Source: Cyanobacteriota bacterium SRBZ.bins.94.201705
GTDB lineage: Bacteria; Cyanobacteriota; Cyanobacteriia; Cyanobacteriales; Cyanobacteriaceae
Assembly: GCA_030549855.1 (NCBI GenBank)
Contig: JAUQQP010000004.1
Coordinates: 1-64,000, forward strand
Reading direction: 5' to 3'
DNA length: 64,000 bases
Below, piece after piece: positions 1-64,000 of this stretch (its first letter is position 1; each line of letters begins with the position of its first letter). Under the pieces are notes generated by a model, which searched no databases, had not been told where the DNA came from, and was given only the letters and a program-made list of their open reading frames with translations. Both the position numbers and the translations under genes were made by a program.

Positions 1-67
1 TAGCTCAAAAAAATTTCCCCTTGGCTATTCAGCATATTTTATATTCCCAAATACCGGGAAATTAAAC

Positions 68-96
68 TTGATTTTTAGGTATAAAAATTGTATAAT
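68..96 (+). promoter_or_regulatory. sigma70-type promoter of glgX
   Basis: TTGATT at 68-73 and TATAAT at 91-96 are separated by 17 bp, close to the housekeeping consensus. The -10 lies about 40 bp before the glgX ATG, so it is the likely glgX promoter. Seen in sequence; activity is inferred. Confidence 0.7.
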
Positions 97-135
97 ATAT
101 GCTATAAAAAAATCGGCATAGCCAGAGAATAAAAA

Positions 136-2208
136 ATGGGAAAACACAGGACAAGTCCCGGGAATACCTACCCCTTGGGGGCAAGAGTAGAGGAAGGTGG
201 GGTAAATTTTTCGCTGTTTTCTAAACATGCAGAAAGGGTAGAATTATTATTGTTCGATGAGCCTGATGGGGAACCTACAGAGGTTATTAGTTTAGATCCG
301 AAAGTTAATAAAACCTATCATTATTGGCATGTTTTTGTGCATGGAATTGGGAGTGGACAAATTTACGCCTATCGGGTATATGGCCCATATCAGCCAGAAA
401 AAGGACATCGTTTTGATGGTTCTAAGGTACTATTAGATCCATATGCAAAAGCAGTAGTAGGTACAGAAATTTTTGACAGGGAATTAGCAAAACGTTACGG
501 TGTAGACAACTGTCGTCAATCCCTAAAGGCAGTAGTGGTGGATACCCGCAATTATGACTGGGAAGGCACTACTCATCCCCGTATCCCCTTCTCAAAAACA
601 GTTATATACGAAATGCATGTGGCAGGCTTTACTAAACGGGAGAATTCTGGCGTCTCTAAGGAAAAAAGGGGCACCTATGCGGGTTTAATGGAAAAAATCC
701 CCTATCTTAAGGACTTGGGGATAACTGCAGTAGAATTATTACCCATCCACCAGTTCGATGTAAAGGATGTAGTCAATCCTCAGCTAGAAAACTATTGGGG
801 TTATAGTACTATCAGTTTCTTTGCTCCCCATCGTCAATACAGTTATGATAAGAGTATAATGGGGCCCATCAACGAATTTAGAGACTTGGTAAAAGCCTTC
901 CACAAGGCAGGAATCGAGGTAATTTTAGACGTCGTTTTCAATCATACCAGTGAAGGGGATGAAAGGGGGCCTACTGTCTCCTTTAAGGGCATAGACAACA
1001 GTATATACTATCTGTTGGACGAGAAAAACCCGGCCAAGTATAAGAATTATAGCGGCTGTGGTAACACCTTTAGGGCCAACCATCCGGTGGCGCGTAATCT
1101 CATCATAGACTCCCTCCGCTACTGGGTGTCGGAAATGCATGTGGATGGCTTCCGTTTTGACTTAGCCTCCATCCTGGGGAGAGACCTATTAGGGGAGCCT
1201 AAATTAATTACTTCTGTTTTAGCACAAATAGAGGCAGATCCGGTACTGGCTGGCACTAAACTCATCGCCGAGGCTTGGGATGCCGCCGGCTTATACCAGG
1301 TGGGCGAATTTATCAACCATAGCGACTGGTTTGCTGAATGGAATGGTCCTTTTCGCGACGATGTGCGTCGTTTTGTGAGGGGAGACAATGGCACTGTTAG
1401 AAATCTTGCCGCTAGAATACTAAGTAGTTCAGATATATATACAAGACCAGATAGAGAGCCGAATCGTAGCATCCATTTTATCACATGTCATGATGGTTTT
1501 ACCCTGGCAGATTTAGTCAGTTATAGTCGCAAACACAATGAGGCTAATGGGGAAAATAACCGGGATGGCTGTAACGAGAATTATAGTTCTAATTATGGCG
1601 TAGAAGGGCCCACCACAGACAGCCACATTAACACCCTCCGTCTTCGACAGATGAAGAATTTTTGGACCATCTTGCTTTTAGCCCAGGGCACGCCTATGAT
1701 TAACATGGGGGATGAAATGGGGCGCACACAATGGGGTAATAATAACGCCTATTGTCAGAACAACGAGATTAGTTGGGTTAATTGGGATGATTTGAAGCGG
1801 AATCAGGGATTATTCCGGTTTGCCAGGGGGTTGATTCATTTTATCCAGTCACAAGACCTATTTCAACAGGAAAAACTACTCAAAACCGAGGAAAATAGTG
1901 AGGAGCCCTATCTTATATGGCATGGTGTAAAATTGTACCAGCCGGACTGGTCTGACTACTCCCATAGCATTGCCTTTACCCTCCATCACCCCAAAAAAGG
2001 GGAATTCCTCCATGTGATTTTTAACGCCTATTGGGAATCCCTCCAATTCCAGTTGCCTACTCCCCCCCATGGCAAAAAACTATACCGCCTTGTAGACACT
2101 TCTGCCCCTTCCCCCCACGACTTTTATGAGGTGGATAAGGCAATTCCTGTCGACAGTGACTATTATTTGGTACATGATCGTACTTGTGTAGTTCTAATAG
2201 CTAAATAG
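136..2208 (+). CDS. glgX: glycogen debranching enzyme GlgX (isoamylase-type, GH13)
   Basis: Predicted to hydrolyse alpha-1,6 branches of glycogen or limit dextrin in the cytoplasm. The N-terminal ~110 residues form a CBM48-like beta domain (start GNTYPLGARVEEGGVNFSLF). A GH13 barrel follows, with the nucleophile in GFRFDLA (D342), the acid/base in IAEAWD (E379) and the transition-state Asp in CHDGF (D453). All three catalytic residues are present and 690 residues is the normal family length. It stands alone behind its own promoter. Its last 46 bases overlap the tail of the convergent gene at 2163-2855. A closely related isoamylase activity (TreX-like) cannot be told apart by eye. Confidence 0.95.
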   Translation: MGKHRTSPGNTYPLGARVEEGGVNFSLFSKHAERVELLLFDEPDGEPTEVISLDPKVNKTYHYWHVFVHGIGSGQIYAYRVYGPYQPEKGHRFDGSKVLLDPYAKAVVGTEIFDRELAKRYGVDNCRQSLKAVVVDTRNYDWEGTTHPRIPFSKTVIYEMHVAGFTKRENSGVSKEKRGTYAGLMEKIPYLKDLGITAVELLPIHQFDVKDVVNPQLENYWGYSTISFFAPHRQYSYDKSIMGPINEFRDLVKAFHKAGIEVILDVVFNHTSEGDERGPTVSFKGIDNSIYYLLDEKNPAKYKNYSGCGNTFRANHPVARNLIIDSLRYWVSEMHVDGFRFDLASILGRDLLGEPKLITSVLAQIEADPVLAGTKLIAEAWDAAGLYQVGEFINHSDWFAEWNGPFRDDVRRFVRGDNGTVRNLAARILSSSDIYTRPDREPNRSIHFITCHDGFTLADLVSYSRKHNEANGENNRDGCNENYSSNYGVEGPTTDSHINTLRLRQMKNFWTILLLAQGTPMINMGDEMGRTQWGNNNAYCQNNEISWVNWDDLKRNQGLFRFARGLIHFIQSQDLFQQEKLLKTEENSEEPYLIWHGVKLYQPDWSDYSHSIAFTLHHPKKGEFLHVIFNAYWESLQFQLPTPPHGKKLYRLVDTSAPSPHDFYEVDKAIPVDSDYYLVHDRTCVVLIAK

Positions 2209-2855
2209 GAGGGGGAGTCATTTTTTACATTCACTCTCAGGGGGGGTAGAGGAGGATTAACTATCCTGAGACAATGCTCAATTTTCTTGATAATAATAGG
2301 CTCATTTTCTGTATCCTTTAGCAGCAGCAAGTACTCTCTTATTTCCTCCATTTGTTTCTCATTTAATTCCTTCTTTTCCAGCATTATTATAATCTGATTC
2401 ACAGCCCAAAGCCTTCGCAGATTCGATTCCCTCGTTAAGTCGTATAAAATCTCCTCTAACCCCAATTCCTTTCCTTTCCCCAGCCACTTATTAAAGAAAA
2501 CAAAGAAGCCTCCTCCTGCTAAAAATAACTGCAAAATTAACCCCAATGCTAGCCACTTATTATTAGTTTCTGACCAAATATTCAAGGAAAAATACGTTAT
2601 TAACGACAACAGGCCTGCTACAATGACAGAGGCTACTAATTCCCCATTTTCTGACTGGAAAAACTCTTTTGTCTTATTTATCTTTCCCAAGAGGGTTGGC
2701 CATTTTATTCTAGCAGATAGCAAGAGGGTTGCTATAAAAACCAAGGATGAACAAACCAAGTCTTTCTCTCCTGCCGTTACGGCTAATCCCAGGAGGAAAT
2801 AGTAAAGTTTTTTGTCTAGGTATGGCGGATATTTTCTCCTTCTGTTAACACTCAT
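2163..2855 (-). CDS. hypothetical three-helix membrane protein
   Basis: A 230-residue protein that I do not recognise. About three hydrophobic helices lie in the N-terminal half (around residues 15-45, 70-95 and 100-120). A charged helical C-terminal part follows (LTRESNLRRLWAVNQIIIML and similar). The frame is open upstream to 3023, but I chose the ATG at 2855 (MSVNRRRKYPPYL), which follows an AGAGAG purine run. The upstream extension is derived from a decayed duplicate of this same gene start, so it is unlikely to be translated. The 3' end overlaps glgX tail to tail by 46 bases. Function unknown. Confidence 0.6.
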   Translation of the reverse strand: MSVNRRRKYPPYLDKKLYYFLLGLAVTAGEKDLVCSSLVFIATLLLSARIKWPTLLGKINKTKEFFQSENGELVASVIVAGLLSLITYFSLNIWSETNNKWLALGLILQLFLAGGGFFVFFNKWLGKGKELGLEEILYDLTRESNLRRLWAVNQIIIMLEKKELNEKQMEEIREYLLLLKDTENEPIIIKKIEHCLRIVNPPLPPLRVNVKNDSPSYLAIRTTQVRSCTK

Positions 2856-2964
2856 CTCTCTAACAAAAAATCTATAATTTCTTCCAATGAAAAGGCACAG
2901 GCTTCCCTGTAACCTCTGCCAACAACAGGGGTGGTAGGCATAAAAAATGGAAAGATGATAAGGG

Positions 2965-3220
2965 ACAATTTGCCATTTTATTCTAGCAGACAAAACGAAC
3001 ACTGCTAGGAAAACAAAGGACAAACGAATCCAATTTAAGTCTTACACAGCCGCTGAGGGGAAGATGATATAGTTTTCTATCTTGGTTTGGTAGAGGAGAC
3101 ATTTTTTCTTTTACCACTTTTTCCACTCATCTTCCCAACAAGAATATACCCTAGAGTCCCTACAACCCTCAACCCCAAAAAGGCACAGGCATGATTATAA
3201 CCTTTGCCAACAACCCACGG
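2965..3220 (-). pseudogene. decayed duplicate of the 5' end of the 2163-2855 gene
   Basis: This stretch repeats, at an offset of 273-288 bp, the leader, ATG and first membrane segment of the downstream gene. The 17-mer ccattttattctagcag occurs at 2700 and again at 2973. The leader motif aggcacagg occurs at 2893 and 3181. The ATGs correspond (2855 and 3130). In the upstream copy the frame from 3130 hits a stop after about 17 codons (KPR then TAG). The homologous residues FVFLAVFVLSARIKW continue in another frame, parallel to FIATLLLSARIKW in the intact gene. It is a tandem partial duplication that has since frameshifted. Confidence 0.65.
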
Positions 3221-3266
3221 AAAAGAGATTCATCGAAATGGGAGAGAGAAGACAGATTTAAAAGAC

Positions 3267-3295
3267 TTGACTGAAAACCCTTTCTGTACTACAAT
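3267..3295 (+). promoter_or_regulatory. orphan sigma70-type promoter
   Basis: TTGACT at 3267-3272 and TACAAT at 3290-3295 with exactly 17 bp spacing. No plus-strand gene follows. A transcript would run through a C-rich/G-rich hairpin (ccccccgaagtgagaggg, about 3333-3350) and then antisense into the tail of the 3360-3671 gene. This could be a small or antisense RNA promoter; only the promoter motif is seen directly. Confidence 0.45.
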
Positions 3296-3359
3296 ACAAA
3301 CTGCAACAGTAGTGACAGACTGCCCATTATAACCCCCCGAAGTGAGAGGGTGTAAAAAT

Positions 3360-3671
3360 TCACTGTTCCGGTTTTATTACCCTTTGTGCTTTTACAAGGG
3401 TTTCTATTACCTGCTGAGGATTCATTAGTCTTTTCAAAACTACCTGTTTTATGTTCCGATCTAGTTTAACACTTTCCGACAGTGGGATCACCTCTACCAT
3501 AATAACTGCGTCTTCCACTTCGTATAGCCATAAAGTCTCGTTATTTTCCACTATCCCCAAGGGGAGACAGCGTATATGGGGTTTCCTCCGCCAGGCTACT
3601 TCATTCCACAATCCTCCCCTTTCCCAAATTCGATTATAAGTCCAACCGGCCGTCAGGAAAAAATACTTCAT
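3360..3671 (-). CDS. conserved cyanobacterial hypothetical protein
   Basis: A 103-residue soluble protein starting MKYFFLTAGWTYNRIWERGG. It has a Trp-rich N-terminal half (GGLWNEVAWRRKPHI) and a VVLKRLMNPQQVIETL C-terminal helix. From memory, similar short proteins with a TAGWT...GLWNE...RRKPHI pattern are widespread in cyanobacteria, but no function is known to me. It is monocistronic, with about 190 bp to the next gene on the same strand. The ATG at 3671 opens directly on the conserved-looking N-terminus. Confidence 0.7.
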   Translation of the reverse strand: MKYFFLTAGWTYNRIWERGGLWNEVAWRRKPHIRCLPLGIVENNETLWLYEVEDAVIMVEVIPLSESVKLDRNIKQVVLKRLMNPQQVIETLVKAQRVIKPEQ

Positions 3672-3862
3672 ACCCTCTTATCCTCGGTGTCGTTTCTGGT
3701 GTCGTTTCTCTTCCATGCTAACGGGGTAGGGTGGGGGTAGTAGTGGGGGTTTATCTTGTCTCCACTCTTGAAGGCTTGTCTTCATCTGAAATGTTGGATT
3801 TTGTGATTATAAACCCCCAGGGGCAGAATTAGTGACAAATCTTTCCAATCCCAAAAGTAGAA

Positions 3863-5635
3863 TTAAAATTCCTGTAGTTTCAGTCTTTCAATATTCCAAA
3901 AAGCCCCACCTAAGGCGGAGTATTGTATGCCCTGAATGCGATTTCTTACGGCGGCTAAAGAATAGGGATTAACTAGATAAATAAGGGGTAAATATTCGGA
4001 GGCGAGTCGTTGGGTTTCTCGGTAGATTTCCTTCCTTTTCTCGAAGTCTAATTCACTGGCTGCTTGCACATATAATTCCCCAATTTTTCTCTCCCACTCG
4101 GCGACTACCCTCCCCTCAATTGGTTTTCTTCCCGGCTGTGGTTTCTGATTAAATAAGTGTAAATTGCCATCAGGTGACCATAAATTGATGCCATCATTTG
4201 GTTCATTTCCTCCTGTAAATCCAATTATATGCGCTTCCCAATCCAGCGTGTTAGTGAGTTTGTCAACTAAAACATTGAAAGCAATGGGAGTAAAGTCGAC
4301 TTGTATTCCAATCTTCTCCAAATCCTGTTTTATTTGCGCCCCTAATGCCTCTCTTATTTTATTACCAGCATTGGTCAAAAGAGTGAATCTTACCGGGTTA
4401 TTATCTGCATCTAATAGTCTGCCATTTTCGTCATATTTAAAACCTTCGGCTAGCAGTAATTTTTTTGCCAATTCGGGGTTGTAATCGTAGCCCTTTATGG
4501 TAGGGTCATAATAGGGGGATTGCATAGAGATGGGGGAATTTTGTTTTTCTCCTAAGCCCCGGTAAATATTATTAATCATCCTATCCCTATTTATAGCATA
4601 GGCTACTGCCCGTCTGAAATTAACATTATTAAACCACTTGGATTTTTTTGGCTCTACTAGAGGTTTGCCATCCCGATACCCCCTATTTAAATTAAACGCC
4701 ATGAAGGTTAAACCGTAGGCTGGCCCCCCATTATAAATGGTAAAATCTCCCCTTTTTTCTTCTCTCTTTAACAGGGAAAAATAATCCGGCGAAACTGCTA
4801 TTGAATCCAAACTACCTGAGCGAAATTGTAGTAGGGCCGTATCAGTTGACTCTACAATTTCCCACACAATTTCTTCTATATAAGGCAACTGATTCCCCTC
4901 TTCATCTTTTTCCCAATAGTATGGATTTCTAGTAAAAACAATCCTCTGAGATGTTATATACTCCTTTAGTTTATAAGGTCCATTTACTACTAACTCCTCT
5001 GGCGGTGTATCTACGCCCCAAAAAGAGAGAAAAAGAGGTTTGCCGTCTCTATCCCTTTTGCGAATTTTCTCCTCCACAATGTGTTTTGGTAAAATAGCTA
5101 AAGCCGCACTTTGTAAGAAGGGGGCAAAGGGCTCAGAAATGGTAAACTTAACTTGATTTTCACTAATTTTTTCTACCTTGGGAAAACTACGACTTTTACC
5201 AATGCGAAGACTGTCTCTCACATTAGTAGGAATTTCTGGATTGAGGTAAACATCATTGTAGGTAAACACCACATCGTCCACCGTTAAGGGATGACCATCT
5301 GACCATTTTAAGCCCTTCCTAAGGGTAAAAGTTATACTCAGTTTATCATCAGAAATAGTCCAACTTTCTGCTAAGGCAGGCAATATTTCCCCCGTCAGAG
5401 GATTTTCCTTTACTAATCCCTCATAGGTTAAACCGAAAATGTTAGGGGATTCCTGAGATAAAGCTACATTAAAGGTTTTTGGATCACTCAGAATAGCTTG
5501 TACAATTCTAGGTTTATTATTGATATTCTCGCGCCAGTTACAGGAGTTAATGAATACAATAGCACCCGCTAAGATTATCGTCAATATCCCAGACTTTATC
5601 CTCTTTTTTTGTCGTCTGATTACCCTTAATAGCAT
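3863..5635 (-). CDS. ABC transporter substrate-binding lipoprotein, family 5 (oligopeptide/nickel type)
   Basis: Predicted periplasmic, lipid-anchored binding protein of an OppA/DppA-type importer. The N-terminus is basic (MLLRVIRRQKKRIKS), then a hydrophobic helix ends in a lipobox-like INSC with Cys32. The mature part has the family-5 pattern, including LAESWTISDD, FTLRKGLKWSDGHPLTVDDV near residue 100 and YAINRDRMINNIYRGLG. Length 590 fits the family. It begins 31 bp after polA ends on the same strand, so read-through from polA is likely. No permease or ATPase genes are nearby, so partner and substrate are unknown. Confidence 0.88.
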   Translation of the reverse strand: MLLRVIRRQKKRIKSGILTIILAGAIVFINSCNWRENINNKPRIVQAILSDPKTFNVALSQESPNIFGLTYEGLVKENPLTGEILPALAESWTISDDKLSITFTLRKGLKWSDGHPLTVDDVVFTYNDVYLNPEIPTNVRDSLRIGKSRSFPKVEKISENQVKFTISEPFAPFLQSAALAILPKHIVEEKIRKRDRDGKPLFLSFWGVDTPPEELVVNGPYKLKEYITSQRIVFTRNPYYWEKDEEGNQLPYIEEIVWEIVESTDTALLQFRSGSLDSIAVSPDYFSLLKREEKRGDFTIYNGGPAYGLTFMAFNLNRGYRDGKPLVEPKKSKWFNNVNFRRAVAYAINRDRMINNIYRGLGEKQNSPISMQSPYYDPTIKGYDYNPELAKKLLLAEGFKYDENGRLLDADNNPVRFTLLTNAGNKIREALGAQIKQDLEKIGIQVDFTPIAFNVLVDKLTNTLDWEAHIIGFTGGNEPNDGINLWSPDGNLHLFNQKPQPGRKPIEGRVVAEWERKIGELYVQAASELDFEKRKEIYRETQRLASEYLPLIYLVNPYSLAAVRNRIQGIQYSALGGAFWNIERLKLQEF

Positions 5636-5666
5636 ACCGCTTTTTGTCCCCCGTTTTATAACTTTT

Positions 5667-8495
5667 TTATTTGGCCTCCATCCAGTTACTCCCCACGTGA
5701 ATGTCTACAACTAGGGGAATCTTTAGGGAGATAACATTCTCCATTACCGCTTTTATTTTAGACGCCAAACATTCAATTTTTTCGGAGGGTAATTCAAATA
5801 CCAACTCGTCATGGACTTGTAACAGGAGTTTGCCTCCATCCTGGTTTAAAATGTCATCTACTGCTATCATGGCCAGTTTTATTATATCAGCACTGGAACC
5901 TTGAATGGGAGCATTTGCCGCCGCCCTCAACTGTTGTGCCGTCTGATTATCCAGTTTGATGGCTGCTAAATCGAAAGAATTAATATCCTTCCCCCTCAGT
6001 TTTTTTATCACCTCACTGCTAAAATGAAAATATCTCCTTCTTCCTAAAATGGTCGTCACATAGCCATTGACTATCGCCTCCTTTTTAACCCTTTCCAGGT
6101 ATTCAAAAACTTTGGGGTATTTCTGATGATATATTTCTATAAATCTTTTAGCCGTAGCCACATCAACCCCAGTTTCTCGGGCAAATTTCTGCGCACCCAT
6201 TCCGTATATTATCCCAAAGTTTATCGTCTTGCCAATATTTCTTTCTTCCGGGGTTATGTCTTCCTTCTCTAAAAGAATTCTCGCCGTCACTGTGTGAATG
6301 TCTAAGTTATTTCTGTAAGCGTCTATCAGTTTCTCCTCCTCACTCAAATGTGCCAATATTCTTAACTCTATTTGGGAATAATCTGCACTTAAAAATAAGC
6401 ATCCTTCCTCAGGTATAAATCCCCTACGAATCCTCCGAGAAAAGGCAGTGCGAATGGGTATATTTTGTAGGTTGGGATTAGAAGAGGAAAGCCTCCCCGT
6501 AGCAGTTACTGTTTGATTATAGTTGGTATGAATTCTTTTAGTCTTGGGATTAACTAGAGTGGGGAGAGTATCTACATAGGTAGACTTCAATTTGTTTAGG
6601 GTGCGATGTTGTAAAATCAATTCCACTACCGGATGCTCACCTATTAATCTTTCTAACACATCTTGGTTAGTAGAGTATCCTGTTTTGGTTTTGAGAGACT
6701 TGCTTTTATCTAAACCTAATTTTTCAAACAGCAATTCACTTAGTTGTCTAGGAGAAGCTAGGTTAAATGTTCCTACCATTGCGAATATTTTTCCTTCAAT
6801 CTCCCTCAACTCGCCCTCCATTTCTTCTGATAACTGTTGGAAATAATCTGTGTCTATCATTACCCCATTTGCCTCCATTTTTGCCAAAACAGATTCCAGT
6901 TTTAATTCCAGATTGAATACCGTCTCCAATGAAGGTATTTTTGTCAACTCCTCTCTTAACTTTTCAGTGAGGCGGAAGGTGGCTAATACATCTAACCCGC
7001 AATACTGTCCCACCTCTTCTGGCGTCAAATCGGCAATTGTCCGGTTTTTATCTATTTTTAAATCTTCATAATCCTTTGCTACAAAATCCAGCTTATACCT
7101 GAGACAAAGATTACTCAATTTGTGACTCTCCTCCGGTTGCAAGACATAACTGGCTAACATGGTGTCGAAAACAACCCCTTTAAGGGTTATTCCATGATGG
7201 AGTAAAACCAGTCTATCAAACTTAGTATTGTGGAAGGTTTTTGGGTATTTCTCATCTTCAAGAATAGGCTTCAACTGCTGTTTTACCACCTCCCAATCCA
7301 GTTGTTTTCCTCTGGTATGTCCCAAGGGAATATAAGCAGTATTTTCTAAACTTTTCCCCCAACAAACCCCAATGCCAACAATATTCGCATACTGGGTATC
7401 AAGGGAGTCAGTTTCCGTATCCCAAGCGGTAAGTCTAGCCTCTTTAATGACTTCTATCAAATGCACCAGTTTGGAAAATTCATCCACAACAAGGGTGGAG
7501 GATTTTGAATCAGATTTTTCCCCATCAAATAGAGATAGTTGTTGACCAGCATTTTTAGAATTTTCTCCCCCATCCGGAATCTTCCCTCCTAACTTCTGTT
7601 GAATTTCGTCAATTTTTTTCAGAAAACTATGTAATTCTAGCCGTTGAAACAGAGGGATGACTTTCTCTTTGTCAAATCCTTTTAGCCGAAATTCCTCCCA
7701 GGGGGTAGACAGGTTGATATTGGTGACTATTCTGGCTAAACTTTGGGAGTGATATGCATCTTTTTTCCCCTGAATTAATCTGTTTCTAATTGCCGGTTTT
7801 ATCTTGTCAAGATTTTCATAAATGCCATCCAAGGTTTCATATTCACAAATCAGCTGGCAGGCAATTTTTTCCCCAATTCCTAATACCCCTGGGATGTTAT
7901 CAGATTTGTCTCCACACAAAGCCTTATAGTCGACAATTTGAGTCGGTTTTACTCCTAGCTTTGCCAATACATCCCCTTCGTGATAGAGTTCATATTTACC
8001 CCAAGTTTTATCAGCATATAGAACACTAATTTCTGATTTGTCATCTACCAGTTGCCAAAGGTCTCGATCTCCGGTTAGAATATAAACACGAAGGTTATAA
8101 TGGGGGGCTTTCTTTGCTATAGTGCCGATAATGTCATCAGCCTCATAACCCTCTGCAGTTATAACGGGGATGTTCAAAGCCTTCAAAGCCTGTTGTAAAT
8201 TGGTAATATCCTCAAGGAAGTCGGAGGGGGTTTCTTGTCGATTAGCCTTGTACTCGTGGTGGGTAGCATGACGAAAGGTGGGACTTTTCACGTCAAAAGC
8301 CACAGCTAAATACTGGGGGTAGTAGGTGTTGAGGATGGTAAACAGGGAATTGAGAAAACCAAAACAAACACTGGTGGGAATCCCATCAGAGGTATACAGT
8401 GGCTTTTTTTTCCCCTTGGCAAAGGCATAGTAGGCACGATAGGCTAGAGAATGTCCGTCTACTATCAACAATAGAGGCTTGTTATTATTGTCCAT
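5667..8495 (-). CDS. polA: DNA polymerase I
   Basis: A full 942-residue Pol I for Okazaki-fragment processing and repair synthesis. The N-terminal ~290 residues are the 5'-3' exonuclease (LLIVDGHSLAYRAYYAF, YKANRQETP, AEGYEADDIIG, ALCGDKSDNIPGV). The middle 3'-5' exonuclease keeps its acidic residues (AWDTETDSLD near 356, FHNTKFDRLV, YCGLDVLATF), so proofreading should be active, unlike in Thermus Pol I. The polymerase has motif A (SADYSQIELRIL), motif B (RNIGKTINFGIIYG) and motif C (QVHDELVFELP). It is divergent from queE across 234 bp and followed by a binding-protein gene. Confidence 0.97.
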   Translation of the reverse strand: MDNNNKPLLLIVDGHSLAYRAYYAFAKGKKKPLYTSDGIPTSVCFGFLNSLFTILNTYYPQYLAVAFDVKSPTFRHATHHEYKANRQETPSDFLEDITNLQQALKALNIPVITAEGYEADDIIGTIAKKAPHYNLRVYILTGDRDLWQLVDDKSEISVLYADKTWGKYELYHEGDVLAKLGVKPTQIVDYKALCGDKSDNIPGVLGIGEKIACQLICEYETLDGIYENLDKIKPAIRNRLIQGKKDAYHSQSLARIVTNINLSTPWEEFRLKGFDKEKVIPLFQRLELHSFLKKIDEIQQKLGGKIPDGGENSKNAGQQLSLFDGEKSDSKSSTLVVDEFSKLVHLIEVIKEARLTAWDTETDSLDTQYANIVGIGVCWGKSLENTAYIPLGHTRGKQLDWEVVKQQLKPILEDEKYPKTFHNTKFDRLVLLHHGITLKGVVFDTMLASYVLQPEESHKLSNLCLRYKLDFVAKDYEDLKIDKNRTIADLTPEEVGQYCGLDVLATFRLTEKLREELTKIPSLETVFNLELKLESVLAKMEANGVMIDTDYFQQLSEEMEGELREIEGKIFAMVGTFNLASPRQLSELLFEKLGLDKSKSLKTKTGYSTNQDVLERLIGEHPVVELILQHRTLNKLKSTYVDTLPTLVNPKTKRIHTNYNQTVTATGRLSSSNPNLQNIPIRTAFSRRIRRGFIPEEGCLFLSADYSQIELRILAHLSEEEKLIDAYRNNLDIHTVTARILLEKEDITPEERNIGKTINFGIIYGMGAQKFARETGVDVATAKRFIEIYHQKYPKVFEYLERVKKEAIVNGYVTTILGRRRYFHFSSEVIKKLRGKDINSFDLAAIKLDNQTAQQLRAAANAPIQGSSADIIKLAMIAVDDILNQDGGKLLLQVHDELVFELPSEKIECLASKIKAVMENVISLKIPLVVDIHVGSNWMEAK

Positions 8496-8729
8496 GGTAA
8501 TTTTCCATATTTTTTTTCAAACCGCCAAAACACAATGGGGGAGGGGTAAATGGTCATCAGGCACAAACTTTTCCCACCACCTCTTAGTGCCATGGTTTAG
8601 TATAAGATAATGGGTAAATGTGGTATTTAGATTTGGGCATAACAGAAGTCAATTAGCCCTGTGTTTTGGCCAGTGATATTATAGCATATTTCCTCTTTTT
8701 TTGTCCTTTAAATTGCAATTTTTTTACCT

Positions 8730-9368
8730 ATGTTATTGAGACAAAAAGAGATAGTAGAAGTAGACAATCTTACCTTTGAATATCCCGTAGTAGAGATGTT
8801 TCATTCCTTACAGGGGGAGGGATTTTGGACAGGTACCAATGCCTTTTTTATCCGTTTGGCCGGGTGTGATGTCTATTGCCCTTGGTGTGATCAGAAGGAT
8901 ACTTGGTCAACAAAAAGACATCCTTTTTTTCCCGTTTCAGAGATAATAGAAGAGGCCGATAAAACCGGGGCGCCTCTTGTTATTATAACCGGAGGTGAGC
9001 CTCTATTACACAATCTTTTTCCCTTGACAAATGCCCTCAGAAAGAAGGGATATAGAATCCATTTGGAGACATCGGGAAGTAGGGAGTTAACAGGCGTTTT
9101 TGATTGGATAACCTTGTCTCCCAAACCCTATAAAAAACCCCTGGATAGCATCTATGAATATGCCAACGAATTGAAGATAGTTGTGGATAAAGAGTCAGAT
9201 TTACTTTGGGCAGAATCAGAGGCAAAAAAGGTAAGAAAGGATTGTTGGAAATATTTACAACCCCAGTGGGATAACAAAGGGAGTCGAGAATTAGTCGTCA
9301 AATACATCCTAACCCATCCCCACTGGCGTTTAAGTCTACAAACCCATAAATTTTTGAACATCAAATAG
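8730..9368 (+). CDS. queE: 7-carboxy-7-deazaguanine synthase QueE (radical SAM)
   Basis: Radical SAM enzyme that ring-contracts 6-carboxytetrahydropterin to 7-carboxy-7-deazaguanine in the queuosine/preQ1 pathway. The iron-sulfur motif is CDVYCPWC (CX3CX2C), preceded by the QueE signature FHSLQGEGFWTGTNAFFIRL. GGEPLLH is the SAM-binding GGEP motif and LSPKP follows. Length 212 is normal. The ATG at 8730 is the first in frame, with no strong ribosome site. The gene ends 7 bp before the end of the convergent ispD. Confidence 0.92.
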   Translation: MLLRQKEIVEVDNLTFEYPVVEMFHSLQGEGFWTGTNAFFIRLAGCDVYCPWCDQKDTWSTKRHPFFPVSEIIEEADKTGAPLVIITGGEPLLHNLFPLTNALRKKGYRIHLETSGSRELTGVFDWITLSPKPYKKPLDSIYEYANELKIVVDKESDLLWAESEAKKVRKDCWKYLQPQWDNKGSRELVVKYILTHPHWRLSLQTHKFLNIK

Positions 9369-9375
9369 GGGGAAA

Positions 9376-10080
9376 TTAGCTAACAGGAAAAAGATTATCG
9401 CTATACCTCTGATTGAGGATAAATTCAGCAATAGTCAAATCAATAGGGGTGGTTACCTTGATATTCGTCTCCTCCCCCATGACTATACGCACAGGGAAAC
9501 CACATTTTTCCAAAAGGGCAGCATCATCAGTCACCTGCCACCCCAATTGTAAACCCCGCTCATGACATTCCTTCAACAATTTTACATCAAAACCCTGAGG
9601 GGTTTGTGCGGCCCAGAGAAAATCCCTCACGGGGGTGTCGGTGATAAACAAGTCAGAGTTAACCACCTTAATGGTATCCTTCACCGGGATAGCGGCAATC
9701 AACGCCTGACAATTATCCAAGGCTTCCGCACAGCGATTCAACAATTGGGGGGTTACCAGACATCTAGCCCCATCATGGATTAAAACCTTATCTGCCTCCT
9801 GGGGCAAGGCCTGTAGGCCATTATACACCGACTGTTGTCTAGTTTGGCCTCCCTGAATCAACTGAATAGGCTTTTTAGGTCCAATTTGTGCTATAATCTC
9901 CTCAAAGAATGGGAGATCATGACTTTGACCCATTATTCCTATCCATGTAATCCTTTCTGCTGCCTCTGCTGCCAAAATAGTCCAGGCTAAAAGGGGTTTC
10001 CCTTTTAATTGTAAGAGAAGTTTGTTGCCTCTGCTGCCCATTCTCTTGCCCATTCCTGCGGCTGGAATCAACAAATACAT
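9376..10080 (-). CDS. ispD: 2-C-methyl-D-erythritol 4-phosphate cytidylyltransferase
   Basis: Third step of the plastid-type MEP isoprenoid pathway: CTP + MEP to CDP-methylerythritol. The N-terminal nucleotide-binding loop PAAGMGKRMGSRGNKLLL is intact. VLIHDGARCLVTPQLL, PVKDTIKVV, QTPQGFDVKLL and TDDAALLEKCG are the family blocks, and the C-terminus NIKVTTPIDLTIAE is typical. 234 residues is standard. It is divergent from bioF with only 62 bp between start codons, so the promoters must overlap or be very close. Confidence 0.95.
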   Translation of the reverse strand: MYLLIPAAGMGKRMGSRGNKLLLQLKGKPLLAWTILAAEAAERITWIGIMGQSHDLPFFEEIIAQIGPKKPIQLIQGGQTRQQSVYNGLQALPQEADKVLIHDGARCLVTPQLLNRCAEALDNCQALIAAIPVKDTIKVVNSDLFITDTPVRDFLWAAQTPQGFDVKLLKECHERGLQLGWQVTDDAALLEKCGFPVRIVMGEETNIKVTTPIDLTIAEFILNQRYSDNLFPVS

Positions 10081-10142
10081 AGTTTCCCCTACCTAGTTTT
10101 CCTCTAGAGTATCCTGTTATATTCTTTGTCCCTTGTCAATAT

Positions 10143-11315
10143 ATGTCCTCTTCTCTACATGATTATCTTGCCAAGTCTTTGGATACAATCAAAAAGGCCA
10201 ACTGGCATCGTCAGGAGAAACTAATCAGTAGCCTTCCCGGCGCGGTGGTAGAATTAGAGGGGAGACTACTAGTAAATTTTGCCAGTAACGACTATCTTGG
10301 CCTAGCGGGGGATAAACGTGTTATTGAGGCTGCCACCGCTGCGTTACATAAGTATGGTTCCGGTAGCACTGGCTCAAGGTTATTAAGTGGGCACAGGAAA
10401 CTGCATGAAGATTTGGAGGAAGCCATTGCCTCTTGGAAAGGGACAGAAAAGGCATTAGTATTTAGTTCAGGTTATGCTGCCAACCTAGGCACCATTTGTA
10501 GCCTGGTAAAAGGAAAAGACTTGATTTTGGAAGACGAGTACAACCATTCTAGCCTGAAAAACGGGGCAAAACTGAGTCAGGCTAAGGTCGTTCCCTACAA
10601 ACACTGCGATTTAGCCGATTTAACCGAAAAACTGTCTAAATTTCGCTCACTCTATCGTCACTGCCTTATTGTCACCGACAGTGTTTTTAGCATGGATGGG
10701 GATGTATGTCCTTTGCCAGAATTAATTGCTATTAGCGAGAAATTCGACTGTTGGCTTCTTTTAGACGATGCCCATGCCACAGGTGTCCTAGGAAAAACTG
10801 GGGCGGGGATTATGGAACATTTTGGCCTAGAGGCAACAGGGAAGAATATAATCCAGGTGGGCACTCTTAGTAAAGCCATAGGGAGTTTAGGAGGCTATGT
10901 TGCCGGTAGTAGCCTTTTAATTGATTTTCTCCGCAATCGTTGTCCCACATGGATTTATACCACTGCCCTTTCCCCCGCCGACACTGCCGCTGCCATAGCC
11001 GCCATAGAAATCATTAAAAAAGAGCCCCAAAGAAGGGAACAGCTGTGGCACAATATTAACACCCTCAAACAGATATTTCAGCATCTCCAGTTACCCACCT
11101 TCCCCTCAGACTCGGCTATTATCTGTCTCAAGTGTCACAATCCCCCTCAAGCCTTACACCTTAGCCTTCAACTACAGGATAAAGGCTTTTTCGTCCCTGC
11201 TATTCGTCCTCCCACTGTGCCCACCAGTCGTCTTCGTTTTTCTCTCATGGCCACTCATCTCCCACAACACTTCCAACAGCTTGCCTCTGCTTTATCCCAT
11301 CTTTTCCGGGGCTAG
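10143..11315 (+). CDS. bioF: 8-amino-7-oxononanoate synthase
   Basis: PLP-dependent alpha-oxoamine synthase that condenses pimeloyl thioester with alanine in biotin synthesis. Features are [12 protein letters not shown] near the N-terminus, [23 protein letters not shown], the Asp-containing [12 protein letters not shown], and the Schiff-base lysine in [13 protein letters not shown]. 390 residues is family length. Family members with other acyl-CoA substrates are similar, but BioF is the usual cyanobacterial assignment. No other bio gene lies in the window. A 1.1-kb non-coding stretch follows. Confidence 0.92.
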
Positions 11316-11386
11316 GCCTGTCCTTTGTTTATATTTTTTATCTTTACATTTCTTAATTTCCTGTCCCAAATTCCAAAATATTATGC

Positions 11387-11456
11387 TAGGATAGGGGTAG
11401 AAGGAAATAGAAGGGGCGGTGGGCGCAGGGACCACCAAGACACTTGGGCAGCGCGT
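11387..11456 (+). ncRNA. element copy A1: promoter plus 5-bp/9-nt hairpin plus T-run
   Basis: First copy of a dispersed family. It has an extended -10 TGCTAGGAT (11385-11392) with only a weak -35 (CTGTCC). The stem is GGTGG (11418-11422) with CCACC (11432-11436) and a 9-nt loop gcgcaggga. The tail aagacacttgggcagcgcg and a T6 run follow, then the shared downstream motif tatcaacaagc. A compact transcribed RNA ending at the T-run is inferred; the exact ends are unknown. Confidence 0.5.
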
Positions 11457-11462
11457 TTTTTA

Positions 11463-12326
11463 TATGATAATTAATATCAACAAGCATGGAGAGGCTAGTG
11501 AAAAAGAGAAGAGAGTATTGCGAAGAGGGAGAAGAGGAGAGTGGAGGGCCTGTGGTTAGTGTTGTTGTCTAAAGGCCAGAGTCTGTAGAATGGCCCCAGA
11601 AGATTACCAAACCCCGAACACGTTGGAGGGGGTGCAGGGGGAGGGTTAGGAAGGAGGGGGATGGCACCGAATAAGAGCCAGAGATGTAATGCAAGATGCC
11701 GTCAGACAGCTAGGACAGTGTACTAGGGTGGGGGGATAAAAACGGAGAGAGGGGGATTGGAACCCTATCTAGTTGACTATCTGACAGGAAATCAAGAAGA
11801 AATAGGAATAATACCACTGATAGATCTGAGTCTTAAAAAGAACTCTTAAGCACAGGAGTAAGAAAATAAAGTCCTGTAGGTAATTTCTTGTAGCCACTGT
11901 ATTTCCGTAGGTCTATTAATCAAGTGGTGTAAAATACCATTTTTTCCTGTTGGCGTTTTCTAAATGTATAGAGAAGAGGTGATTCTTATTCTCTAATTTT
12001 TTGACGCTACAATAAAATAAAGACACCATAGGCCATTTATTCTACCCTGTCGCTACAACACATAATGCCCCCTTACCTCCCGCCGTATAGGCGGGTTATA
12101 TTTTTTCTCCTTGGTCTATTTTTTCACGTGACAATGTACTGCACATTTTTTCTTCTTCCCTACAGTACCATCCAAGACACCACAGGGAGGCACAAGCCCC
12201 CTATATTTATATCTCTTAAAGTATTAGATTTTTTCCTATCCTGTATCAGTTTTCTAAATATATACTCTACTCCCTACCCCTACTTCTCTAGAATGCCTAT
12301 CCAATAAAAAATTTTTGTATCTGATC
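11463..12326. other. non-coding stretch between element A1 and the 12.3-kb orphan promoter
   Basis: About 860 bp with stops in all frames apart from short open frames. The left part is purine-rich and the right part pyrimidine-rich. I found no recognisable protein fragment, insertion-sequence end or RNA gene. The open frame at 12065-12307 (80 codons) is a run of Phe/Leu/Tyr with no ribosome site and I do not call it. The only clear structure is the hairpin at 12079-12106. Confidence 0.4.
12079..12106 (+). terminator. GC-rich hairpin with T-run
   Basis: CCCGCC (12079-12084), loop gtata, GGCGGG (12090-12095), then ttata and TTTTTT. This is a perfect 6-bp GC stem, and the T-run is 5 nt further on, so it is a plausible intrinsic terminator for transcription arriving from bioF or element A1. 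Confidence 0.5.
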
Positions 12327-12423
12327 TTGACAGACACCTCCTGTTGTGGTTATAACGGAGGGCAATGAGAAATTCTTGAGAAACTTTGACAAGGTTTTAC
12401 TGGGGGAAAGGTTGGAAAACCTT
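12327..12423 (+). ncRNA. orphan promoter followed by an 8-bp hairpin
   Basis: TTGACA (12327-12332) and TATAAC (12351-12356) are spaced 18 bp and face the tRNA-Pro 3' end, with no open reading frame between. The expected transcript would contain the perfect inverted repeat AAGGTTTT (12391-12398)/AAAACCTT (12416-12423). There is no T-run after the stem, so termination there is doubtful. Candidate small RNA; only the motifs are seen. Confidence 0.35.
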
Positions 12424-12446
12424 GAAAAAAGGACAATAAAACACCA

Positions 12447-12520
12447 TCGGGATGGCCGGATTTGAACCGACGACATCCTGCTCCCAAAGCAGGCGCGCTA
12501 CCAAGCTGCGCTACATCCCG
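12447..12520 (-). tRNA. trnP-TGG: tRNA-Pro(TGG)
   Basis: Read on the minus strand. Acceptor CGGGATG pairs with CATCCCG, with discriminator A at 12447. The D arm is GCGC...GCGC. The anticodon stem CCTGC/GCAGG holds loop TTTGGGA with anticodon TGG. The T arm is GTCGG-TTCAAAT-CCGGC. No CCA is encoded. All stems pair, and 74 nt is normal. Confidence 0.95.
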
Positions 12521-12601
12521 GAGAGCAATAAGCCAACGGCAACATTATAGCGCATAAGGGGAGACTTTGGCAAGGGGGGGATGGTGGGTTGAGTGTAGTT
12601 G

Positions 12602-13132
12602 TCAGTCGGGGTACCAAAACATGCCTCTGATGCCTTCAGGGTCAGCTACAAAACCGAGACGACGGTAGAATTCTACCACGTGGGGGTCGGCAAAAAGAGT
12701 CACATTGCTTATGTCATCTTTACGTAGTTTATTGATGATATACTTCATAAAGGCTTTACCGAGGCCCTTTCGTTGAAAGCGGGGGTGGATTACTACATCC
12801 CAGATGGTGGCGTTGAAGGCGTGATCGGAGGTGGCACGGGCAAAGCCGATGAGGCTGATTTTACCGTTATTGCCTTTTACTTCCCAGGCGGAGGCTACTA
12901 GGTAGCTGTGTTCCAATGCTTTCTTTACTTTTCTTAATGGTCTTCTGGCCCAGCCTACGGAATCGCACAACTCCTCCAGTTCATATAAATCGATAGGGCG
13001 ATTGGTGCTGAAAAAAATACGAGAATTGCCAAAAATTTTGGGATCCACATCAACCCATTCTCTTTCCTCAGTGGGGTTGGCGGCATTTTTATCGTTTTCG
13101 TTTTTGTTAAAAAATCTTTGTAACCAGACCAT
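12602..13132 (-). CDS. GNAT-family N-acetyltransferase
   Basis: A 176-residue acetyl-CoA-dependent acetyltransferase. The acetyl-CoA loop is in [20 protein letters not shown] (the R/QxxGxG/A block). [17 protein letters not shown] and the C-terminus GMFWYPD complete the fold. From memory the sequence resembles the cyanobacterial/plastid GNAT group that includes plant NSI/SNAT, which has been linked to lysine and serotonin acetylation, so the substrate is open. The frame is open to 13219. I chose the ATG at 13132 because the upstream part is Pro/Arg-rich and unlike the family, but neither start has a good ribosome site. Confidence 0.82.
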
Positions 13133-13279
13133 GCCCAAGGGGATTAATATACTAAAAAATTGCCTTTCCGGTGGGGGAGGGACTGATAACCCCCCTCTTC
13201 TGATTGTAAATGATCTCAAGCTCCCTGATAGACTTATTACTTATGAAATTTTAGTCCCAGTTCGCTGACAGTCTAACTG

Positions 13280-14197
13280 ATGAGTAAGCCGGAAAGCGTT
13301 TCTATAAAAGTGCCTGCCACCACGGCCAATCTGGGGGCTGGTTTTGACTGTATTGGGGTAGCACTATCCCTTTACAATCAGTTCCACTTTAGCCCCACCG
13401 ACTCCCCCACCAAGATGACTGTGAAAGGGTTTGGGGCAAAAAGTATATCCCTAGGGGAGGATAATCTGCTGTATCGGGCCTTTTCTCAACTTTATAAGCG
13501 TATTGGTAAAAAAGTACCCCCCGTAGAAATAACAGTAAAGATGAATGTACCCCCAGCCAGAGGGTTGGGAAGTTCGGCTACTGCCATCGTGGGAGGGTTG
13601 TTGGCAGCTAACCACTTTGCCTCCTATCCCCTCTCCCCCCAACAGTTGCTGGATTTGGCCATCGAGATAGAAGGGCATCCTGATAATGTGGCCCCTGCTA
13701 TGTTGGGGGGTTGTATTCTGTGTGTAGGGGAAAAGAGTGAGCGCCATTTTGTGCCTATTGAATGCCATGATAGTATCTGTTTTGTGGTAGCTATTCCTGA
13801 CTTTGAACTGTCCACCTCCCAGGCTAGGGCAGTATTACCCAAGTCTCTGAGTTACCAGCAGGCAGTGTTTAATATTGCCCACTTGGGACTTTTGATAAAG
13901 GCACTGGAAACAGGGAAACCAGAGTGGTTGAAGGAGGCATTGAAAGACAAACTACACCAACCCTATCGTCAAAGCCTCATTAGGGGGTATGAGAGGGTTT
14001 CTAAGGCGGTAGCGGCAGCAGGAGGCTATGGTATGGTAATTAGCGGCGCTGGCCCCACCCTGTTGGCCCTCTGCCACCCTAGCCAAGTATCGGCGGTAAT
14101 GGAGGCTATGGAAACCGCCTGGAGTAAAGAGGGGGTAAAGGCCGTAGTCAAGTGTTTGCAGGTGGACAGAGAAGGGGCACAGATGACTGTTTCTTGA
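13280..14197 (+). CDS. thrB: homoserine kinase
   Basis: GHMP kinase that phosphorylates homoserine on the way to threonine. The N-terminal KVPATTANLGAGFDCIGVAL and the ATP loop PPARGLGSSATAIVGG (about residues 90-106) are canonical, as are IEGHPDNVAPAMLGG and the C-terminal GGYGMVISGAGPTLLALC. 305 residues is normal. It lies divergent from the GNAT gene and ends 3 bp before the convergent SpoIID-like gene. Confidence 0.95.
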   Translation: MSKPESVSIKVPATTANLGAGFDCIGVALSLYNQFHFSPTDSPTKMTVKGFGAKSISLGEDNLLYRAFSQLYKRIGKKVPPVEITVKMNVPPARGLGSSATAIVGGLLAANHFASYPLSPQQLLDLAIEIEGHPDNVAPAMLGGCILCVGEKSERHFVPIECHDSICFVVAIPDFELSTSQARAVLPKSLSYQQAVFNIAHLGLLIKALETGKPEWLKEALKDKLHQPYRQSLIRGYERVSKAVAAAGGYGMVISGAGPTLLALCHPSQVSAVMEAMETAWSKEGVKAVVKCLQVDREGAQMTVS

Positions 14198-14199
14198 TT

Positions 14200-15315
14200 T
14201 CAGCGGGGTTGGATTCGGGCCAGTCTGGCATTGCGGTAATAGTGGGCCAATATCTGACGGTAGTTAATGCCATTGGCCGCTAGATATTGAGCCCCCCATT
14301 GACTCAATCCTAGGCCATGGCCAAAGCCCCGTCCATAAATCTCTAAACCCCTGTCAGAAACATTGGCCCGAAACAGGGTACTACGCAAATCCAGCACCTT
14401 TCGTAAATCCGCCCCAGAAACCACACGGCTGCCTCTATCCCCTACCACCGTCATGGTGATGACCCGCCCTCTAGGAGTAGTCTTTTGGGGCACCAGGGCG
14501 CGGATGTTACCTACATCTCCCACCACCTCACGCAGGAGACTAGGAGAAACTGTTTTTGTCCAACTGAATACCGGACTGGTCTGATCATAGTCCACCACCC
14601 CCCTCAAATAGGGAAGAGGAGAAAGCCAAATGTCCTCCACGTTTTCCGTGTGGCCACCAGAAGAGGCATGGAACACTGCCAAAATTACCTGGCCATTATA
14701 AGTCATTACCTCTCCCCTTGTTTCCCTCACCGCCTGATGGGTTGTAGTATATTCACTATTCAACCCCTTATACACCTGGGTGGCCACTGTGTTGTCCAAA
14801 TCAAACAGCTTATTGGCCGCGGTGTTACGTTTGTATAAAGCGTAAGTACGGGCAGCGACCGCTTGAGCCTTGAGGGCATCCAAGGGCCAACTGGGAATGG
14901 CCTCCGCCCCCACAACACTATACAAGTATTCTTCTAAATCTACGTAGTTGATGGCAGTGAGAGTGTCTCCCTGGGGCACTAGTAAGACTCTGCCACGATA
15001 CCAGCCATCCCCAATCCAGACAACCCCATCCCCAGTAGGCTCAACCCAAAGACGGTTGGATTTCCATTGCCCTATAGCTACACTGCCCTTCTCGGCACTA
15101 GAAATGAACGAATTCATGCCGGCTATCTGCCCCACAACCCTGCCTCTGGCATCTTTAACAACTGCTGGGGTTGAACTGCCCACCTGTAGGCTAGATACTC
15201 CCTTTTTCACCGCCACCCTCAACTCTACCGCCGCTTCCAAGGGGCGTGTTAACAGCAACAACCACAGCAGGGGTTTCAAAAAGACAAGCCAACGGTATAA
15301 TAGTCTCCAATTCAT
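14200..15315 (-). CDS. SpoIID/LytB-domain protein, secreted
   Basis: A 371-residue exported protein of the SpoIID family, whose founding member is a peptidoglycan lytic transglycosylase. An N-terminal signal peptide of about 29 residues (hydrophobic core LVFLKPLLWLLLLT, then PLEAA) precedes a beta-rich domain. Family motifs are YLYSVVGAEAIPSWP, ALKAQAVAARTYAL, FHASSGGHTENVEDIW and GRGFGHGLGLSQWGAQYLA. A cell-wall role in a non-sporulating cyanobacterium is inferred. Active-site completeness was not checked residue by residue. Confidence 0.88.
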   Translation of the reverse strand: MNWRLLYRWLVFLKPLLWLLLLTRPLEAAVELRVAVKKGVSSLQVGSSTPAVVKDARGRVVGQIAGMNSFISSAEKGSVAIGQWKSNRLWVEPTGDGVVWIGDGWYRGRVLLVPQGDTLTAINYVDLEEYLYSVVGAEAIPSWPLDALKAQAVAARTYALYKRNTAANKLFDLDNTVATQVYKGLNSEYTTTHQAVRETRGEVMTYNGQVILAVFHASSGGHTENVEDIWLSPLPYLRGVVDYDQTSPVFSWTKTVSPSLLREVVGDVGNIRALVPQKTTPRGRVITMTVVGDRGSRVVSGADLRKVLDLRSTLFRANVSDRGLEIYGRGFGHGLGLSQWGAQYLAANGINYRQILAHYYRNARLARIQPR

Positions 15316-15418
15316 CTTCTCACACCGTCATGGACTCACCCGATTTATATGATGGTTTTCAGCCCTAAAGGGCTCCTCTGGTGTCAAAACTGTAATCATA
15401 TTAATTCAGGGAGTCCAG

Positions 15419-15880
15419 TTAATCAAGGTCGGGGGGTTGTTGTAAAGACTGGGAAATTTTACGGAGGATTTCCTTGTCGTCAACAGGCATTCGGGGAGGA
15501 GGCAATTCATTATTGGGCCAATTCTCCATATCCCCACAAACACAGCTAGACTCCTGTACCCCCGTTTCCACCACTGGCACCGGCATGTCACAACGGGCAC
15601 AGTCTATCACTTCCCAGCGAGGCGACAACAAATCTCTAATAGTGTGGTTAGTGCCTTCCAGATAACAATCCCCGTTTTTCTCGTCGGTAATCAACTGCCA
15701 AACTGCCTCGAATTCGGGAGAATAATCCTTCCCCTGAAAAATCCTCTTCGGCAAAATCTCCAGATTCAGACGGGGTACTATTACTTTTTTTCCCAACTGA
15801 AACCAACAAGCCAGATACTGCCTTACTTTTTCGGCTTCTGCCATAGATGGGGGCTCATTTCTATTTGGGCTCATGACCAT
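15419..15880 (-). CDS. conserved hypothetical protein with a Cys-pair motif
   Basis: A 153-residue soluble protein. The C-terminal third has CARCDMPVP and, about 20 residues later, CVCGDMENWPNNELPPPR. That is a CX2C...CXC arrangement that could hold zinc or an iron-sulfur centre. The N-terminal part (MAEAEKVRQYLACWFQLGKK) is helical. I believe it belongs to a cyanobacterial conserved family but know no function. It has no clear operon partner, with the ABC ATPase 86 bp upstream on the same strand. Confidence 0.7.
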   Translation of the reverse strand: MVMSPNRNEPPSMAEAEKVRQYLACWFQLGKKVIVPRLNLEILPKRIFQGKDYSPEFEAVWQLITDEKNGDCYLEGTNHTIRDLLSPRWEVIDCARCDMPVPVVETGVQESSCVCGDMENWPNNELPPPRMPVDDKEILRKISQSLQQPPDLD

Positions 15881-15965
15881 TGTCTGTTTCTATGGTAACT
15901 ATTCATTGACATTTTCCCCCAATTGTCCAGGACAATCATTAATTTTTGTTAAACTCCATGGGCTA

Positions 15966-17018
15966 TTAGTAGGGGAAAATACGTACTGTGTCGGGGAGGA
16001 TATCCAATTTTACCCTTTCCCCCACCGGAATTTGAATTTTTACGTCAGTGCGGGCATGGAGTCTCCTCCCCGAGGGGGTTTGCAAGCAATAACGATACTC
16101 CCTACCCAAAAACTCCCTATGCTCAACAATGGTAAGGCCTTGGGAGTCCGGTTTTACAATAGTGTCCTCCTGACGAAACATCAATTCTCCTCGGGTATAA
16201 TTACCGGGCAGGGCTAATTTCCATTTTCCCAATTCTGTACACCACCAATCCCCCTCCCTAGTGGCTGGTAGAAAGTTGGCCTGGGTAACAAATTCTGCTA
16301 CAAAACGACAGGCAGGAAAAGAATAAATCTCCTCTGGTGTGCCCAGCTGTAACAATTTCCCCTGTTCCATTACCCCTATTTTATCAGCAATAGCCATGGC
16401 CTCCTCCTGATCATGGGTGACAAAAATGGCCGCCGTGTTACTCTGTTTGAGGATGAGGCGGATTTCATGACGTAGTCTTTCCCTTACCTGTACGTCCAAA
16501 TTGCTCAAAGGCTCATCCAATAATATCAATTCCGGCTGTGGCGCCAAAGCCCTTGCCAAGGCTACCCGCTGCTGTTGCCCCCCAGACAACTGGTGAGGGT
16601 ATCGTCTTTCCAACCCCTTCAATCCCACTAGTTGCAAAATTTCACTAACTCTTTCCCTTATAGCTGCCCGGCTTAAACGAGATTTTTTTGTTTTTAGGCC
16701 AAAGGCAATATTCTCCTCTACGTTGAGATGAGGAAAAAGAGCATAATCCTGGAATACCATGCCAGTATTTCTCTTCTCCGGCTCCACCCAAAAGCCATTC
16801 CCCGCCACTATCCTCCCCCCTATGGTGATAAAACCTGCCGTTGGCTTCTCAAAACCGGCAATCATCCTCAACAACGTCGTCTTACCGCAGCCAGAAGGCC
16901 CTAACAGCCCCAAAATCTCCCCCCTTTTTAGTTCTAGACTTACCTCCGCTACCGCTGGTGGACAAGAAGGGGCAAATTGTTTACTTACCCCCGCTACCAC
17001 AACTACCGTCTCTTCCAT
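15966..17018 (-). CDS. ABC transporter ATP-binding protein (ferric iron/polyamine type)
   Basis: Cytoplasmic ATPase of a FbpC/PotA-like importer. Walker A is GPSGCGKTTLL, Q-loop GMVFQDYALFPHL, signature LSGGQQQRVALARAL, Walker B LILLDEPLSNLD and H-loop FVTHDQEEAM. A C-terminal TOBE-like beta domain (about residues 245-350) is as expected for this class. The 350-residue length fits FutC-like iron transport ATPases of cyanobacteria. No permease or binding protein is adjacent, so iron is a guess from similarity. Confidence 0.88.
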   Translation of the reverse strand: MEETVVVVAGVSKQFAPSCPPAVAEVSLELKRGEILGLLGPSGCGKTTLLRMIAGFEKPTAGFITIGGRIVAGNGFWVEPEKRNTGMVFQDYALFPHLNVEENIAFGLKTKKSRLSRAAIRERVSEILQLVGLKGLERRYPHQLSGGQQQRVALARALAPQPELILLDEPLSNLDVQVRERLRHEIRLILKQSNTAAIFVTHDQEEAMAIADKIGVMEQGKLLQLGTPEEIYSFPACRFVAEFVTQANFLPATREGDWWCTELGKWKLALPGNYTRGELMFRQEDTIVKPDSQGLTIVEHREFLGREYRYCLQTPSGRRLHARTDVKIQIPVGERVKLDILPDTVRIFPY

Positions 17019-17174
17019 TCTTTTTCTATAAGACCACCAATTCTAATAAAAATCTTTATCAATAGTTCAGTATATCACCTTTTGTGTTAATGGCAACTAT
17101 TTTCCCCACAAAGACCACTAGGGAAGCCACAATAGTATAATGGACCATACGGTGAAAAATAAGCTCTCCCAGAA

Positions 17175-18017
17175 GTGACAGGAAGTTTGTACCTGGTGGC
17201 AACCCCCATTGGCAACCTGGAAGATATTACCTTTCGGGCAGTGAGAATACTAAAAGAGGTAGATTTGATAGCGGCAGAAGACACCAGACAAACGGCAAAG
17301 CTGTTGCGACACTACCAAATTACTACCCCTACTGTTAGTTACCATGAACATAATATTAAAAGTCGTACCCCTTTTTTGTTAGAAAAATTAAAGGAAGGTT
17401 TAAACATTGCCCTGGTGACTGACGCCGGTACCCCCACTATTTCCGATCCGGGCTATGATTTAGTAAAGGCCTGTATTGCCTCCAAAATCCCCATTGTGCC
17501 AATCCCCGGTGCCATGGCAGGCATAACGGCCTTGATTGCCTCCGGTTTACCCTGTGATAGATTCTCTTTTGAAGGCTTTTTGCCACTGAAAAAAAAAGAG
17601 CGTTACCATCGGCTGGCACAATTACAAGGGGAAACTAGGACAATTATATTCTATGAGGCGCCCCACAGACTCGTTACTACCCTTGTGGACTTGCAGTCGT
17701 ATTTTGGCAGTAATCGTCCCCTAGTATTAGCCCGGGAGTTGACCAAAATACATGAGGAATTCTGGTATGGAACCATCCAAGAGGCTATCCAATTATATCA
17801 AGATAAGTCCCCAAGGGGTGAATATGTCCTGGTAGTAGCTGGCCAAATACAAGAGGAAGAGGAGAAAGAGGTTATGACAGCGGCAGAAATAATGGCAGAA
17901 ATGGAGAAACTAAGAGAAAAAGGCCTAAGCCGGAAAAAGGCAGCCCAACAAATCGCCCAAAAAACTAATATGTCGCCACGGGAAGTCTATCGGCTGTCTA
18001 TTGAAGGGGAAAATTAA
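17175..18017 (+). CDS. rsmI: 16S rRNA (cytidine(1402)-2'-O)-methyltransferase
   Basis: SAM-dependent methyltransferase that modifies C1402 in the ribosomal decoding centre. The N-terminus GSLYLVATPIGNLEDITFRA and the blocks IAAEDTRQTAKLL, VSYHEHN, LVTDAGTPTISDPGY and PIPGAMAGITALIASGL are diagnostic. 280 residues is normal. The start is GTG at 17175; no ATG precedes the conserved N-terminus. It is followed 69 bp later by gap1, and together with clpS, CPBP and the SLBB gene forms a run of five plus-strand genes. Confidence 0.94.
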   Translation: MTGSLYLVATPIGNLEDITFRAVRILKEVDLIAAEDTRQTAKLLRHYQITTPTVSYHEHNIKSRTPFLLEKLKEGLNIALVTDAGTPTISDPGYDLVKACIASKIPIVPIPGAMAGITALIASGLPCDRFSFEGFLPLKKKERYHRLAQLQGETRTIIFYEAPHRLVTTLVDLQSYFGSNRPLVLARELTKIHEEFWYGTIQEAIQLYQDKSPRGEYVLVVAGQIQEEEEKEVMTAAEIMAEMEKLREKGLSRKKAAQQIAQKTNMSPREVYRLSIEGEN

Positions 18018-18083
18018 AGAAGAATTAAGATTTGGTGGGCCAAACAGAAGACAAAATGAGAGAAAAGGAGAGATAAGGAGTAG

Positions 18084-19112
<1,029 letters not shown>

Positions 19113-19155
19113 TATAATAGGGGATGTGCGACCTATGGCACAGGAGGTTGTAAAC

Positions 19156-19446
19156 ATGGCCACTCAGGTGATTCAAACTCCCGCTACTAAGTCTGACAGC
19201 CAGAAGAAACACCATCCCGGCTACCGCGTCCTCCTGCATAACGATGACTATAATACAATGGAATATGTAGTGCAGGTGTTGATGGAAGTAGTGGGGTTGA
19301 GTGAGCCCCAGGCAGTCAGTGTGATGATGGAAGCCCATACCAATGGTATCGCCCTGGTAACTGTATGTGCTTTGGAACATGCCGAGTTTTACTGTGAGGG
19401 CTTAAGGAGAAAGGGCCTTACTAGCACCATCGAACCTGCCGAGTAA
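19156..19446 (+). CDS. clpS: ClpS adaptor of the Clp protease
   Basis: Adaptor that delivers N-degron substrates to ClpC/ClpA-ClpP. The core YRVLLHNDDYNTMEYVVQVL, the helix HTNGIALV and the end EHAEFYCEGLRRKGL are typical ClpS. In-frame starts exist at 19126 and 19135. I chose the ATG at 19156 because AGGAGG at 19142-19147 is 8 bp upstream of it; the protein is then 96 residues. It lies only 43 bp after gap1, so co-transcription is likely. Confidence 0.92.
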   Translation: MATQVIQTPATKSDSQKKHHPGYRVLLHNDDYNTMEYVVQVLMEVVGLSEPQAVSVMMEAHTNGIALVTVCALEHAEFYCEGLRRKGLTSTIEPAE

Positions 19447-19570
19447 TTTTATAACATAATTTAATACATAGCGCACTATTACCTGGCTCCCATACCCTGG
19501 GGCTTCCACCCCTTTTTACACCCCTACCACAGGTTTAAACCCTACATCCCCCCATGGCACTGTACTAAAA

Positions 19571-20410
19571 TTGGCTATTGATAGATTATTCTCTCCCTCC
19601 CTCAGAAAAAGGCCTATGCCAGTCAGACTAGGGGTTTTCCTCTTAGTCCTAGTTTGGCTGTGGTTGCCCTTTTTGCTTATTTTTTATCTTCTGATTCCCA
19701 ATAACCCCAATCTTCTTGGTATTTTTAGTCTGTCTACTCTCCTAATTCTCTTCTTAATAAATGCTGCTAGGTGGGGCAGATTTGTCTATAATAATAACAA
19801 CATATTTGCCTCCTATGGCCTACATTTTTCCGTAGAGAATTACCGTCTACTATTGTGGGGAATAACAGCAGGTTTCCTAGCTACTTTTGCCCTTTTCCTG
19901 ACAGAATATTCCTTTGGATGGGTTGAATTTCAGAAACCAACACTGCCATTTTCGCGATTATTTTTGGAAGGTTTCCTAAGTGCCCTTGCAGTGGGAGTAG
20001 GGGAGGAGTTGTTTTTTCGCGGCTTTGTCTTGTGGGAGTTGGAACAGGATTTTTCGCCTCCAGTTTCAGCTAATTTGAGTGCCCTCATTTTCGCCCTCTC
20101 TCACTATATAAAACCCCCCCAGGAAATTCTGCGCACCCTCGTCACCTTCCCCGCTTTGTACATCCTGGCAATAATCCTGGTAAGGGTAAAAAGGCAACAC
20201 CACAACCTCCTGGGAATGAGTATTGGCCTTCACAGCGGCTTGGTGTGGGCTTACTACATAGTCAATGTGGGGCAGATTGTATTATATCACGACCATGTAC
20301 CCCCCTGGATAACCGGCATCGACCACAACCCCATCGCCGGCATCATGGGAATCTCCTTCCTCCTCCTTCTGGGTTATCTCCTCACTGGGGGAAGAAACAG
20401 GGGAATGTAG
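19571..20410 (+). CDS. CPBP-family intramembrane glutamic endopeptidase
   Basis: Polytopic membrane protein of the CAAX-protease/bacteriocin-processing (Rce1-like) family. It has about seven or eight hydrophobic segments and the catalytic motif GVGEELFFRGFVLWEL (EExxxR), followed by FALSHY and GLHSGLVWAYY. Its substrate is unknown. The open frame begins with TTG at 19571 (MAIDRLFSP), and an internal ATG at 19616 (MPVRLGVFLL) is equally possible. It sits between clpS and the SLBB gene on the same strand. Confidence 0.85.
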   Translation: MAIDRLFSPSLRKRPMPVRLGVFLLVLVWLWLPFLLIFYLLIPNNPNLLGIFSLSTLLILFLINAARWGRFVYNNNNIFASYGLHFSVENYRLLLWGITAGFLATFALFLTEYSFGWVEFQKPTLPFSRLFLEGFLSALAVGVGEELFFRGFVLWELEQDFSPPVSANLSALIFALSHYIKPPQEILRTLVTFPALYILAIILVRVKRQHHNLLGMSIGLHSGLVWAYYIVNVGQIVLYHDHVPPWITGIDHNPIAGIMGISFLLLLGYLLTGGRNRGM

Positions 20411-20481
20411 GATTAGGGCGGGTGGGGATTTATAAACTATGAGGCCCTAAGGCATTATTATAACCATAAAGGTCTAATAGT

Positions 20482-22020
20482 ATGCTGTCTATGTATGAGT
20501 TTTGTAAGTTAAGGGCTTTGCTCCTAACACTGCTTCTGGCTTTCAACCCCCTGGAATATGCTACAGCCCAGGTGTCGAGAAAACTACAAACTCCACAGCC
20601 GGCTGGTAGAGAAACAAATATGGCCAGTACAAGGGGGGGATTTGACCGTCTGGCAGAAAGATTCCCCTATACCCTAGACGCAGGAGATGTAATAGCCCTG
20701 GACGTCTTCAATGTACCTGAGTATAGCAAAGAATATCCCGTACTGGTAGATGGAAGTGTAAGTCTGCCACTGCTGGGGCGTATCCCCGTGGCTAATCTGA
20801 CTCTCGCCGAGGTGGAACAATTACTCACCCGCGAATATGTCACCCGTGGCTACCTGAAAAACCCCATCATCAGAGTGAATCTGGTAAAACCCCGCCCTAT
20901 CACTGTAGCCATGGTAGGGGAAGTTAGAACTCCTGGGTCCTATTCTATCCCCTTCGATGACGGCGGTGGTAAGGGTAACGCTGTAGGAGTTAAATTCCCC
21001 GATTTGATTACTGCCCTTCGTCTGGCTAACGGCATCAACGCCTCCGCAGATACCAGAAATGTACGTATCATCCGCCGCTACAAAGGACAAGACTATACCA
21101 TTATCGTGAGTCTCTGGGAGTTTCTGGAAAACGGCGACTTGACTCAGAATGTTATCCTCAGAGATGGCGATCGCATTATTGTGCCCAGCGTAAGGGAAGT
21201 TAACCCCAGAGAAGTGTTAAGGGTGGCCACTGCTAACTTCTCCGCTAACCTGAGTATCCCTATTACAATCAGTATAGTGGGAGAGGTAAACCGTCCAGGC
21301 CCCTATACCCTCACAGGAGATGATGTGCGCGCCAGCAATCTGGGAGATACTCTCTCCTTCCAAAGCACTAGTGTCGTCAATCAACAGAGTCTGGCAGGCA
21401 TCCCCACCGCCACTAGGGCAATAAAAACCGCCGGCGGCTTGACGGCTAGGGCGGACGTCCGTAACATAGAAGTAAGACGGACACTCCCCACTGGCGAAGA
21501 ACAGGTAATCAAGGTTGATCTGTGGAAACTGTTACAAACCGGGGATTTCACCGCTGATGCCCTCTTGCAGGATGGCGATCGCATTATAGTCCCCACCGCC
21601 CCGGCTATCAACGAGGAGGAAGTAAGACAGGTGGCTGTGGCAAGTTTCTCCCCCAACCGCATTAATGTCAATGTCATAGGGGAGGTGAAAAACCCTGGGT
21701 TGAAGGAATTGCCGCCTAATGTGAGTCTCCAACAGGCCCTCCTGGCAGCAGGTGGCTTCGATAACCGCCGCGCCAATGATAGGACAGTCAGACTACTACG
21801 TCTTAACCCTAATGGCACAGTAACAGAAAGAGTTGTTAAGGTGGACTTTAGTGCACCCCTCAACGAGGAAACTAATCCTCCCCTGTTAAACAATGATATT
21901 ATCTTTGTAGACCGTTCTGGATTGGCGATGGCCTCCGACAGTATAGCCAAAGTCCTTGACCCCTTCGCCCAAGTCTTGAGTATAATTAGTGGTACCCTCT
22001 CTCTCATTGATCGCTTCTAG
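20482..22020 (+). CDS. polysaccharide export protein with repeated SLBB domains
   Basis: Predicted exported Wza/KpsD-like protein for exopolysaccharide secretion. The signal peptide is within residues 1-30 (RALLLTLLLAFNPLEYATA). A poly-export domain (LDAGDVIALDVFNVPEYSKE to about 150) is followed by three SLBB-like repeats starting VAMVGEV, ISIVGEV and VNVIGEV. The first two repeats end in the phrase DGDRIIVP, and in both the DNA there contains the HIP1 octamer. 512 residues, with no capsule genes nearby. The ATG at 20482 was chosen; 20491 is an alternative. Confidence 0.87.
   Translation: MLSMYEFCKLRALLLTLLLAFNPLEYATAQVSRKLQTPQPAGRETNMASTRGGFDRLAERFPYTLDAGDVIALDVFNVPEYSKEYPVLVDGSVSLPLLGRIPVANLTLAEVEQLLTREYVTRGYLKNPIIRVNLVKPRPITVAMVGEVRTPGSYSIPFDDGGGKGNAVGVKFPDLITALRLANGINASADTRNVRIIRRYKGQDYTIIVSLWEFLENGDLTQNVILRDGDRIIVPSVREVNPREVLRVATANFSANLSIPITISIVGEVNRPGPYTLTGDDVRASNLGDTLSFQSTSVVNQQSLAGIPTATRAIKTAGGLTARADVRNIEVRRTLPTGEEQVIKVDLWKLLQTGDFTADALLQDGDRIIVPTAPAINEEEVRQVAVASFSPNRINVNVIGEVKNPGLKELPPNVSLQQALLAAGGFDNRRANDRTVRLLRLNPNGTVTERVVKVDFSAPLNEETNPPLLNNDIIFVDRSGLAMASDSIAKVLDPFAQVLSIISGTLSLIDRF
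21167..21174. repeat. HIP1 octamer
   Basis: GCGATCGC inside the SLBB gene, in the codons for DGDRII. A second copy at 21575-21582 sits at the equivalent place of the next repeat and a third at 32215-32222 in the phosphohexomutase gene (also a DSDRIA context). These were the only three I found by eye. Confidence 0.8.
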
Positions 22021-22054
22021 GGGGATTAGTCGGGGATTACAAGTAAAACTCTGA

Positions 22055-22648
22055 CTACCAGCCAGTAATAGCCGGCGTGTTGAAGAAGGGTTTAACTTCT
22101 CCCTCCGGTGTCTTTCCCTCCTCCTCCTCCCTTACCTCAATACAAAAGGTGGCCGTGTTGAAGCCCCCAAATCTTTGTACTGTACTTGTACGCAACCGTA
22201 CATTTGGGGTTACAAACCAGAACCTCTCGTATATCTTCATGGTTTCGTATTCGGTGGTCAAAACTAGGGCGTCTTCATGATCCAAATAATACTCCCCCGC
22301 CACCGGCACTATTTCCGCATACCCCCTTTCTCTTAATAGTTTCCCCCTCCTGCCATCCTCCGACTCGGGAATCAAAGCAAATACTGTTTCCCCTTTGTGG
22401 TTTTCGTTGTCTCTGTCCCACTCCATTGTACCATCCCATGTCACATAGGAGCCCCCCACCGCCAAAGAGGGCTCAAAGGAGTGCATCTGGCAGATTTCCA
22501 CTATTTTCGGGTGTCCTGCCTCTAGGGTTTCCACTGTTATTTTAGATCCTCCCGTTTCTGCCCTTCTAAAGGGTAAATGATGGGTTGTCCTTTGAGAGAG
22601 CCACTTCCCAGCACTATTTTGAAAAAATGTCAAGCCGTCCATCGCCAT
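22055..22648 (-). CDS. cpcS: phycobiliprotein lyase, CpcS/CpeS type
   Basis: Lipocalin-like chromophore lyase that attaches phycocyanobilin to Cys-82-type sites of phycobiliproteins. Family blocks are FFQNSAGKWLSQRTTHHL, SYVTWDGTMEW, LLRERGYAEIVPVAGEYYL, LTTEYETMKIYERFWFVTPN and LRTSTVQRFGGFNTATFC. The open frame starts with TTG at 22657. I chose the ATG at 22648 (MAMDGLTFF); the ATG at 22642 would match the usual CpcS N-terminus equally well. It is convergent with the SLBB gene. With cpcE at 25.7 kb it shows that the organism makes phycobilisomes. Confidence 0.9.
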   Translation of the reverse strand: MAMDGLTFFQNSAGKWLSQRTTHHLPFRRAETGGSKITVETLEAGHPKIVEICQMHSFEPSLAVGGSYVTWDGTMEWDRDNENHKGETVFALIPESEDGRRGKLLRERGYAEIVPVAGEYYLDHEDALVLTTEYETMKIYERFWFVTPNVRLRTSTVQRFGGFNTATFCIEVREEEEGKTPEGEVKPFFNTPAITGW

Positions 22649-22688
22649 ATTTAACAAAAATTAACAACATCTCGGTAAGGGTGTGGGA

Positions 22689-23786
22689 TTATATGTTATC
22701 ACGTTTAGAAGCACACAGGGTTTGTAAGAAAATTAGGCCACTGTACAATTGGAAAGCCTCATCCCAAACAGATTCTTCCCGGCGGAAAATGTCTATGTGG
22801 GGTGTTATCTGTTTTAGCATTTCCGGAAAGTTAACTGCCCCCTCCCCAAAGGGGGTAAACTCATTCCAAATCTTGGCACAAGGGGTTTTCTCCTTGATAT
22901 ATCTCACCAAATTTCTCCATTTCTCCTGGTTAGTTTTACTGGCTTCTGTTAGTTGAATACCCCGGCTAAATTCGTAGGAATTGTCACTCAACCGCAGAAT
23001 TCTATTCTCCTGGACAAGGTGTAAATCGCACAGATTAGCATAGTCCAAGGTGGAAATTTTTTTCTGGATTTGAATCCTTGAATCCACATGAGTAGTCAAC
23101 TCAAAAATGGGCAATAAACCTAGGACTATATTGCTGATTTTATCCCAAGCAAAATTGACTTCTCTTTCCACTTCCTCCTCCCCCTCTATAACCGTAGCCT
23201 GGAAGGAATTGTTCGTTGATTCTTCTATGTAAACTACCCTAGAGACTGGGATACTATTAACAACACTAACTGGATGACAAAAACAGGGAATGCCTTCCTG
23301 CTGTAGTCTGAATTGGTAGTAACTTAAATCCCCAAGACTGCCCGTTTTAAAAAGACGCCAGCTTCTGGTAGGAATTTGTAGCCTGGCAGTGTAGGTGTCT
23401 AATCTCATAATTTTAGCAAGTACTGGCGCTAGATTTTGTTTTTCCTCCGGTGTTACTGCTTCCAAAATTAGTACTGCCAATTCTTCTCTGTTTTCAATAG
23501 CTTGAAACTCCCGTTTTTTTTCCTCCTCCAATGTCTGTTGTGCCTGTAAAATTCTCTCTAGGGCATCTCGAATATTTTTTAGCAGTCTTGCCTCACAGAA
23601 AACACTGTCTTTTAGAATCTGACGATACTGCCTTTCTGCTAACTCTAAGTCTCCTTCTTTCTCCACAATCAAGGCTTGATAATATCTCCACCAGGGATTT
23701 TCTGCATGGGGGGATAGATTTGCCATCAAAGACTTGGCTTTTTGAAAGTCTCCGGCTTCTATGGCGGCTGCAATTTCCTCAAACAT
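22689..23786 (-). CDS. TPR-like hypothetical protein
   Basis: A 365-residue soluble protein that I do not recognise. The N-terminal 100 residues look like paired helices of tetratricopeptide type (AIEAGDFQKAKSLMANL, ALIVEKEGDLELAERQYRQI). Then comes a coiled-coil-like stretch (ILQAQQTLEEEKKREFQAI) and a mixed C-terminal domain with no known motif. Element B2 and an untranslated leader lie just upstream on the same strand. It ends 40 bp before the start of cpcS, so the two may share a transcript. Confidence 0.65.
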   Translation of the reverse strand: MFEEIAAAIEAGDFQKAKSLMANLSPHAENPWWRYYQALIVEKEGDLELAERQYRQILKDSVFCEARLLKNIRDALERILQAQQTLEEEKKREFQAIENREELAVLILEAVTPEEKQNLAPVLAKIMRLDTYTARLQIPTRSWRLFKTGSLGDLSYYQFRLQQEGIPCFCHPVSVVNSIPVSRVVYIEESTNNSFQATVIEGEEEVEREVNFAWDKISNIVLGLLPIFELTTHVDSRIQIQKKISTLDYANLCDLHLVQENRILRLSDNSYEFSRGIQLTEASKTNQEKWRNLVRYIKEKTPCAKIWNEFTPFGEGAVNFPEMLKQITPHIDIFRREESVWDEAFQLYSGLIFLQTLCASKRDNI

Positions 23787-23976
23787 TCTTATTTTCCCCC
23801 TGTGGGCACCAGTTTTGATTTTATTTTACCCTACAGAGACCTTACAACCCTATCTATATGCAATTTATTTTTATCAAATCAACCGGAAAATAATCTTAAA
23901 ACCCTTATCTACACCGCTTATTACCCTGTTCCCTCTTCTTCCTCTCTCCCCATTATTGTCAATACTATTTATCATT

Positions 23977-24040
23977 TAAAAAATGCCCAGCACCACCCCC
24001 GGCAGTCACCCACCCTGCCATCCTCCCTCTCTGTCCTAGC
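23977..24040 (-). ncRNA. element copy B2: hairpin with 9-nt loop and T-run
   Basis: Read on the minus strand. Extended -10 TGCTAGGAC (24040-24033) lacks a convincing -35. The stem GGCAG (24019-24015)/CTGCC (24005-24001) closes the 9-nt loop ggtgggtga. A G-rich tail ending gggca precedes a T6 run (23983-23978). It is the same architecture as the A copies, with a different loop. It points toward the 23786 gene start and could be its leader. Confidence 0.45.
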
Positions 24041-24438
24041 AAAAAGAAAGCGCCCGTAGGGGAGTTTGTTAAGAGATGTAAAGGGGAATTGGTGAAGGAT
24101 AATCTATGAAAGGGGGAATAGAGGAGATAAAGGCTAAGAAGATAGCGACAAAGGCAGCCTATTGTACCGCAGGGCAAGGAAAAGAAGGTTAACTACTCCA
24201 TAGGATAAAAGATGTGGCCTTCTGCTTCACAGACTGATGACTCGTAGACTGACATTACTGTCATTTGGCAGCCCAGTCTCCACAGGCTTCGGTTGGTACA
24301 GTCTCTGCCCTACCCCCTGGTAAGCAACACTATGTTCAATTCTATGACAGAATATGTTTTTTGGCAATTTATCTCCACCCCTTCTTGCCTTGTTTGTGGT
24401 AAAAATAAACAGAAGACTAGTCCAACAGGAGGAGGAAA
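24041..24438 (+). promoter_or_regulatory. structured leader region of the 24439 small gene
   Basis: No reading frame of note. Between 24231 and 24309 there are two AGACTG copies (24231, 24246) followed by two CAGTCT copies (24274, 24299). An outer pair GGCAG (24267-24271)/CTGCC (24305-24309) is also present. The hexamers can pair in more than one way, as in an attenuator. A TAGGAT at 24201 could be a -10 but has no good -35. The function is inferred only from these repeats. Confidence 0.35.
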
Positions 24439-24609
24439 ATGACTACTCATTTTATCAGTGCGGAAATTGACTTGACTGCAAATCCTCTGACTTTAAAACG
24501 GGAAATTGAAAAGCGACTGCAAGAAGAAGGAAAACCTCTACGTTGGGCAATTACAGCTGTGGATGAAGAAAAGCAAAAGGTAAAAGTAGAAGCTATCGTC
24601 ACCAAGTAG
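24439..24609 (+). CDS. small conserved-looking hypothetical protein (56 aa)
   Basis: The ATG at 24439 follows a near-perfect ribosome site, aggaggaggaaa. The protein begins MTTHFISAEIDLTANPLT, continues with a charged helix (KREIEKRLQEEG) and a beta strand (LRWAITAVDEEK), and ends VKVEAIVTK. From memory, cyanobacteria carry a small protein of this type with no known function. The next gene (DUF3326) starts 8 bp after its stop, so the two are almost certainly co-translated. Confidence 0.75.
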   Translation: MTTHFISAEIDLTANPLTLKREIEKRLQEEGKPLRWAITAVDEEKQKVKVEAIVTK

Positions 24610-24617
24610 AGGAAAAA

Positions 24618-25673
24618 GTGGCTAGCAGGAAACCCTACTTCACAGTTTTAATCATCCCCACAGGAATTGGGGCAACCATAGGGGGATATGCGGGAGATGC
24701 CCTCCCAGTGGCTAAGGCTATAGCACAGGTATGTGACCATTTAATTACTCATCCCAATGTGATGAATGGTGCCTCTTTGTACTGGTGGGCAGATAACATA
24801 GAATATGTGGAAGGGTATGCCCTAGACAAGTTTGCCAGTGGCGAGTGGGGATTACAACCGGTAAGACAAAACCGTATTGGGATTATTTTTGACCAGAGTA
24901 TAGAAAAAGAGTTACTCTATAGACATATCCAAGTAGCAGACGGGATTAGGGCTACCCTGGGGATAGAGGTGGTAGACTATATAATCACCGACGAGGCAGT
25001 AGGGGTAGAATTAAAAATAGCTCCCAGTGGCACCAGTTGGGGTACAATTAACAACCAGGGCACCTTATTGAGGGCGGCAGAAAAACTCATCCGGGAAAAA
25101 GGAGTAAATGCCCTAGCGGTAGTAGCCAGATTTCCCGATGACACTGGCAGCCAAACCCTACAAAATTACCGTTATGGCAAGGGAGTAGATGCCTTAGCTG
25201 GTGCCGAAGCAATAATCTCCCATCTGTTGGTGCGACAATTTCAAATTCCTTGCGCCCATTCCCCAGCCTTATCCCCCCTCCCCTTAGATATAAGTGTCTC
25301 CCCCAAGGCAGTGGCAGAAGAGTTGGGCTTCACCTTCCTTCCCTGTGTTTTAGTGGGGTTAAGTCGCGCGCCTCAATACACCCAGTCTAGAAACCCCTAC
25401 AGCTTTTGGGCAGATGATGTAGATAGTGTAGTCATCCCCATTAATGCCTGTGGGGGTAGTAGCATTCTCAGTTTTGCCGCCAAAGACGTCCTGATTATTG
25501 CTGTAGAGGAAAACCAAACCGTCTTAGATGTCACCCCCGAAAAACTAGGCCTTTCCGTGGTGCGAGTCAAATCCTACCTGGAAGCCATAGGGGTTATTGT
25601 CGCCCACCGGGGGGGAATCAGTCTACAATCCCTACAACCTAACCTCCCCTCTCTTTTTCATCAAAACCCCTGA
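24618..25673 (+). CDS. DUF3326-domain protein
   Basis: A 351-residue cytoplasmic protein of the DUF3326 family, found in cyanobacteria and plants. The N-terminus is FTVLIIPTGIGATIGGYAGD, with HPNVMNGASLYWWADNIEYVE and the late block INACGGSSILSFA. No catalytic motif is known to me. It begins with GTG at 24618, preceded by agaggaaaaa and 8 bp after the 56-residue gene. It ends 1 bp from the convergent cpcE stop. The biochemical role is unknown. Confidence 0.82.
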   Translation: MASRKPYFTVLIIPTGIGATIGGYAGDALPVAKAIAQVCDHLITHPNVMNGASLYWWADNIEYVEGYALDKFASGEWGLQPVRQNRIGIIFDQSIEKELLYRHIQVADGIRATLGIEVVDYIITDEAVGVELKIAPSGTSWGTINNQGTLLRAAEKLIREKGVNALAVVARFPDDTGSQTLQNYRYGKGVDALAGAEAIISHLLVRQFQIPCAHSPALSPLPLDISVSPKAVAEELGFTFLPCVLVGLSRAPQYTQSRNPYSFWADDVDSVVIPINACGGSSILSFAAKDVLIIAVEENQTVLDVTPEKLGLSVVRVKSYLEAIGVIVAHRGGISLQSLQPNLPSLFHQNP

Positions 25674-25674
25674 C

Positions 25675-26511
25675 TTACAATAATTCGTCCATTAAGTTCA
25701 TGATTCTTATAGTATTACCACAGACTTCTTCCCCCGGGGGCATTCTATTTATTTCCGCCTCCAGCAACCCCTTCATGGCAATTAGTTTGAGGCTGTTTTC
25801 CGCAAGAGTTTCACTGATAGCCTCTGCTGCGGGGGTATAACCTATGGCACCCAAATCCATTAAAGCGGATCTTCTCAATTGTAACTCCTCTCCCTTTAAT
25901 GCCTGCACCAAAATCTCTCCATACTGGCTATCACCGGTTAGTTGGTACATTGCCCTTGCTGCCGCATAGGCCACCTTTGGTATAGGATGTTCCAGAAATG
26001 CTTCAATCAGCGGTATAGCCTCCTTATCTCCCAGAGTACCTAATGCTTCAATTATAGCTTCATAGGGTTCATGGGGGTGAGGTTTGCCGGGAATTGTCTC
26101 CTTGGCATATTCTGTCAGTTTTCCATCCACCACAGCATGACGCAACATCTCTCGCAAAGGCGCAATTGCCCTTTTATCCTTCAACATTTCCAAAGCTTGC
26201 GCCGCCGACTCCCTCACATAGTAGTCATCACATGACAAACAGTTTATCAGTGGCTCTACTGCTTCCACATATCCCAATTTCCCTAATGCTTTTGCCGCAT
26301 TTCGTCTTAGGGGGAATCCCCCGTCGGGCGCCCTATCTTCCTCGTCTTCCAACGCCCTTATTAACGCCTCTACTGCCTCCTTCCTTTTTACCCTAAATTT
26401 TCCTAACCACCATGCTGCATAGTATCTTAGCCCCAAATCCTCTTTTTGTTCCAACCCTGCTATGGCACTCTCCGGTGTCAGATTCCTATTTTCTTCCCTT
26501 TCCTCTCTCAT
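25675..26511 (-). CDS. cpcE: phycocyanobilin lyase subunit CpcE (HEAT-repeat)
   Basis: With CpcF, CpcE attaches phycocyanobilin to Cys84 of alpha-phycocyanin. The start NLTPESAIAGLEQKEDLGLR and YYAAWWLGKFR are typical. HEAT-like repeats follow (ALIRALEDEEDRAP, PLRRNAAKALGKLG, YYVRESAAQALEMLKDKRAI, KVAYAAARAMYQLTG). 278 residues fits. No cpcF or phycocyanin structural gene is in the window. Element A2 diverges from its 5' end, with its -35 just 81 bp upstream of the cpcE start. Confidence 0.88.
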   Translation of the reverse strand: MREEREENRNLTPESAIAGLEQKEDLGLRYYAAWWLGKFRVKRKEAVEALIRALEDEEDRAPDGGFPLRRNAAKALGKLGYVEAVEPLINCLSCDDYYVRESAAQALEMLKDKRAIAPLREMLRHAVVDGKLTEYAKETIPGKPHPHEPYEAIIEALGTLGDKEAIPLIEAFLEHPIPKVAYAAARAMYQLTGDSQYGEILVQALKGEELQLRRSALMDLGAIGYTPAAEAISETLAENSLKLIAMKGLLEAEINRMPPGEEVCGNTIRIMNLMDELL

Positions 26512-26591
26512 TCTCTTTCTTCTTTTTTTCTCTTCCTAGTCTTATCATTATAAGCCCCTCCCTCTCATTTTCTCGTTTTTTTTTCTGCCCC

Positions 26592-26677
26592 TTGACAAAT
26601 CCCCGTCGCTTCTGGTATAATGATATAATCGGCGGTGGGCGAAAGGACCACCAAAACTTCTGGGCAGCGCACTTTTT
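26592..26677 (+). ncRNA. element copy A2: strong promoter and hairpin RNA
   Basis: TTGACA (26592-26597), 18 bp, TATAAT (26616-26621) in an extended TGG-TATAAT context. The stem GGTGG (26634-26638)/CCACC (26648-26652) closes the 9-nt loop gcgaaagga. The tail aaaacttctgggcagcgcac and a T5 run (26673-26677) follow, then tatcaa-type sequence. It diverges from cpcE and faces element A3. This is the best promoter of the family. Confidence 0.55.
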
Positions 26678-26831
26678 ATATAATAAAAATTATCAATAAT
26701 ATGACGGCTATAGTGCCATATATTTTAGATTATAAGGCATTTCCCCGTGACAGGCTTATAACTAACGCAATGCCCGAATAACGAGCTTAACTTGGGGTCA
26801 TAAGTAGATATTAATGGCATATATTATCAAT

Positions 26832-26920
26832 TAAAACTTTCGCTGCCCGAGTGTCTTGGCAGTCCTTAAGCCTGCCGTAGAGTATACCTCCATTGTAGCA
26901 GAAAAAGGGGCCCTTGTCAA
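26832..26920 (-). ncRNA. element copy A3: strong promoter and hairpin RNA, convergent with A2
   Basis: Minus strand. TTGACA (26920-26915), 17 bp, TACAAT (26897-26892) in TGC-TACAAT. The stem GGCAG (26876-26872)/CTGCC (26862-26858) closes loop gcttaagga. The tail aagacactcgggcagcg and TTTTAATTGATAAT follow. The stem sequence differs from A2 at two paired positions that keep pairing. It lies 41 bp after the phoH stop and reads toward cpcE. Confidence 0.55.
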
Positions 26921-26960
26921 GGGGTTATGGAGGGGATGGGAGGGGGGTGTACTGAAAAAA

Positions 26961-27914
26961 CTAGGTAAGGTTATCGTAGGCGGAAACGATTTTTTGAACA
27001 AGGGGGTGTCGGATGACGTCGGCGTGGGTGAGATAACAGAAGGCAATACCGTCAATGTGTTTTAAAACCTTGGTGGCAACAAGTAAGCCAGACTCTTGGT
27101 GGGGGGGTAAGTCGGTTTGAGTAATGTCGCCAGTGACAACCATTTTGGCGCCAAAACCAAGACGGGTTAAGACCATTTTGAGTTGGGAAGGGGTAGTGTT
27201 TTGGGCCTCGTCTACAATGATAAAAGCGCGACTGAGAGTACGGCCACGCATGTAGGCAATGGGGGCAATTTCGATTTTACCCCTTTCTATCAATTCGGGA
27301 ATTTTAGCAGGCTCGATAAATTCATAAAGGGCGTCGTAAAGAGGGCGTAAGAAGGGATTGACCTTCTGTTGCAAGTCACCAGGCAAAAAGCCCAATTTTT
27401 CCCCTGCCTCTACGGCAGGACGTGTTAGGATTAAACGGTCATATTCTCCCTTAAGAAGGGCTTGGCAAGCAATGACAGCCGCTAAAAAAGTTTTACCAGT
27501 ACCGGCAGGACCGATGCCAAAGGTAATATCATGGCTACGAATAGCATCCACGTATTGTTTCTGACGAAAGGTTTTGACACGAATAGCCTCCCCGTGACGG
27601 GTATAAGCCAGTATTTGTGTCTGTAGGTTTTGGTATTCTTCTATGCGACCAGTATCAAGGGCCTGAAAAGCAGTTAAAATGTCTGGCTTGGTAACGGTAT
27701 GGGCATTTCCCCAATAGGGCTTAAGAAAGTTAATGACATCAATACTCCGCTGCACCGGCTTGGCCTTGCCATATATTAACAGTTCTTGTCCTCGCAGTAC
27801 AATAGTTGCGCCAGTATGTTTAGAAATGAGTCTTAAATTCTCCTCCTGGGCGCCAGCAAGGGCAAGGGCACTGTCAATGCTGGGAAGGGCAATGGTTTGG
27901 GCATTTTCTGTCAT
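26961..27914 (-). CDS. PhoH-family ATPase
   Basis: A 317-residue PhoH-like (YbeZ-type) P-loop protein, likely acting in RNA metabolism with YbeY. The N-terminal KH-like part (GATIVLRGQELLIYG) is followed by Walker A GPAGTGKTFLAAV. LTRPAVEAGEKLGFLPGDLQ, Walker B FIIVDEAQNTTPSQLKM and TGDITQTDLP complete the motor core. It is first in a possible chain reading toward A3 and cpcE. surE lies 32 bp upstream on the same strand. Confidence 0.93.
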   Translation of the reverse strand: MTENAQTIALPSIDSALALAGAQEENLRLISKHTGATIVLRGQELLIYGKAKPVQRSIDVINFLKPYWGNAHTVTKPDILTAFQALDTGRIEEYQNLQTQILAYTRHGEAIRVKTFRQKQYVDAIRSHDITFGIGPAGTGKTFLAAVIACQALLKGEYDRLILTRPAVEAGEKLGFLPGDLQQKVNPFLRPLYDALYEFIEPAKIPELIERGKIEIAPIAYMRGRTLSRAFIIVDEAQNTTPSQLKMVLTRLGFGAKMVVTGDITQTDLPPHQESGLLVATKVLKHIDGIAFCYLTHADVIRHPLVQKIVSAYDNLT

Positions 27915-27946
27915 AACTGGTCCATGATGAGGGCTACAGTGTTAGA

Positions 27947-28750
27947 CTAGTTGGCGGATTGGGAATTCCAGAGGGAGTCTAAGAGTTTGACAGTAACTAC
28001 ATCGGTTAGGTTATATTGTAAGGGGGTAATGGAAATATAGTTATCCTTGACTGCCTGAACATCGGTAGGTAAGTCGGGGGGAAGGTAGATGTGCTCAGGT
28101 TGTTCAATTTCCTCAATTACCTCTGCTGCTAACCAATAATAACACCTACCGCGGGGGTCGAATCTTTGTTGGAAGTTTTCCGTATAACGCCTAATACCCT
28201 GCCTAGTGATTTTCACCCCCTTTATCTGATGGGCTGGCAGGGGGGGGATATTGACATTGAGCAGGGTTGCCGGGGGGAGGGGATTATCTATTAGCTGTTG
28301 TAGTAACTGGAGGGCATAATTGGCGGCTGGTTCAAAATTTTTATAGGTAAAACTAGCCAGACTGAATGCAACACTTGTTATTCCATCCATGCTCCCCTCC
28401 ATAGCGGCGGAGACGGTGCCAGAATAGAGAATATCAGTACCCAGATTAGAGCCCTGATTGATACCAGAGAAGACAAAATCCGGTTTTTCTGACAATAGGG
28501 CATTCAACCCTAATTTTACACAGTCGGAGGGGGTACCAGAACAAGACCAGGCCCTTACACGGGGGTGGAAAACCCCTTCTATTACGTCAGCCCGAATGGG
28601 TTGGTGTAGGGTTAAACCATGGCCGGTTGCTGATCTTTCCCCATCCGGTGCTACTACTGTAACTTCGTGTCCTGCCTCAGCCAGAGTGTTGGCGAGAGTA
28701 CGAATTCCTGGGGAGAAGATCCCGTCATCGTTGCTAAGCAAAATCCGCAT
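27947..28750 (-). CDS. surE: 5'/3'-nucleotidase SurE
   Basis: Metal-dependent phosphatase acting on nucleoside monophosphates. It starts [20 protein letters not shown], with the metal-binding Asp pair in [40 protein letters not shown] and AAMEG are the family blocks. 267 residues is normal. It ends 32 bp before phoH and begins 18 bp after the ABC-2 permease gene, so it is probably in one transcript with the minus-strand genes from 29917 down to 26961. Confidence 0.95.
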
Positions 28751-28768
28751 AATAGCAGGAGGGGCAGT

Positions 28769-29539
28769 TTACAATCTTGTTTCTGATTGTATCATTTTTC
28801 CGTAACACCACCAGCCCAATAGGGTTACAATCAGGGCAAAAAACAGTAAGAACCAAAGATGAACTAGAATATCTTCCAACAGTCCACCTTTGCCCCAGCA
28901 TTTTACCAGAGCCTCGTTTAGATGGAAAATAGGATTAAACTTGGCGATGGCCAGCATTTTTTTGGGAAAGATAAAACTAGGGAAAAAGGTACCCCCTAGA
29001 ATTAACAGGGGCACACCAAAAGTAGCCAAAACTGCATTTACATCTTCAGTTCTTTTGGCCAAATTGCTTCCCAGTACAATTCCCAATCCTACATACACTA
29101 TTATACCCAAAAATAGGATTATAATTCCAGGTGTCAATGACAATTCCAGATTTTTAACTATTAGAAATACGGGGAGATATAATATGAGCGTCTGACACAA
29201 GGCCAGGGAGGAATAGGCAATAAGAATTCCGAGGAAATAGCCAAATCCATTGAGAGGAGAAAGGAACAATCTTTTTAGGGTTTTTTGTTCTCTTTCCCGG
29301 ACTATTGTAGCCACAGGGCCTCCGAGACAACTGAAAAATAAAGCAACTACCACCGCGGAGGGGGCGGAGATTTTAAAGGCCAGGGAGAGGTTAATTTTGG
29401 CCCTTTCTGAGACGATATAACCGTTTACAAAAAGGATTGTGAGGGGGAAAACCAACCAGAAGACTAAACTTCTTTTGCGGATAATTAACTCTTGTAGAAT
29501 CCTTTGGGCGACAGCTAGACTCTGGTAAAAAGTAAGCAT
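28769..29539 (-). CDS. ABC-2 type transporter permease
   Basis: A 256-residue integral membrane protein with six hydrophobic segments. It has the ABC-2 pattern: an N-terminal cytoplasmic helix RILQELIIRKRSLVFW, then TM1, and the loop PVATIVREREQKTLKRLFLSPLNGFGYFLG between TM2 and TM3. No ATPase gene is adjacent, so it must pair with one encoded elsewhere. The substrate is unknown. It is separated by only 3 bp from the upstream membrane-protein gene, indicating an operon. Confidence 0.85.
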   Translation of the reverse strand: MLTFYQSLAVAQRILQELIIRKRSLVFWLVFPLTILFVNGYIVSERAKINLSLAFKISAPSAVVVALFFSCLGGPVATIVREREQKTLKRLFLSPLNGFGYFLGILIAYSSLALCQTLILYLPVFLIVKNLELSLTPGIIILFLGIIVYVGLGIVLGSNLAKRTEDVNAVLATFGVPLLILGGTFFPSFIFPKKMLAIAKFNPIFHLNEALVKCWGKGGLLEDILVHLWFLLFFALIVTLLGWWCYGKMIQSETRL

Positions 29540-29542
29540 AAT

Positions 29543-29917
29543 TTACTGGCTGGCATCTCTTCTTCCCAAATCATAAACGGCACAACAAACAACAGCAAGA
29601 ATGCCTAAACTGATACACCAATTTTCTCCCAAGCCTATAGCTACTAGCCAATTACAAAAAATGCCAACAATCAGGAAGGGAATTACACTTGTAAGAGACG
29701 CTAAAAAAGCATTTTGAGATTCCCTAGCCTTACGGGTGCGTTCAAATTCTGTTTTGGAGGTATAGAGGAAACCCTCAGCAAAATTAAACCACTTTTCCAG
29801 GGTATTAATAACAAATTCTCGGAAACTGGCAAAGGCTAGATATAGGGCAAGACACCAAAGACAACTGCCGGCAAAAAGGGCATTGTTGAACTCTATCTGA
29901 AAGGGAAGATACCACAT
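29543..29917 (-). CDS. hypothetical membrane protein beside the ABC-2 permease
   Basis: A 124-residue protein with hydrophobic helices at about 12-32, 72-92 and 97-117. Between the first and second is a charged amphipathic stretch (FVINTLEKWFNFAEGFLYTS). The Cys-containing helix NWCISLGILAVVCCAVYDLG ends the protein. I do not recognise the family. It is 3 bp from the ABC-2 permease, so it may be a partner of that transporter. Confidence 0.65.
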   Translation of the reverse strand: MWYLPFQIEFNNALFAGSCLWCLALYLAFASFREFVINTLEKWFNFAEGFLYTSKTEFERTRKARESQNAFLASLTSVIPFLIVGIFCNWLVAIGLGENWCISLGILAVVCCAVYDLGRRDASQ

Positions 29918-29991
29918 AATAGTTCCAACTCAGCAGTCAGGGGGTTGAAGTCATATTATAAGCCCTGGAGTGGGGTTTTAGGGGGGAGATG

Positions 29992-31138
29992 CTATTTAGC
30001 CACCTTTTGTGCTACAGGAGGGGAGGAGGTAACAAGCTGTTGAGTCTGACTGCGTAAATAGGCGGAAATGAACATGTCCAAATCCCCATCCAAGACATCA
30101 CCGACGGCAGAAGTTTCCACGCCGGTGCGCAAGTCTTTCACCAACTGGTAGGGGTGAAACACATAATTTCTAATCTGATTCCCCCAGGCAGCCTCTACTA
30201 TATCACCCCTGATTTCGGCCAGTTCCTTAGCCCTTTGTTCCTCTAGAATAACTAATAGTTTAGCCTTCAAGATAGCCAGGGCTTTTTCCTTATTTTGGGC
30301 TTGAGAGCGCTCCTGTGTACATCTCACTGAAATACCCGTTGGAATATGGACAATTCTAACAGCCGTTTCCACCTTGTTAACATTTTGTCCTCCCTTCCCG
30401 CCTGCCCGAGAGGTAGTTATTTCCAGGTCCTTTTCTGGTATCTCTAATTGTATTACATTATCCCCCAAATCCGGCATCACTTCCACACCGGCGAAACTAG
30501 TCTGTCGCTTGCCATTAGCGTTAAAGGGGGATATACGCACAAGACGATGGGTGCCCTTTTCCCCTTTCAGATACCCGTAGGCATATTTACCTTTTATTTC
30601 AATTGTAGCGGATTTAATCCCAGCACCATCCCCCTCGGATATATCAGTGAGGGAAACACGGAAATTGTGTCTTTCTGCCCAGCGGGTGTACATCCTCAGC
30701 AGCATTTGGGCCCAATCCTGGGCGTCTGTGCCACCGGCGCCGGCATTAATAGTTAGGATAGCATCCTTGGCATCATAAGGGCCACTCAACAGTCTTTCCA
30801 ACTCCCATTTCTCCAGGGAGGCAGACAGCCGTTGCAGATTTGCCACTGCCTCTGCCAACAGGTCACTATCCGCCTCTGTTTCCAGAAGCTCTATAATAGC
30901 CCTAGTATCTTCCAGAGTTGCCTGCCATCCGCTTACCTGTTCTACAATAGACTTCAGTTCATTCAACTGTTGTAGGACTTTCTGTGCGTCTTCCCTTTCC
31001 CAAAAACCGGCCCTACTTGCCTGATACTCCAAGTCGGCTATTTGTGCCTTGATGGTAGCCAAGTCAAAGACAGTCCTGGGTTTTCCCCAGTCGCTCACTT
31101 ACAAGGGAGAATTCTCTTTTCAGTTCAGACAATTCCAT
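29992..31138 (-). CDS. prfB: peptide chain release factor 2, with programmed +1 frameshift
   Basis: Terminates translation at UGA/UAA. The main frame (31065-29992) carries the SPF anticodon-like tripeptide ([17 protein letters not shown]) and the GGQ catalytic motif [10 protein letters not shown]. The true start is the ATG at 31138: 24 codons beginning [10 protein letters not shown] run into CTT-TGA-C at 31069-31063, after which the reading frame shifts +1 to GAC. This is the known autoregulatory site of prfB. The open frame starting at 31098 ([11 protein letters not shown]) is a frame artefact. The protein is about 381 residues, and AGGA lies 5 nt before the slip codon. Confidence 0.93.
31063..31069 (-). 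promoter_or_regulatory. prfB frameshift site CTTTGAC
   Basis: CTT TGA C on the minus strand, identical to the conserved slippery stop of bacterial prfB. The zero frame stops here and the +1 frame continues as [10 protein letters not shown]2 shortage favours the shift, which restores synthesis. Confidence 0.92.
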
Positions 31139-31435
31139 AACTGTCGCCGACTGACTGCAGGTTAACTGTTGGTGGATGGTAATGGGGACATAGTGTTTTT
31201 AAGGAGGCTTTCCGCCATAGGGAGCTTTTTGCTTTCCGGGGGAAGTTACCACAAAGGTCTTGTCGCCGTTGTGTCTTTTCCCCTTGCTACCCCCTATGGC
31301 CCAGCTGTCACTCTTGTCACATTGTACCATATAATCAACTCCATGTCAACCCCTGTTTTTCCCCAAAGAGCATTTCCACTACTAGGGGCGTAAAATGAAT
31401 AACAATGACAGGAAAAAAAATGACAGGGGCTACAT

Positions 31436-32872
31436 ATGGTTTTTAAAGCAAACCCTATAAAATTTGGCACTGACGGCTGGCGGGGGGTGATAGCCGCCGA
31501 TTTTACCTTTGAAAGGGTAGCTATGGTGGCACCCCTATGCGCCAAGGTGTTAAGAGAATATAATCCTGACGGCAACCTAGTAATAGTGGGGTATGACAGG
31601 CGGTTTTTAGCAGAGGAATTTGCCAAGGTAGTAGCAGAGAGTTTACAAGAGGCGGGATTTGATGTATTACTATCCCTGTCTTATGCCCCTACTCCGGCCT
31701 TTTCCTGGGCTGCCAAGGAGAAACAGGCATTGGGCGCCCTGGTGTTAACGGCTAGTCATAATCCTCCCAAGTATTTAGGGCTAAAGGTTAAAGGTAGTTT
31801 TGGGGGCTCTGTAGGAGAGGAGGTGACAAGAAAGATAGAAAATCTCTTACACCAGTCACCCCAGATGGAGTCAGCCAGTAGGGGGAGTATAAATACTTTT
31901 GACCCCTGGGACAGTTATTGTCAACAGTTACGGCAACAGGTAAATATCCCTCTGATTACCGAAGCCATTGACTCTGGCAAAATCAAAATTGCAGCCGATG
32001 TAATGCATGGTGCTGCTGCCGGAGGTTTAAGCCGTCTTCTCGGTCGAGATATTCTTGAACTCAACAGTAATCGGGATCCTCTTTTTGGCGGTGGCGCGCC
32101 AGAGCCTCTCCCTCGTTATATCCCTGAATTATTCAATACTATGAGCCAATTAGCCCAGTCACATCCCCATAGTTTGAGGGTAGGGTTTGTCTTTGACGGG
32201 GATAGCGATCGCATCGCCGTGGTGGACGGGGAAGGGAAGTTCTGTAGTACACAGGTGTTGATACCCATTTTGATTGAACACCTGGCAATGAGGAAAAAAG
32301 GGAGTGGCGAGGTGGTGAAAACCGTCAGTGGTTCGGATTTAATTCCAAAAGTAGCCCAGCTGTTCAACCTGCCAGTTACTGAGACAGCCATAGGTTACAA
32401 GTATATCGCAGAGAGGATGTTAAACCACAAGGTGTTACTAGGGGGAGAGGAATCCGGTGGGGTTGGTTATGGCCATCACATCCCAGAAAGAGATGCACTC
32501 CTTTCCGCCTTGTACCTGTTAGAGGCTATGGTAGAGTCTGGCAAGGACATCGGGCAGTTGTATGACAATTTGAGACAACAGGTGAATTTTTATTCCGAAT
32601 ACGATCGCATTGATTTGCCCCTAGAAAGCCTAGAGGAGAAAAATCGTCTCCAAACTCGTCTCACAAACAATCCCTTAACAGAAATTGCCGGCAAGAAGGT
32701 AATAAATCTCCAAACCCTGGACGGTTATAAGTATCGTCTTGAGGATAACAGTTGGCTTCTCTTTCGTTTTAGTGGTACAGAGCCTCTATTGCGTATCTAC
32801 TCAGAAGGCGGCAACAAGGAGGTTGTAGAGAAAAATCTCCACTGGGCTAAACAATGGGCCACTGGTCAATAG
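31436..32872 (+). CDS. phosphoglucomutase/phosphomannomutase-family enzyme
   Basis: Alpha-D-phosphohexomutase of 478 residues. The start IKFGTDGWRGVIAADFT, the phosphoserine loop LTASHNPPKYLGLKV, the metal loop DGDSDRIAVVD, the sugar-binding GGEESGGVGYGHHIPERD and the phosphate-binding RFSGTEPLLRIYSE are all present. The GEESGG variant resembles glucose-specific short PGMs, but glucose, mannose or glucosamine phosphate cannot be told apart by eye. The first codon is ATG at 31436. It is divergent from prfB across about 300 bp. Confidence 0.9.
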   Translation: MVFKANPIKFGTDGWRGVIAADFTFERVAMVAPLCAKVLREYNPDGNLVIVGYDRRFLAEEFAKVVAESLQEAGFDVLLSLSYAPTPAFSWAAKEKQALGALVLTASHNPPKYLGLKVKGSFGGSVGEEVTRKIENLLHQSPQMESASRGSINTFDPWDSYCQQLRQQVNIPLITEAIDSGKIKIAADVMHGAAAGGLSRLLGRDILELNSNRDPLFGGGAPEPLPRYIPELFNTMSQLAQSHPHSLRVGFVFDGDSDRIAVVDGEGKFCSTQVLIPILIEHLAMRKKGSGEVVKTVSGSDLIPKVAQLFNLPVTETAIGYKYIAERMLNHKVLLGGEESGGVGYGHHIPERDALLSALYLLEAMVESGKDIGQLYDNLRQQVNFYSEYDRIDLPLESLEEKNRLQTRLTNNPLTEIAGKKVINLQTLDGYKYRLEDNSWLLFRFSGTEPLLRIYSEGGNKEVVEKNLHWAKQWATGQ

Positions 32873-33196
32873 AACATTTAATGGCACAATAGAACCTTTT
32901 TCTCCTCAGTAAATCCCTTACTCGCCTCAGTTTTTCCTTTTTGTCCCCTTTTAACCCCCTTCTCCTTCCCTTTTTTTCTCCTGGCTTTCTGCCACATTTT
33001 CCCTATTATTTTCTGGTAATTATTCCCATTTTTTGTTATAATATACCCCGGCAAATTTAGTTCATATTTTGATTAATACTGCTGTTTAATTGTTTATATT
33101 TTTACCATATTTATTATCGTCTGAATAAATATATACAAAATATTTTTTGGGTAAAACATTCCAGAAAAAAGATGAAAAAAGACTCCGAGGAGTGAG
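32873..33196. other. AT- and pyrimidine-rich intergenic region before pgsA
   Basis: No gene. The only signal is TATAAT at 33037-33042, with a poor -35, about 155 bp before the pgsA start. GAGGAG at 33188-33193 is the pgsA ribosome site. Confidence 0.5.
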
Positions 33197-33730
33197 ATGA
33201 TAAACCTGCCCAATTTAATCACCCTAGTTAGGATAATGTTAGTACTGCCTCTCATGGGGTTGTTGTACCAACCATATAGCATATGTCAGTGGGGTGCATT
33301 GACAATTTTTTTGTTGGCTGCGGCAACAGACTGGTTAGACGGTTACCTGGCGAGGAAGTGGAATCAAATTACAGAAACAGGAAAATTTTTAGACCCCCTC
33401 TCTGATAAAATACTAGTCATAGCCCCTCTTCTGGTACTAATTGAACGCAGACAAATACCAGCCTGGGGAGTATTTATTATAATCCTCAGGGAAATGGTTA
33501 TTGCAGGCTGGAGGGTGAATCCTCAGTTGAAAAACCAGCAGCAGATTAGTGGGGCATCTTTATGGGGCAAAATAAAAACCGTTAGTCAGATAATCGCTGT
33601 TAGTCTATTGTTGACACCATTGGCACAATTGCAGTGGACAGGGTTAGTATTTTTTTGGATAGCGGTAGCCCTAACTATTATTTCTGGCATCATATACCTT
33701 CTACCAAAATCCATAACAGAGGTGGAATAA
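33197..33730 (+). CDS. pgsA: CDP-diacylglycerol-glycerol-3-phosphate 3-phosphatidyltransferase
   Basis: Membrane enzyme that makes phosphatidylglycerol phosphate, the precursor of the only phospholipid in thylakoids. The CDP-alcohol transferase motif is complete: DWLDGYLARKWNQITETG continues to KFLDPLSDK. It has four to five hydrophobic helices in 177 residues. The ATG follows gaggagtgag. It starts a compact run: ruvX begins 12 bp after its stop and murA about 100 bp after ruvX. Confidence 0.92.
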   Translation: MINLPNLITLVRIMLVLPLMGLLYQPYSICQWGALTIFLLAAATDWLDGYLARKWNQITETGKFLDPLSDKILVIAPLLVLIERRQIPAWGVFIIILREMVIAGWRVNPQLKNQQQISGASLWGKIKTVSQIIAVSLLLTPLAQLQWTGLVFFWIAVALTIISGIIYLLPKSITEVE

Positions 33731-33742
33731 GAGAAAAAAACT

Positions 33743-34210
33743 ATGGAAAAAATTTCTGTTTTGGGTTTAGATATAGGCCTAAAAAGAATAGGGGTAGCTG
33801 GCTGTGATGGCTTGGGATTACTGGCTACAGAATTGACTACAATAAAAAGAGCATCTTTTGCTGAAGACGTGGAAAAAATCAGAGAGATTGTCAAAAAAAG
33901 AGAGGCAACCCTCCTGGTGGTAGGTATTCCCCTGACAATGAATGGCGAAATAGGCCCTCAGGCAAAACAAGTGATGAAATATGCCAAAAGACTCAGCAAA
34001 GCCTTGAATTTGCCCCTGGAATTTGTAGATGAAAGATTGACCTCGGTAGAGGCAGAAGAACAACTAAAAAATAGCAAAAAATATTCCATCTTCAACAAAG
34101 AGTTAATCGACAAAAAAGCGGCGGCTATTATCCTCCAAGAATGGTTAGATAACAGGAGAAGGAGAGAAGCAAGCGAGAAAGAAGGGAGGGAAGACTCGGG
34201 GGAATGGTAA
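33743..34210 (+). CDS. ruvX: Holliday junction resolvase-like protein / pre-16S rRNA nuclease (RuvX/YqgF)
   Basis: RNase H-fold nuclease that in bacteria matures the 16S rRNA 5' end. Motifs are [15 protein letters not shown] with the first Asp, [34 protein letters not shown] and [14 protein letters not shown]. 155 residues with a charged tail ([14 protein letters not shown]). It is located 12 bp after pgsA. Confidence 0.92.
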
Positions 34211-34313
34211 AAGAGAATACGGCGGAAAATACCAAAAAATTGAACAAAAGAAGAAGAATCGGTTAGAATCAAAACCGAAATCAAACCCTGTAAGAGAAAC
34301 GGAGGAGAGAACT

Positions 34314-35627
34314 ATCAATACACCCACATTCAACCCAACAGTCAAAGAAAACTGCCAGGAGACAACCCCACAAGCCGTTTTAGAAATCATTGGCGGCAAA
34401 ACCCTCAAAGGGGAAGTGAGAATAAGTGGGGCAAAAAATTCCGCCCTGGCACTAATGGCAGGCACTCTTCTGTGTGAGCAACAGTGTCGTCTCCATAACA
34501 TTCCCACCCTGGTAGACGTCAAGACAATGGGACAGGTATTGTCCTCCTTTGGTGTTAAAATCAAAAAAAATGGCTCTACCTGGGAATTCGACTCCAGACA
34601 CCTTGTCACCACAAAAGCCCCCTATGAATTGGTATCCCAACTAAGGGCCAGTTTCTTTGTAATAGGACCAATTCTGGCCCGTCTGGGACAAGCCCAAATC
34701 CCCCTGCCAGGAGGCTGCGCCATCGGTTCCCGCCCAGTGGATCTCCATGTACGCGGACTACAGGCGATGGGCGCCCATGTTACAATCGAACACGGACTGG
34801 TTAACGCCACCGTCAAGGGGAGACTAAAAGGGGCAAAAGTCTTCCTGGACTACCCCAGTGTGGGCGCCACGGAAACCATAATGATGGCCGCCACCCTAGC
34901 AGAAGGGGAGACAATCATCGAAAATGCGGCAAAAGAGCCAGAAATAGTGGATTTGGCTAACTTCTGCAATTCCATGGGGGCAAAAATAACTGGTGCCGGC
35001 ACTGACTGTATTGTCATCCAGGGAGTGAGAAAATTACACAGTGCCGAACATACTATTATTCCCGATCGCATCGAAGCAGGCACCTTTCTAGTAGCCGGCG
35101 CCATCACCCAGTCGGAAATAGTCGTCACTAACCTCAACCCCGAACACCTGGGGGCAGTGATGGCTAAACTAAAAGAAATCGGCTGTCTTGTCCAACAGGA
35201 AGACAAACACACCCTCCGCACTATCCCAGGCACCCTTCGTGGCACCGACATCGAAACACTACCCTATCCCGGCTTCCCCACAGACATGCAGGCACAATTT
35301 ATGGCACTGTTAACCATTAGTGAGGGCAATAGTGTGGTAACAGAAACCGTATTTGAAAACCGCCTACGACACGTAGCAGAATTGAAGAGGATGGGGGCTA
35401 ACATAAAAGTAAAAGGCAACTCCGCCCTCATCTCGGGAGTGCCACGCCTATCTGGGGCGCCAGTAATGGCCACTGACTTGAGAGCCTCCGCCGCCTTGGT
35501 TTTAGCCGGGTTGGCCGCAGAAGGCACTACCATTGTACAAGGCCTGCAACATCTAGATCGGGGTTATGAGAATCTGGAACTAAAATTCCAACAGTTGGGG
35601 GCACAAATCCGCCGAGTCCCCCTTTGA
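34314..35627 (+). CDS. murA: UDP-N-acetylglucosamine 1-carboxyvinyltransferase (MurA)
   Basis: Transfers enolpyruvate to UDP-GlcNAc, the first committed step of peptidoglycan synthesis. The conserved N-terminal strand [20 protein letters not shown], the catalytic Cys in [14 protein letters not shown] and the loops [19 protein letters not shown] and [14 protein letters not shown] are present. GTG at 34416 would delete the conserved [12 protein letters not shown] strand, and no ATG, GTG or TTG lies in frame upstream. The frame is open back beyond 34203. A good ribosome site GGAGG (34301-34305) sits 8 bp before ATC at 34314, so I place the start there: a rare ATC start or a sequence error. Confidence 0.9.
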
Positions 35628-35774
35628 TTGATAATAACACATAATTACCGAAACAGGTCTGGGACTTCCATCCCCCTTGCCTCCCGTTTCCCCTTTTTAC
35701 ACCTTTTTGGTCCGAGGGACCCTTTCTGTTGTAACCTGTAAGCTAATACAGCAAATGTGGTGTGGGAGTAGATT

Positions 35775-36788
35775 ATGGCAATTCAACTGCAGCAAGCTAT
35801 CGCCGTTGGCACCTATATACTAAAACAAAGATTACAGGGGAAAAAACGCTTCCCCCTAGTATTAATGCTAGAACCCCTGTTCCGTTGTAATTTGGCTTGT
35901 CCTGGCTGTGGTAAAATTCAACACCCCGTGGAAATCCTAAAAAAACACCTCACTCCCGAAGAATGCTTCGCCGCGGCAGAAGAATGTGGTGCCCCCATCG
36001 TCTCCATCCCCGGCGGTGAACCTCTTTTACACCCCCAAATTGACCAAATTGTAAAGGGTTTGGTTGCCAGAAGGAAATTTGTCTACCTGTGCACCAATGG
36101 CCTCCTTTTAGAAGACAAACTACACCTGTTTGAGCCTTCTGTCTATCTCACCTTCAGTGTCCATCTGGACGGTTTGAAGTCCACCCATGACAAGTGTGTT
36201 AACCGAGAGGGAGTCTTTGATATTGCCGTTAAAGCCATCAAAAAGGCCAAGTCTCTCGGTTTTAGAGTTACGGTTAATACAACAGTATTTCAGGGAACAG
36301 ACCCCAAAGAAATGCACTCCTTTTTCGATTTTTTGGAAAGCCTGAAAATTGACGGGATTATGATTTCCCCCGGCTACAGCTATGAAAAGGCCCCCGCCCA
36401 AGACTTGTTCTTAAAAAGAGAACAAACCAAAGCCCTATTTAGACAAATTCTACAACCCTGGAAAAGTGGCAAAAAACGCTGGAATTTCAACCATAACCCT
36501 CTTTTTCTGGAATTTTTGATGGGAGAAAAGGACTACGACTGCACTCCCTGGGGTAGCCCCTGTTATAGTGTCCTAGGCTGGCAAAAACCCTGTTATCTCT
36601 TGGGAGAAGGCTATTATCCCACCTTCAAGGATTTGTTGGAAAATACCGACTGGGAAAAATATGGCCATCGCAGCGGCAACCCCAAATGTGCTGATTGCAT
36701 GGTACACTGCGGCTATGAGCCTACTGCCGCTATGGACGCACTTAATATAGAAAACACCGGTAAGGCCATCACCAGTCTGTTTGGTTAA
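35775..36788 (+). CDS. hpnH: HpnH-type radical SAM enzyme (adenosylhopane synthase)
   Basis: Adds a 5'-deoxyadenosyl group to hopene, starting C35 hopanoid synthesis. The iron-sulfur motif is [13 protein letters not shown] (CX3CX2C). [13 protein letters not shown] is the SAM motif and [17 protein letters not shown] follows. The C-terminal cluster of Cys residues ([30 protein letters not shown]) matches the SPASM-like extension of this family. 337 residues. It is alone here, with no other hpn/shc gene. Confidence 0.92.
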
Positions 36789-36851
36789 ATAAAGTTTTTG
36801 TAAACCCCTCAGTGTTTTTACATAACAGGGACAGGGCATCAAACTGTTGGG

Positions 36852-36857
36852 TATAAT
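36852..36857 (+). promoter_or_regulatory. possible -10 of the response-regulator gene
   Basis: TATAAT at 36852-36857, about 80 bp before the ATG at 36936, without a recognisable -35. The chemotaxis-like cluster that follows could start here. Confidence 0.35.
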
Positions 36858-36935
36858 GAACTTGATAAAGATTTGATAAAGCTTGTCCCTCTTATTACGC
36901 AAGCAAGTTGTACACTGCCAGGTTGGATAGGTTTT

Positions 36936-37301
36936 ATGACAACAGTACTCCTTGTTGAGGATAGCATCCCCACCAGAAAAATGATTGCCGATTTGTTAAC
37001 CAAACAGGGACTTAAGGTGGAAATAGCAGAAGATGGTGTTCAAGCATTGGAAATTCTACCCACCGTAAGTCCAGACATAGTCCTGTTGGATATAATCATG
37101 CCAAAAATGAACGGCTATGAGGTTTGTCGTCAAATTAAATCTAACCCTAAAACCAAGCATTTGCCAGTGATTATTTGTTCCTCCAAAGGAGAAGAATTTG
37201 ACCGTTATTGGGGCCTAAAACAAGGAGCCGATGCCTACATTGCTAAGCCCTTCCGCGAAAAAGAATTAATCGCTACCATCAAACAATTTATCCGCCAATG
37301 A
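36936..37301 (+). CDS. CheY-like single-domain response regulator (PilH/PixH type)
   Basis: A 121-residue receiver domain with no output domain. The acidic pair is in VLLVEDS, the phospho-Asp in IVLLDIIMPKMNGYEVC, the Ser in VIICSSKGEEF and the Lys in YIAKPFREKEL. I chose the ATG at 36936 (MTTVLLVEDS). The frame is open to 36873, but the added residues do not match the fold. It precedes CheW-like and MCP genes in the order known from cyanobacterial pil/pix (tax) loci, so a role in type IV pilus motility or phototaxis signalling is inferred. Confidence 0.9.
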   Translation: MTTVLLVEDSIPTRKMIADLLTKQGLKVEIAEDGVQALEILPTVSPDIVLLDIIMPKMNGYEVCRQIKSNPKTKHLPVIICSSKGEEFDRYWGLKQGADAYIAKPFREKELIATIKQFIRQ

Positions 37302-37473
37302 ACTGTGCAAGACAAACCGCAAATACTTCACGAAAAAACCACAGAAAAAAAAGTGAAATACAATAGGAAATGGGCCAGTGAAAGGAGGGAAATAAAGTCG
37401 TCCTCACAAAAATTCGCCCGGCCTTTGTTCTCCCCCTGTTTGAGATGTCTTTGCCTATAAAATTAATACCAAC

Positions 37474-38004
37474 ATGGTAGATGAAAGATACTACGACGAA
37501 AGAAACGAAATTGTGGGAGAAGTCCCACAGGGGGTGGAGGAAGTACCAATCCCAGAGGGAGACCTACATCTCCGCCTGGTAATCCCCTCGGGGGAAGAAT
37601 TTGCTCTGCCAGCAGTGGGTATTCGGGAAGTAATACAACAAGAGGTCAGCAAAATAACACCTATCCCTAATGCCTCCCCCCTGTTACTGGGTACCATCAA
37701 TCTCAGGGGAGAGATTATCTGGGTGGCAGACTTGGGACAGTTTCTCGGCTACAGTCAGATGTTGAATACCGACAGGGGAGAAATTCCCGTAGTGGCTATC
37801 GAAGACCAAGAAATAACCATCGGTTTGGCAGTGGAAGGACTAGGAGGATTGGCCTGGATTGACCCAGGACAGGTTTTCCTATCTAGTAACGTCCCTGACC
37901 ATGTAATGCCTTTTGTAACAGGACAGTGGCAAGATGAAAATGGCAAAAGAATCCTAATTCTAGACCCGGCCGCCATGATTCATTCCGCCCGCTGGGCCGC
38001 TTGA
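37474..38004 (+). CDS. CheW-like adaptor protein
   Basis: A 176-residue scaffold linking an MCP to a CheA-type kinase. The CheW fold is visible in LVIPSGEEFALPAVGIREVI, ITPIPNASPLLLGTINLRGEI, VVAIEDQEITIGLAVEGL and ILDPAAMI. The N-terminal 30 residues are acidic and variable. It lies between the CheY-like gene and the MCP on the same strand, with 172 and 72 bp gaps. No CheA (PilL/PixL) is in the window. Confidence 0.9.
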   Translation: MVDERYYDERNEIVGEVPQGVEEVPIPEGDLHLRLVIPSGEEFALPAVGIREVIQQEVSKITPIPNASPLLLGTINLRGEIIWVADLGQFLGYSQMLNTDRGEIPVVAIEDQEITIGLAVEGLGGLAWIDPGQVFLSSNVPDHVMPFVTGQWQDENGKRILILDPAAMIHSARWAA

Positions 38005-38076
38005 CCCAATTTTAGTTAGGTTTATGATTAAGATGGAAATAAGGACTGTTTAACAGCAAGGGAGGAGAGAGGGGAA

Positions 38077-40857
38077 ATGGCAGAAGAGTTAGAATATCAA
38101 GAAAAGTTTAACCAAGCCCGTACTGCCTACCTAGAGGGAGACCTGGAAAAGGCATCCCGCCTTACAGACTCTATTCTAAGACAATACCCCGACGACCCCA
38201 GCGCTTTTTTGCTAAAAGGACATATTTGTTTACGGCAGCAGCAGTACGACCAGGCAAAAAACAACTACCGTAAGGTGCTACAATTAACCAGGGACAAGGA
38301 ATTGAGAGACCTGGCAGAACAGGGTTTGGCAGAAATAGAGGAAATTTTCGCCCCAGAAGACTCCTCGGAAGAAGCCCTATACCCCCCAGAAGTGGAACTG
38401 CCCGACTTTGACGGGGAAATAGAAGAAATAAACGATGAAGACCAGCCAGATGACAGTTGGACTAAGAGTATCCAATTTGATAACATAGACTGGGACATAA
38501 AAGAACTAGAAGAGGAAGACATAGAAGATCCAACTCTGCAACAAAATCTCCCTCTCCCCCTCCACACCGACGATGAACCACTCCCCACACAAGCCGCTGC
38601 CACAACCCCTCCCTTCCCAGAAAAACCAGAGGACGAAGACACAGCGCCCCAGTCGGCGCCATCCATTATCCCTGAAGACGAACAAGACAATGACCTGCTT
38701 GACTTTGACTTCTCCGCCGAAGACATAGACTACACAGACCTACAGGAAAGCAGCCAGGACTTTGACCAAGAACAAACCCATGACAATAGTGCCCCTACCT
38801 TTGTCGTCTCCGCTGGCCACGACGAAGAGGAAGAAGACGGAGGAGTTTCCGAAGCCGAATTGGAAAAAATCCTTACCTCCGGCGAACATCTCTTCCAACA
38901 AGACGATGTGGGGGACTATAGTTCACAACTGGAGCCCTTGAGTTCCCCTAAACTGGCTGAAACCCACGACGACACCGAAACTCCTATAAAATTAAGCGAA
39001 GGCGAAGAAGAAGGAATCCCTATAGCCAACGAGGGCGAAGAACTCTTCTTCGGTGCGGATTTGGACGACATTCCCGATATTTCCCCCGAAGAGTTGCCTG
39101 TTTCTAGTATCTTTACTAAAGAAAACAAAAGTAAAGCGGAAGAAAAAACTGGAAAAGGCCCCCTCTCTGAAGATAGTTTCTTTGCCAGTGAGTTTGACAA
39201 CGAAATAACAGGCAGTTTCACCTTCGATACCGACAGAATTAAACTGGATGAGGGGGAAATGAGCTTCTCCTCCCCCACCCTGGGTACTGTTTCCTCTATC
39301 CCCTCCTCCACCTTCCTTACCCCAGAGGTGGAAATCCCCCAAGGCTTCCTCTCCAAGTACTATAATTTGCCACTGTTCAAAAAACAGCTATTCCACGGGG
39401 CCATAACCGCCCTTGTCACCTTTGTAGTAGTACTGGGGATGAGTATAATTACTGCCCCGAAACCAGAGGAAAATAAAACCCGGGTAAATCAAAAACCCCC
39501 TGCCCCCCAAAAAGTCCAACCTAACACAAACCAAAAACCTACTCAGCCAGCCGCCAAAACAACCACTGCCACCCGGTCTAACCCCCTGGCTGCCCAAATC
39601 CTCCTCTCCCTCATAGCCGCCCTTGCCAGTGGCGCCGCTGCCGTCGCTATGGGCTATCTAATGGCACAACATATTCGTCGATATACTCTTGAACTACAAA
39701 ATAATTTCGAATCTTTATATCAGGGAAATTACGATGTGAGGGCAAAGATATACTCCCAAGACGAATTTGGTACCCTGGCGGCGGCCTTTAACCAGATGAC
39801 AAAGATGATACAGGCTACCACCGCCGAGGCCAGAAAACGGGCAGAGGAAATGGAAAAGGCACGGGAGGACCTTCAAAGACAAGTTATCCGCCTGTTGGAC
39901 GACGTAGAAGGAGCTTCCCGTGGAGATTTGACAGTACAGGCGGAAGTCACGGCAGACGTTTTAGGGGCAGTAGCTGATGCCTTCAACGTTACTATCTCCA
40001 ACCTGAGGAAGATTGTAAAACAAGTAAAACAGGCGGCTATCCAGGTGCATAAGGCCAGTGCCGACAGTGAGTTGTTTGCCCGCAATCAGTCCAGTGACGC
40101 CCTCCGCATGGCTGAAGAGTTGGCCGTTACCCTCAACTCCGTACAAATGATGACCGACTCCATTGAGAGGGTGGCCGAGAATGCCCGTGAAGCAGAAGAA
40201 GTAGCTAGATCCTCCAGTGTTACTGCTTTGAAAGGGGGAGACGCAGTAGAGCGCACGGTAGCCGGAATACTACAGATTCGGGAAACAGTATCAGAAACCA
40301 CCCGCAAGGTGAAACGGCTAGCAGAGGCTTCCCAACAAATTTCCACTATTGTAGCAGTAATTTCCCAAATTGCCTCCCGCACTAACCTGTTGGCCTTAAA
40401 CGCCTCCATCCAAGCCGCTAGGGCGGGAGAAGCTGGTAGGGGTTTTGCCATTGTAGCCGATGAGGTGCGTCAGTTGGCCGACCGTTCAGCTAAATCCCTC
40501 CAAGAAATTGAGCAAATCGTACTACAAATTCAGACAGAAACCGGTGCGGTAATGACGGCCATGGAGGAAAGTCTCCAACAGGTCAAGGATGTTACAGAAC
40601 GGGCTGAACAGGCCAAACGAGCCTTGGAGGACATTATTCAAGTATCCAACCGTATTGACGCTCTAGTTCGTTCCATCACCGCCGACACCGACGAACAAAG
40701 GGAAAACTCCAGAGGAGTGGCCAAGGTAATGCAAGCGGTAGAATTGACTGCCCAAGCTACTTCCCAGGAATCCCAGAGAGTGGCCGTCTCCTTGCAGAAT
40801 CTGGTTGGTATTGCCCGGGATTTGATTGCTTCTGTAGAGCGTTTCAAAGTGGACTAG
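38077..40857 (+). CDS. methyl-accepting chemotaxis protein with TPR-like N-terminus (PilJ type)
   Basis: A 926-residue membrane receptor. Residues 5-90 look like tetratricopeptide helices (FNQARTAYLEGDLEKASRLT, KGHICLRQQQYDQAKNNYRK). Residues 90-420 are a very acidic, low-complexity linker. Two membrane helices at about 439-460 and 505-530 flank a Pro/Thr/Lys-rich loop of about 45 residues, so there is no room for a usual periplasmic sensor. HAMP follows, and the signalling hairpin (RTNLLALNASIQAARAGEAG, near 768) is complete. The order CheY-CheW-MCP parallels the cyanobacterial PilHIJ system. Confidence 0.92.
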   Translation: MAEELEYQEKFNQARTAYLEGDLEKASRLTDSILRQYPDDPSAFLLKGHICLRQQQYDQAKNNYRKVLQLTRDKELRDLAEQGLAEIEEIFAPEDSSEEALYPPEVELPDFDGEIEEINDEDQPDDSWTKSIQFDNIDWDIKELEEEDIEDPTLQQNLPLPLHTDDEPLPTQAAATTPPFPEKPEDEDTAPQSAPSIIPEDEQDNDLLDFDFSAEDIDYTDLQESSQDFDQEQTHDNSAPTFVVSAGHDEEEEDGGVSEAELEKILTSGEHLFQQDDVGDYSSQLEPLSSPKLAETHDDTETPIKLSEGEEEGIPIANEGEELFFGADLDDIPDISPEELPVSSIFTKENKSKAEEKTGKGPLSEDSFFASEFDNEITGSFTFDTDRIKLDEGEMSFSSPTLGTVSSIPSSTFLTPEVEIPQGFLSKYYNLPLFKKQLFHGAITALVTFVVVLGMSIITAPKPEENKTRVNQKPPAPQKVQPNTNQKPTQPAAKTTTATRSNPLAAQILLSLIAALASGAAAVAMGYLMAQHIRRYTLELQNNFESLYQGNYDVRAKIYSQDEFGTLAAAFNQMTKMIQATTAEARKRAEEMEKAREDLQRQVIRLLDDVEGASRGDLTVQAEVTADVLGAVADAFNVTISNLRKIVKQVKQAAIQVHKASADSELFARNQSSDALRMAEELAVTLNSVQMMTDSIERVAENAREAEEVARSSSVTALKGGDAVERTVAGILQIRETVSETTRKVKRLAEASQQISTIVAVISQIASRTNLLALNASIQAARAGEAGRGFAIVADEVRQLADRSAKSLQEIEQIVLQIQTETGAVMTAMEESLQQVKDVTERAEQAKRALEDIIQVSNRIDALVRSITADTDEQRENSRGVAKVMQAVELTAQATSQESQRVAVSLQNLVGIARDLIASVERFKVD

Positions 40858-40870
40858 TACAGGGTTTTTC

Positions 40871-41635
40871 ATGAATCAACTTGCGGTACGTCTTGTTAAC
40901 GCCCTATTTCTTGCCGGACAGATTTTAGTTCATATTCTCTCCGGTAGGATTCACCGCCACAATCTCCTCGAACAAATGGCCTTTGTTGGCCCCTCTTCCC
41001 TTGTAATTTCCCTGATTACCGCAGCCTTTGTGGGAATGGTGTTTACCATCCAGGTAGCCAGGGAGTTTATTTATTTTGGCGCCACCACTGCCGTGGGGGG
41101 AGTATTAGCCATAGCCCTCGCCAGAGAATTAGCCCCCGTTTTGACTGCTGTGGTAGTTGCCGGGAGGGTTGGTAGTGCCTTCGCTGCAGAGATTGGCACC
41201 ATGCGAGTTACAGAACAAATTGACGCCCTCCAGATGTTAAAAACAGATCCTGTAGACTACTTAGTCACCCCCAGGGTAGTAGCCTGTAGCCTCATGTTAC
41301 CCATTTTGACCATTTTCTCCCTCCTCATGGGAATGGCCGGTGGTTTGTTTATTGCCGACACTCTTTATGACATCTCCCGCAGAATTTTCCTAGAATCCAT
41401 CAAAAACTTCCTACAACCCTGGGATTTGATGGCTGCCCTTCTCAAATCCGCCGTTTTTGGGGCCCTCATTGCCATTATCGGCTGTAATTGGGGTTTGACC
41501 ACTACTGGAGGCGCTAAAGGGGTTGGACAGTCCACCACCGCCGCCGTAGTTATCTCCCTCCTTGCTATTTTTATTGCCAATTTTTTTCTCTCCTGGCTCA
41601 TGTTTCAAGGCACCGGCAGCGTTGTCCTCGAATAA
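40871..41635 (+). CDS. MlaE/YrbE-type ABC lipid-transport permease
   Basis: A 254-residue integral membrane protein of the MlaE (TGD1) family for phospholipid or lipid transport across the envelope. The family pattern GPSSLVISLITAAFVGMVFT, VARELAPVLTAVVVAGRVGS, EIGTMRVTEQIDALQMLKTD and GANWG-like GCNWGLTTTGGAKGVG is present. It has five to six helices. Its start is 13 bp after the MCP stop, so it is probably co-transcribed, though the functions look unrelated. Confidence 0.9.
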   Translation: MNQLAVRLVNALFLAGQILVHILSGRIHRHNLLEQMAFVGPSSLVISLITAAFVGMVFTIQVAREFIYFGATTAVGGVLAIALARELAPVLTAVVVAGRVGSAFAAEIGTMRVTEQIDALQMLKTDPVDYLVTPRVVACSLMLPILTIFSLLMGMAGGLFIADTLYDISRRIFLESIKNFLQPWDLMAALLKSAVFGALIAIIGCNWGLTTTGGAKGVGQSTTAAVVISLLAIFIANFFLSWLMFQGTGSVVLE

Positions 41636-41661
41636 TCCCCAAAAATAACCCCCAATCTCCC

Positions 41662-41776
41662 TTGACACTCTTCTTCCCCTGGTGCTACAATAGGGGCATG
41701 GGGGCGCGGGGCGGTAGGGTCGCTCCCTAGCGGCAGGCTGGAGGACTGCCAAGAAACTGGGGCACCCAACTTTTTA
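41662..41776 (+). ncRNA. element copy A4: strong promoter, extra hairpin, conserved hairpin and T-run
   Basis: TTGACA (41662-41667), 18 bp, TACAAT (41686-41691) in TGC-TACAAT. An added stem TAGGG/CCCTA with loop tcgct precedes the family stem GGCAG (41732-41736)/CTGCC (41746-41750), whose 9-nt loop is gctggagga. The tail aagaaactggggcacccaac, a T5 run and gattatcaacaagca follow, as in A1. It starts 26 bp after the MlaE stop. Confidence 0.55.
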
Positions 41777-41944
41777 AATTAAAAAGATTATCAACAAGCA
41801 GGGAAATTATAAAGGGGGGCAGAGGGTTGAATTTGCTTGATTTGTGACTAGGGAATGGCTATAAAATCTCCCTATCGCCAAATGTTTTTTATTTGCGCGG
41901 TTTCTCTTTGATTACAATTTGGCTAGCGCGAATAATTACTAATA

Positions 41945-42008
41945 AAAAGAAAGGCAGGGGCACCCCTGGCAGTCACCTTTCCTGCCGTCCCACAACCCCA
42001 TCGTAGCA
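41945..42008 (-). ncRNA. element copy B1: hairpin RNA convergent with A4
   Basis: Minus strand. Extended -10 TGC-TACGAT (42008-42000) with no good -35. The stem GGCAG (41986-41982)/CTGCC (41972-41968) closes the 9-nt loop gaaaggtga. The tail aggggtgcccctgcctttc forms its own GGGG/CCCC pairing and is followed by TTTTTATT. It faces A4, with about 320 bp between the two -10 boxes, between two convergent protein genes. Confidence 0.5.
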
Positions 42009-42070
42009 CAGCCGCGGCGGGGCTGGGGGTAATGTTAAGAAAAATAAACAATTCTCCTGGCCAGACAAGC

Positions 42071-43315
42071 CTAAACCCTAACTGCCCTACTCATGGCCAA
42101 ACCAGCAATCCAGCCGGTAGTCCAAGCATTTTGAAGATTAAAACCGCCGGTGAGGCCGTCAATATCGAGAATTTCGCCAGCAAAGAACAAATTGGGGCAA
42201 ATTTTGCTCATCATGGAGGAGAAATCTATCTGTTTTAAATTAACACCGCCACAGGTGACAAATTCCTCCTTAAAAGGGCCTTTTCCCTCAATGGAATACT
42301 CGCCTCTAAGCAACTGCTGTGTCAGTAAATCCATTTCCTTCTTGGTGATTTCCGCCCAAGTCTTGTCAGGATTGGTGAGAATAGGACGCGCCAAACTCTG
42401 CCACAGTCTCCTCGCCAGGGGAAAACCATGATAGTTAACAACCTTCTGGCGGGGAATAGTCTGTTTACACTCGTATAACTTGCCTCTAATTGTCGCCTCA
42501 TCCCAAGAAGGTAACCAGTTGATGACAAGAGGAAGACGATAGGAGGCCTCATAGAGAATTCTAGCCCCCCAGGCAGACAATTTCAAGGTGGCAGGCCCAC
42601 TAATGCCCCAATGAGTAATTAAAAGTGCACCACTGCTTTCCAATTGTTTGCGTCTGGCATCCCTCACCTTTAATGTGAGAGTTACATTTTGGCAGGTAAT
42701 CCCAGCTAAGTCAGCTAAACGCCTATCTGGAATCTTAAAGGTAAAAAGGGAAGGGATTGGCTTTTCAATCTTATGGCCCAAATTAATAGCCCATTTGTAA
42801 CCTGAAGGACTACTACCAGTGGCAATTAACACCTTCTCGGCAAAAATAGTCTCCCCCCTCGTAACTATCTCAAATCCTCCATCTCCCCTGCGAATATCAA
42901 CTACGGGGGTTTGAGTGTAAATTTTGATTCCTAACTGTCTCGCTGTCGTCACCAAACAGTCAATAATAGTCTGGGAGTCGTCTGTAACCGGAAACACCCT
43001 ACCATCCGCCTCCGTTTTCAAACTAACCCCCCTACTCTCAAACCACTGGATGGTATCTTTGGGTTGGAAACGAGAAAAAGCACCGATTAACTCCTTGTTG
43101 CCTCTAGGATAATAACTGGCTAATTCTATGGGATTAAAACAGTGATGAGTAACATTACATCTACCACCGCCAGAGATTTTTACCTTCCCAAGGGGGTGTT
43201 TGGCAGCCTCTAGGATGGCAATGGACAAATCTCGATTGTGAATAGCACAATTTATAGCACCAAAGAAACCAGCGGCGCCTCCCCCCACCACCACCACCTT
43301 TAATCTTTTATTCAT
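42071..43315 (-). CDS. HI0933-like NAD(P)/FAD-dependent oxidoreductase
   Basis: A 414-residue flavoprotein. The N-terminal dinucleotide-binding motif VVVVGGGAAGFFGAINCA is followed by the HI0933/YhiN signature KVKISGGGRCNVTH and KTEADGRVFPVTDDSQTII. ITHWGISGPATLKLSAW, VTCGGVNLKQIDFSSM and the C-terminal GGFNLQNAWTTGWIAG complete the family pattern. The substrate is unknown. It lies alone on the minus strand, divergent from recJ by about 100 bp. Confidence 0.9.
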   Translation of the reverse strand: MNKRLKVVVVGGGAAGFFGAINCAIHNRDLSIAILEAAKHPLGKVKISGGGRCNVTHHCFNPIELASYYPRGNKELIGAFSRFQPKDTIQWFESRGVSLKTEADGRVFPVTDDSQTIIDCLVTTARQLGIKIYTQTPVVDIRRGDGGFEIVTRGETIFAEKVLIATGSSPSGYKWAINLGHKIEKPIPSLFTFKIPDRRLADLAGITCQNVTLTLKVRDARRKQLESSGALLITHWGISGPATLKLSAWGARILYEASYRLPLVINWLPSWDEATIRGKLYECKQTIPRQKVVNYHGFPLARRLWQSLARPILTNPDKTWAEITKKEMDLLTQQLLRGEYSIEGKGPFKEEFVTCGGVNLKQIDFSSMMSKICPNLFFAGEILDIDGLTGGFNLQNAWTTGWIAGLAMSRAVRV

Positions 43316-43412
43316 CTTTTTATTATCCCCTTGTCAATCCTTAAGCCACCTTTAGAGAATATCTACCCTTATCATATTATGAAGAGCTTGAGGAGAAATA
43401 GAGTTGGACTAG

Positions 43413-45137
43413 ATGTTTCGTTTACCGAGACAGAGATGGCATTTTCCCCAACCCAACCCCCAACTGGTAAGGGAAATTAGCCGCCACTGTGGCATTTCTC
43501 CTATAATGGCACAAGTAATTGTCAATCGGGGGATTACTGACTTAGCGTCGGCCAAATACTATATTAACCCGGAACAGGCACAACTACCCCATCCCCTGCA
43601 AGAGTTTCCCCAATTGTCTCACTGTATCCATATCCTTAAACAAGCCATTACCAGGGGAGAAAAAATAGGTATATGTGGCGACTACGATGCCGATGGAATG
43701 ACAAGCACAGCCCTACTTATTAGAACATTAAGACAATTAGGGGGGATTGTAGATTATGCCATCCCCAGTCGCATGAAAGACGGCTATGGAATCAATGAGC
43801 GTATTGTCAAGGAATTTAAACAGCAAGGAATTAAGGTCATTATAACAGTTGACAACGGAATCTCGGCTTACTCGGCTATTGAAAAAGCAAAACAATTAGG
43901 CCTAAAGGTTATTATCACGGATCATCATGATTTGCCCCCCATCTTACCCCCTGCCGATGTCATTGTCAACCCCAAGATGCTACCCGACATCTCTCCCTAT
44001 CGTTGTTTAGCCGGGGTAGGGGTTGCATATGTAGTTGCAGTCACCCTAGCCCAATCATTGGGAAGACTCAACGGTTTGACTAAGGGCCTCTTAGAATTGT
44101 ACACCATTGGCACCATTGCTGACCTAGTGCCCCTTAACGGGGTTAATCGTCGCTGGTTAAAAAGAGGACTTAAATTGCTAGCAAATCCCGATATTTTGGG
44201 CCTTAGAGCCCTTAGTAAATGTGCCGGTATTAATGAGAATAAAACCCTGCTAAATACTGACGATATTGGATTTATTTTAGGGCCTAGAATTAATGCCATT
44301 GGCCGCTTGGATGATCCTCAAATTGTTATTGAACTCCTGACTACTGAAGACGAGAAAATAGCAATGGAAATGGCATTAAAATGTGAGTATACTAATATGA
44401 AACGTCAGGAAATGTGCCATCAAATTGAAGAAGAAGCAGTAGATATTATAGAAAGAGAACCAGTATTTTGGCAGAAAAACAGGATGATATTTTTAGTGAA
44501 TGAAAAGTGGCATCACGGGGTAATTGGAATTGTGGCTTCTCGCTTGGTGGAGCGTTATGGAGTGCCCGTATTTCTGGCAACCTATGAAGACGAAAATGGC
44601 AATTTCATAAGAGGTTCAGCGCGAGGGATAGAGGAATATAATGTTTTTGAAGCCCTCCAATACTGTCATGATTTACTAGATAAATATGGGGGGCACAAAG
44701 CGGCAGGAGGCTTTACAGTATCTGGCAGGAAATTAGATATTTTTCACCAGCGTTTAAGAGAATTTTCTCTAGCAAAAATAAAACCGGAACACACCAAGCC
44801 ACTACTAAAAATTGATGCCCAGATTAGTCTATTTCAAGCTGACTTCCAACTCTTGCGAGAAATAGAAAGTCTCTATCCTTGGGGCGTGGAAAATAAACAT
44901 CCAATTTTCTGTAGCAAGAAGGTAAAAATTAAACAGCAAAGAATAACCTCCGATGGCAAACATATACAACTTGTAGTTGCCGATGAAACTGGGGAGAAAA
45001 AGGCAATTGCTTGGCGTTGGCATCCCTACTTTCCCCTGCCACCGGTAGTAGACATTGCCTATAAAATCAAAGAAGACGAATGGCAAGGCGACAACTCAAT
45101 CCAATTAGAATTAGTTGGTGTTAGACTCCCATCATGA
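43413..45137 (+). CDS. recJ: single-stranded-DNA-specific exonuclease RecJ
   Basis: 5'-3' exonuclease of recombination and mismatch repair. The DHH phosphoesterase motifs are GICGDYDADGMTSTALL, VDNGISAYSAIE, TDHHDLPPILPPADVIVNPK and CLAGVGVAYVVA. The DHHA1 end has YGGHKAAGGFTV. 574 residues is near the usual 550-580. Its last 23 bases overlap the longest open frame of the next gene, but not the start I chose for it. Confidence 0.93.
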   Translation: MFRLPRQRWHFPQPNPQLVREISRHCGISPIMAQVIVNRGITDLASAKYYINPEQAQLPHPLQEFPQLSHCIHILKQAITRGEKIGICGDYDADGMTSTALLIRTLRQLGGIVDYAIPSRMKDGYGINERIVKEFKQQGIKVIITVDNGISAYSAIEKAKQLGLKVIITDHHDLPPILPPADVIVNPKMLPDISPYRCLAGVGVAYVVAVTLAQSLGRLNGLTKGLLELYTIGTIADLVPLNGVNRRWLKRGLKLLANPDILGLRALSKCAGINENKTLLNTDDIGFILGPRINAIGRLDDPQIVIELLTTEDEKIAMEMALKCEYTNMKRQEMCHQIEEEAVDIIEREPVFWQKNRMIFLVNEKWHHGVIGIVASRLVERYGVPVFLATYEDENGNFIRGSARGIEEYNVFEALQYCHDLLDKYGGHKAAGGFTVSGRKLDIFHQRLREFSLAKIKPEHTKPLLKIDAQISLFQADFQLLREIESLYPWGVENKHPIFCSKKVKIKQQRITSDGKHIQLVVADETGEKKAIAWRWHPYFPLPPVVDIAYKIKEDEWQGDNSIQLELVGVRLPS

Positions 45138-45216
45138 CGGTTACCTATCACAGGGAAACACCATCAAGAAATCTTCTCCCTTTGAAATAAAATTCATAGA
45201 ATTAGGAGAAAAAACC

Positions 45217-45999
45217 TTGACTTTTATTCAGTTAATCATCCTAGTAACGATTTTTTTTATTACTGCCTTTGTGGGGGTGGTCACTGGTAGCAATTCTCTT
45301 ATTACTGTGCCAGTAATGTTGCATTTTGGCATCCCCCCAGCCGTGGCTATTGCCACTAACATGTTTGGCTTAATTTTCCTGAGTATTGGCGGCGTTATAC
45401 CCTTCTTAAAAACCGAGTTTCTAAAAAGGAAAGACGTACCATTGTTAACAATTTTAACCCTATTGGGCTCTCTAATTGGAGCAATTTTAGTCCCAATCGT
45501 ACCTTCAAAACAATTTCCCCTGCTGATTTCCCTATTCCTCATTGCCATTACTGTTTTTTCAGTTTTATCCTCGGGCGAAAATGGGAGAAGCAACCAAAAC
45601 AAAAATCCAAAAACCATATCGGCAATATCCAAAAACATCGCTTACCTATTAACTTTTATCCTGGGGATATATGGTGGTTTTTATAGTGGCGGCTATGTTA
45701 CCACTCTAACTGCTTGTTATGTTGGGTTGTTGGGGATGACATTTATAGAAGCAGTGGCGGTAACTAAACTATTAAATGTCTTTTCTTCTCTCATTGCTAC
45801 TGTTATTTTCATAGCCAAAGGTTTAGTAGACTATCCCCTGGCAATTATACTGAGTGTCACCATGTTTTCCGGTGCCTATCTTGGTGGCAAATTCGCCCTT
45901 AAAATGAACGAAATTTTTTTGAAAAGACTGTTTATAACCGTAGTCATCGCTTTGGCGATAAAAACCTTTTGGCAATGGTTATCATCGGGAGGCGGATAG
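45217..45999 (+). CDS. TauE/SafE-family membrane permease
   Basis: About eight hydrophobic segments in 260 residues with the family pattern of two related halves: FVGVVTGSNSLITVPVMLHFGIPPAVAIATN and GIYGGFYSGGYVTTLTACYVGLLGMTFIEAVA. It is a putative sulfite/sulfonate or other anion exporter. The frame is open to 45115. I chose TTG at 45217 because AGGAG at 45204-45208 is 8 bp upstream and the protein then begins directly with the first helix (TFIQLIILVTIFF). It follows recJ by 79 bp. Confidence 0.82.
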   Translation: MTFIQLIILVTIFFITAFVGVVTGSNSLITVPVMLHFGIPPAVAIATNMFGLIFLSIGGVIPFLKTEFLKRKDVPLLTILTLLGSLIGAILVPIVPSKQFPLLISLFLIAITVFSVLSSGENGRSNQNKNPKTISAISKNIAYLLTFILGIYGGFYSGGYVTTLTACYVGLLGMTFIEAVAVTKLLNVFSSLIATVIFIAKGLVDYPLAIILSVTMFSGAYLGGKFALKMNEIFLKRLFITVVIALAIKTFWQWLSSGGG

Positions 46000-47103
46000 G
46001 GTGGGATGCAGGGTTTTTTGGGGAAAAGATTCACCACTTCTTGTAGGAGGAAAAATGTTACAAGCCAGCCATAATCCTCCCATGAGGAGGGGTAATAAAA
46101 ATTCGTTTAGACGTATATTGATAGCAGGGATGGCATTTAGGATAAAGTTGAAAGAGGTAACAATTATAGTAATGCAGGAAGTATAAATTGACAAAAAAGA
46201 ATACAGTTGCTGGGGAAAAATGTTGTCGTGAAGATGTAAAACGATGATAGGGAATAATCTCGGGAGGGATGTCTGTTTTTACAGGAGAATTGCCTTACAA
46301 ATTTCCCGAAGCATCAAAAACAGGTGAAATTCAAACTATACCCTTCAGATTCATCTTGGGAGGAAGAATAGTTGTTTTTTTGGCGGAGGTAGACATTGCC
46401 AGTAGGGAAACAAACAGTTACCTTTTTTTATGCCCTTTTTATACCAAAACCTATGGGGATATATGGCTGTTTTGTGCCAAAGACAGATAAAACAAAATGA
46501 GAGTATTTGCCCCAGGATAGGAAGGAGATAATATTGGGGACAAAATAGTAAGGCATTGCCCCAAAAAAACGGGTATTTCAAATGGAATGAAAACTGCTTT
46601 ATTAAAAAGGATATTTTAAGAGGTGTTAATATATTTTTTATTTTTTCATTTATTTGGTTTAGGTTAAGTTTGTTCAATATATTTATAATCAAAACCATCC
46701 ATAGAAAAAGCAATATTCCTGTTTAAATAAAATAGTAGCCTAAGCGGGGTAATATGATTGATATTAATGAAAATAAAAACTTTACAATGAGAGCCTATGT
46801 TTGGAGAAAAAAGCAGATGAAAAATGGTTGTAACAGGGGGTTAATTATGGCTAACATAGCATTAACAAACACTGGCAGTAACCCCTATTATCACAGCAGT
46901 AAAAATAGTCCAGTAGGAGAGAATTATAACAGAAATATGGTGGGGATTTTAATGAGAGTTTTATCAAGGGGATTTTATCCCAACAATAGGAGGGATTTTT
47001 TACAGATATTCATGGGGTTTGGGGGGGATGTTAATAGGAATGCTCAGCCCTCTGGTAAGATGAAGGAATTAGTGGGATAGATGGCTATAAAATCAGGAAG
47101 AAT
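46000..47103. other. 1.1-kb AT-rich region without a convincing gene
   Basis: Only short open frames are present: 46001-46186, 46269-46490 and 46754-47080 on plus, and 46351-46713 on minus. None has a recognisable domain. The part from 46600 to 46760 is very AT-rich. A purine-rich AGGAAGA precedes the GH116 ATG at 47104. I see no insertion-sequence ends or copies of the dispersed RNA element here. Confidence 0.45.
46847..47080 (+). CDS. doubtful small open reading frame (77 aa)
   Basis: The ATG at 46847 is preceded by AGGGGG with about 6 bp spacing, and the frame runs 77 codons (MANIALTNTGSNPYYHSSKN...GKMKELVG) to just before the GH116 gene. The composition is Asn/Ser/Gly-rich with no hydrophobic core or known motif. 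It could be a small leader protein or chance. I call it only because of the ribosome site and position. Confidence 0.25.
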   Translation: MANIALTNTGSNPYYHSSKNSPVGENYNRNMVGILMRVLSRGFYPNNRRDFLQIFMGFGGDVNRNAQPSGKMKELVG

Positions 47104-49509
47104 ATGCTAAAAATAGAATTACCCCAGATACCTTCTAGTGCCTGGCGATGTGAAATCGGGAAAAAATGGGAAAATCCTTACCGGGTGCGCTACGCTAGTA
47201 ACCTGGATGATGGGCCAAACCACGGCATGCCTCTGGGGGGATTTGGTGGAGGTTGTATCGGCAGGGGGATAAACGGGGAATTCAATCTCTGGCATATAGA
47301 TGGGGGTGAACATATTTATAAACCCCTGCCAGCCTGTCAGTTTAGTGTTTTTGAACAGGTAGAATCTGAAGCACCAAAAGCATACGCATTAAGTACAAGT
47401 CCGCCAGAAGATGGAAGTTTATCGGCTTGGCAATGGTATCCCCGGGGAGGGGGGAATTACTACGCCTTATTTCCCCGGAGTTGGTTTGAATATGAGGGGG
47501 TATTTCAATGTCGTCTAATCTGTGAACAATTCTCCCCTATTTGGGCAGGCAATTACCAGGAAACAAGCTATCCCATTGCTGTTTTTGAATGGACAATTCA
47601 AAACCCCACGGAAAAGGATATTACCATTAGTATTATGTTCACCTGGCAAAATACTGTGGGGTGGTTTACCAATGCCATCGAATCCCCCCCGGTAAAAATC
47701 AGAGACGATGGCAGTCCAGTATACGAGTATCAGCCAAAATGGGGGGATAGTACAGGGAATCTTAACCAGTGGATACAGGACACCTTTAGGGTAGGATGTC
47801 TTTTTGACCGTGTTAGGATGAAAGAGGAACAACCTCAAGAGGGGGAAGGACAATGGGCCATAGCCACCACTAGTAACCCCACTGTAGAGGTATTCTATCA
47901 CACCCGTTGGAATCCTAGAGGTGATGGTAGGGAAGTCTGGGACAATTTTGCCACAGATGGCAGTCTTTCTGACCGTCAGGATGAGACGCCTGCCTCTCCG
48001 GGGGAACAAATTGCAGGGGCAATAGCGGTCAGATTTCGCCTAAAACCGGGGAAAATCCGGAAAATTCCCTTTATTTTGACCTGGGACTTTCCCGTTACCG
48101 AGTTTGCTAAAGGAGTGACTTATTATCGCCGCTATACAGACTTTTTTGGCAGGAATGGCCGCAACGCTTGGTCAATGGTGCGTACTGCCCTAAAATACTA
48201 CGAAACTTGGCGAGAAAGAATAGAAGAGTGGCAAAAATCGATAATAAACAGGCAGGATTTACCCGATTGGCTGAAGATGGCACTTTTTAACGAATTATAC
48301 CTGTTAACCCAAGGGGGCACCATCTGGACAGCCGCCACCGAAAACGACCCAGTAGGGCAATTTGCCGTGTTAGAATGTATAGACTACCGCTGGTATGAAA
48401 GTCTAGATGTCCGTTTGTATGGCTCGTTTCCACTAATTTTACTATGGCCCCGCTTGGATAAGTCGGTAATAGAAGCCTTCAGTAGGGCAATTAAAAAAGA
48501 GGACTTAACCCCTAGGATAATAGGGTACAACAGGACAACAGCAGTACGCAAGGTGAGAGGGGCCACTCCCCACGATTTAGGCGCGCCTAACGAGCATCCC
48601 TGGGAAAAGACTAACTACACCAGCTATCAAGACTGCAATCTCTGGAAAGATTTGCCCTGTGACTTTGTGTTACAGGTGTATCGAGACTTTGTCTTCACCG
48701 GCAGGAAAGACTATGATTTCTTGTGGGAATGTTGGCCAAGTGTGGTAGAAACCCTAAAATATCTGAAAAAATTTGACCAGGATAATGATGGTATACCAGA
48801 AAATGGGGGTGCACCGGATCAAACCTTTGATGATTGGCGTCTAGAGGGAATTAGTGCCTATTGTGGTGGCTTATGGATTGCCGCCTTAGAAGCCGCCGTA
48901 GCCATTGCCAGAATTCTCATAGCAAACCCTCCAATGAATCCCAATCTCCAACCCTCAGACTACCCGGGGGGGATTGAGAGGGAGATGGAAACCTTCCAAC
49001 AGTGGTTACACCAAGCGAGAAGTATTTATCATGACACCCTGTGGAATGGCGAATACTATCGCCTGGATAGTAAGAGTAACTCAGAGGTGGTCATGGCAGA
49101 TCAACTGTGTGGGCAATTTTACGCCCAGTTGCTAGGGCTACCGGATGTAGTAGAGAGGGAGTATGCTAAGAAAGCATTGGGCAAAATATACGATGCCTGT
49201 TTTCTAAAATACCATGATGGCAAATACGGCATTGTCAATGGGGTAAAACCAGACGGCAAACCAGAGAGGGAAAATGACACCCACCCCTTGGAAATTTGGA
49301 CAGGTATTAACTTTGCCATAGCCGCCTTTATGATTCTTAACGGCATGAAGGAGGAGGGGTTAAAGGTAGCAGAAACAGTAGTAAGACAGATTTACGAAAA
49401 TGGCCTTCAATTTCGCACCCCTGAAGCCATTACAGCCTCCCACACCTTCCGCGCCAGCCATTATTTGCGGGCAATGGCCATCTGGGCCATCTATCATGTT
49501 TTAAAGTAA
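47104..49509 (+). CDS. GH116 glycosidase (GBA2-type beta-glucosidase/glucosylceramidase)
   Basis: An 801-residue enzyme of the non-lysosomal glucosylceramidase family. The N-terminal beta domain has the family signature GMPLGGFGGGCIGRGINGEFNLWHI. The C-terminal alpha/alpha barrel has ECIDYRWYESLDVRLYGSF, with a candidate nucleophile Glu, and APDQTFDDWRLEGISAYCGG, with the candidate acid Asp. DQLCGQFYAQLLGL and THPLEIWTGINFAIAAFMI follow. There is no obvious signal peptide, so a cytoplasmic beta-glucosidase is likely. The natural substrate in a cyanobacterium is unclear. Confidence 0.9.
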   Translation: MLKIELPQIPSSAWRCEIGKKWENPYRVRYASNLDDGPNHGMPLGGFGGGCIGRGINGEFNLWHIDGGEHIYKPLPACQFSVFEQVESEAPKAYALSTSPPEDGSLSAWQWYPRGGGNYYALFPRSWFEYEGVFQCRLICEQFSPIWAGNYQETSYPIAVFEWTIQNPTEKDITISIMFTWQNTVGWFTNAIESPPVKIRDDGSPVYEYQPKWGDSTGNLNQWIQDTFRVGCLFDRVRMKEEQPQEGEGQWAIATTSNPTVEVFYHTRWNPRGDGREVWDNFATDGSLSDRQDETPASPGEQIAGAIAVRFRLKPGKIRKIPFILTWDFPVTEFAKGVTYYRRYTDFFGRNGRNAWSMVRTALKYYETWRERIEEWQKSIINRQDLPDWLKMALFNELYLLTQGGTIWTAATENDPVGQFAVLECIDYRWYESLDVRLYGSFPLILLWPRLDKSVIEAFSRAIKKEDLTPRIIGYNRTTAVRKVRGATPHDLGAPNEHPWEKTNYTSYQDCNLWKDLPCDFVLQVYRDFVFTGRKDYDFLWECWPSVVETLKYLKKFDQDNDGIPENGGAPDQTFDDWRLEGISAYCGGLWIAALEAAVAIARILIANPPMNPNLQPSDYPGGIEREMETFQQWLHQARSIYHDTLWNGEYYRLDSKSNSEVVMADQLCGQFYAQLLGLPDVVEREYAKKALGKIYDACFLKYHDGKYGIVNGVKPDGKPERENDTHPLEIWTGINFAIAAFMILNGMKEEGLKVAETVVRQIYENGLQFRTPEAITASHTFRASHYLRAMAIWAIYHVLK

Positions 49510-49517
49510 AAAAAATT

Positions 49518-49547
49518 GACAATTCCCGAGTGGTAGTTTAACAATAA
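49518..49547 (+). promoter_or_regulatory. possible promoter of the thioesterase-coaE run
   Basis: TTGACA at 49518-49523 is followed after 18 bp by AACAAT (49542-49547), about 45 bp before the ATG at 49590. The -35 is perfect and the -10 weak. Confidence 0.4.
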
Positions 49548-49589
49548 GAGTGGGAGAGTATCTGGAAAACGGCCAGGAAACCAAAGAAA

Positions 49590-50066
49590 ATGACAGAAAA
49601 ACCACAGTTATCCCCCTCCCAGGGGATTGAGGGGGAGAAACAATACGCGGAAGTCACAGAAAAATGGTTTGAATACCCCATAGTCGTCCATCCCCATCAT
49701 ACAGATTATGCGGGGGTGGTGTGGCATGGGGTGTATCTTACCTGGATGGAGGAGGCGAGAATAGAATGTTTAAGACAGCTGGGGATTGACTATGCACAGC
49801 TAGTAGCATTAGGATATGAACTACCCGTCATTGAGGTAAATTTGCGGTATCATCGTCCTTTGAGGATGGGGGATAGGGCATTAGTAAAAACAAAAGTCCA
49901 AGACTTAGACAGGGTAAAAATCCACTGGGATTATCAAATTACTGACTGGGAGTCTAACATCTTGTATGTGAGTGGGAGGGTGACACTGGTAGGAATAGAC
50001 CGAGAAAAGGGTAAAATAGTGAGAAAACTACCCACAGTTTTACAAGAGGCGCTGGTAAAATTATAG
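49590..50066 (+). CDS. acyl-CoA thioesterase, hotdog fold (YbgC/FadM type)
   Basis: 158 residues with the 4HBT pattern VVHPHHTDYAGVVWHGVYLTWMEEARIE, where the Asp of HTDYAG is the usual catalytic residue, and VNLRYHRPLRMGD. The substrate is unknown; the sequence does not closely resemble the DHNA-CoA thioesterase of phylloquinone synthesis as I remember it. It is first in a four-gene run with YtxH-like, DUF948-like and coaE genes, so a CoA-related role is conceivable. Confidence 0.85.
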   Translation: MTEKPQLSPSQGIEGEKQYAEVTEKWFEYPIVVHPHHTDYAGVVWHGVYLTWMEEARIECLRQLGIDYAQLVALGYELPVIEVNLRYHRPLRMGDRALVKTKVQDLDRVKIHWDYQITDWESNILYVSGRVTLVGIDREKGKIVRKLPTVLQEALVKL

Positions 50067-50091
50067 GTGCGGCCATGTAAGCAGGGAGGAA

Positions 50092-50400
50092 ATGAGTAGA
50101 CAACCAGGAGAAGACAACTACAACAACTCCTTCCTTATCGGTTTTCTGGTGGGGGGAGGCATTGCCGCCGTGACTGCCTTTTTACTCACCTGTGGCAAGG
50201 GGAAACAAAATAAAAGGCTACTTGAGAAAACAGCACAAGCCTTACCGGAAATGGCTGGGGATTTCCTTGCCACCATGCAAGACAATGCCAGTCGTCTTCA
50301 ACAGCATGCCAAAAGCAAATGGCAAAAGACAATGAGACGGTTACAACTAGCCGTTGCCGCCGCCATAGAAGCCAGCCAGAATGCAGAAAAACACCAGTGA
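50092..50400 (+). CDS. YtxH-like small membrane protein
   Basis: 102 residues. One N-terminal membrane helix (SFLIGFLVGGGIAAVTAFLLT) is followed by a basic, amphipathic helical tail (ENKRLLEKTAQALPEM-like, QDNASRLQQHAKSKWQKTM). This is the YtxH pattern. ATG follows gcagggaggaa. It overlaps the longest frame of the next gene by 20 bp. The function is unknown, though such proteins often pair with DUF948 proteins, as here. Confidence 0.75.
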   Translation: MSRQPGEDNYNNSFLIGFLVGGGIAAVTAFLLTCGKGKQNKRLLEKTAQALPEMAGDFLATMQDNASRLQQHAKSKWQKTMRRLQLAVAAAIEASQNAEKHQ

Positions 50401-50413
50401 AGACTATTATCCC

Positions 50414-50785
50414 ATGAATGAGCCCCTCTTTTGGCTAGGTTTATCTCTTTGTCTAGTGGCTACCAGCCTCACTGCCGTGTTGATTACCCTTATCCCCGTC
50501 ATTCAGGAGGTAAGCCGGGCAGCTCGTAGTGCTGAGAGATTATTTGATACTCTAAACAGAGAATTTCCCCATACCCTTGAAGCCATTAGAACTACAAACA
50601 TGGAATTGACAGAATTAAGCGAGGAGATGAAGGAGGGGGTGAAAAGTGCCGCTGGGGCGGTAAAACAGATAGATAATAGCTTAATGGCTGTGAAAAAACA
50701 GGTAGAAAAGGTAAGAAAAAAAGGCCATAGTCTTTGGATTGGGCTAAAAGCGGGGATTGAAGCTTGGCAAAAATATAATCCCTAA
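50414..50785 (+). CDS. DUF948-like membrane-anchored protein
   Basis: About 123 residues. An N-terminal helix (LFWLGLSLCLVATSLTAVLI) is followed by a long coiled-coil-like segment (VSRAARSAERLFDTLNREF, MELTELSEEMKEGVKSAAGAV). This is typical of DUF948 proteins. The frame also opens at the ATG at 50381, which overlaps the preceding gene by 20 bp. I chose 50414 (MNEPLFWLG) because it starts right at the helix, but the start is uncertain. It pairs with the YtxH-like gene. Confidence 0.75.
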   Translation: MNEPLFWLGLSLCLVATSLTAVLITLIPVIQEVSRAARSAERLFDTLNREFPHTLEAIRTTNMELTELSEEMKEGVKSAAGAVKQIDNSLMAVKKQVEKVRKKGHSLWIGLKAGIEAWQKYNP

Positions 50786-50816
50786 GAGGAGTTGTTAGCG
50801 GGAAATAGACAGGAAA

Positions 50817-51416
50817 ATGACAGGGAAAATCATAGGTTTGACGGGGGGTATTGCCACAGGAAAATCCTCAGTAGCCAACTATTTAAATAACCAATATGGC
50901 ATTCCTGTTTTTGACGCCGATGTTTTTGCCAGAGAGGCGGTGGTTGTAAATTCTCCCATCTATCACCAGATTGTAAAACGCTATGGCCCAGAGATTATTT
51001 TAGACGATGGGCAGTTGAATCGTCCCAGGCTGGCAGAGATAATTTTCAACAATCCGGAAGAGAAAAAATGGCTAGAATCCCAAATACACCCCTTCGTCTA
51101 CCAACGTTTTCTCTCTCTAATTCCTCAACTTACCCAGCCTCTTAATCTGTTTGTCATTCCCCTGTTATTTGAAGCCAAAATGACGGATTTGGTGTCGGAA
51201 ATATGGGTAGTAACCTGTAGTTTTGAAAACCAACTCAAAAGACTGCAACAAAGAGATAATCTTTCGGAAAAACAGGCAATTTCTCGTATCAACAGTCAAA
51301 TGCCTCTGGAGGAAAAAGTGAAACTGGCCCATCTAGTCATCGACAACAATGGCACCCCACAACAACTCTTCTCCCAATTGGATCAGATAATGTCAAGGGA
51401 ATTTAATAAAAATTAA
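50817..51416 (+). CDS. coaE: dephospho-CoA kinase
   Basis: Last step of CoA synthesis. The P-loop GLTGGIATGKSSVANYL, the substrate Asp in FDADVFAREAV, IHPFVYQRF, VIPLLFEAKMTD and the LID-type RLQQRDNLSEKQAISRI are all standard. 199 residues is normal. It is the last gene of a run beginning with a thioesterase at 49590. The ATG follows a weak ggaaatagacagg. Confidence 0.95.
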   Translation: MTGKIIGLTGGIATGKSSVANYLNNQYGIPVFDADVFAREAVVVNSPIYHQIVKRYGPEIILDDGQLNRPRLAEIIFNNPEEKKWLESQIHPFVYQRFLSLIPQLTQPLNLFVIPLLFEAKMTDLVSEIWVVTCSFENQLKRLQQRDNLSEKQAISRINSQMPLEEKVKLAHLVIDNNGTPQQLFSQLDQIMSREFNKN

Positions 51417-51511
51417 TATTTGGTAATGTTGTCAAAAAATAAGGGCACATTTCAGCCGTTTTTCTGATAGCCTAGATAAAGAAAGAAAAGAGAAAATAAA
51501 AAAGGCATTAT

Positions 51512-52477
51512 ATGACAATAACAACAGATAATGAGCGCACTATAGTAATCGGCACCAGGAAGAGTCAACTGGCATTAGTACAGACATATTGGGTGAAAAA
51601 AGAATTGGAAAATCGCTTCCCCCAAATCGAGTTTGAGGTGGAAAAAATAAGCACCCAGGGGGATAAAATCCTAGATGTAGCCTTGGCAAAAATAGGAGAC
51701 AAGGGATTATTCACCAAGGAGTTGGAAATGGCAATGCTAAGGGGGGAGATTGATTTTGCAGTCCACTCCCTCAAAGACTTGCCCACCAACCTGCCAGAGG
51801 GATTGATGTTGGGATGTATCACCAAGAGGGTAAACCCGGCTGATGCCCTGGTAGTAGCAGAGAAACACAAAGATAAACAACTAGAAACCCTGCCAGAGGG
51901 AAGCGTAATCGGGACGTCGTCTCTCCGTCGCCTAGCCCAGTTGCGCCACCACTTCCCCCATCTGGTATTTAAGGATGTAAGGGGCAACGTCAACACCCGT
52001 CTAGCCAAACTGGATGCTGGCGAGTATGACGCCATTATTCTAGCCGTAGCGGGGTTAGAAAGATTGGGAATGACAGAGAGGATACAGCAAATCATTCCCC
52101 CCTCCATTTCCCTTCATGCCGTTGGCCAAGGCGCCCTAGGCATTGAGTGTCGGACAGGAGATGAAGAAGTTTTACAAATCGTAAAGGCTTTAGAAGATTC
52201 CGATAGCCGAGATTGTTGTCTAGCGGAGCGCGCTTTTTTGAGAGTATTAGAAGGAGGATGTCAGATTCCCATTGGCGTCAATAGTAGCATCTCCGGCGAC
52301 AGTCTCACTCTCACGGGTATGGTAGCCAGTCTAGATGGCAAAAAGCTGGTTAGAGATAGTATAACAGGCCCTCGTGATAATCCGGAGCAAATAGGAAGCC
52401 AGTTAGCAGAGAAACTCAAGGAGAAGGGGGCGGCCGATATTCTAGCAGAAATTCTCTCCCAAGTCAACCGTAACTAG
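51512..52477 (+). CDS. hemC: porphobilinogen deaminase (hydroxymethylbilane synthase)
   Basis: Polymerises four porphobilinogens for heme, chlorophyll and bilins. It has [17 protein letters not shown], the active-site [37 protein letters not shown] and the dipyrromethane-cofactor Cys250 in [10 protein letters not shown]. 321 residues. Upstream is about 95 bp with an AT-rich stretch. It is convergent with the DUF3318 gene, and a CCGGGG/CCCCGG inverted repeat at 52495-52526 lies between. Confidence 0.96.
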
Positions 52478-52557
52478 CCTTCCTCTTTTCCAGCCCGGGG
52501 GTTAAAATACTTAAAGGTGTCCCCGGAGGCTTTACAAAACCCACATGTTGTGTCGAG

Positions 52558-53160
52558 TCAGACAGTGGTTTTCAATGCCTGGGCGGCCTTTTTCAGATTC
52601 TGTATGCGCATAAGTTCTACAAAACTGAGTCCAAGGCGTCCTTCTAGGTCTGCCACCTTTTCTATGGCCTGAACGAGGACAGAGACGGCTTCTTGCTCAT
52701 TGTAGCCCCTTCTGAGGGCGATTTTCACTCCCTCTGTATCTGCCTCTATCTCCCTGGCCAGACTGCGGTTTTGTTGCCAAACCTGTTTAGCCGCGACGGT
52801 GAACAGGGTACCAGAAACTACAATTCCCACTACGTCTTGCTGAGACAGTTGGAATAAAAACCCTAGCAAGGCCAAAAGGGCAACTCCCCTTTCCCAGTCC
52901 CACTTAAACCATTGTACCCCCAGACACAGGGCCACAGTCCGCAAAAACAGCAAATCTCGTTGAGGGATGGACAACTGTTGCCACAGGTCAAAATTGATGT
53001 AAATAGGACGACGTCCTGTTTGCCAGGGGAGGGGGAAGATGGTGGAGATGACCTCTTTTTGGGACTTAGGGAAGATTTTACAGTACATGCGTCCAGAGGC
53101 GGGCATCAACTCTTGTAAGCGACTAATTTCCTGTTCTATATTCATCTTGTCCACTTTCAT
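52558..53160 (-). CDS. DUF3318-domain protein
   Basis: A 200-residue protein of the cyanobacterial DUF3318 family. The N-terminus EQEISRLQELMPASGRM is followed by YINFDLWQQLSIPQRDLLFL and two hydrophobic helices (VALLALLGFLFQL, VVGIVVSGTLFTVA). Then comes a metalloprotease-like but unproven AREIEADTEGVKIALRRGY. The role is unknown. Its start overlaps the end of the 53123-53329 gene by 38 bp, so translational coupling is likely. Confidence 0.8.
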   Translation of the reverse strand: MKVDKMNIEQEISRLQELMPASGRMYCKIFPKSQKEVISTIFPLPWQTGRRPIYINFDLWQQLSIPQRDLLFLRTVALCLGVQWFKWDWERGVALLALLGFLFQLSQQDVVGIVVSGTLFTVAAKQVWQQNRSLAREIEADTEGVKIALRRGYNEQEAVSVLVQAIEKVADLEGRLGLSFVELMRIQNLKKAAQALKTTV

Positions 53161-53329
53161 GGGCGGGTATTACTGCTTCCCGCAACCAACAATTTTCCAA
53201 CAGTCTGATCCTATAGATATACCAAAATTGACCTGGACGCCATACTGAATAGTTTTCCCCCTCGCCGGTTAAGGATTGGTTAAGATAACTCCAGATGGCA
53301 TGGGCAATAGTACGCAGCTTGTAAAGCAT
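53123..53329 (-). CDS. small hypothetical protein (68 aa)
   Basis: Start MLYKLRTIAHAIWSYLNQSL with a strong ribosome site AGAGGAGGT about 7 bp before the ATG at 53329, although the frame is open to 53404. The sequence is an N-terminal amphipathic helix and a Trp/Tyr-rich stretch (VWRPGQFWYIYRIRLLENCW). I recall cyanobacterial small proteins starting similarly (helix, IW.YL, then VW), but cannot assign it. It overlaps the DUF3318 start by 38 bp. Confidence 0.55.
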   Translation of the reverse strand: MLYKLRTIAHAIWSYLNQSLTGEGENYSVWRPGQFWYIYRIRLLENCWLREAVIPAHESGQDEYRTGN

Positions 53330-53445
53330 AATAGCAACCTCCTCTGCCAACAGCCACGGCAATAAAATAATTAGTCCCCTAATACCAGTGTGCCCAATGA
53401 ACAAGTCTCCTTGACAGGCCTATTAACTATTCGTAAAATTGCCTA

Positions 53446-53811
53446 CTACAAAACGGGCTTACTACGAGTGATGTCAATGGTAATAGAGCCTTCAAAATCC
53501 GGGATAGGGGGAGAAACTTTGGACAGTCTTACCCTTACCTGAGCAACACCCTCTATATTGAGAATATCCTGGGCAATAACCTCTGCCAGTCTTTCTACCA
53601 GGGCGAATTTAGCGTTTTTTACCACGTGTTTAACAATATTGATAGCCTGACGGTAGTCCACCGTATCCTTGATGTCATCACTTTTGGCCGCCGAAGACAA
53701 GTCCAACCAGATAGTCAAGTCTACCTCAAACCACTGTCCTAAAATCCTTTCTTCTGGTAACAATCCTGTATAGCCATAAGCCCGAATGCCCCTTACTTCA
53801 ATGCAGTCCAT
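53446..53811 (-). CDS. folB: dihydroneopterin aldolase
   Basis: Folate pathway enzyme that cleaves dihydroneopterin. 121 residues with DCIEVRGIRAYGYTGLLPEERILGQWFEVDL, TVDYRQAINIVKHVV, the Glu in LVERLAEVIAQDIL and VRVRLSKVSPPIP. The length and all motifs are normal. It lies downstream of the YggT gene by about 100 bp on the same strand. Confidence 0.95.
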   Translation of the reverse strand: MDCIEVRGIRAYGYTGLLPEERILGQWFEVDLTIWLDLSSAAKSDDIKDTVDYRQAINIVKHVVKNAKFALVERLAEVIAQDILNIEGVAQVRVRLSKVSPPIPDFEGSITIDITRSKPVL

Positions 53812-53910
53812 AAATGCTCAAAGCTGTAAAAAATCAACGTTTCTAATTCCTTTATAAACCCCCGGGCCGACGGAGAGAAACAAAAGGGAAAAAAACTTAA
53901 TATTGGCCTT

Positions 53911-54213
53911 TCATAATTGATAATACTGTCGAAGGGCGAGAGTGATAATCCCCTGTTGTCCAAGGAGAATTTCCCGCAGCAAAGTGACAATGCCTAACCA
54001 AATTACCGGACTAATGTCAATGCCTCCCAGGGGGGGGACGATTTTGCGTGTGGGGGCCAAAAAAGGCTCTGTGGGGATATAGGCAATATTATAGGGGAAT
54101 TGGCGCAAATCTATCTGGGGGTACCAGGTAAGTACGATTCTAAAAAGAAACAAGACGGTCATTATTAACAGGACAATTCCCAGAAAAACAGAAGCAATGA
54201 GGGCAATATTCAT
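53911..54213 (-). CDS. YggT/Ycf19-family membrane protein
   Basis: 100 residues with two main hydrophobic helices and the family centre FRIVLTWYPQIDLRQFPYN...TEPFLAPTRKIVPPLGGIDISPVIWL. YggT proteins are linked to thylakoid or nucleoid organisation and cell division in plastids and cyanobacteria. A second, different paralogue is at 60006-60284. It is divergent from psbX. Confidence 0.88.
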   Translation of the reverse strand: MNIALIASVFLGIVLLIMTVLFLFRIVLTWYPQIDLRQFPYNIAYIPTEPFLAPTRKIVPPLGGIDISPVIWLGIVTLLREILLGQQGIITLALRQYYQL

Positions 54214-54293
54214 AGTTCCAGAAGATTCAGCACAGACTGATACCTATTGTAGGCTAAAATTGTATTAGTAAATCTAGGAGGGTATAAAGGCCT

Positions 54294-54416
54294 ATGACCG
54301 AGTCTTTAGCTAGCTTTTTATGGAGTCTGTTTTGGGGTGCGGTAATTGTAGTTATTCCCACTACTGCTGCCCTGATCTTTGTAAGCCAAACTGATAAAAT
54401 CCGTCGTGTAAGATAA
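54294..54416 (+). CDS. psbX: photosystem II reaction-centre protein PsbX
   Basis: A 40-residue single-helix thylakoid protein, [20 protein letters not shown] at the start, then [20 protein letters not shown]. The helix with the FVSQ.DK.RR tail is the PsbX signature. AGGAGG at 54277-54282 precedes the ATG. PsbX sits near cytochrome b559 at the edge of PSII and affects QA-QB turnover. It is followed by ycf66, a neighbour often seen in cyanobacteria. Confidence 0.9.
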
Positions 54417-54460
54417 CAAATCCAAATAGCAACCTTTAAATCATTAAGCCAAAAATCTCA

Positions 54461-54540
54461 TCGGCGGTGGGCACCTGTCCACCTTCATCGGGGGGCAAAA
54501 TCGCTAACATAGAAAGGTAAGGGCGTACCCAGCGCCCACC
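54461..54540 (+). promoter_or_regulatory. structured leader of ycf66 with competing stems
   Basis: GGTGG (54466-54470) pairs locally with CCACC (54479-54483). The same segment extended, GGTGGGC (54466-54472), can instead pair with GCCCACC (54534-54540). GGGCG (54521-54525) can pair with CGCCC (54533-54537). The three stems exclude one another, and the last lies about 25 bp before the ycf66 start. It opens with the same gcggtgggc as element A2 but has an 8-nt loop and no clear promoter. Confidence 0.4.
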
Positions 54541-54565
54541 CCAGACGTCAAGCTAGGTATGAATA

Positions 54566-55357
54566 ATGGTTAACTTTGGCTTTAACTCCGCGAGTGTGCT
54601 TGGGATATTTCTGGCCTTGGCCGGGGCGGGCTTGTATCTGCTAAGATCTATCAAGCCGGAAGTTTCCAGGGATCATGACATTTTTTTTGCCGCGGTGGGG
54701 TTACTATGTGGTGGCATCCTATTGTGGCATGGTTGGCGTTTAGATCCCATTCTCCAGTTTAGCCAACTTTTACTGTCCGGCACAGCCATCTTCTTTGCGG
54801 TGGAAAGCATCCGCCTACGGGGGGTAGCCCAGGAGAAGGTGAAATCCCGCACCAGCTATGTAGACGAAGAGGAAAGGACAGTTAAAAGACGCCCAGTGTA
54901 TCGCGCCTCCCTTGCTAAAAGAGAAGCCTATGACGACTACTACCCCGAGGAGGAGGAAGAAAGAGTTTACCGGCGCCGCTTGCGAGGTACTACTGCTAGA
55001 ACACAGGAAGATACAGAGTATGAAGAGGAAACCCCACCCCCTCCTCGCCGTCGTACATCTGTATCCTCAAGAGACTATGAAGTTTCTCCCCCCCGTCGTA
55101 GCCCAAGAGAAAACACAGAAGAATACTGGGAGGAAGACAGCCCACCCCGTCCCAGTCGGCGTAGTGGGGGAAGAAGTACAGAGGAAGTGCGGAGAAGCGG
55201 GAGTACGAGACGTCGTCCCAAATCCACAGAGGAACTTCTTTCCCGTGTAGGCAGCGAATACGTGGACTATGAACCAATCCAGCCGGAAGGGGATGAAGAC
55301 AAGGAAACATCTCCCCCTACCCCAGAAGACAACAACATCGATAACACTGATTACTAA
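54566..55357 (+). CDS. ycf66: Ycf66-family protein
   Basis: 263 residues. The N-terminal ~90 residues are the Ycf66 domain with three hydrophobic helices (SVLGIFLALAGAGLYLLRSI, FFAAVGLLCGGILLWHGWRL, LLLSGTAIFFAVESIRLRG). The remaining ~170 residues are a disordered, highly charged tail rich in Arg, Glu, Pro and Ser (for example RRRTSVSSRDYEVSPPRRSP). The function is unknown; the family is also plastid-encoded in lower plants. It is preceded by psbX and a structured leader, and followed 6 bp later by a TolB-like lipoprotein gene. Confidence 0.88.
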   Translation: MVNFGFNSASVLGIFLALAGAGLYLLRSIKPEVSRDHDIFFAAVGLLCGGILLWHGWRLDPILQFSQLLLSGTAIFFAVESIRLRGVAQEKVKSRTSYVDEEERTVKRRPVYRASLAKREAYDDYYPEEEEERVYRRRLRGTTARTQEDTEYEEETPPPPRRRTSVSSRDYEVSPPRRSPRENTEEYWEEDSPPRPSRRSGGRSTEEVRRSGSTRRRPKSTEELLSRVGSEYVDYEPIQPEGDEDKETSPPTPEDNNIDNTDY

Positions 55358-55363
55358 GGCCAG

Positions 55364-55897
55364 TTGAAAGGGAAGTGTCTTTTGCTACTAATCTTCCTCA
55401 CCATGGTAGTGGGGGGTTGTAGTAACCCAAGGGCCGATTATCTCTCCACCTCCTTTAATACCCGTTATAATGAGGAGAAACCAGCTATCAGTGGCGACGG
55501 GCGATGGCTGGCCTTTGTTTCTAACCGTCATGGCCGTCAGGAAATACTTTTGTATGACTTAGAACAAAAAACCTTTGTGCCCCTTCCCTACATGCCCAAC
55601 GCCGTCTATGACAGTCCCAGTCTCAGTCGCACCGGACGTTACTTGGCCTACATTGCCAGTGTCCAGGGGCGTCCAGACATTTTCATATACGACAGAATCA
55701 CAAAAGAAAACAGGATGATAACCCAGGGCTATCACAGCTGGTTGCGCAACCCGCGTATTAGTCCAGATGGCCGTTATCTTGTCTTTGAAACCGCTAGAAG
55801 GGGCCAGTGGGATATAGAAGTGGTGGACTTAGGGCCTTTTATGGAACCGGATTTGCCCGACGGGATGCCAGTAGACCAAACCCCACCCCCCGGGTGA
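55364..55897 (+). CDS. TolB-like beta-propeller lipoprotein
   Basis: 177 residues. A short signal with lipobox VVGGC (Cys19) is followed by WD40/TolB repeats: KPAISGDGRWLAFVSNRHGR, SPSLSRTGRYLAYIASVQGR and NPRISPDGRYLVFETARRGQ. It is about one third to one half of a full TolB, and three blades suggest a partial propeller. It starts with TTG at 55364, 6 bp after ycf66, so it is probably translationally coupled. It is likely periplasmic and membrane-anchored. Confidence 0.82.
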   Translation: MKGKCLLLLIFLTMVVGGCSNPRADYLSTSFNTRYNEEKPAISGDGRWLAFVSNRHGRQEILLYDLEQKTFVPLPYMPNAVYDSPSLSRTGRYLAYIASVQGRPDIFIYDRITKENRMITQGYHSWLRNPRISPDGRYLVFETARRGQWDIEVVDLGPFMEPDLPDGMPVDQTPPPG

Positions 55898-55920
55898 AGA
55901 CAACACCACAGGCTGAAGGG

Positions 55921-56064
55921 CTATTTTTTGGCCAACAGATAGGCCATGAAAAAACCCATAATCCCAGCCATCCCCACCCGCCATAGTTCGGGATAACACA
56001 TAGCCGCTACAACCACCGCCAGTAATAGCACACCCCTCCCCCCCACACCGGACCAAAACTTCAT
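55921..56064 (-). CDS. tiny membrane protein (47 aa)
   Basis: Starts MKFWSGVGGRGVLLLAVVVA and ends MAYLLAKK. It has two short hydrophobic stretches (VLLLAVVVAAMCY, AGIMGFFMAYLLA). It lies 13 bp after the other small membrane gene on the same strand and is convergent with the TolB-like gene. No ribosome site is obvious, so it may rely on coupling. No family is recognised. Confidence 0.5.
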   Translation of the reverse strand: MKFWSGVGGRGVLLLAVVVAAMCYPELWRVGMAGIMGFFMAYLLAKK

Positions 56065-56077
56065 GTATCTACTTTTG

Positions 56078-56314
56078 TCACTTATCGTACAATTTAACCG
56101 GCCTTGGACTGAGGGCAGGTATCCGAATGGACAACAAAGCCGCTAGCACCAAAGCATGTATTGCCCAGTGGGCTACCACCAAGGCACACACCAGGAATAC
56201 TATGCCGCTTACTATTGCCAACACCAGATGCACCTCCTGGGCGGTGTTATAGTAGGCAATTGAGCTGAGAACAGTTGTCAACAACAGCAGCACCATAAAC
56301 GAAGTCATCACCAT
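56078..56314 (-). CDS. small membrane protein (78 aa)
   Basis: Two to three hydrophobic helices (VLLLLTTVLSSIAYY, VHLVLAIVSGIVFLVCALVVAH, ALVLAALLSIR) with a basic C-terminus. Starts exist as GTG at 56320 and ATG at 56314. GAGGTGA lies 6 bp before 56314, so I chose that. It is followed 13 bp later by the 47-residue gene. I do not recognise a family; the two may form a small membrane complex. Confidence 0.6.
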   Translation of the reverse strand: MVMTSFMVLLLLTTVLSSIAYYNTAQEVHLVLAIVSGIVFLVCALVVAHWAIHALVLAALLSIRIPALSPRPVKLYDK

Positions 56315-56593
56315 GGCCACTCACCTCATCCTTCTCGTCTGCTTCCCTCGGGCAACTCATGGTCACTCCCTACTCCCAAACTAAATAACCATAGGGTTAT
56401 GGCTTTGCCCCCTCCCTCTTATAGGCTAGCATGTTTTCACTACCGTTGTGGTTATATGAGACACTTTCCCGAAGGATTGTGACAAAATTTTACATTTATT
56501 AATCTTTTCGGGGGAAATGAGACTAAATAGCAATAAGCCTGGTAGAGGGAAATGTGGTATCATATCACCCATTAGCCTACTGTTGATGTCTGT

Positions 56594-58675
56594 ATGGAAA
56601 AAAGCAGTAACCCCCTTCTAAGAGGTGAAGGATTCCCCCCTTTCCCAGAAATAAGGGTTGAACATGTGGTGCCAGCCGTAGAAGCGTTAATAGCCGAATT
56701 GGAGACGAAACTGAAACAACTAGAAGCTGATTTTGAACCTACCTGGGAGGGTTTAATTGTACCCGTTGACGATATCCAAGACAGACTTAGTTGGACTTGG
56801 GGTATTATCAGACACCTAATGGGGGTAAAAAATAGCCCCTCCTTAAGACAAGCCTATGAGGAAGTCCTACCAAAACTAATAGAATTTGTCAATAGGTTCA
56901 ATCAAAATGAGACTATTTATTACGGCTTGTTGACTATAAGAAGAGGCAAGGAATGGGAGAGACTTGACAATGCCCAGAAAAACATCATCTCCTCCCTTAT
57001 CCTCTCTGCCAAATTGTCGGGGGTGGGTTTAGATGCCTCTAAAAGAGAGCGTTTTAATCAGATACAATTGGAATTGGCTCAACTGGCAACTAAATTCTCT
57101 AATAACCTCCTAGATGCTACTAAAGCCTTTAAATTAGTCCTCACCAGTAAGGAGGAAATTGCAGGATTACCCCCTAGTCTATTGACTTTGGCAGCCCAAA
57201 CCGCTAGGAATGAAGGATACACCAATGCCACCCCCTCTACTGGCCCTTGGGTGATAACCTTGGATTATCCTAGTTATATTCCTTTCCTCAAATACAGCGA
57301 TAGAAGAGACTTGAGGGAAAAAGTATACCGCGCCTTCGTTAGTAGGGCAGGCTACGGGGAGTATGACAATAACCCTATTATCGAACGCATCCTGGCCCTC
57401 CGTCAAGAATTGGCCCAACTTCTGGGATATGACAATTATGCCCAGGTGAGTCTGGCAAGAAAAATGGCCCCCTCCGTGGAGGCGGTGGAAAAACTATTAG
57501 AACAGTTGCGGGTTGTAAGTTATGAGTATGCTAAAAAAGAATTAGAACAATTAAAAGCCTTTGCCGGCATAGACGACATACAACCCTGGGATACTGCCTA
57601 TTGGACAGAAAAACTGAGGGAGAGTAAATTTCAGTTTACAGAAGAGGAATTACGCCCCTATTTTTCCCTGGAACAAGTACTACAAGGCCTCTTCTCCCTC
57701 GCCTCCCGACTCTTTGGCGTCACCATCACCCCCGCCGATGGCGAGGCACCAGTTTGGCATGAGGATGTGAGATTTTTCCGAGTTACAGATGAAAACAATG
57801 AAGTTATAGCCTATTTCTACCTAGATGCCTATTGTCGCCCAGGAGAAAAAAGAGACGGCGCCTGGATGGATGAGTGTATGGGGAGAAGGAAAATTGTCAA
57901 AGACGGCAAGGTGACTACCCGTTTGCCTGTGGCCTATCTGGTGTGCAATCAAACACCGCCGGTAGATGGCAAACCCAGTCTCATGACTTTTGCCGATGTG
58001 GAAACCCTCTTCCATGAATTCGGCCATGGTTTACACCACATGTTGACTAAAGTAGATTACCCCCAAGCCGCCGGCATTAGAAATGTGGAATGGGATGCAG
58101 TAGAGTTGCCCAGTCAATTCATGGAAAACTGGTGTCTGGAAAAAAATACCTTCTTTGCCATGGCTAAACACTACCAAACCGGTGAAACTATCCCTAGCCA
58201 CTACTATGAAAAACTGGTGGCGGCTAAAAACTTCATGAGTGGTTCAGCTATGTTACGACAAATCCACTTCAGTCTCCTGGATTTGGAATTGCACTCCCGT
58301 TACCAACCCGGTGGTGCAGAAACCCCCCATGAAGTACGTGACCGCATTGCTAGTACTACCACTGTCATCCCCCCCCTACCAGAAGACAGGTTTTTGTGCA
58401 GTTTCTCCCATATCTTTGCCGGAGGCTATGCCGCTGGTTATTATAGCTACAAATGGGCAGAAGTTTTGAGTGCCGATGCCTTCGCCGCCTTTGAGGAAGC
58501 AGGATTGGACGACGAGGAAGCTATTGCTAGGGTAGGTAGACGTTTCCGTGACACTATCCTCGCTTTGGGGGGAAGTCTGCCAGCTATGGAGATATTTAAA
58601 CAATTCCGTGGCCGTGAGCCCTCTCCTGAGCCATTATTAAGACATAGTGGTTTATTATTGCCCCTTCCGGTATAA
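56594..58675 (+). CDS. M3-family oligopeptidase (oligopeptidase A/PrlC type)
   Basis: Zinc metallopeptidase of 693 residues that degrades short peptides such as cleaved signal peptides. The zinc motif is LFHEFGHGLHHML, with His474, Glu475 and His478 of HEFGH, and the third ligand is expected in the following NVEWDAVELPSQFMENW. YKWAEVLSADAFAAF and the N-terminal NPLLRGEGFPPFPEI also fit. No signal peptide, so cytoplasmic. It begins with its own upstream region of about 270 bp. Confidence 0.93.
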   Translation: MEKSSNPLLRGEGFPPFPEIRVEHVVPAVEALIAELETKLKQLEADFEPTWEGLIVPVDDIQDRLSWTWGIIRHLMGVKNSPSLRQAYEEVLPKLIEFVNRFNQNETIYYGLLTIRRGKEWERLDNAQKNIISSLILSAKLSGVGLDASKRERFNQIQLELAQLATKFSNNLLDATKAFKLVLTSKEEIAGLPPSLLTLAAQTARNEGYTNATPSTGPWVITLDYPSYIPFLKYSDRRDLREKVYRAFVSRAGYGEYDNNPIIERILALRQELAQLLGYDNYAQVSLARKMAPSVEAVEKLLEQLRVVSYEYAKKELEQLKAFAGIDDIQPWDTAYWTEKLRESKFQFTEEELRPYFSLEQVLQGLFSLASRLFGVTITPADGEAPVWHEDVRFFRVTDENNEVIAYFYLDAYCRPGEKRDGAWMDECMGRRKIVKDGKVTTRLPVAYLVCNQTPPVDGKPSLMTFADVETLFHEFGHGLHHMLTKVDYPQAAGIRNVEWDAVELPSQFMENWCLEKNTFFAMAKHYQTGETIPSHYYEKLVAAKNFMSGSAMLRQIHFSLLDLELHSRYQPGGAETPHEVRDRIASTTTVIPPLPEDRFLCSFSHIFAGGYAAGYYSYKWAEVLSADAFAAFEEAGLDDEEAIARVGRRFRDTILALGGSLPAMEIFKQFRGREPSPEPLLRHSGLLLPLPV

Positions 58676-58706
58676 TTGACAAGGTTTGTGCCATCTATAT
58701 AACACA

Positions 58707-59270
58707 ATGTCGGGAATACCAGAATTACCACAGCTGTTGGGCGCTAAATTATTCTTCCAAGGCAAGAAGTTTCAATTTGAGGTAAACAGACTCCGACTCC
58801 CTAATGGCGCCGAGGGAGAGTGGGAATGTATCCGTCACCCTGGTGGGGCCCTTGCCGTCCCCGTCACTCAGGATGGTAAACTAGTATTGGTGCGTCAGTA
58901 TCGTTTTGCAGTTAAAACCAGACTCTTAGAATTCCCCGCTGGTACCGTAGAATCTAATGAAGCACCTCTGGTAACCATTCAACGGGAATTAGAAGAAGAA
59001 ACTGGATACACTGCTAAAACCTGGCGCCCCCTTGGCAAATTTCCCCTCGCACCGGGTTACTCCGACGAGTTTATTCATGCCTTCCTCGCCCAGGATTTAG
59101 AGAAATTGCCCCAACCCCCCTCCCCAGAAGCTGAAGAAGATATTGAAGTAGTTTTGATGACTCCGGCTGAATTTGAGCGCCTTGTATCTGCTAACAGCCC
59201 CTTTGATGCTAAAACCATTTCTAGTTATTTTCTTGCCCGTCCTTTTCTGTTCCCCCAATCCCCCAGTTAG
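58707..59270 (+). CDS. Nudix hydrolase, ADP-ribose pyrophosphatase type
   Basis: 187 residues. The Nudix box is GTVESNEAPLVTIQRELEEE, continuing TGY (GX5EX7REUXEEXGU pattern complete). VLVRQYRFAVKTRLLEFPAG before it is typical of ADP-ribose pyrophosphatases, as is PGYSDEFIHAFLA after it. The start is the ATG at 58707 (MSGIPELPQ); GTG at 58686 is an alternative. It is in line with the M3 peptidase and HAD genes at short spacing. Confidence 0.9.
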   Translation: MSGIPELPQLLGAKLFFQGKKFQFEVNRLRLPNGAEGEWECIRHPGGALAVPVTQDGKLVLVRQYRFAVKTRLLEFPAGTVESNEAPLVTIQRELEEETGYTAKTWRPLGKFPLAPGYSDEFIHAFLAQDLEKLPQPPSPEAEEDIEVVLMTPAEFERLVSANSPFDAKTISSYFLARPFLFPQSPS

Positions 59271-59278
59271 TCTACAAT

Positions 59279-59971
59279 ATGAGAAAGCCAAAGGTGATTT
59301 TTTTGGATGCGGTAGGCACCCTTTTTGGTGTTAAAAATAGCGTGGGGTATGCCTACATGAAGATTGCCAGCAAGTACGGCGTAAGGGCGGATGAGAAACT
59401 AATAGATGATTATTTTTATCGTGCCTTTCGCCAATCCCCTCCCCTGGCTTTCCCTGAATTTGAGCCGGTGGAACGAAAGGAATATAACTGGTGGAAGAAT
59501 ATTGCTTTTAACACTTTTAAAATGGCGGATTGTCTGCAGCAATTTTCAAATTTTGACCTATTTTTTGAGGAGTTATACCAATATTTTAAAACCGCAGAGC
59601 CTTGGTATGTATATGATGACGTTATACCCTGTTTAAATGAATGGAAAAATCAAGGGATAACTCTGGGAATTATCTCCAATTTTGATAGCCGTATTTTCTC
59701 AGTATTAGAGAGTCTAAAACTAAAGGAATATTTTGACAGCATTACCATATCTTCCCTGACAGGATACGCCAAACCTCACCCCTCAATCTTCCTTACTGCC
59801 TTGGCAAAACACCAGTGTAAACCAGAAGAGGCATGGCATATAGGCGACAGCGAAAAAGAAGACAAAGAGGCGGCAAAGGCGGTGGGAATCCAAAGTTTCT
59901 GGCTAAATCGCCCTTTTTATACCCTACAAAATCTCCCCTACCCCGGCTCTTTTTCTAAGACTGCTATATAA
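59279..59971 (+). CDS. HAD-family hydrolase with altered motif I
   Basis: 230 residues of the HAD IA fold. Motif I reads FLDAVGTLFG: the nucleophile Asp is present, but the second, acid/base Asp of DxD is Val. Motif II is GIISNFDS, the Lys is in TGYAKPHPSIF and motif IV is WHIGDSEKEDKEAA. The Val substitution resembles the REG-2/HDHD3-like branch and may mean weak or no phosphatase activity. It starts 8 bp after the Nudix stop, so it is likely co-transcribed. Confidence 0.85.
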   Translation: MRKPKVIFLDAVGTLFGVKNSVGYAYMKIASKYGVRADEKLIDDYFYRAFRQSPPLAFPEFEPVERKEYNWWKNIAFNTFKMADCLQQFSNFDLFFEELYQYFKTAEPWYVYDDVIPCLNEWKNQGITLGIISNFDSRIFSVLESLKLKEYFDSITISSLTGYAKPHPSIFLTALAKHQCKPEEAWHIGDSEKEDKEAAKAVGIQSFWLNRPFYTLQNLPYPGSFSKTAI

Positions 59972-60005
59972 TCAAATCATCCACCCTAGACACCAAGAAG
60001 AGAAA

Positions 60006-60284
60006 ATGAACAGTGTCTCCTATCTCATCCTCAACACCGTCTACAATTTTGTCCAGTTGTACCTGTTGCTGATTATAATCAGAATCCTCCTCAGCTGGTT
60101 TCAAACTGTCGACTGGGCAGCCAATATTATATCCTTCCTGGCACCTATCACTGATCCCTATCTTAACATATTCCGCTCTATTATCCCACCCGTTGGTGGC
60201 CTGGATTTGTCACCGATTCTGGCTATCTTTATCTTACAATTAATCCCCCAACTGTTAGGGGTAGTCTTTCAAATGGTAGGCTAA
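60006..60284 (+). CDS. YggT/Ycf19-family membrane protein (second paralogue)
   Basis: 92 residues, with two hydrophobic blocks around the signature RILLSWFQTVDWAANII...PITDPYLNIFRSIIPPVGGLDLSPILAIF. It differs clearly from the paralogue at 53911-54213. It starts 34 bp after the HAD gene. Its stop is immediately followed by an ATG in a frame that runs through the tandem repeat, which I do not call as a gene. Confidence 0.88.
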   Translation: MNSVSYLILNTVYNFVQLYLLLIIIRILLSWFQTVDWAANIISFLAPITDPYLNIFRSIIPPVGGLDLSPILAIFILQLIPQLLGVVFQMVG

Positions 60285-60321
60285 ATGGCAATCAGCATCT
60301 GGCAGGGAAATCTATCCCCAC

Positions 60322-60445
60322 CGGATAGGGATAAACCCTTACCCCTGCCAGACGAGGATAAATCCTTACCCCTGGGTAGAGATAAACCCTTACCCCTGGG
60401 TAGAGATAAACCCTTACCCCTGGGTAGAGATAAACCCTTACCCCT
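60322..60445. repeat. 24-bp hairpin-forming tandem repeat upstream of hypC
   Basis: Three identical 24-bp units (60374-60397, 60398-60421, 60422-60445) are preceded by two diverged ones (from about 60322 and 60350). Each unit begins gggtagagataaa and ends cccttacccct, so GGGTA can pair with TACCC inside every unit. The array lies between a YggT gene and hypC, 36 bp before the hypC ATG. A single related copy occurs at about 63348-63373. Confidence 0.85.
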
Positions 60446-60481
60446 ACTATTTTTAACCATCCCTAAAGGCGGATTAAACCT

Positions 60482-60709
60482 ATGTGTTTGGCAGTACCTG
60501 GTAAGATAGTGTCCATAGAATACGGCGATACCCCGGAGATGACTATGGCTAAAGTCAGTTTTGGGGGTGTTATAAGAGAAGTATCCTTGGCATATACCCC
60601 CGAAGCTAAAGTAGGAGACTATGTGATAGTACACGCGGGTTTCGCTTTGAATGTAATCGACGAAAAAGAAGCAGAAGCCACCCTTGCAGATTTGTCCGAA
60701 ATCTTGTAA
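60482..60709 (+). CDS. hypC: hydrogenase maturation chaperone HypC
   Basis: 75 residues beginning MCLAVPGKIVSIEYGDTPEM. Cys2 and the VPGKI loop are the HypC/HupF hallmark, and VKF-like VSFGGVIREVSLAYTPEAKVG and GDYVIVHAGFALNVIDEKEA complete the fold. HypC carries the Fe(CN)2CO precursor to NiFe hydrogenase. No other hyp or hydrogenase gene is in the window, but such genes are often scattered in cyanobacteria. The tandem repeat lies directly upstream. Confidence 0.93.
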   Translation: MCLAVPGKIVSIEYGDTPEMTMAKVSFGGVIREVSLAYTPEAKVGDYVIVHAGFALNVIDEKEAEATLADLSEIL

Positions 60710-60765
60710 TCTTACCTGTTGCCTTAAGTGGTAGCAAAATACTCTCCCCCCAGGAATAGGAGAAG

Positions 60766-61425
60766 ATGACTGTAATACCAGCAATCAACAAACAGAAACA
60801 GGCAGAGGAAATTCTTAAAATACTCAAACAACTATACCCCAATGCCACCTGTAGTCTAAACTACGAAAACCCCTTTCAACTTTTAGTGGCTACTATTCTA
60901 TCTGCCCAGTGCACCGATGAAAGGGTAAATCAGGTAACACCAGTCTTGTTTTCCCGTTTCCCCACTCCTTCCCATCTTGCCGCCGCCGATAGAGGGGAAA
61001 TAGAAACTATTATCCGTCCTACCGGCTTTTACCGCAATAAGGCCAAAAACATCCAAGAAGCGGCTGTTAAAATTATAAGGGATTTCCAAGGACAAGTGCC
61101 TCAAACCATGAGGGAATTGTTAACCCTCCCTGGGGTAGCAAGAAAAACCGCTAATGTGGTTTTGGCCCACGGTTTTGGTATCATCGAAGGGGTGACTGTA
61201 GATACCCATGTTAAACGTCTTAGCAAACGTCTAGGCTTGACAACCGCCACCAATCCCCTGGAAATAGAAAAAGACTTAATGCAACTGTTGCCAAAACCAG
61301 AATGGGAAAACTTCTCTATCCGTCTCATCTACCATGGTAGGGCAGTGTGTAAAGCCCGTAAACCTCATTGTGAAAAATGTGCCCTAAATCACCTCTGTCC
61401 ATCCGTCTCCCTTAAGAAAGACTAA
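60766..61425 (+). CDS. nth: endonuclease III
   Basis: DNA glycosylase/AP lyase for oxidised pyrimidines. The helix-hairpin-helix is LPGVARKTANVVLAHGFG with the catalytic Lys. The Asp is in VTVDTHVKRLSKRLGL. The [4Fe-4S] cluster motif CKARKPHCEKCALNHLC (CX6CX2CX5C) is intact. 219 residues is normal. It begins 57 bp after hypC and is followed by miaB. Confidence 0.95.
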   Translation: MTVIPAINKQKQAEEILKILKQLYPNATCSLNYENPFQLLVATILSAQCTDERVNQVTPVLFSRFPTPSHLAAADRGEIETIIRPTGFYRNKAKNIQEAAVKIIRDFQGQVPQTMRELLTLPGVARKTANVVLAHGFGIIEGVTVDTHVKRLSKRLGLTTATNPLEIEKDLMQLLPKPEWENFSIRLIYHGRAVCKARKPHCEKCALNHLCPSVSLKKD

Positions 61426-61481
61426 GTTAGCTACAATGGGATCTTACCAGTAGGGGTTAGCAGGAGTAAAAGCGAGGAAGA

Positions 61482-62834
61482 ATGGAAAAACGTAAATACC
61501 ACATCATCACCTTTGGCTGCCAGATGAATAAAGCCGACTCGGAAAGGATGGCAGGAATCCTCCAGTCAATGGGGTTTGAATATACAGACAACCCCGACGA
61601 GGCTAAAATTCTTGTCTACAACACCTGTACCATTAGAGATAACGCTGAACAAAAAGTCTATTCCTATCTTGGCAAACAGGCAAAACGGAAACACTCTGAA
61701 CCTGACTTAACTATTGTTGTAGCAGGATGTGTTGCGCAACAAGAGGGGGAGAAACTATTAAGAAGAGTACCAGAAGTTGACCTGGTAATGGGGCCCCAAT
61801 ATGCCAACCGTTTAGATAGTCTCCTAGAACAGGTATTTGCTGGTAATCAAGTTGTAGCTACGGAACCCGTCTACATATACGAGGATATTACTAAACCCCG
61901 TCGGGAAAGCGATGTCACCGCCTGGGTTAATGTTATCTACGGTTGTAACGAAAGGTGTACTTATTGCGTAGTACCAAGTGTTAGGGGAGTAGAACAGTCA
62001 AGACACCCCGAGGCCATCAAAAGGGAAATAGAAGAATTGGCGCGTCAGGGATATAAGGAGGTGACGCTACTGGGGCAAAATATAGACGCCTATGGGAGAG
62101 ATTTGCCTGGTAGCACAGAAACCGGTAGACATAAATACACATTCACCGACCTGTTATATTATATCCATGATGTGGAGGGGATAGAAAGAATCCGGTTTGC
62201 TACCTCCCATCCCCGTTATTTTACCGAACGTCTGATTAAGGCTTGTGCCGAATTGCCCAAGGTATGTGAACATTTCCATATACCTTTTCAGTCGGGAGAC
62301 AATGAAATCCTAAAAGCCATGAGGAGGGGATACACCAGGGAGCGTTATCGGGAGATAATAGACAAGATTAGGGAATATATGCCAGATGCCGCCATCAGTG
62401 CCGATGCCATTGTGGGTTTCCCTGGGGAAACAGAAGAACAGTTCGAGAATACCCTAAAATTAGTAGAGGAGATTGGCTTTGACCAGTTAAATACCGCCGC
62501 CTATTCCCCTCGCCCCAATACTCCTGCCGCCACTTGGCCTAATCAAATCCCAGAGGAGGTAAAAAGCGATAGACTACAACGGTTGAATCGTCTGGTAGCA
62601 CAAAAGGCTGCAGAAAGATCACAGAGATACCTGGGAAGGGTGGAAGAAATTTTGGTAGAGGATGTAAATCCCAAAGACGCCACCCAGGTAATGGGCAGGA
62701 CGAGGACAAATCGTTTAACCTTCTTTAAGGGGGATTTAAAGCAGTTAAAAGGGAAAATAGTGCCAGTGAGGATAACAGAGGCTAGGGCATTTAGTCTTAC
62801 GGGGGAAGTCTTGTTACCAGCAGGCTGTTGTTAA
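61482..62834 (+). CDS. miaB: tRNA-2-methylthio-N6-dimethylallyladenosine synthase
   Basis: Radical SAM methylthiotransferase that modifies A37 of tRNAs. The N-terminal auxiliary cluster has Cys in [26 protein letters not shown] and [10 protein letters not shown]. The radical SAM cluster is in [17 protein letters not shown] and is followed by [13 protein letters not shown]-terminal TRAM domain ([15 protein letters not shown] to the end) binds tRNA. 450 residues is normal. The start follows a gagcgagga-type purine run. Confidence 0.95.
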
Positions 62835-62891
62835 AGGGGAGGGGAGGAGAAGAAAGCAGTAAAAAAGAGGAATACCCTCCCTCTCTAGACG

Positions 62892-63257
<366 letters not shown>

Positions 63258-63315
63258 TTATATAGGTTATACAATTTTCCTGTTCTTTTCTAACACCCCC
63301 TAAGCCCCTCTTTTT

Positions 63316-63329
63316 GTAACAATTACTAC
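63316..63329 (-). promoter_or_regulatory. NtcA-type binding site upstream of glnB
   Basis: On the minus strand the sequence is GTAGTAATTGTTAC, an exact GTA-N8-TAC. About 22 nt downstream is TTAGAA, a weak -10. The position and the known NtcA control of glnB in cyanobacteria support a nitrogen-regulated promoter. Confidence 0.75.
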
Positions 63330-63347
63330 AACTTTTCCTAAATCCCC

Positions 63348-63373
63348 CTGGGTAGGGATAAGCCCTTACCCCT
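63348..63373. repeat. isolated copy of the 24-bp repeat
   Basis: ctgggtagggataagcccttaccccta matches the hypC-upstream unit with a few changes that improve its own hairpin (GGGTA-GGG-ataag-CCC-t-TACCC). It lies between the convergently spaced rluD-type and glnB regions. Confidence 0.65.
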
Positions 63374-63375
63374 AC

Positions 63376-64000
63376 CTATCCTCTCTTTTTCCTTAGGAAT
63401 TCAATTAGTTTTTGCATTTCTGTAGGTATTGGTGCTACAAACTTAAGAGGCTTCCCGTTTTCCGGGTGAGTCAAAGTCAGCCTGAAGGCATGTAACGCCT
63501 GTCCCGTTAATTTGACGCCTATATTTTTACAAGAAGAATACAAAGGGTCTCCCACCAAGGGGTGTCCAAAATGGCTACAATGGACACGGATTTGATGAGT
63601 ACGTCCGGTTTCAAGAGAAAAATGCAGCAGGGAGTAATTACCCAGTTTCTCCACCAGACGCCAGTGGGTGATAGCCTCTTTTCCCCCCTGTAAAACCGCC
63701 ATTTTTTTCCGATGCTTTGGATGTCTTCCGATGGGCAGGTTGATTGTACCACTTTCCCCCGGAAAACAACCATGAATTATCCCAAGATACTCCCTTTTGG
63801 CTTTCCTCTCCTTGATTTGCCTTTGTAAATCCTGTAGTGCCATTTCCGTTTTCGCCACTACTATTAATCCCGTAGTATCTTTGTCTAATCTGTGCACTAG
63901 ACCAGGCCTCTGGACACCGCCTATGCCTTCCAGGTTAGGACAATGGGCAAGGAGGGCATTTACCAGTGTACTATGGGGATGTCCTGGCGCCGGGTGTACT
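63376..64000 (-). CDS. RluD-type 23S rRNA pseudouridine synthase (5' end beyond window)
   Basis: Partial gene: the frame is open to the window edge, and only the C-terminal ~207 residues are present. The visible start is VHPAPGHPHSTLVNALLAHC, then the catalytic motif RPGLVHRLDKDTTGLIVVAK. Next come HQIRVHCSHFGHPLVGDPLY and LHAFRLTLTHPENGKPLKF. This is the RluA/RluC/RluD family; the VHRLDKDTTGL and GHPLVGDP patterns fit RluD. An S4 domain would be upstream, outside the window. Confidence 0.92.
   Translation of the reverse strand, partial: VHPAPGHPHSTLVNALLAHCPNLEGIGGVQRPGLVHRLDKDTTGLIVVAKTEMALQDLQRQIKERKAKREYLGIIHGCFPGESGTINLPIGRHPKHRKKMAVLQGGKEAITHWRLVEKLGNYSLLHFSLETGRTHQIRVHCSHFGHPLVGDPLYSSCKNIGVKLTGQALHAFRLTLTHPENGKPLKFVAPIPTEMQKLIEFLRKKRG

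Follow-up and report, generated by a model that had tools for sequence, protein, structure and literature searches.

The cpcE–phoH intergenic region

The window, by which we mean the whole 64-kb stretch of DNA that was analysed, contains a cpcE-like gene and phoH with two oppositely oriented elements, A2 and A3, between them. The features of this locus are as follows.

25675–26511, minus strand: cpcE-like gene (PBS lyase HEAT-like repeats); transcription from the A2 promoter would run away from the start of this gene, and that from the A3 promoter toward the gene
26592–26621, plus strand: A2 promoter TTGACA-18-TATAAT, with TG before the -10 box (promoter scan)
26626–26714, plus strand: A2 core
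26634–26652, plus strand: A2 hairpin H1, GGTGG / 9-nt loop GCGAAAGGA / CCACC, with a covarying stem and loop-closing pair
26653–26677, plus strand: A2 conserved 3′ segment, with a T-run at 26673–26677
26678–26698, plus strand: A2 AT-rich dyad tail, Fur-family-box-like by consensus only; conservation stops past it
26884–26796, minus strand: A3 core
26812–26857, minus strand: A3 conserved segment, short T-run (GTTTT, T at 26836–26833) and dyad tail; no counterpart seen in the congener
26858–26876, minus strand: A3 hairpin H1, GGCAG / GCTTAAGGA / CTGCC
26892–26920, minus strand: A3 promoter TTGACA-17-TACAAT (promoter scan)
26961–27914, minus strand: phoH; A3 begins just past its stop codon

The original prediction described A2 and A3 as facing copies with near-consensus promoters, and the promoter scan bears this out. 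On the plus strand, the A2 promoter matches the consensus at 12 of 12 positions (TTGACA at 26592–26597, 18 nt, TATAAT at 26616–26621), and on the minus strand the A3 promoter does so at 11 of 12 (TTGACA at 26920–26915, 17 nt, TACAAT at 26897–26892). Positions 26500–27000 hold three promoter-like sites, the third being a 9/12 match, compared with 1.0 ± 1.0 in shuffled sequences. The gap between the two -10 boxes, put at about 280 bp, measures 270 bp. The gene positions agree with the claim that A3 points to cpcE and A2 away from it.

A2 and A3 are related to each other, forming a direct repeat family (D2) and an inverted pair (I1) within the window, and a blastn search of their region against its own genome returned 23 matches, the query counted in; profile searches of further loci added more. 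Each arm measures about 115 bp and recurs elsewhere as an element standing singly, in tandem or in facing pairs, so the idea that inverted copies bound the whole intergenic region as one unit does not hold.

The cpcE–phoH adjacency (25675–27914) also occurs in the one congener examined, a sister species (G001; the present genome, of 2.9 Mb, is G000). Among 60 named cyanobacterial loci, with flanks of up to 4 kb, none has phoH near cpcE, so these loci hold no equivalent site for the proposed test of whether the pair is conserved in distant cyanobacteria. The cpcE protein has its nearest named relatives in Geminocystis, with 71% identity. A comparison with a close relative had been proposed as a check for an insert. 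The congener has A2 in the same place, with the GGTGG/CCACC stem retained, and lacks A3; the surrounding spacer is too diverged to align. Because the congener has A2 and not A3, the pair at cpcE–phoH is, as judged from the two sequences, one that was completed or lost within the genus. The presence of A3 in one species only indicates that the family is still turning over.

The H1 hairpin and its family

The element consensus is GGYRG-G-[Y(N4)R]-KA-CYRCC, a hairpin (H1) of five stem pairs and an isolated loop-closing pair, separated from the promoter by a variable leader that has an extra GC-rich insertion in some copies. We built a covariance model of 89 positions, R1, from 41 cores; the alignment used 41 of 43 copies and left out L051:3383, which has an expanded loop, and L057, a copy at a contig end. 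R1 matches the window six times (E from 1.8e-17 to 1.1e-8), with all six matches being among the 41 building sequences. Besides A2 and A3, they are:

11410–11498, plus strand: copy A1, A type, with an HLR1-like site upstream at 11343–11356
23941–24027, minus strand: B-type copy (covariance model)
41724–41812, plus strand: A-type copy facing the copy at 41908–41994 (covariance model)
41908–41994, minus strand: B-type copy facing the copy at 41724–41812; upstream TTTATTTTTCTTAACATT conserved in G001

The facing pair at 41724–41812 and 41908–41994 is present at the same site in G001, and A1 is related to its G001 ortholog by a compensatory change from GGTGG/CCACC to GGTAG/CTACC. The window also contains a tandem repeat with a 24-bp unit (GATAAACCCTTACCCCTGGGTAGA-like) at 60306–60445 and 63333–63373, the related copy lying about 2.9 kb away. 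At 2696–3214, two 60-nt direct repeats that are 75% identical and separated by 273 bp are joined by a further pair at 2890/3178; these are likely a local duplication.

A genome search with R1 gave at least 73 matches in G000, and 57 of 73 scored candidates matched in G001. Over the stretches covered there are 141 matches at E ≤ 0.1, 82 in G000 and 59 in G001. They reduce to 136 copies with at least four of the five stem pairs (80 in G000 and 56 in G001; 78 of A type and 58 of B type), then to 131 whose loops are also no longer than 11 nt (at least 77 and at least 54), and finally to 119 with 9-nt loops (71 A and 48 B). Because nine arbitrary 20-kb stretches (L216–L224) gave no copy, the full number in the genome probably exceeds 80 by little. 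Three loci of G000 (L154 on C4, L208 on C39 and L159 on C10) carry clusters of three to four same-strand copies hundreds of bases apart, which suggests local duplication.

Among the candidates scored in 58 other relatives, at most 73 per genome, R1 gave no match at E ≤ 0.01. In a phylum-wide draw that overlaps this set, it matched 0 of 290 other cyanobacterial genomes at E ≤ 0.001, with 15 candidates scored in each. Matches of about 30 bp in two other genera (G008 and G021) were not confirmed by the model. The family was not found in plasmids, phages or viral contigs. The exact pattern had 0 matches in named genomes, a set from which its own or very near genomes may be missing. A separate, strict promoter-plus-element pattern gave 0 matches. 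In Rfam, the window at gathering scores yielded only a tRNA, positions 26400–27100 nothing at E ≤ 10, and 17 other loci a single match, NPPA-AS1_3, with an E of 1.2 and 19 bits against a gathering score of 55.

Covariation within H1 was quantified on two sets of alignments. Across the 41 copies, 246 of 246 cells are standard pairs and 40 cells carry a double change, compared with 10.9 in shuffles; counted instead by pairs having a double change, the value is 3 versus 2.9, which is no excess. In the alignments of the 59 G001 and 82 G000 matches, which are fitted to R1 and hence lean toward it, 98.5% and 98.7% of cells are paired. Their double-change cells number 55 and 81, versus 13.2 and 25.7 in shuffles and 0–9 in slid controls, although related sequences can exceed shuffles even without structure.

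The H1 loop has 9 nt in 119 of the 136 copies. Its position 1 is G in 116 of these 119, its position 9 is A in every one, and positions 2 and 7 are paired; the loop ends in GA in most copies and in TA or AA in others. The 2–7 pair, which was not used for anchoring the copies, covaries between C-G, U-A and A-U and is paired in 97% of A copies (74% shuffled) and 96% of B copies (51% shuffled). ViennaRNA assigns H1 a mean probability of 0.39 in A and 0.37 in B and does not favour it; the program presumably under-scores the non-canonical internal loop. At L051:3363–3471 and L196:3020–3127, the apical tetraloop is swapped for a much longer loop and the internal-loop residues are kept; three further long-loop copies are weak matches.

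The mismatches tolerated in the stem bear on which strand, and which nucleic acid, is functional. In the stem cells of the 119 copies, G·U occurs 19 times and A·C three times. Because G·U is accepted and A·C hardly ever, this asymmetry points to the promoter-read strand as the functional one, and to RNA rather than DNA.

Downstream of H1 lies a subtype-specific segment, AAGACAYYTGGGCWGCGC in A and AGGGGNGNNCCTGGGC in B. A T-run (at least 5 T of 8) is found in 52 of 71 A copies and 33 of 48 B copies, versus 0.7% and 2.1% elsewhere. A hairpin adjoining the T-run is plausible in B; in A, none abuts it. Because the second-hairpin and terminator pairings have no covariation, the 3′ end of the putative RNA is uncertain, above all for the A type. 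A terminator/antiterminator switch between H1 and a second hairpin was rejected on the same grounds.

The element ends in an AT-rich dyad around TGANAATAATTATCAATAA, and conservation stops past it. A role of this tail as an RNA stem was rejected, its symmetry being 0.541 versus 0.538 with columns shuffled. The box of the Fur family is a TGATAATNATTATCA-type dyad. A Fur-like box with at least 11 of 14 matches occurs in 33% of 131 copies, compared with 0.14% of window positions and 0.6% of shuffled tails. According to the account in PMC4005646, Anabaena FurA presumably binds AAATAAATTCTCAATAAAT; the dyad resembles the FurA consensus, yet it is located downstream of the promoter. Because the genome has no exact TGANAATNATTNTCA, we take the likeness to a Fur box as resemblance only.

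Promoter motifs, conserved sites and facing pairs

The pattern TTGACN-N16-18-TANNNT precedes 54 of 78 A copies and 17 of 58 B copies, where shuffles predict about 0.5 per class, and it never occurs on the reverse strand. In 16 of 58 B copies, TTTACATTNNTTAA lies about 62 bp before the hairpin. With a looser pattern, consisting of a first repeat and a degenerate second one, an HLR1-like site (TTTACATTTCTTAA) is present in 18 of 58 B and two of 78 A copies, at a near-fixed distance from the hairpin in B copies and also at 11343–11356 upstream of A1. The HLR1 consensus given in PMC9241938 has two (G/T)TTACA(T/A)(T/A) repeats 2 nt apart; this full two-repeat motif is found in none of the 58 B copies and in one of the 78 A copies. 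The HLR1-like copies could possibly form a light/redox regulon. At the motif level, 99 of 136 copies have one promoter motif or the other; by the patterns used, 37 have neither (16 of 80 in G000 and 21 of 56 in G001).

We then compared the copies between the two species. There are 37 syntenic ortholog pairs with the same site and orientation, and the A/B type agrees in 37 of 37; 17 pairs rest on a single flanking gene, and the clustered ones (L154/L192 and L159/L188) are uncertain. Across these pairs, 148 stem cells are the same, 14 are doubly compensated, 16 have a one-sided change with pairing kept and seven are broken, of which five belong to three poor pairs. For the loop pair, 20 cases are unchanged, six doubly compensated, one altered on one side and one broken, giving 20 compensatory double changes in all for stem and loop pair together.

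Two of the 37 pairs have a poor hairpin and were omitted from the identity and promoter-class tests. Identity between orthologs is 0.86–0.92 in the stem strands, 0.45 upstream of the -35 box and 0.33–0.36 beyond the dyad, and 0.58 in the promoter spacer (eight pairs), which is not saturated. Orthologs are about 0.1 more alike than unrelated same-type copies in the stem, loop and dyad; the conserved segment has 0.63 versus 0.62. For the -35 box the values are 0.97 versus 0.96, in few, selected pairs: the -35 and -10 comparisons are biased upward, as they cover only 11 pairs in which both members match. The fairer test is whether the promoter class is kept within ortholog pairs, as it is in 15 of 24 for the sigma70 motif and six of seven for the HLR1-like site, with chance probabilities of 0.7% and 0.14%; in the other nine of 24, the G001 member lacks the sigma70 motif. 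Because hairpin pairing and promoter class persist where the sequence past the element has diverged, neutral mobile-element remnants are unlikely, and the family appears to be kept by natural selection.

Neighbouring copies have a strong directional bias. Within 600 bp, neighbours are convergent in 13 cases in G000 and four in G001, divergent in none and tandem in nine; weak matches are involved in three of the tandem cases and in two of the gaps between neighbours. Of the four G001 facing pairs, three are orthologous to G000 pairs, which leaves about 14 independent loci; because these give 14 convergent to 0 divergent, the bias is unlikely to arise by chance (about 1e-4, two-sided). The 17 facing pairs have core gaps between -20 and 288 bp, with five of them at 80–83 bp, and a constant spacing was rejected.

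Such a bias would fit a reading of A2 and A3 as the terminal inverted repeats of one insert of about 350 bp with inward promoters, a MITE or other non-autonomous transposon, which was one of the two options in the original prediction. The inverted arms, intergenic location, many copies and inconsistent gene orientation also agree with it, as does the occurrence of A3 in one species only. At one facing pair, L155:2617–3228 (G000 C14), a 12-bp direct match, CCCAGTAGGGGT, is found in both flanks, where the shuffle maximum is 8; this is the only hint of a target-site duplication. However, the flank repeats lie within the maximum of 30 shuffles in the other 16 of 17 facing pairs, arms also occur singly, 37 copies are at conserved sites, and G001 has A2 without A3. 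The pairing of the hairpin and the promoter class also outlast the divergence of sequence past the element. A search limited to the Y1 transposase family found no Y1_Tnp (PF01797) gene in G000, with five of 14 control genomes positive. The middles of facing pairs gave no blastn match at E 0.01, in a comparison of low power; their dissimilarity is no argument against a MITE, because orthologous middles do not match either. Taken together, we consider a MITE improbable.

REP and BIME sequences are high-copy hairpins, often in opposed pairs and common at the 3′ ends of genes. A DNA element of this kind would use the hairpin as single-stranded DNA, for a tyrosine transposase or a nucleoid protein, and the facing pairs would be BIME-like. 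The bulged hairpin, the high copy number and the opposed pairs are shared features, and an AT-rich dyad without a row-wise pairing signal fits as well. Elements are also commoner between convergent genes (29 of 50 gaps) than between divergent (19 of 65) or tandem genes (43 of 93), counts for which genes were called by an ORF heuristic, loci were chosen for holding elements, and element-bearing gaps are longer. In contrast, the present family has two promoter-motif classes, correctly spaced in one orientation only and often kept between species; it accepts G·U and hardly A·C; and its genome has no gene for a Y1 transposase. A REP/BIME-like DNA element is therefore quite improbable in our estimation.

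The position of A3 raises the question of whether the element acts on its neighbour. A cis-acting leader or attenuator, with A3 as the regulated leader of cpcE, would accord with A3 pointing to cpcE with a weak T-run, with the prediction that in some copies the 3′ stem strand can pair differently, and with the 24 of 67 classified G000 copies that read toward a gene in the sense direction. The remaining 43 read toward an oppositely oriented gene. By the same ORF heuristic, and relative to the upstream and then the downstream gene, the 67 copies comprise 25 same-opposite, 18 opposite-opposite, 15 same-same and nine opposite-same, and a general cis role is disfavoured because the orientation to genes is mixed. 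The congener's lack of A3 and the missing covariation for a terminator/antiterminator switch also count against a leader, which is very improbable. With A3 directed at cpcE and its T-run weak, an effect on this gene is possible; because A3 is absent from the congener and copies have no fixed gene orientation, it would not be a general role of the family.

Convergent promoters are also used by par-type loci (PMC7472228, for the general arrangement), and facing type I toxin–antitoxin-like loci would encode a short peptide between them. An inspection by eye of ORFs of at least 15 codons found none common to the 17 facing pairs, and most copies lie outside facing pairs; this explanation is extremely improbable. 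A protein-coding reading of the element itself was rejected: part of the A copies can be read in frame as a MAxGExTxKT-like peptide, but the B type is shorter by 2 nt, some loops have 10–11 nt and the facing pairs have, by eye, no ORF in common.

A candidate RNA gene family compared with known systems

The original prediction had offered two converging small RNAs as the alternative to MITE arms. At the sequence level, the RNA option is the one supported, by the covariation, the G·U/A·C asymmetry, and the hairpin and promoter class kept at syntenic sites. We consider it likely that A2 and A3 belong to a multigene family, specific to this genus, whose genes would encode short structured RNAs. 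The analysis establishes the family, its conservation and covariation, the strand, the promoter motifs and the facing bias. Its products are candidate trans-acting RNAs; transcription, an RNA end at the U-run and an action in trans are inferred. A trans-acting, dose-dependent RNA is suggested because one constrained hairpin, uniform apart from a less restricted apical loop, recurs at about 80 loci.

A typical member would be its own transcription unit, driven by a housekeeping-type promoter (most A and some B copies) or by an HLR1/RpaB-like site that replaces the -35 box (part of the B copies). The predicted RNA has about 50–60 nt, with a variable 5′ leader, H1 with its near-invariant G / K-A internal loop, the conserved segment of 16–18 nt and the U-run. 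Transcription would most likely end at the U-run, and the AT-rich DNA dyad then follows. Most likely, the RNAs from dozens of loci would together present the same recognition hairpin to an RNA-binding protein and serve, according to their dose, as its decoy or guide. Within the RNA-gene reading, such a protein partner is put forward tentatively, as an idea with somewhat less than even standing. In facing pairs, the RNAs would be partly complementary if read through, and this complementarity may adjust their output.

The full form of this proposal is speculative, and we regard it as unlikely in all its parts together. About 80 one-hairpin RNA genes, spread over the chromosome and read from constitutive and light/redox (RpaB-like) promoters, would jointly determine how much of an RNA-binding protein is free, and the members of a facing pair would damp each other by antisense transcription. 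In place of one strong titrating RNA, the regulator would be distributed over many genes, work by gene dosage and have its origin inside a single cyanobacterial genus. In sRNAs of the CsrB/RsmZ or 6S type, hairpins are offered to one protein. The likeness lies in the proposed way of working only; in contrast, there is here one conserved hairpin per gene across dozens of genes, and the loop end varies between GA, TA and AA.

We know of no conserved promoter belonging to the BOX, RUP and SPRITE repeats of pneumococcus. These small interspersed repeats, as presented in PMC3049150, are almost confined to a species group and are in some cases transcribed, and the authors read them as parasitic; the narrow host range is a property they have in common with the present family. 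Correia elements and other MITEs, in the description of PMC10969869, are intergenic and high in copy number, with sigma70 promoters in their arms. The present family is also intergenic, high in copy number and equipped with sigma70-type promoters, but it has no insert unit, its arms stand alone, it lacks general duplications, and compensatory changes keep its hairpin.

A survey of 50 genomes assigns structured repeats with multiple copies and inconsistent orientation to the mobile or repeat candidates (PMC11109978). The present family resembles the MRSC-type repeats set out there in its dozens of copies, covarying hairpin and inconsistent gene orientation. By the survey's account, MRSC-65-2 spans phyla, consists of one long stem and in some cases lies close to transposases, whereas the present family is genus-restricted and promoter-bearing. 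The rule as worded in that survey would file the family as mobile; the shared sites, compensatory changes and promoters speak against such an assignment.

No report of the family was recognised in the open-access literature searched, and it appears to be a previously uncatalogued, putative multicopy sRNA gene family, set apart by its exceptional copy number and its facing pairs. If it is transcribed, an RNA gene family has expanded to the order of a tRNA gene set within one genus. Two questions would then arise: by what route the genes increase in number when no transposase is apparent, and what is governed by the dose of an RNA encoded at scattered loci.

The closest comparison is with Yfr2, the best-known multicopy cyanobacterial sRNA family, which is likewise structured and present in several copies per genome. 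The genomes covered by the account in PMC6778093 have two, four and nine copies, and the family occurs phylum-wide at unconserved loci. Phylum-wide occurrence of this kind was not found with R1 (0 of 58 and 0 of 290 other genomes). Unlike Yfr2, with its few to nine copies, the present family has about 80 in a 2.9-Mb genome, was found in one genus, has no Rfam match and occupies 37 sites common to two species. These copies are structurally constrained and mostly promoter-bearing, yet have no match in the other genomes examined. The family also suggests that hairpins repeated many times between genes are not necessarily parasitic.
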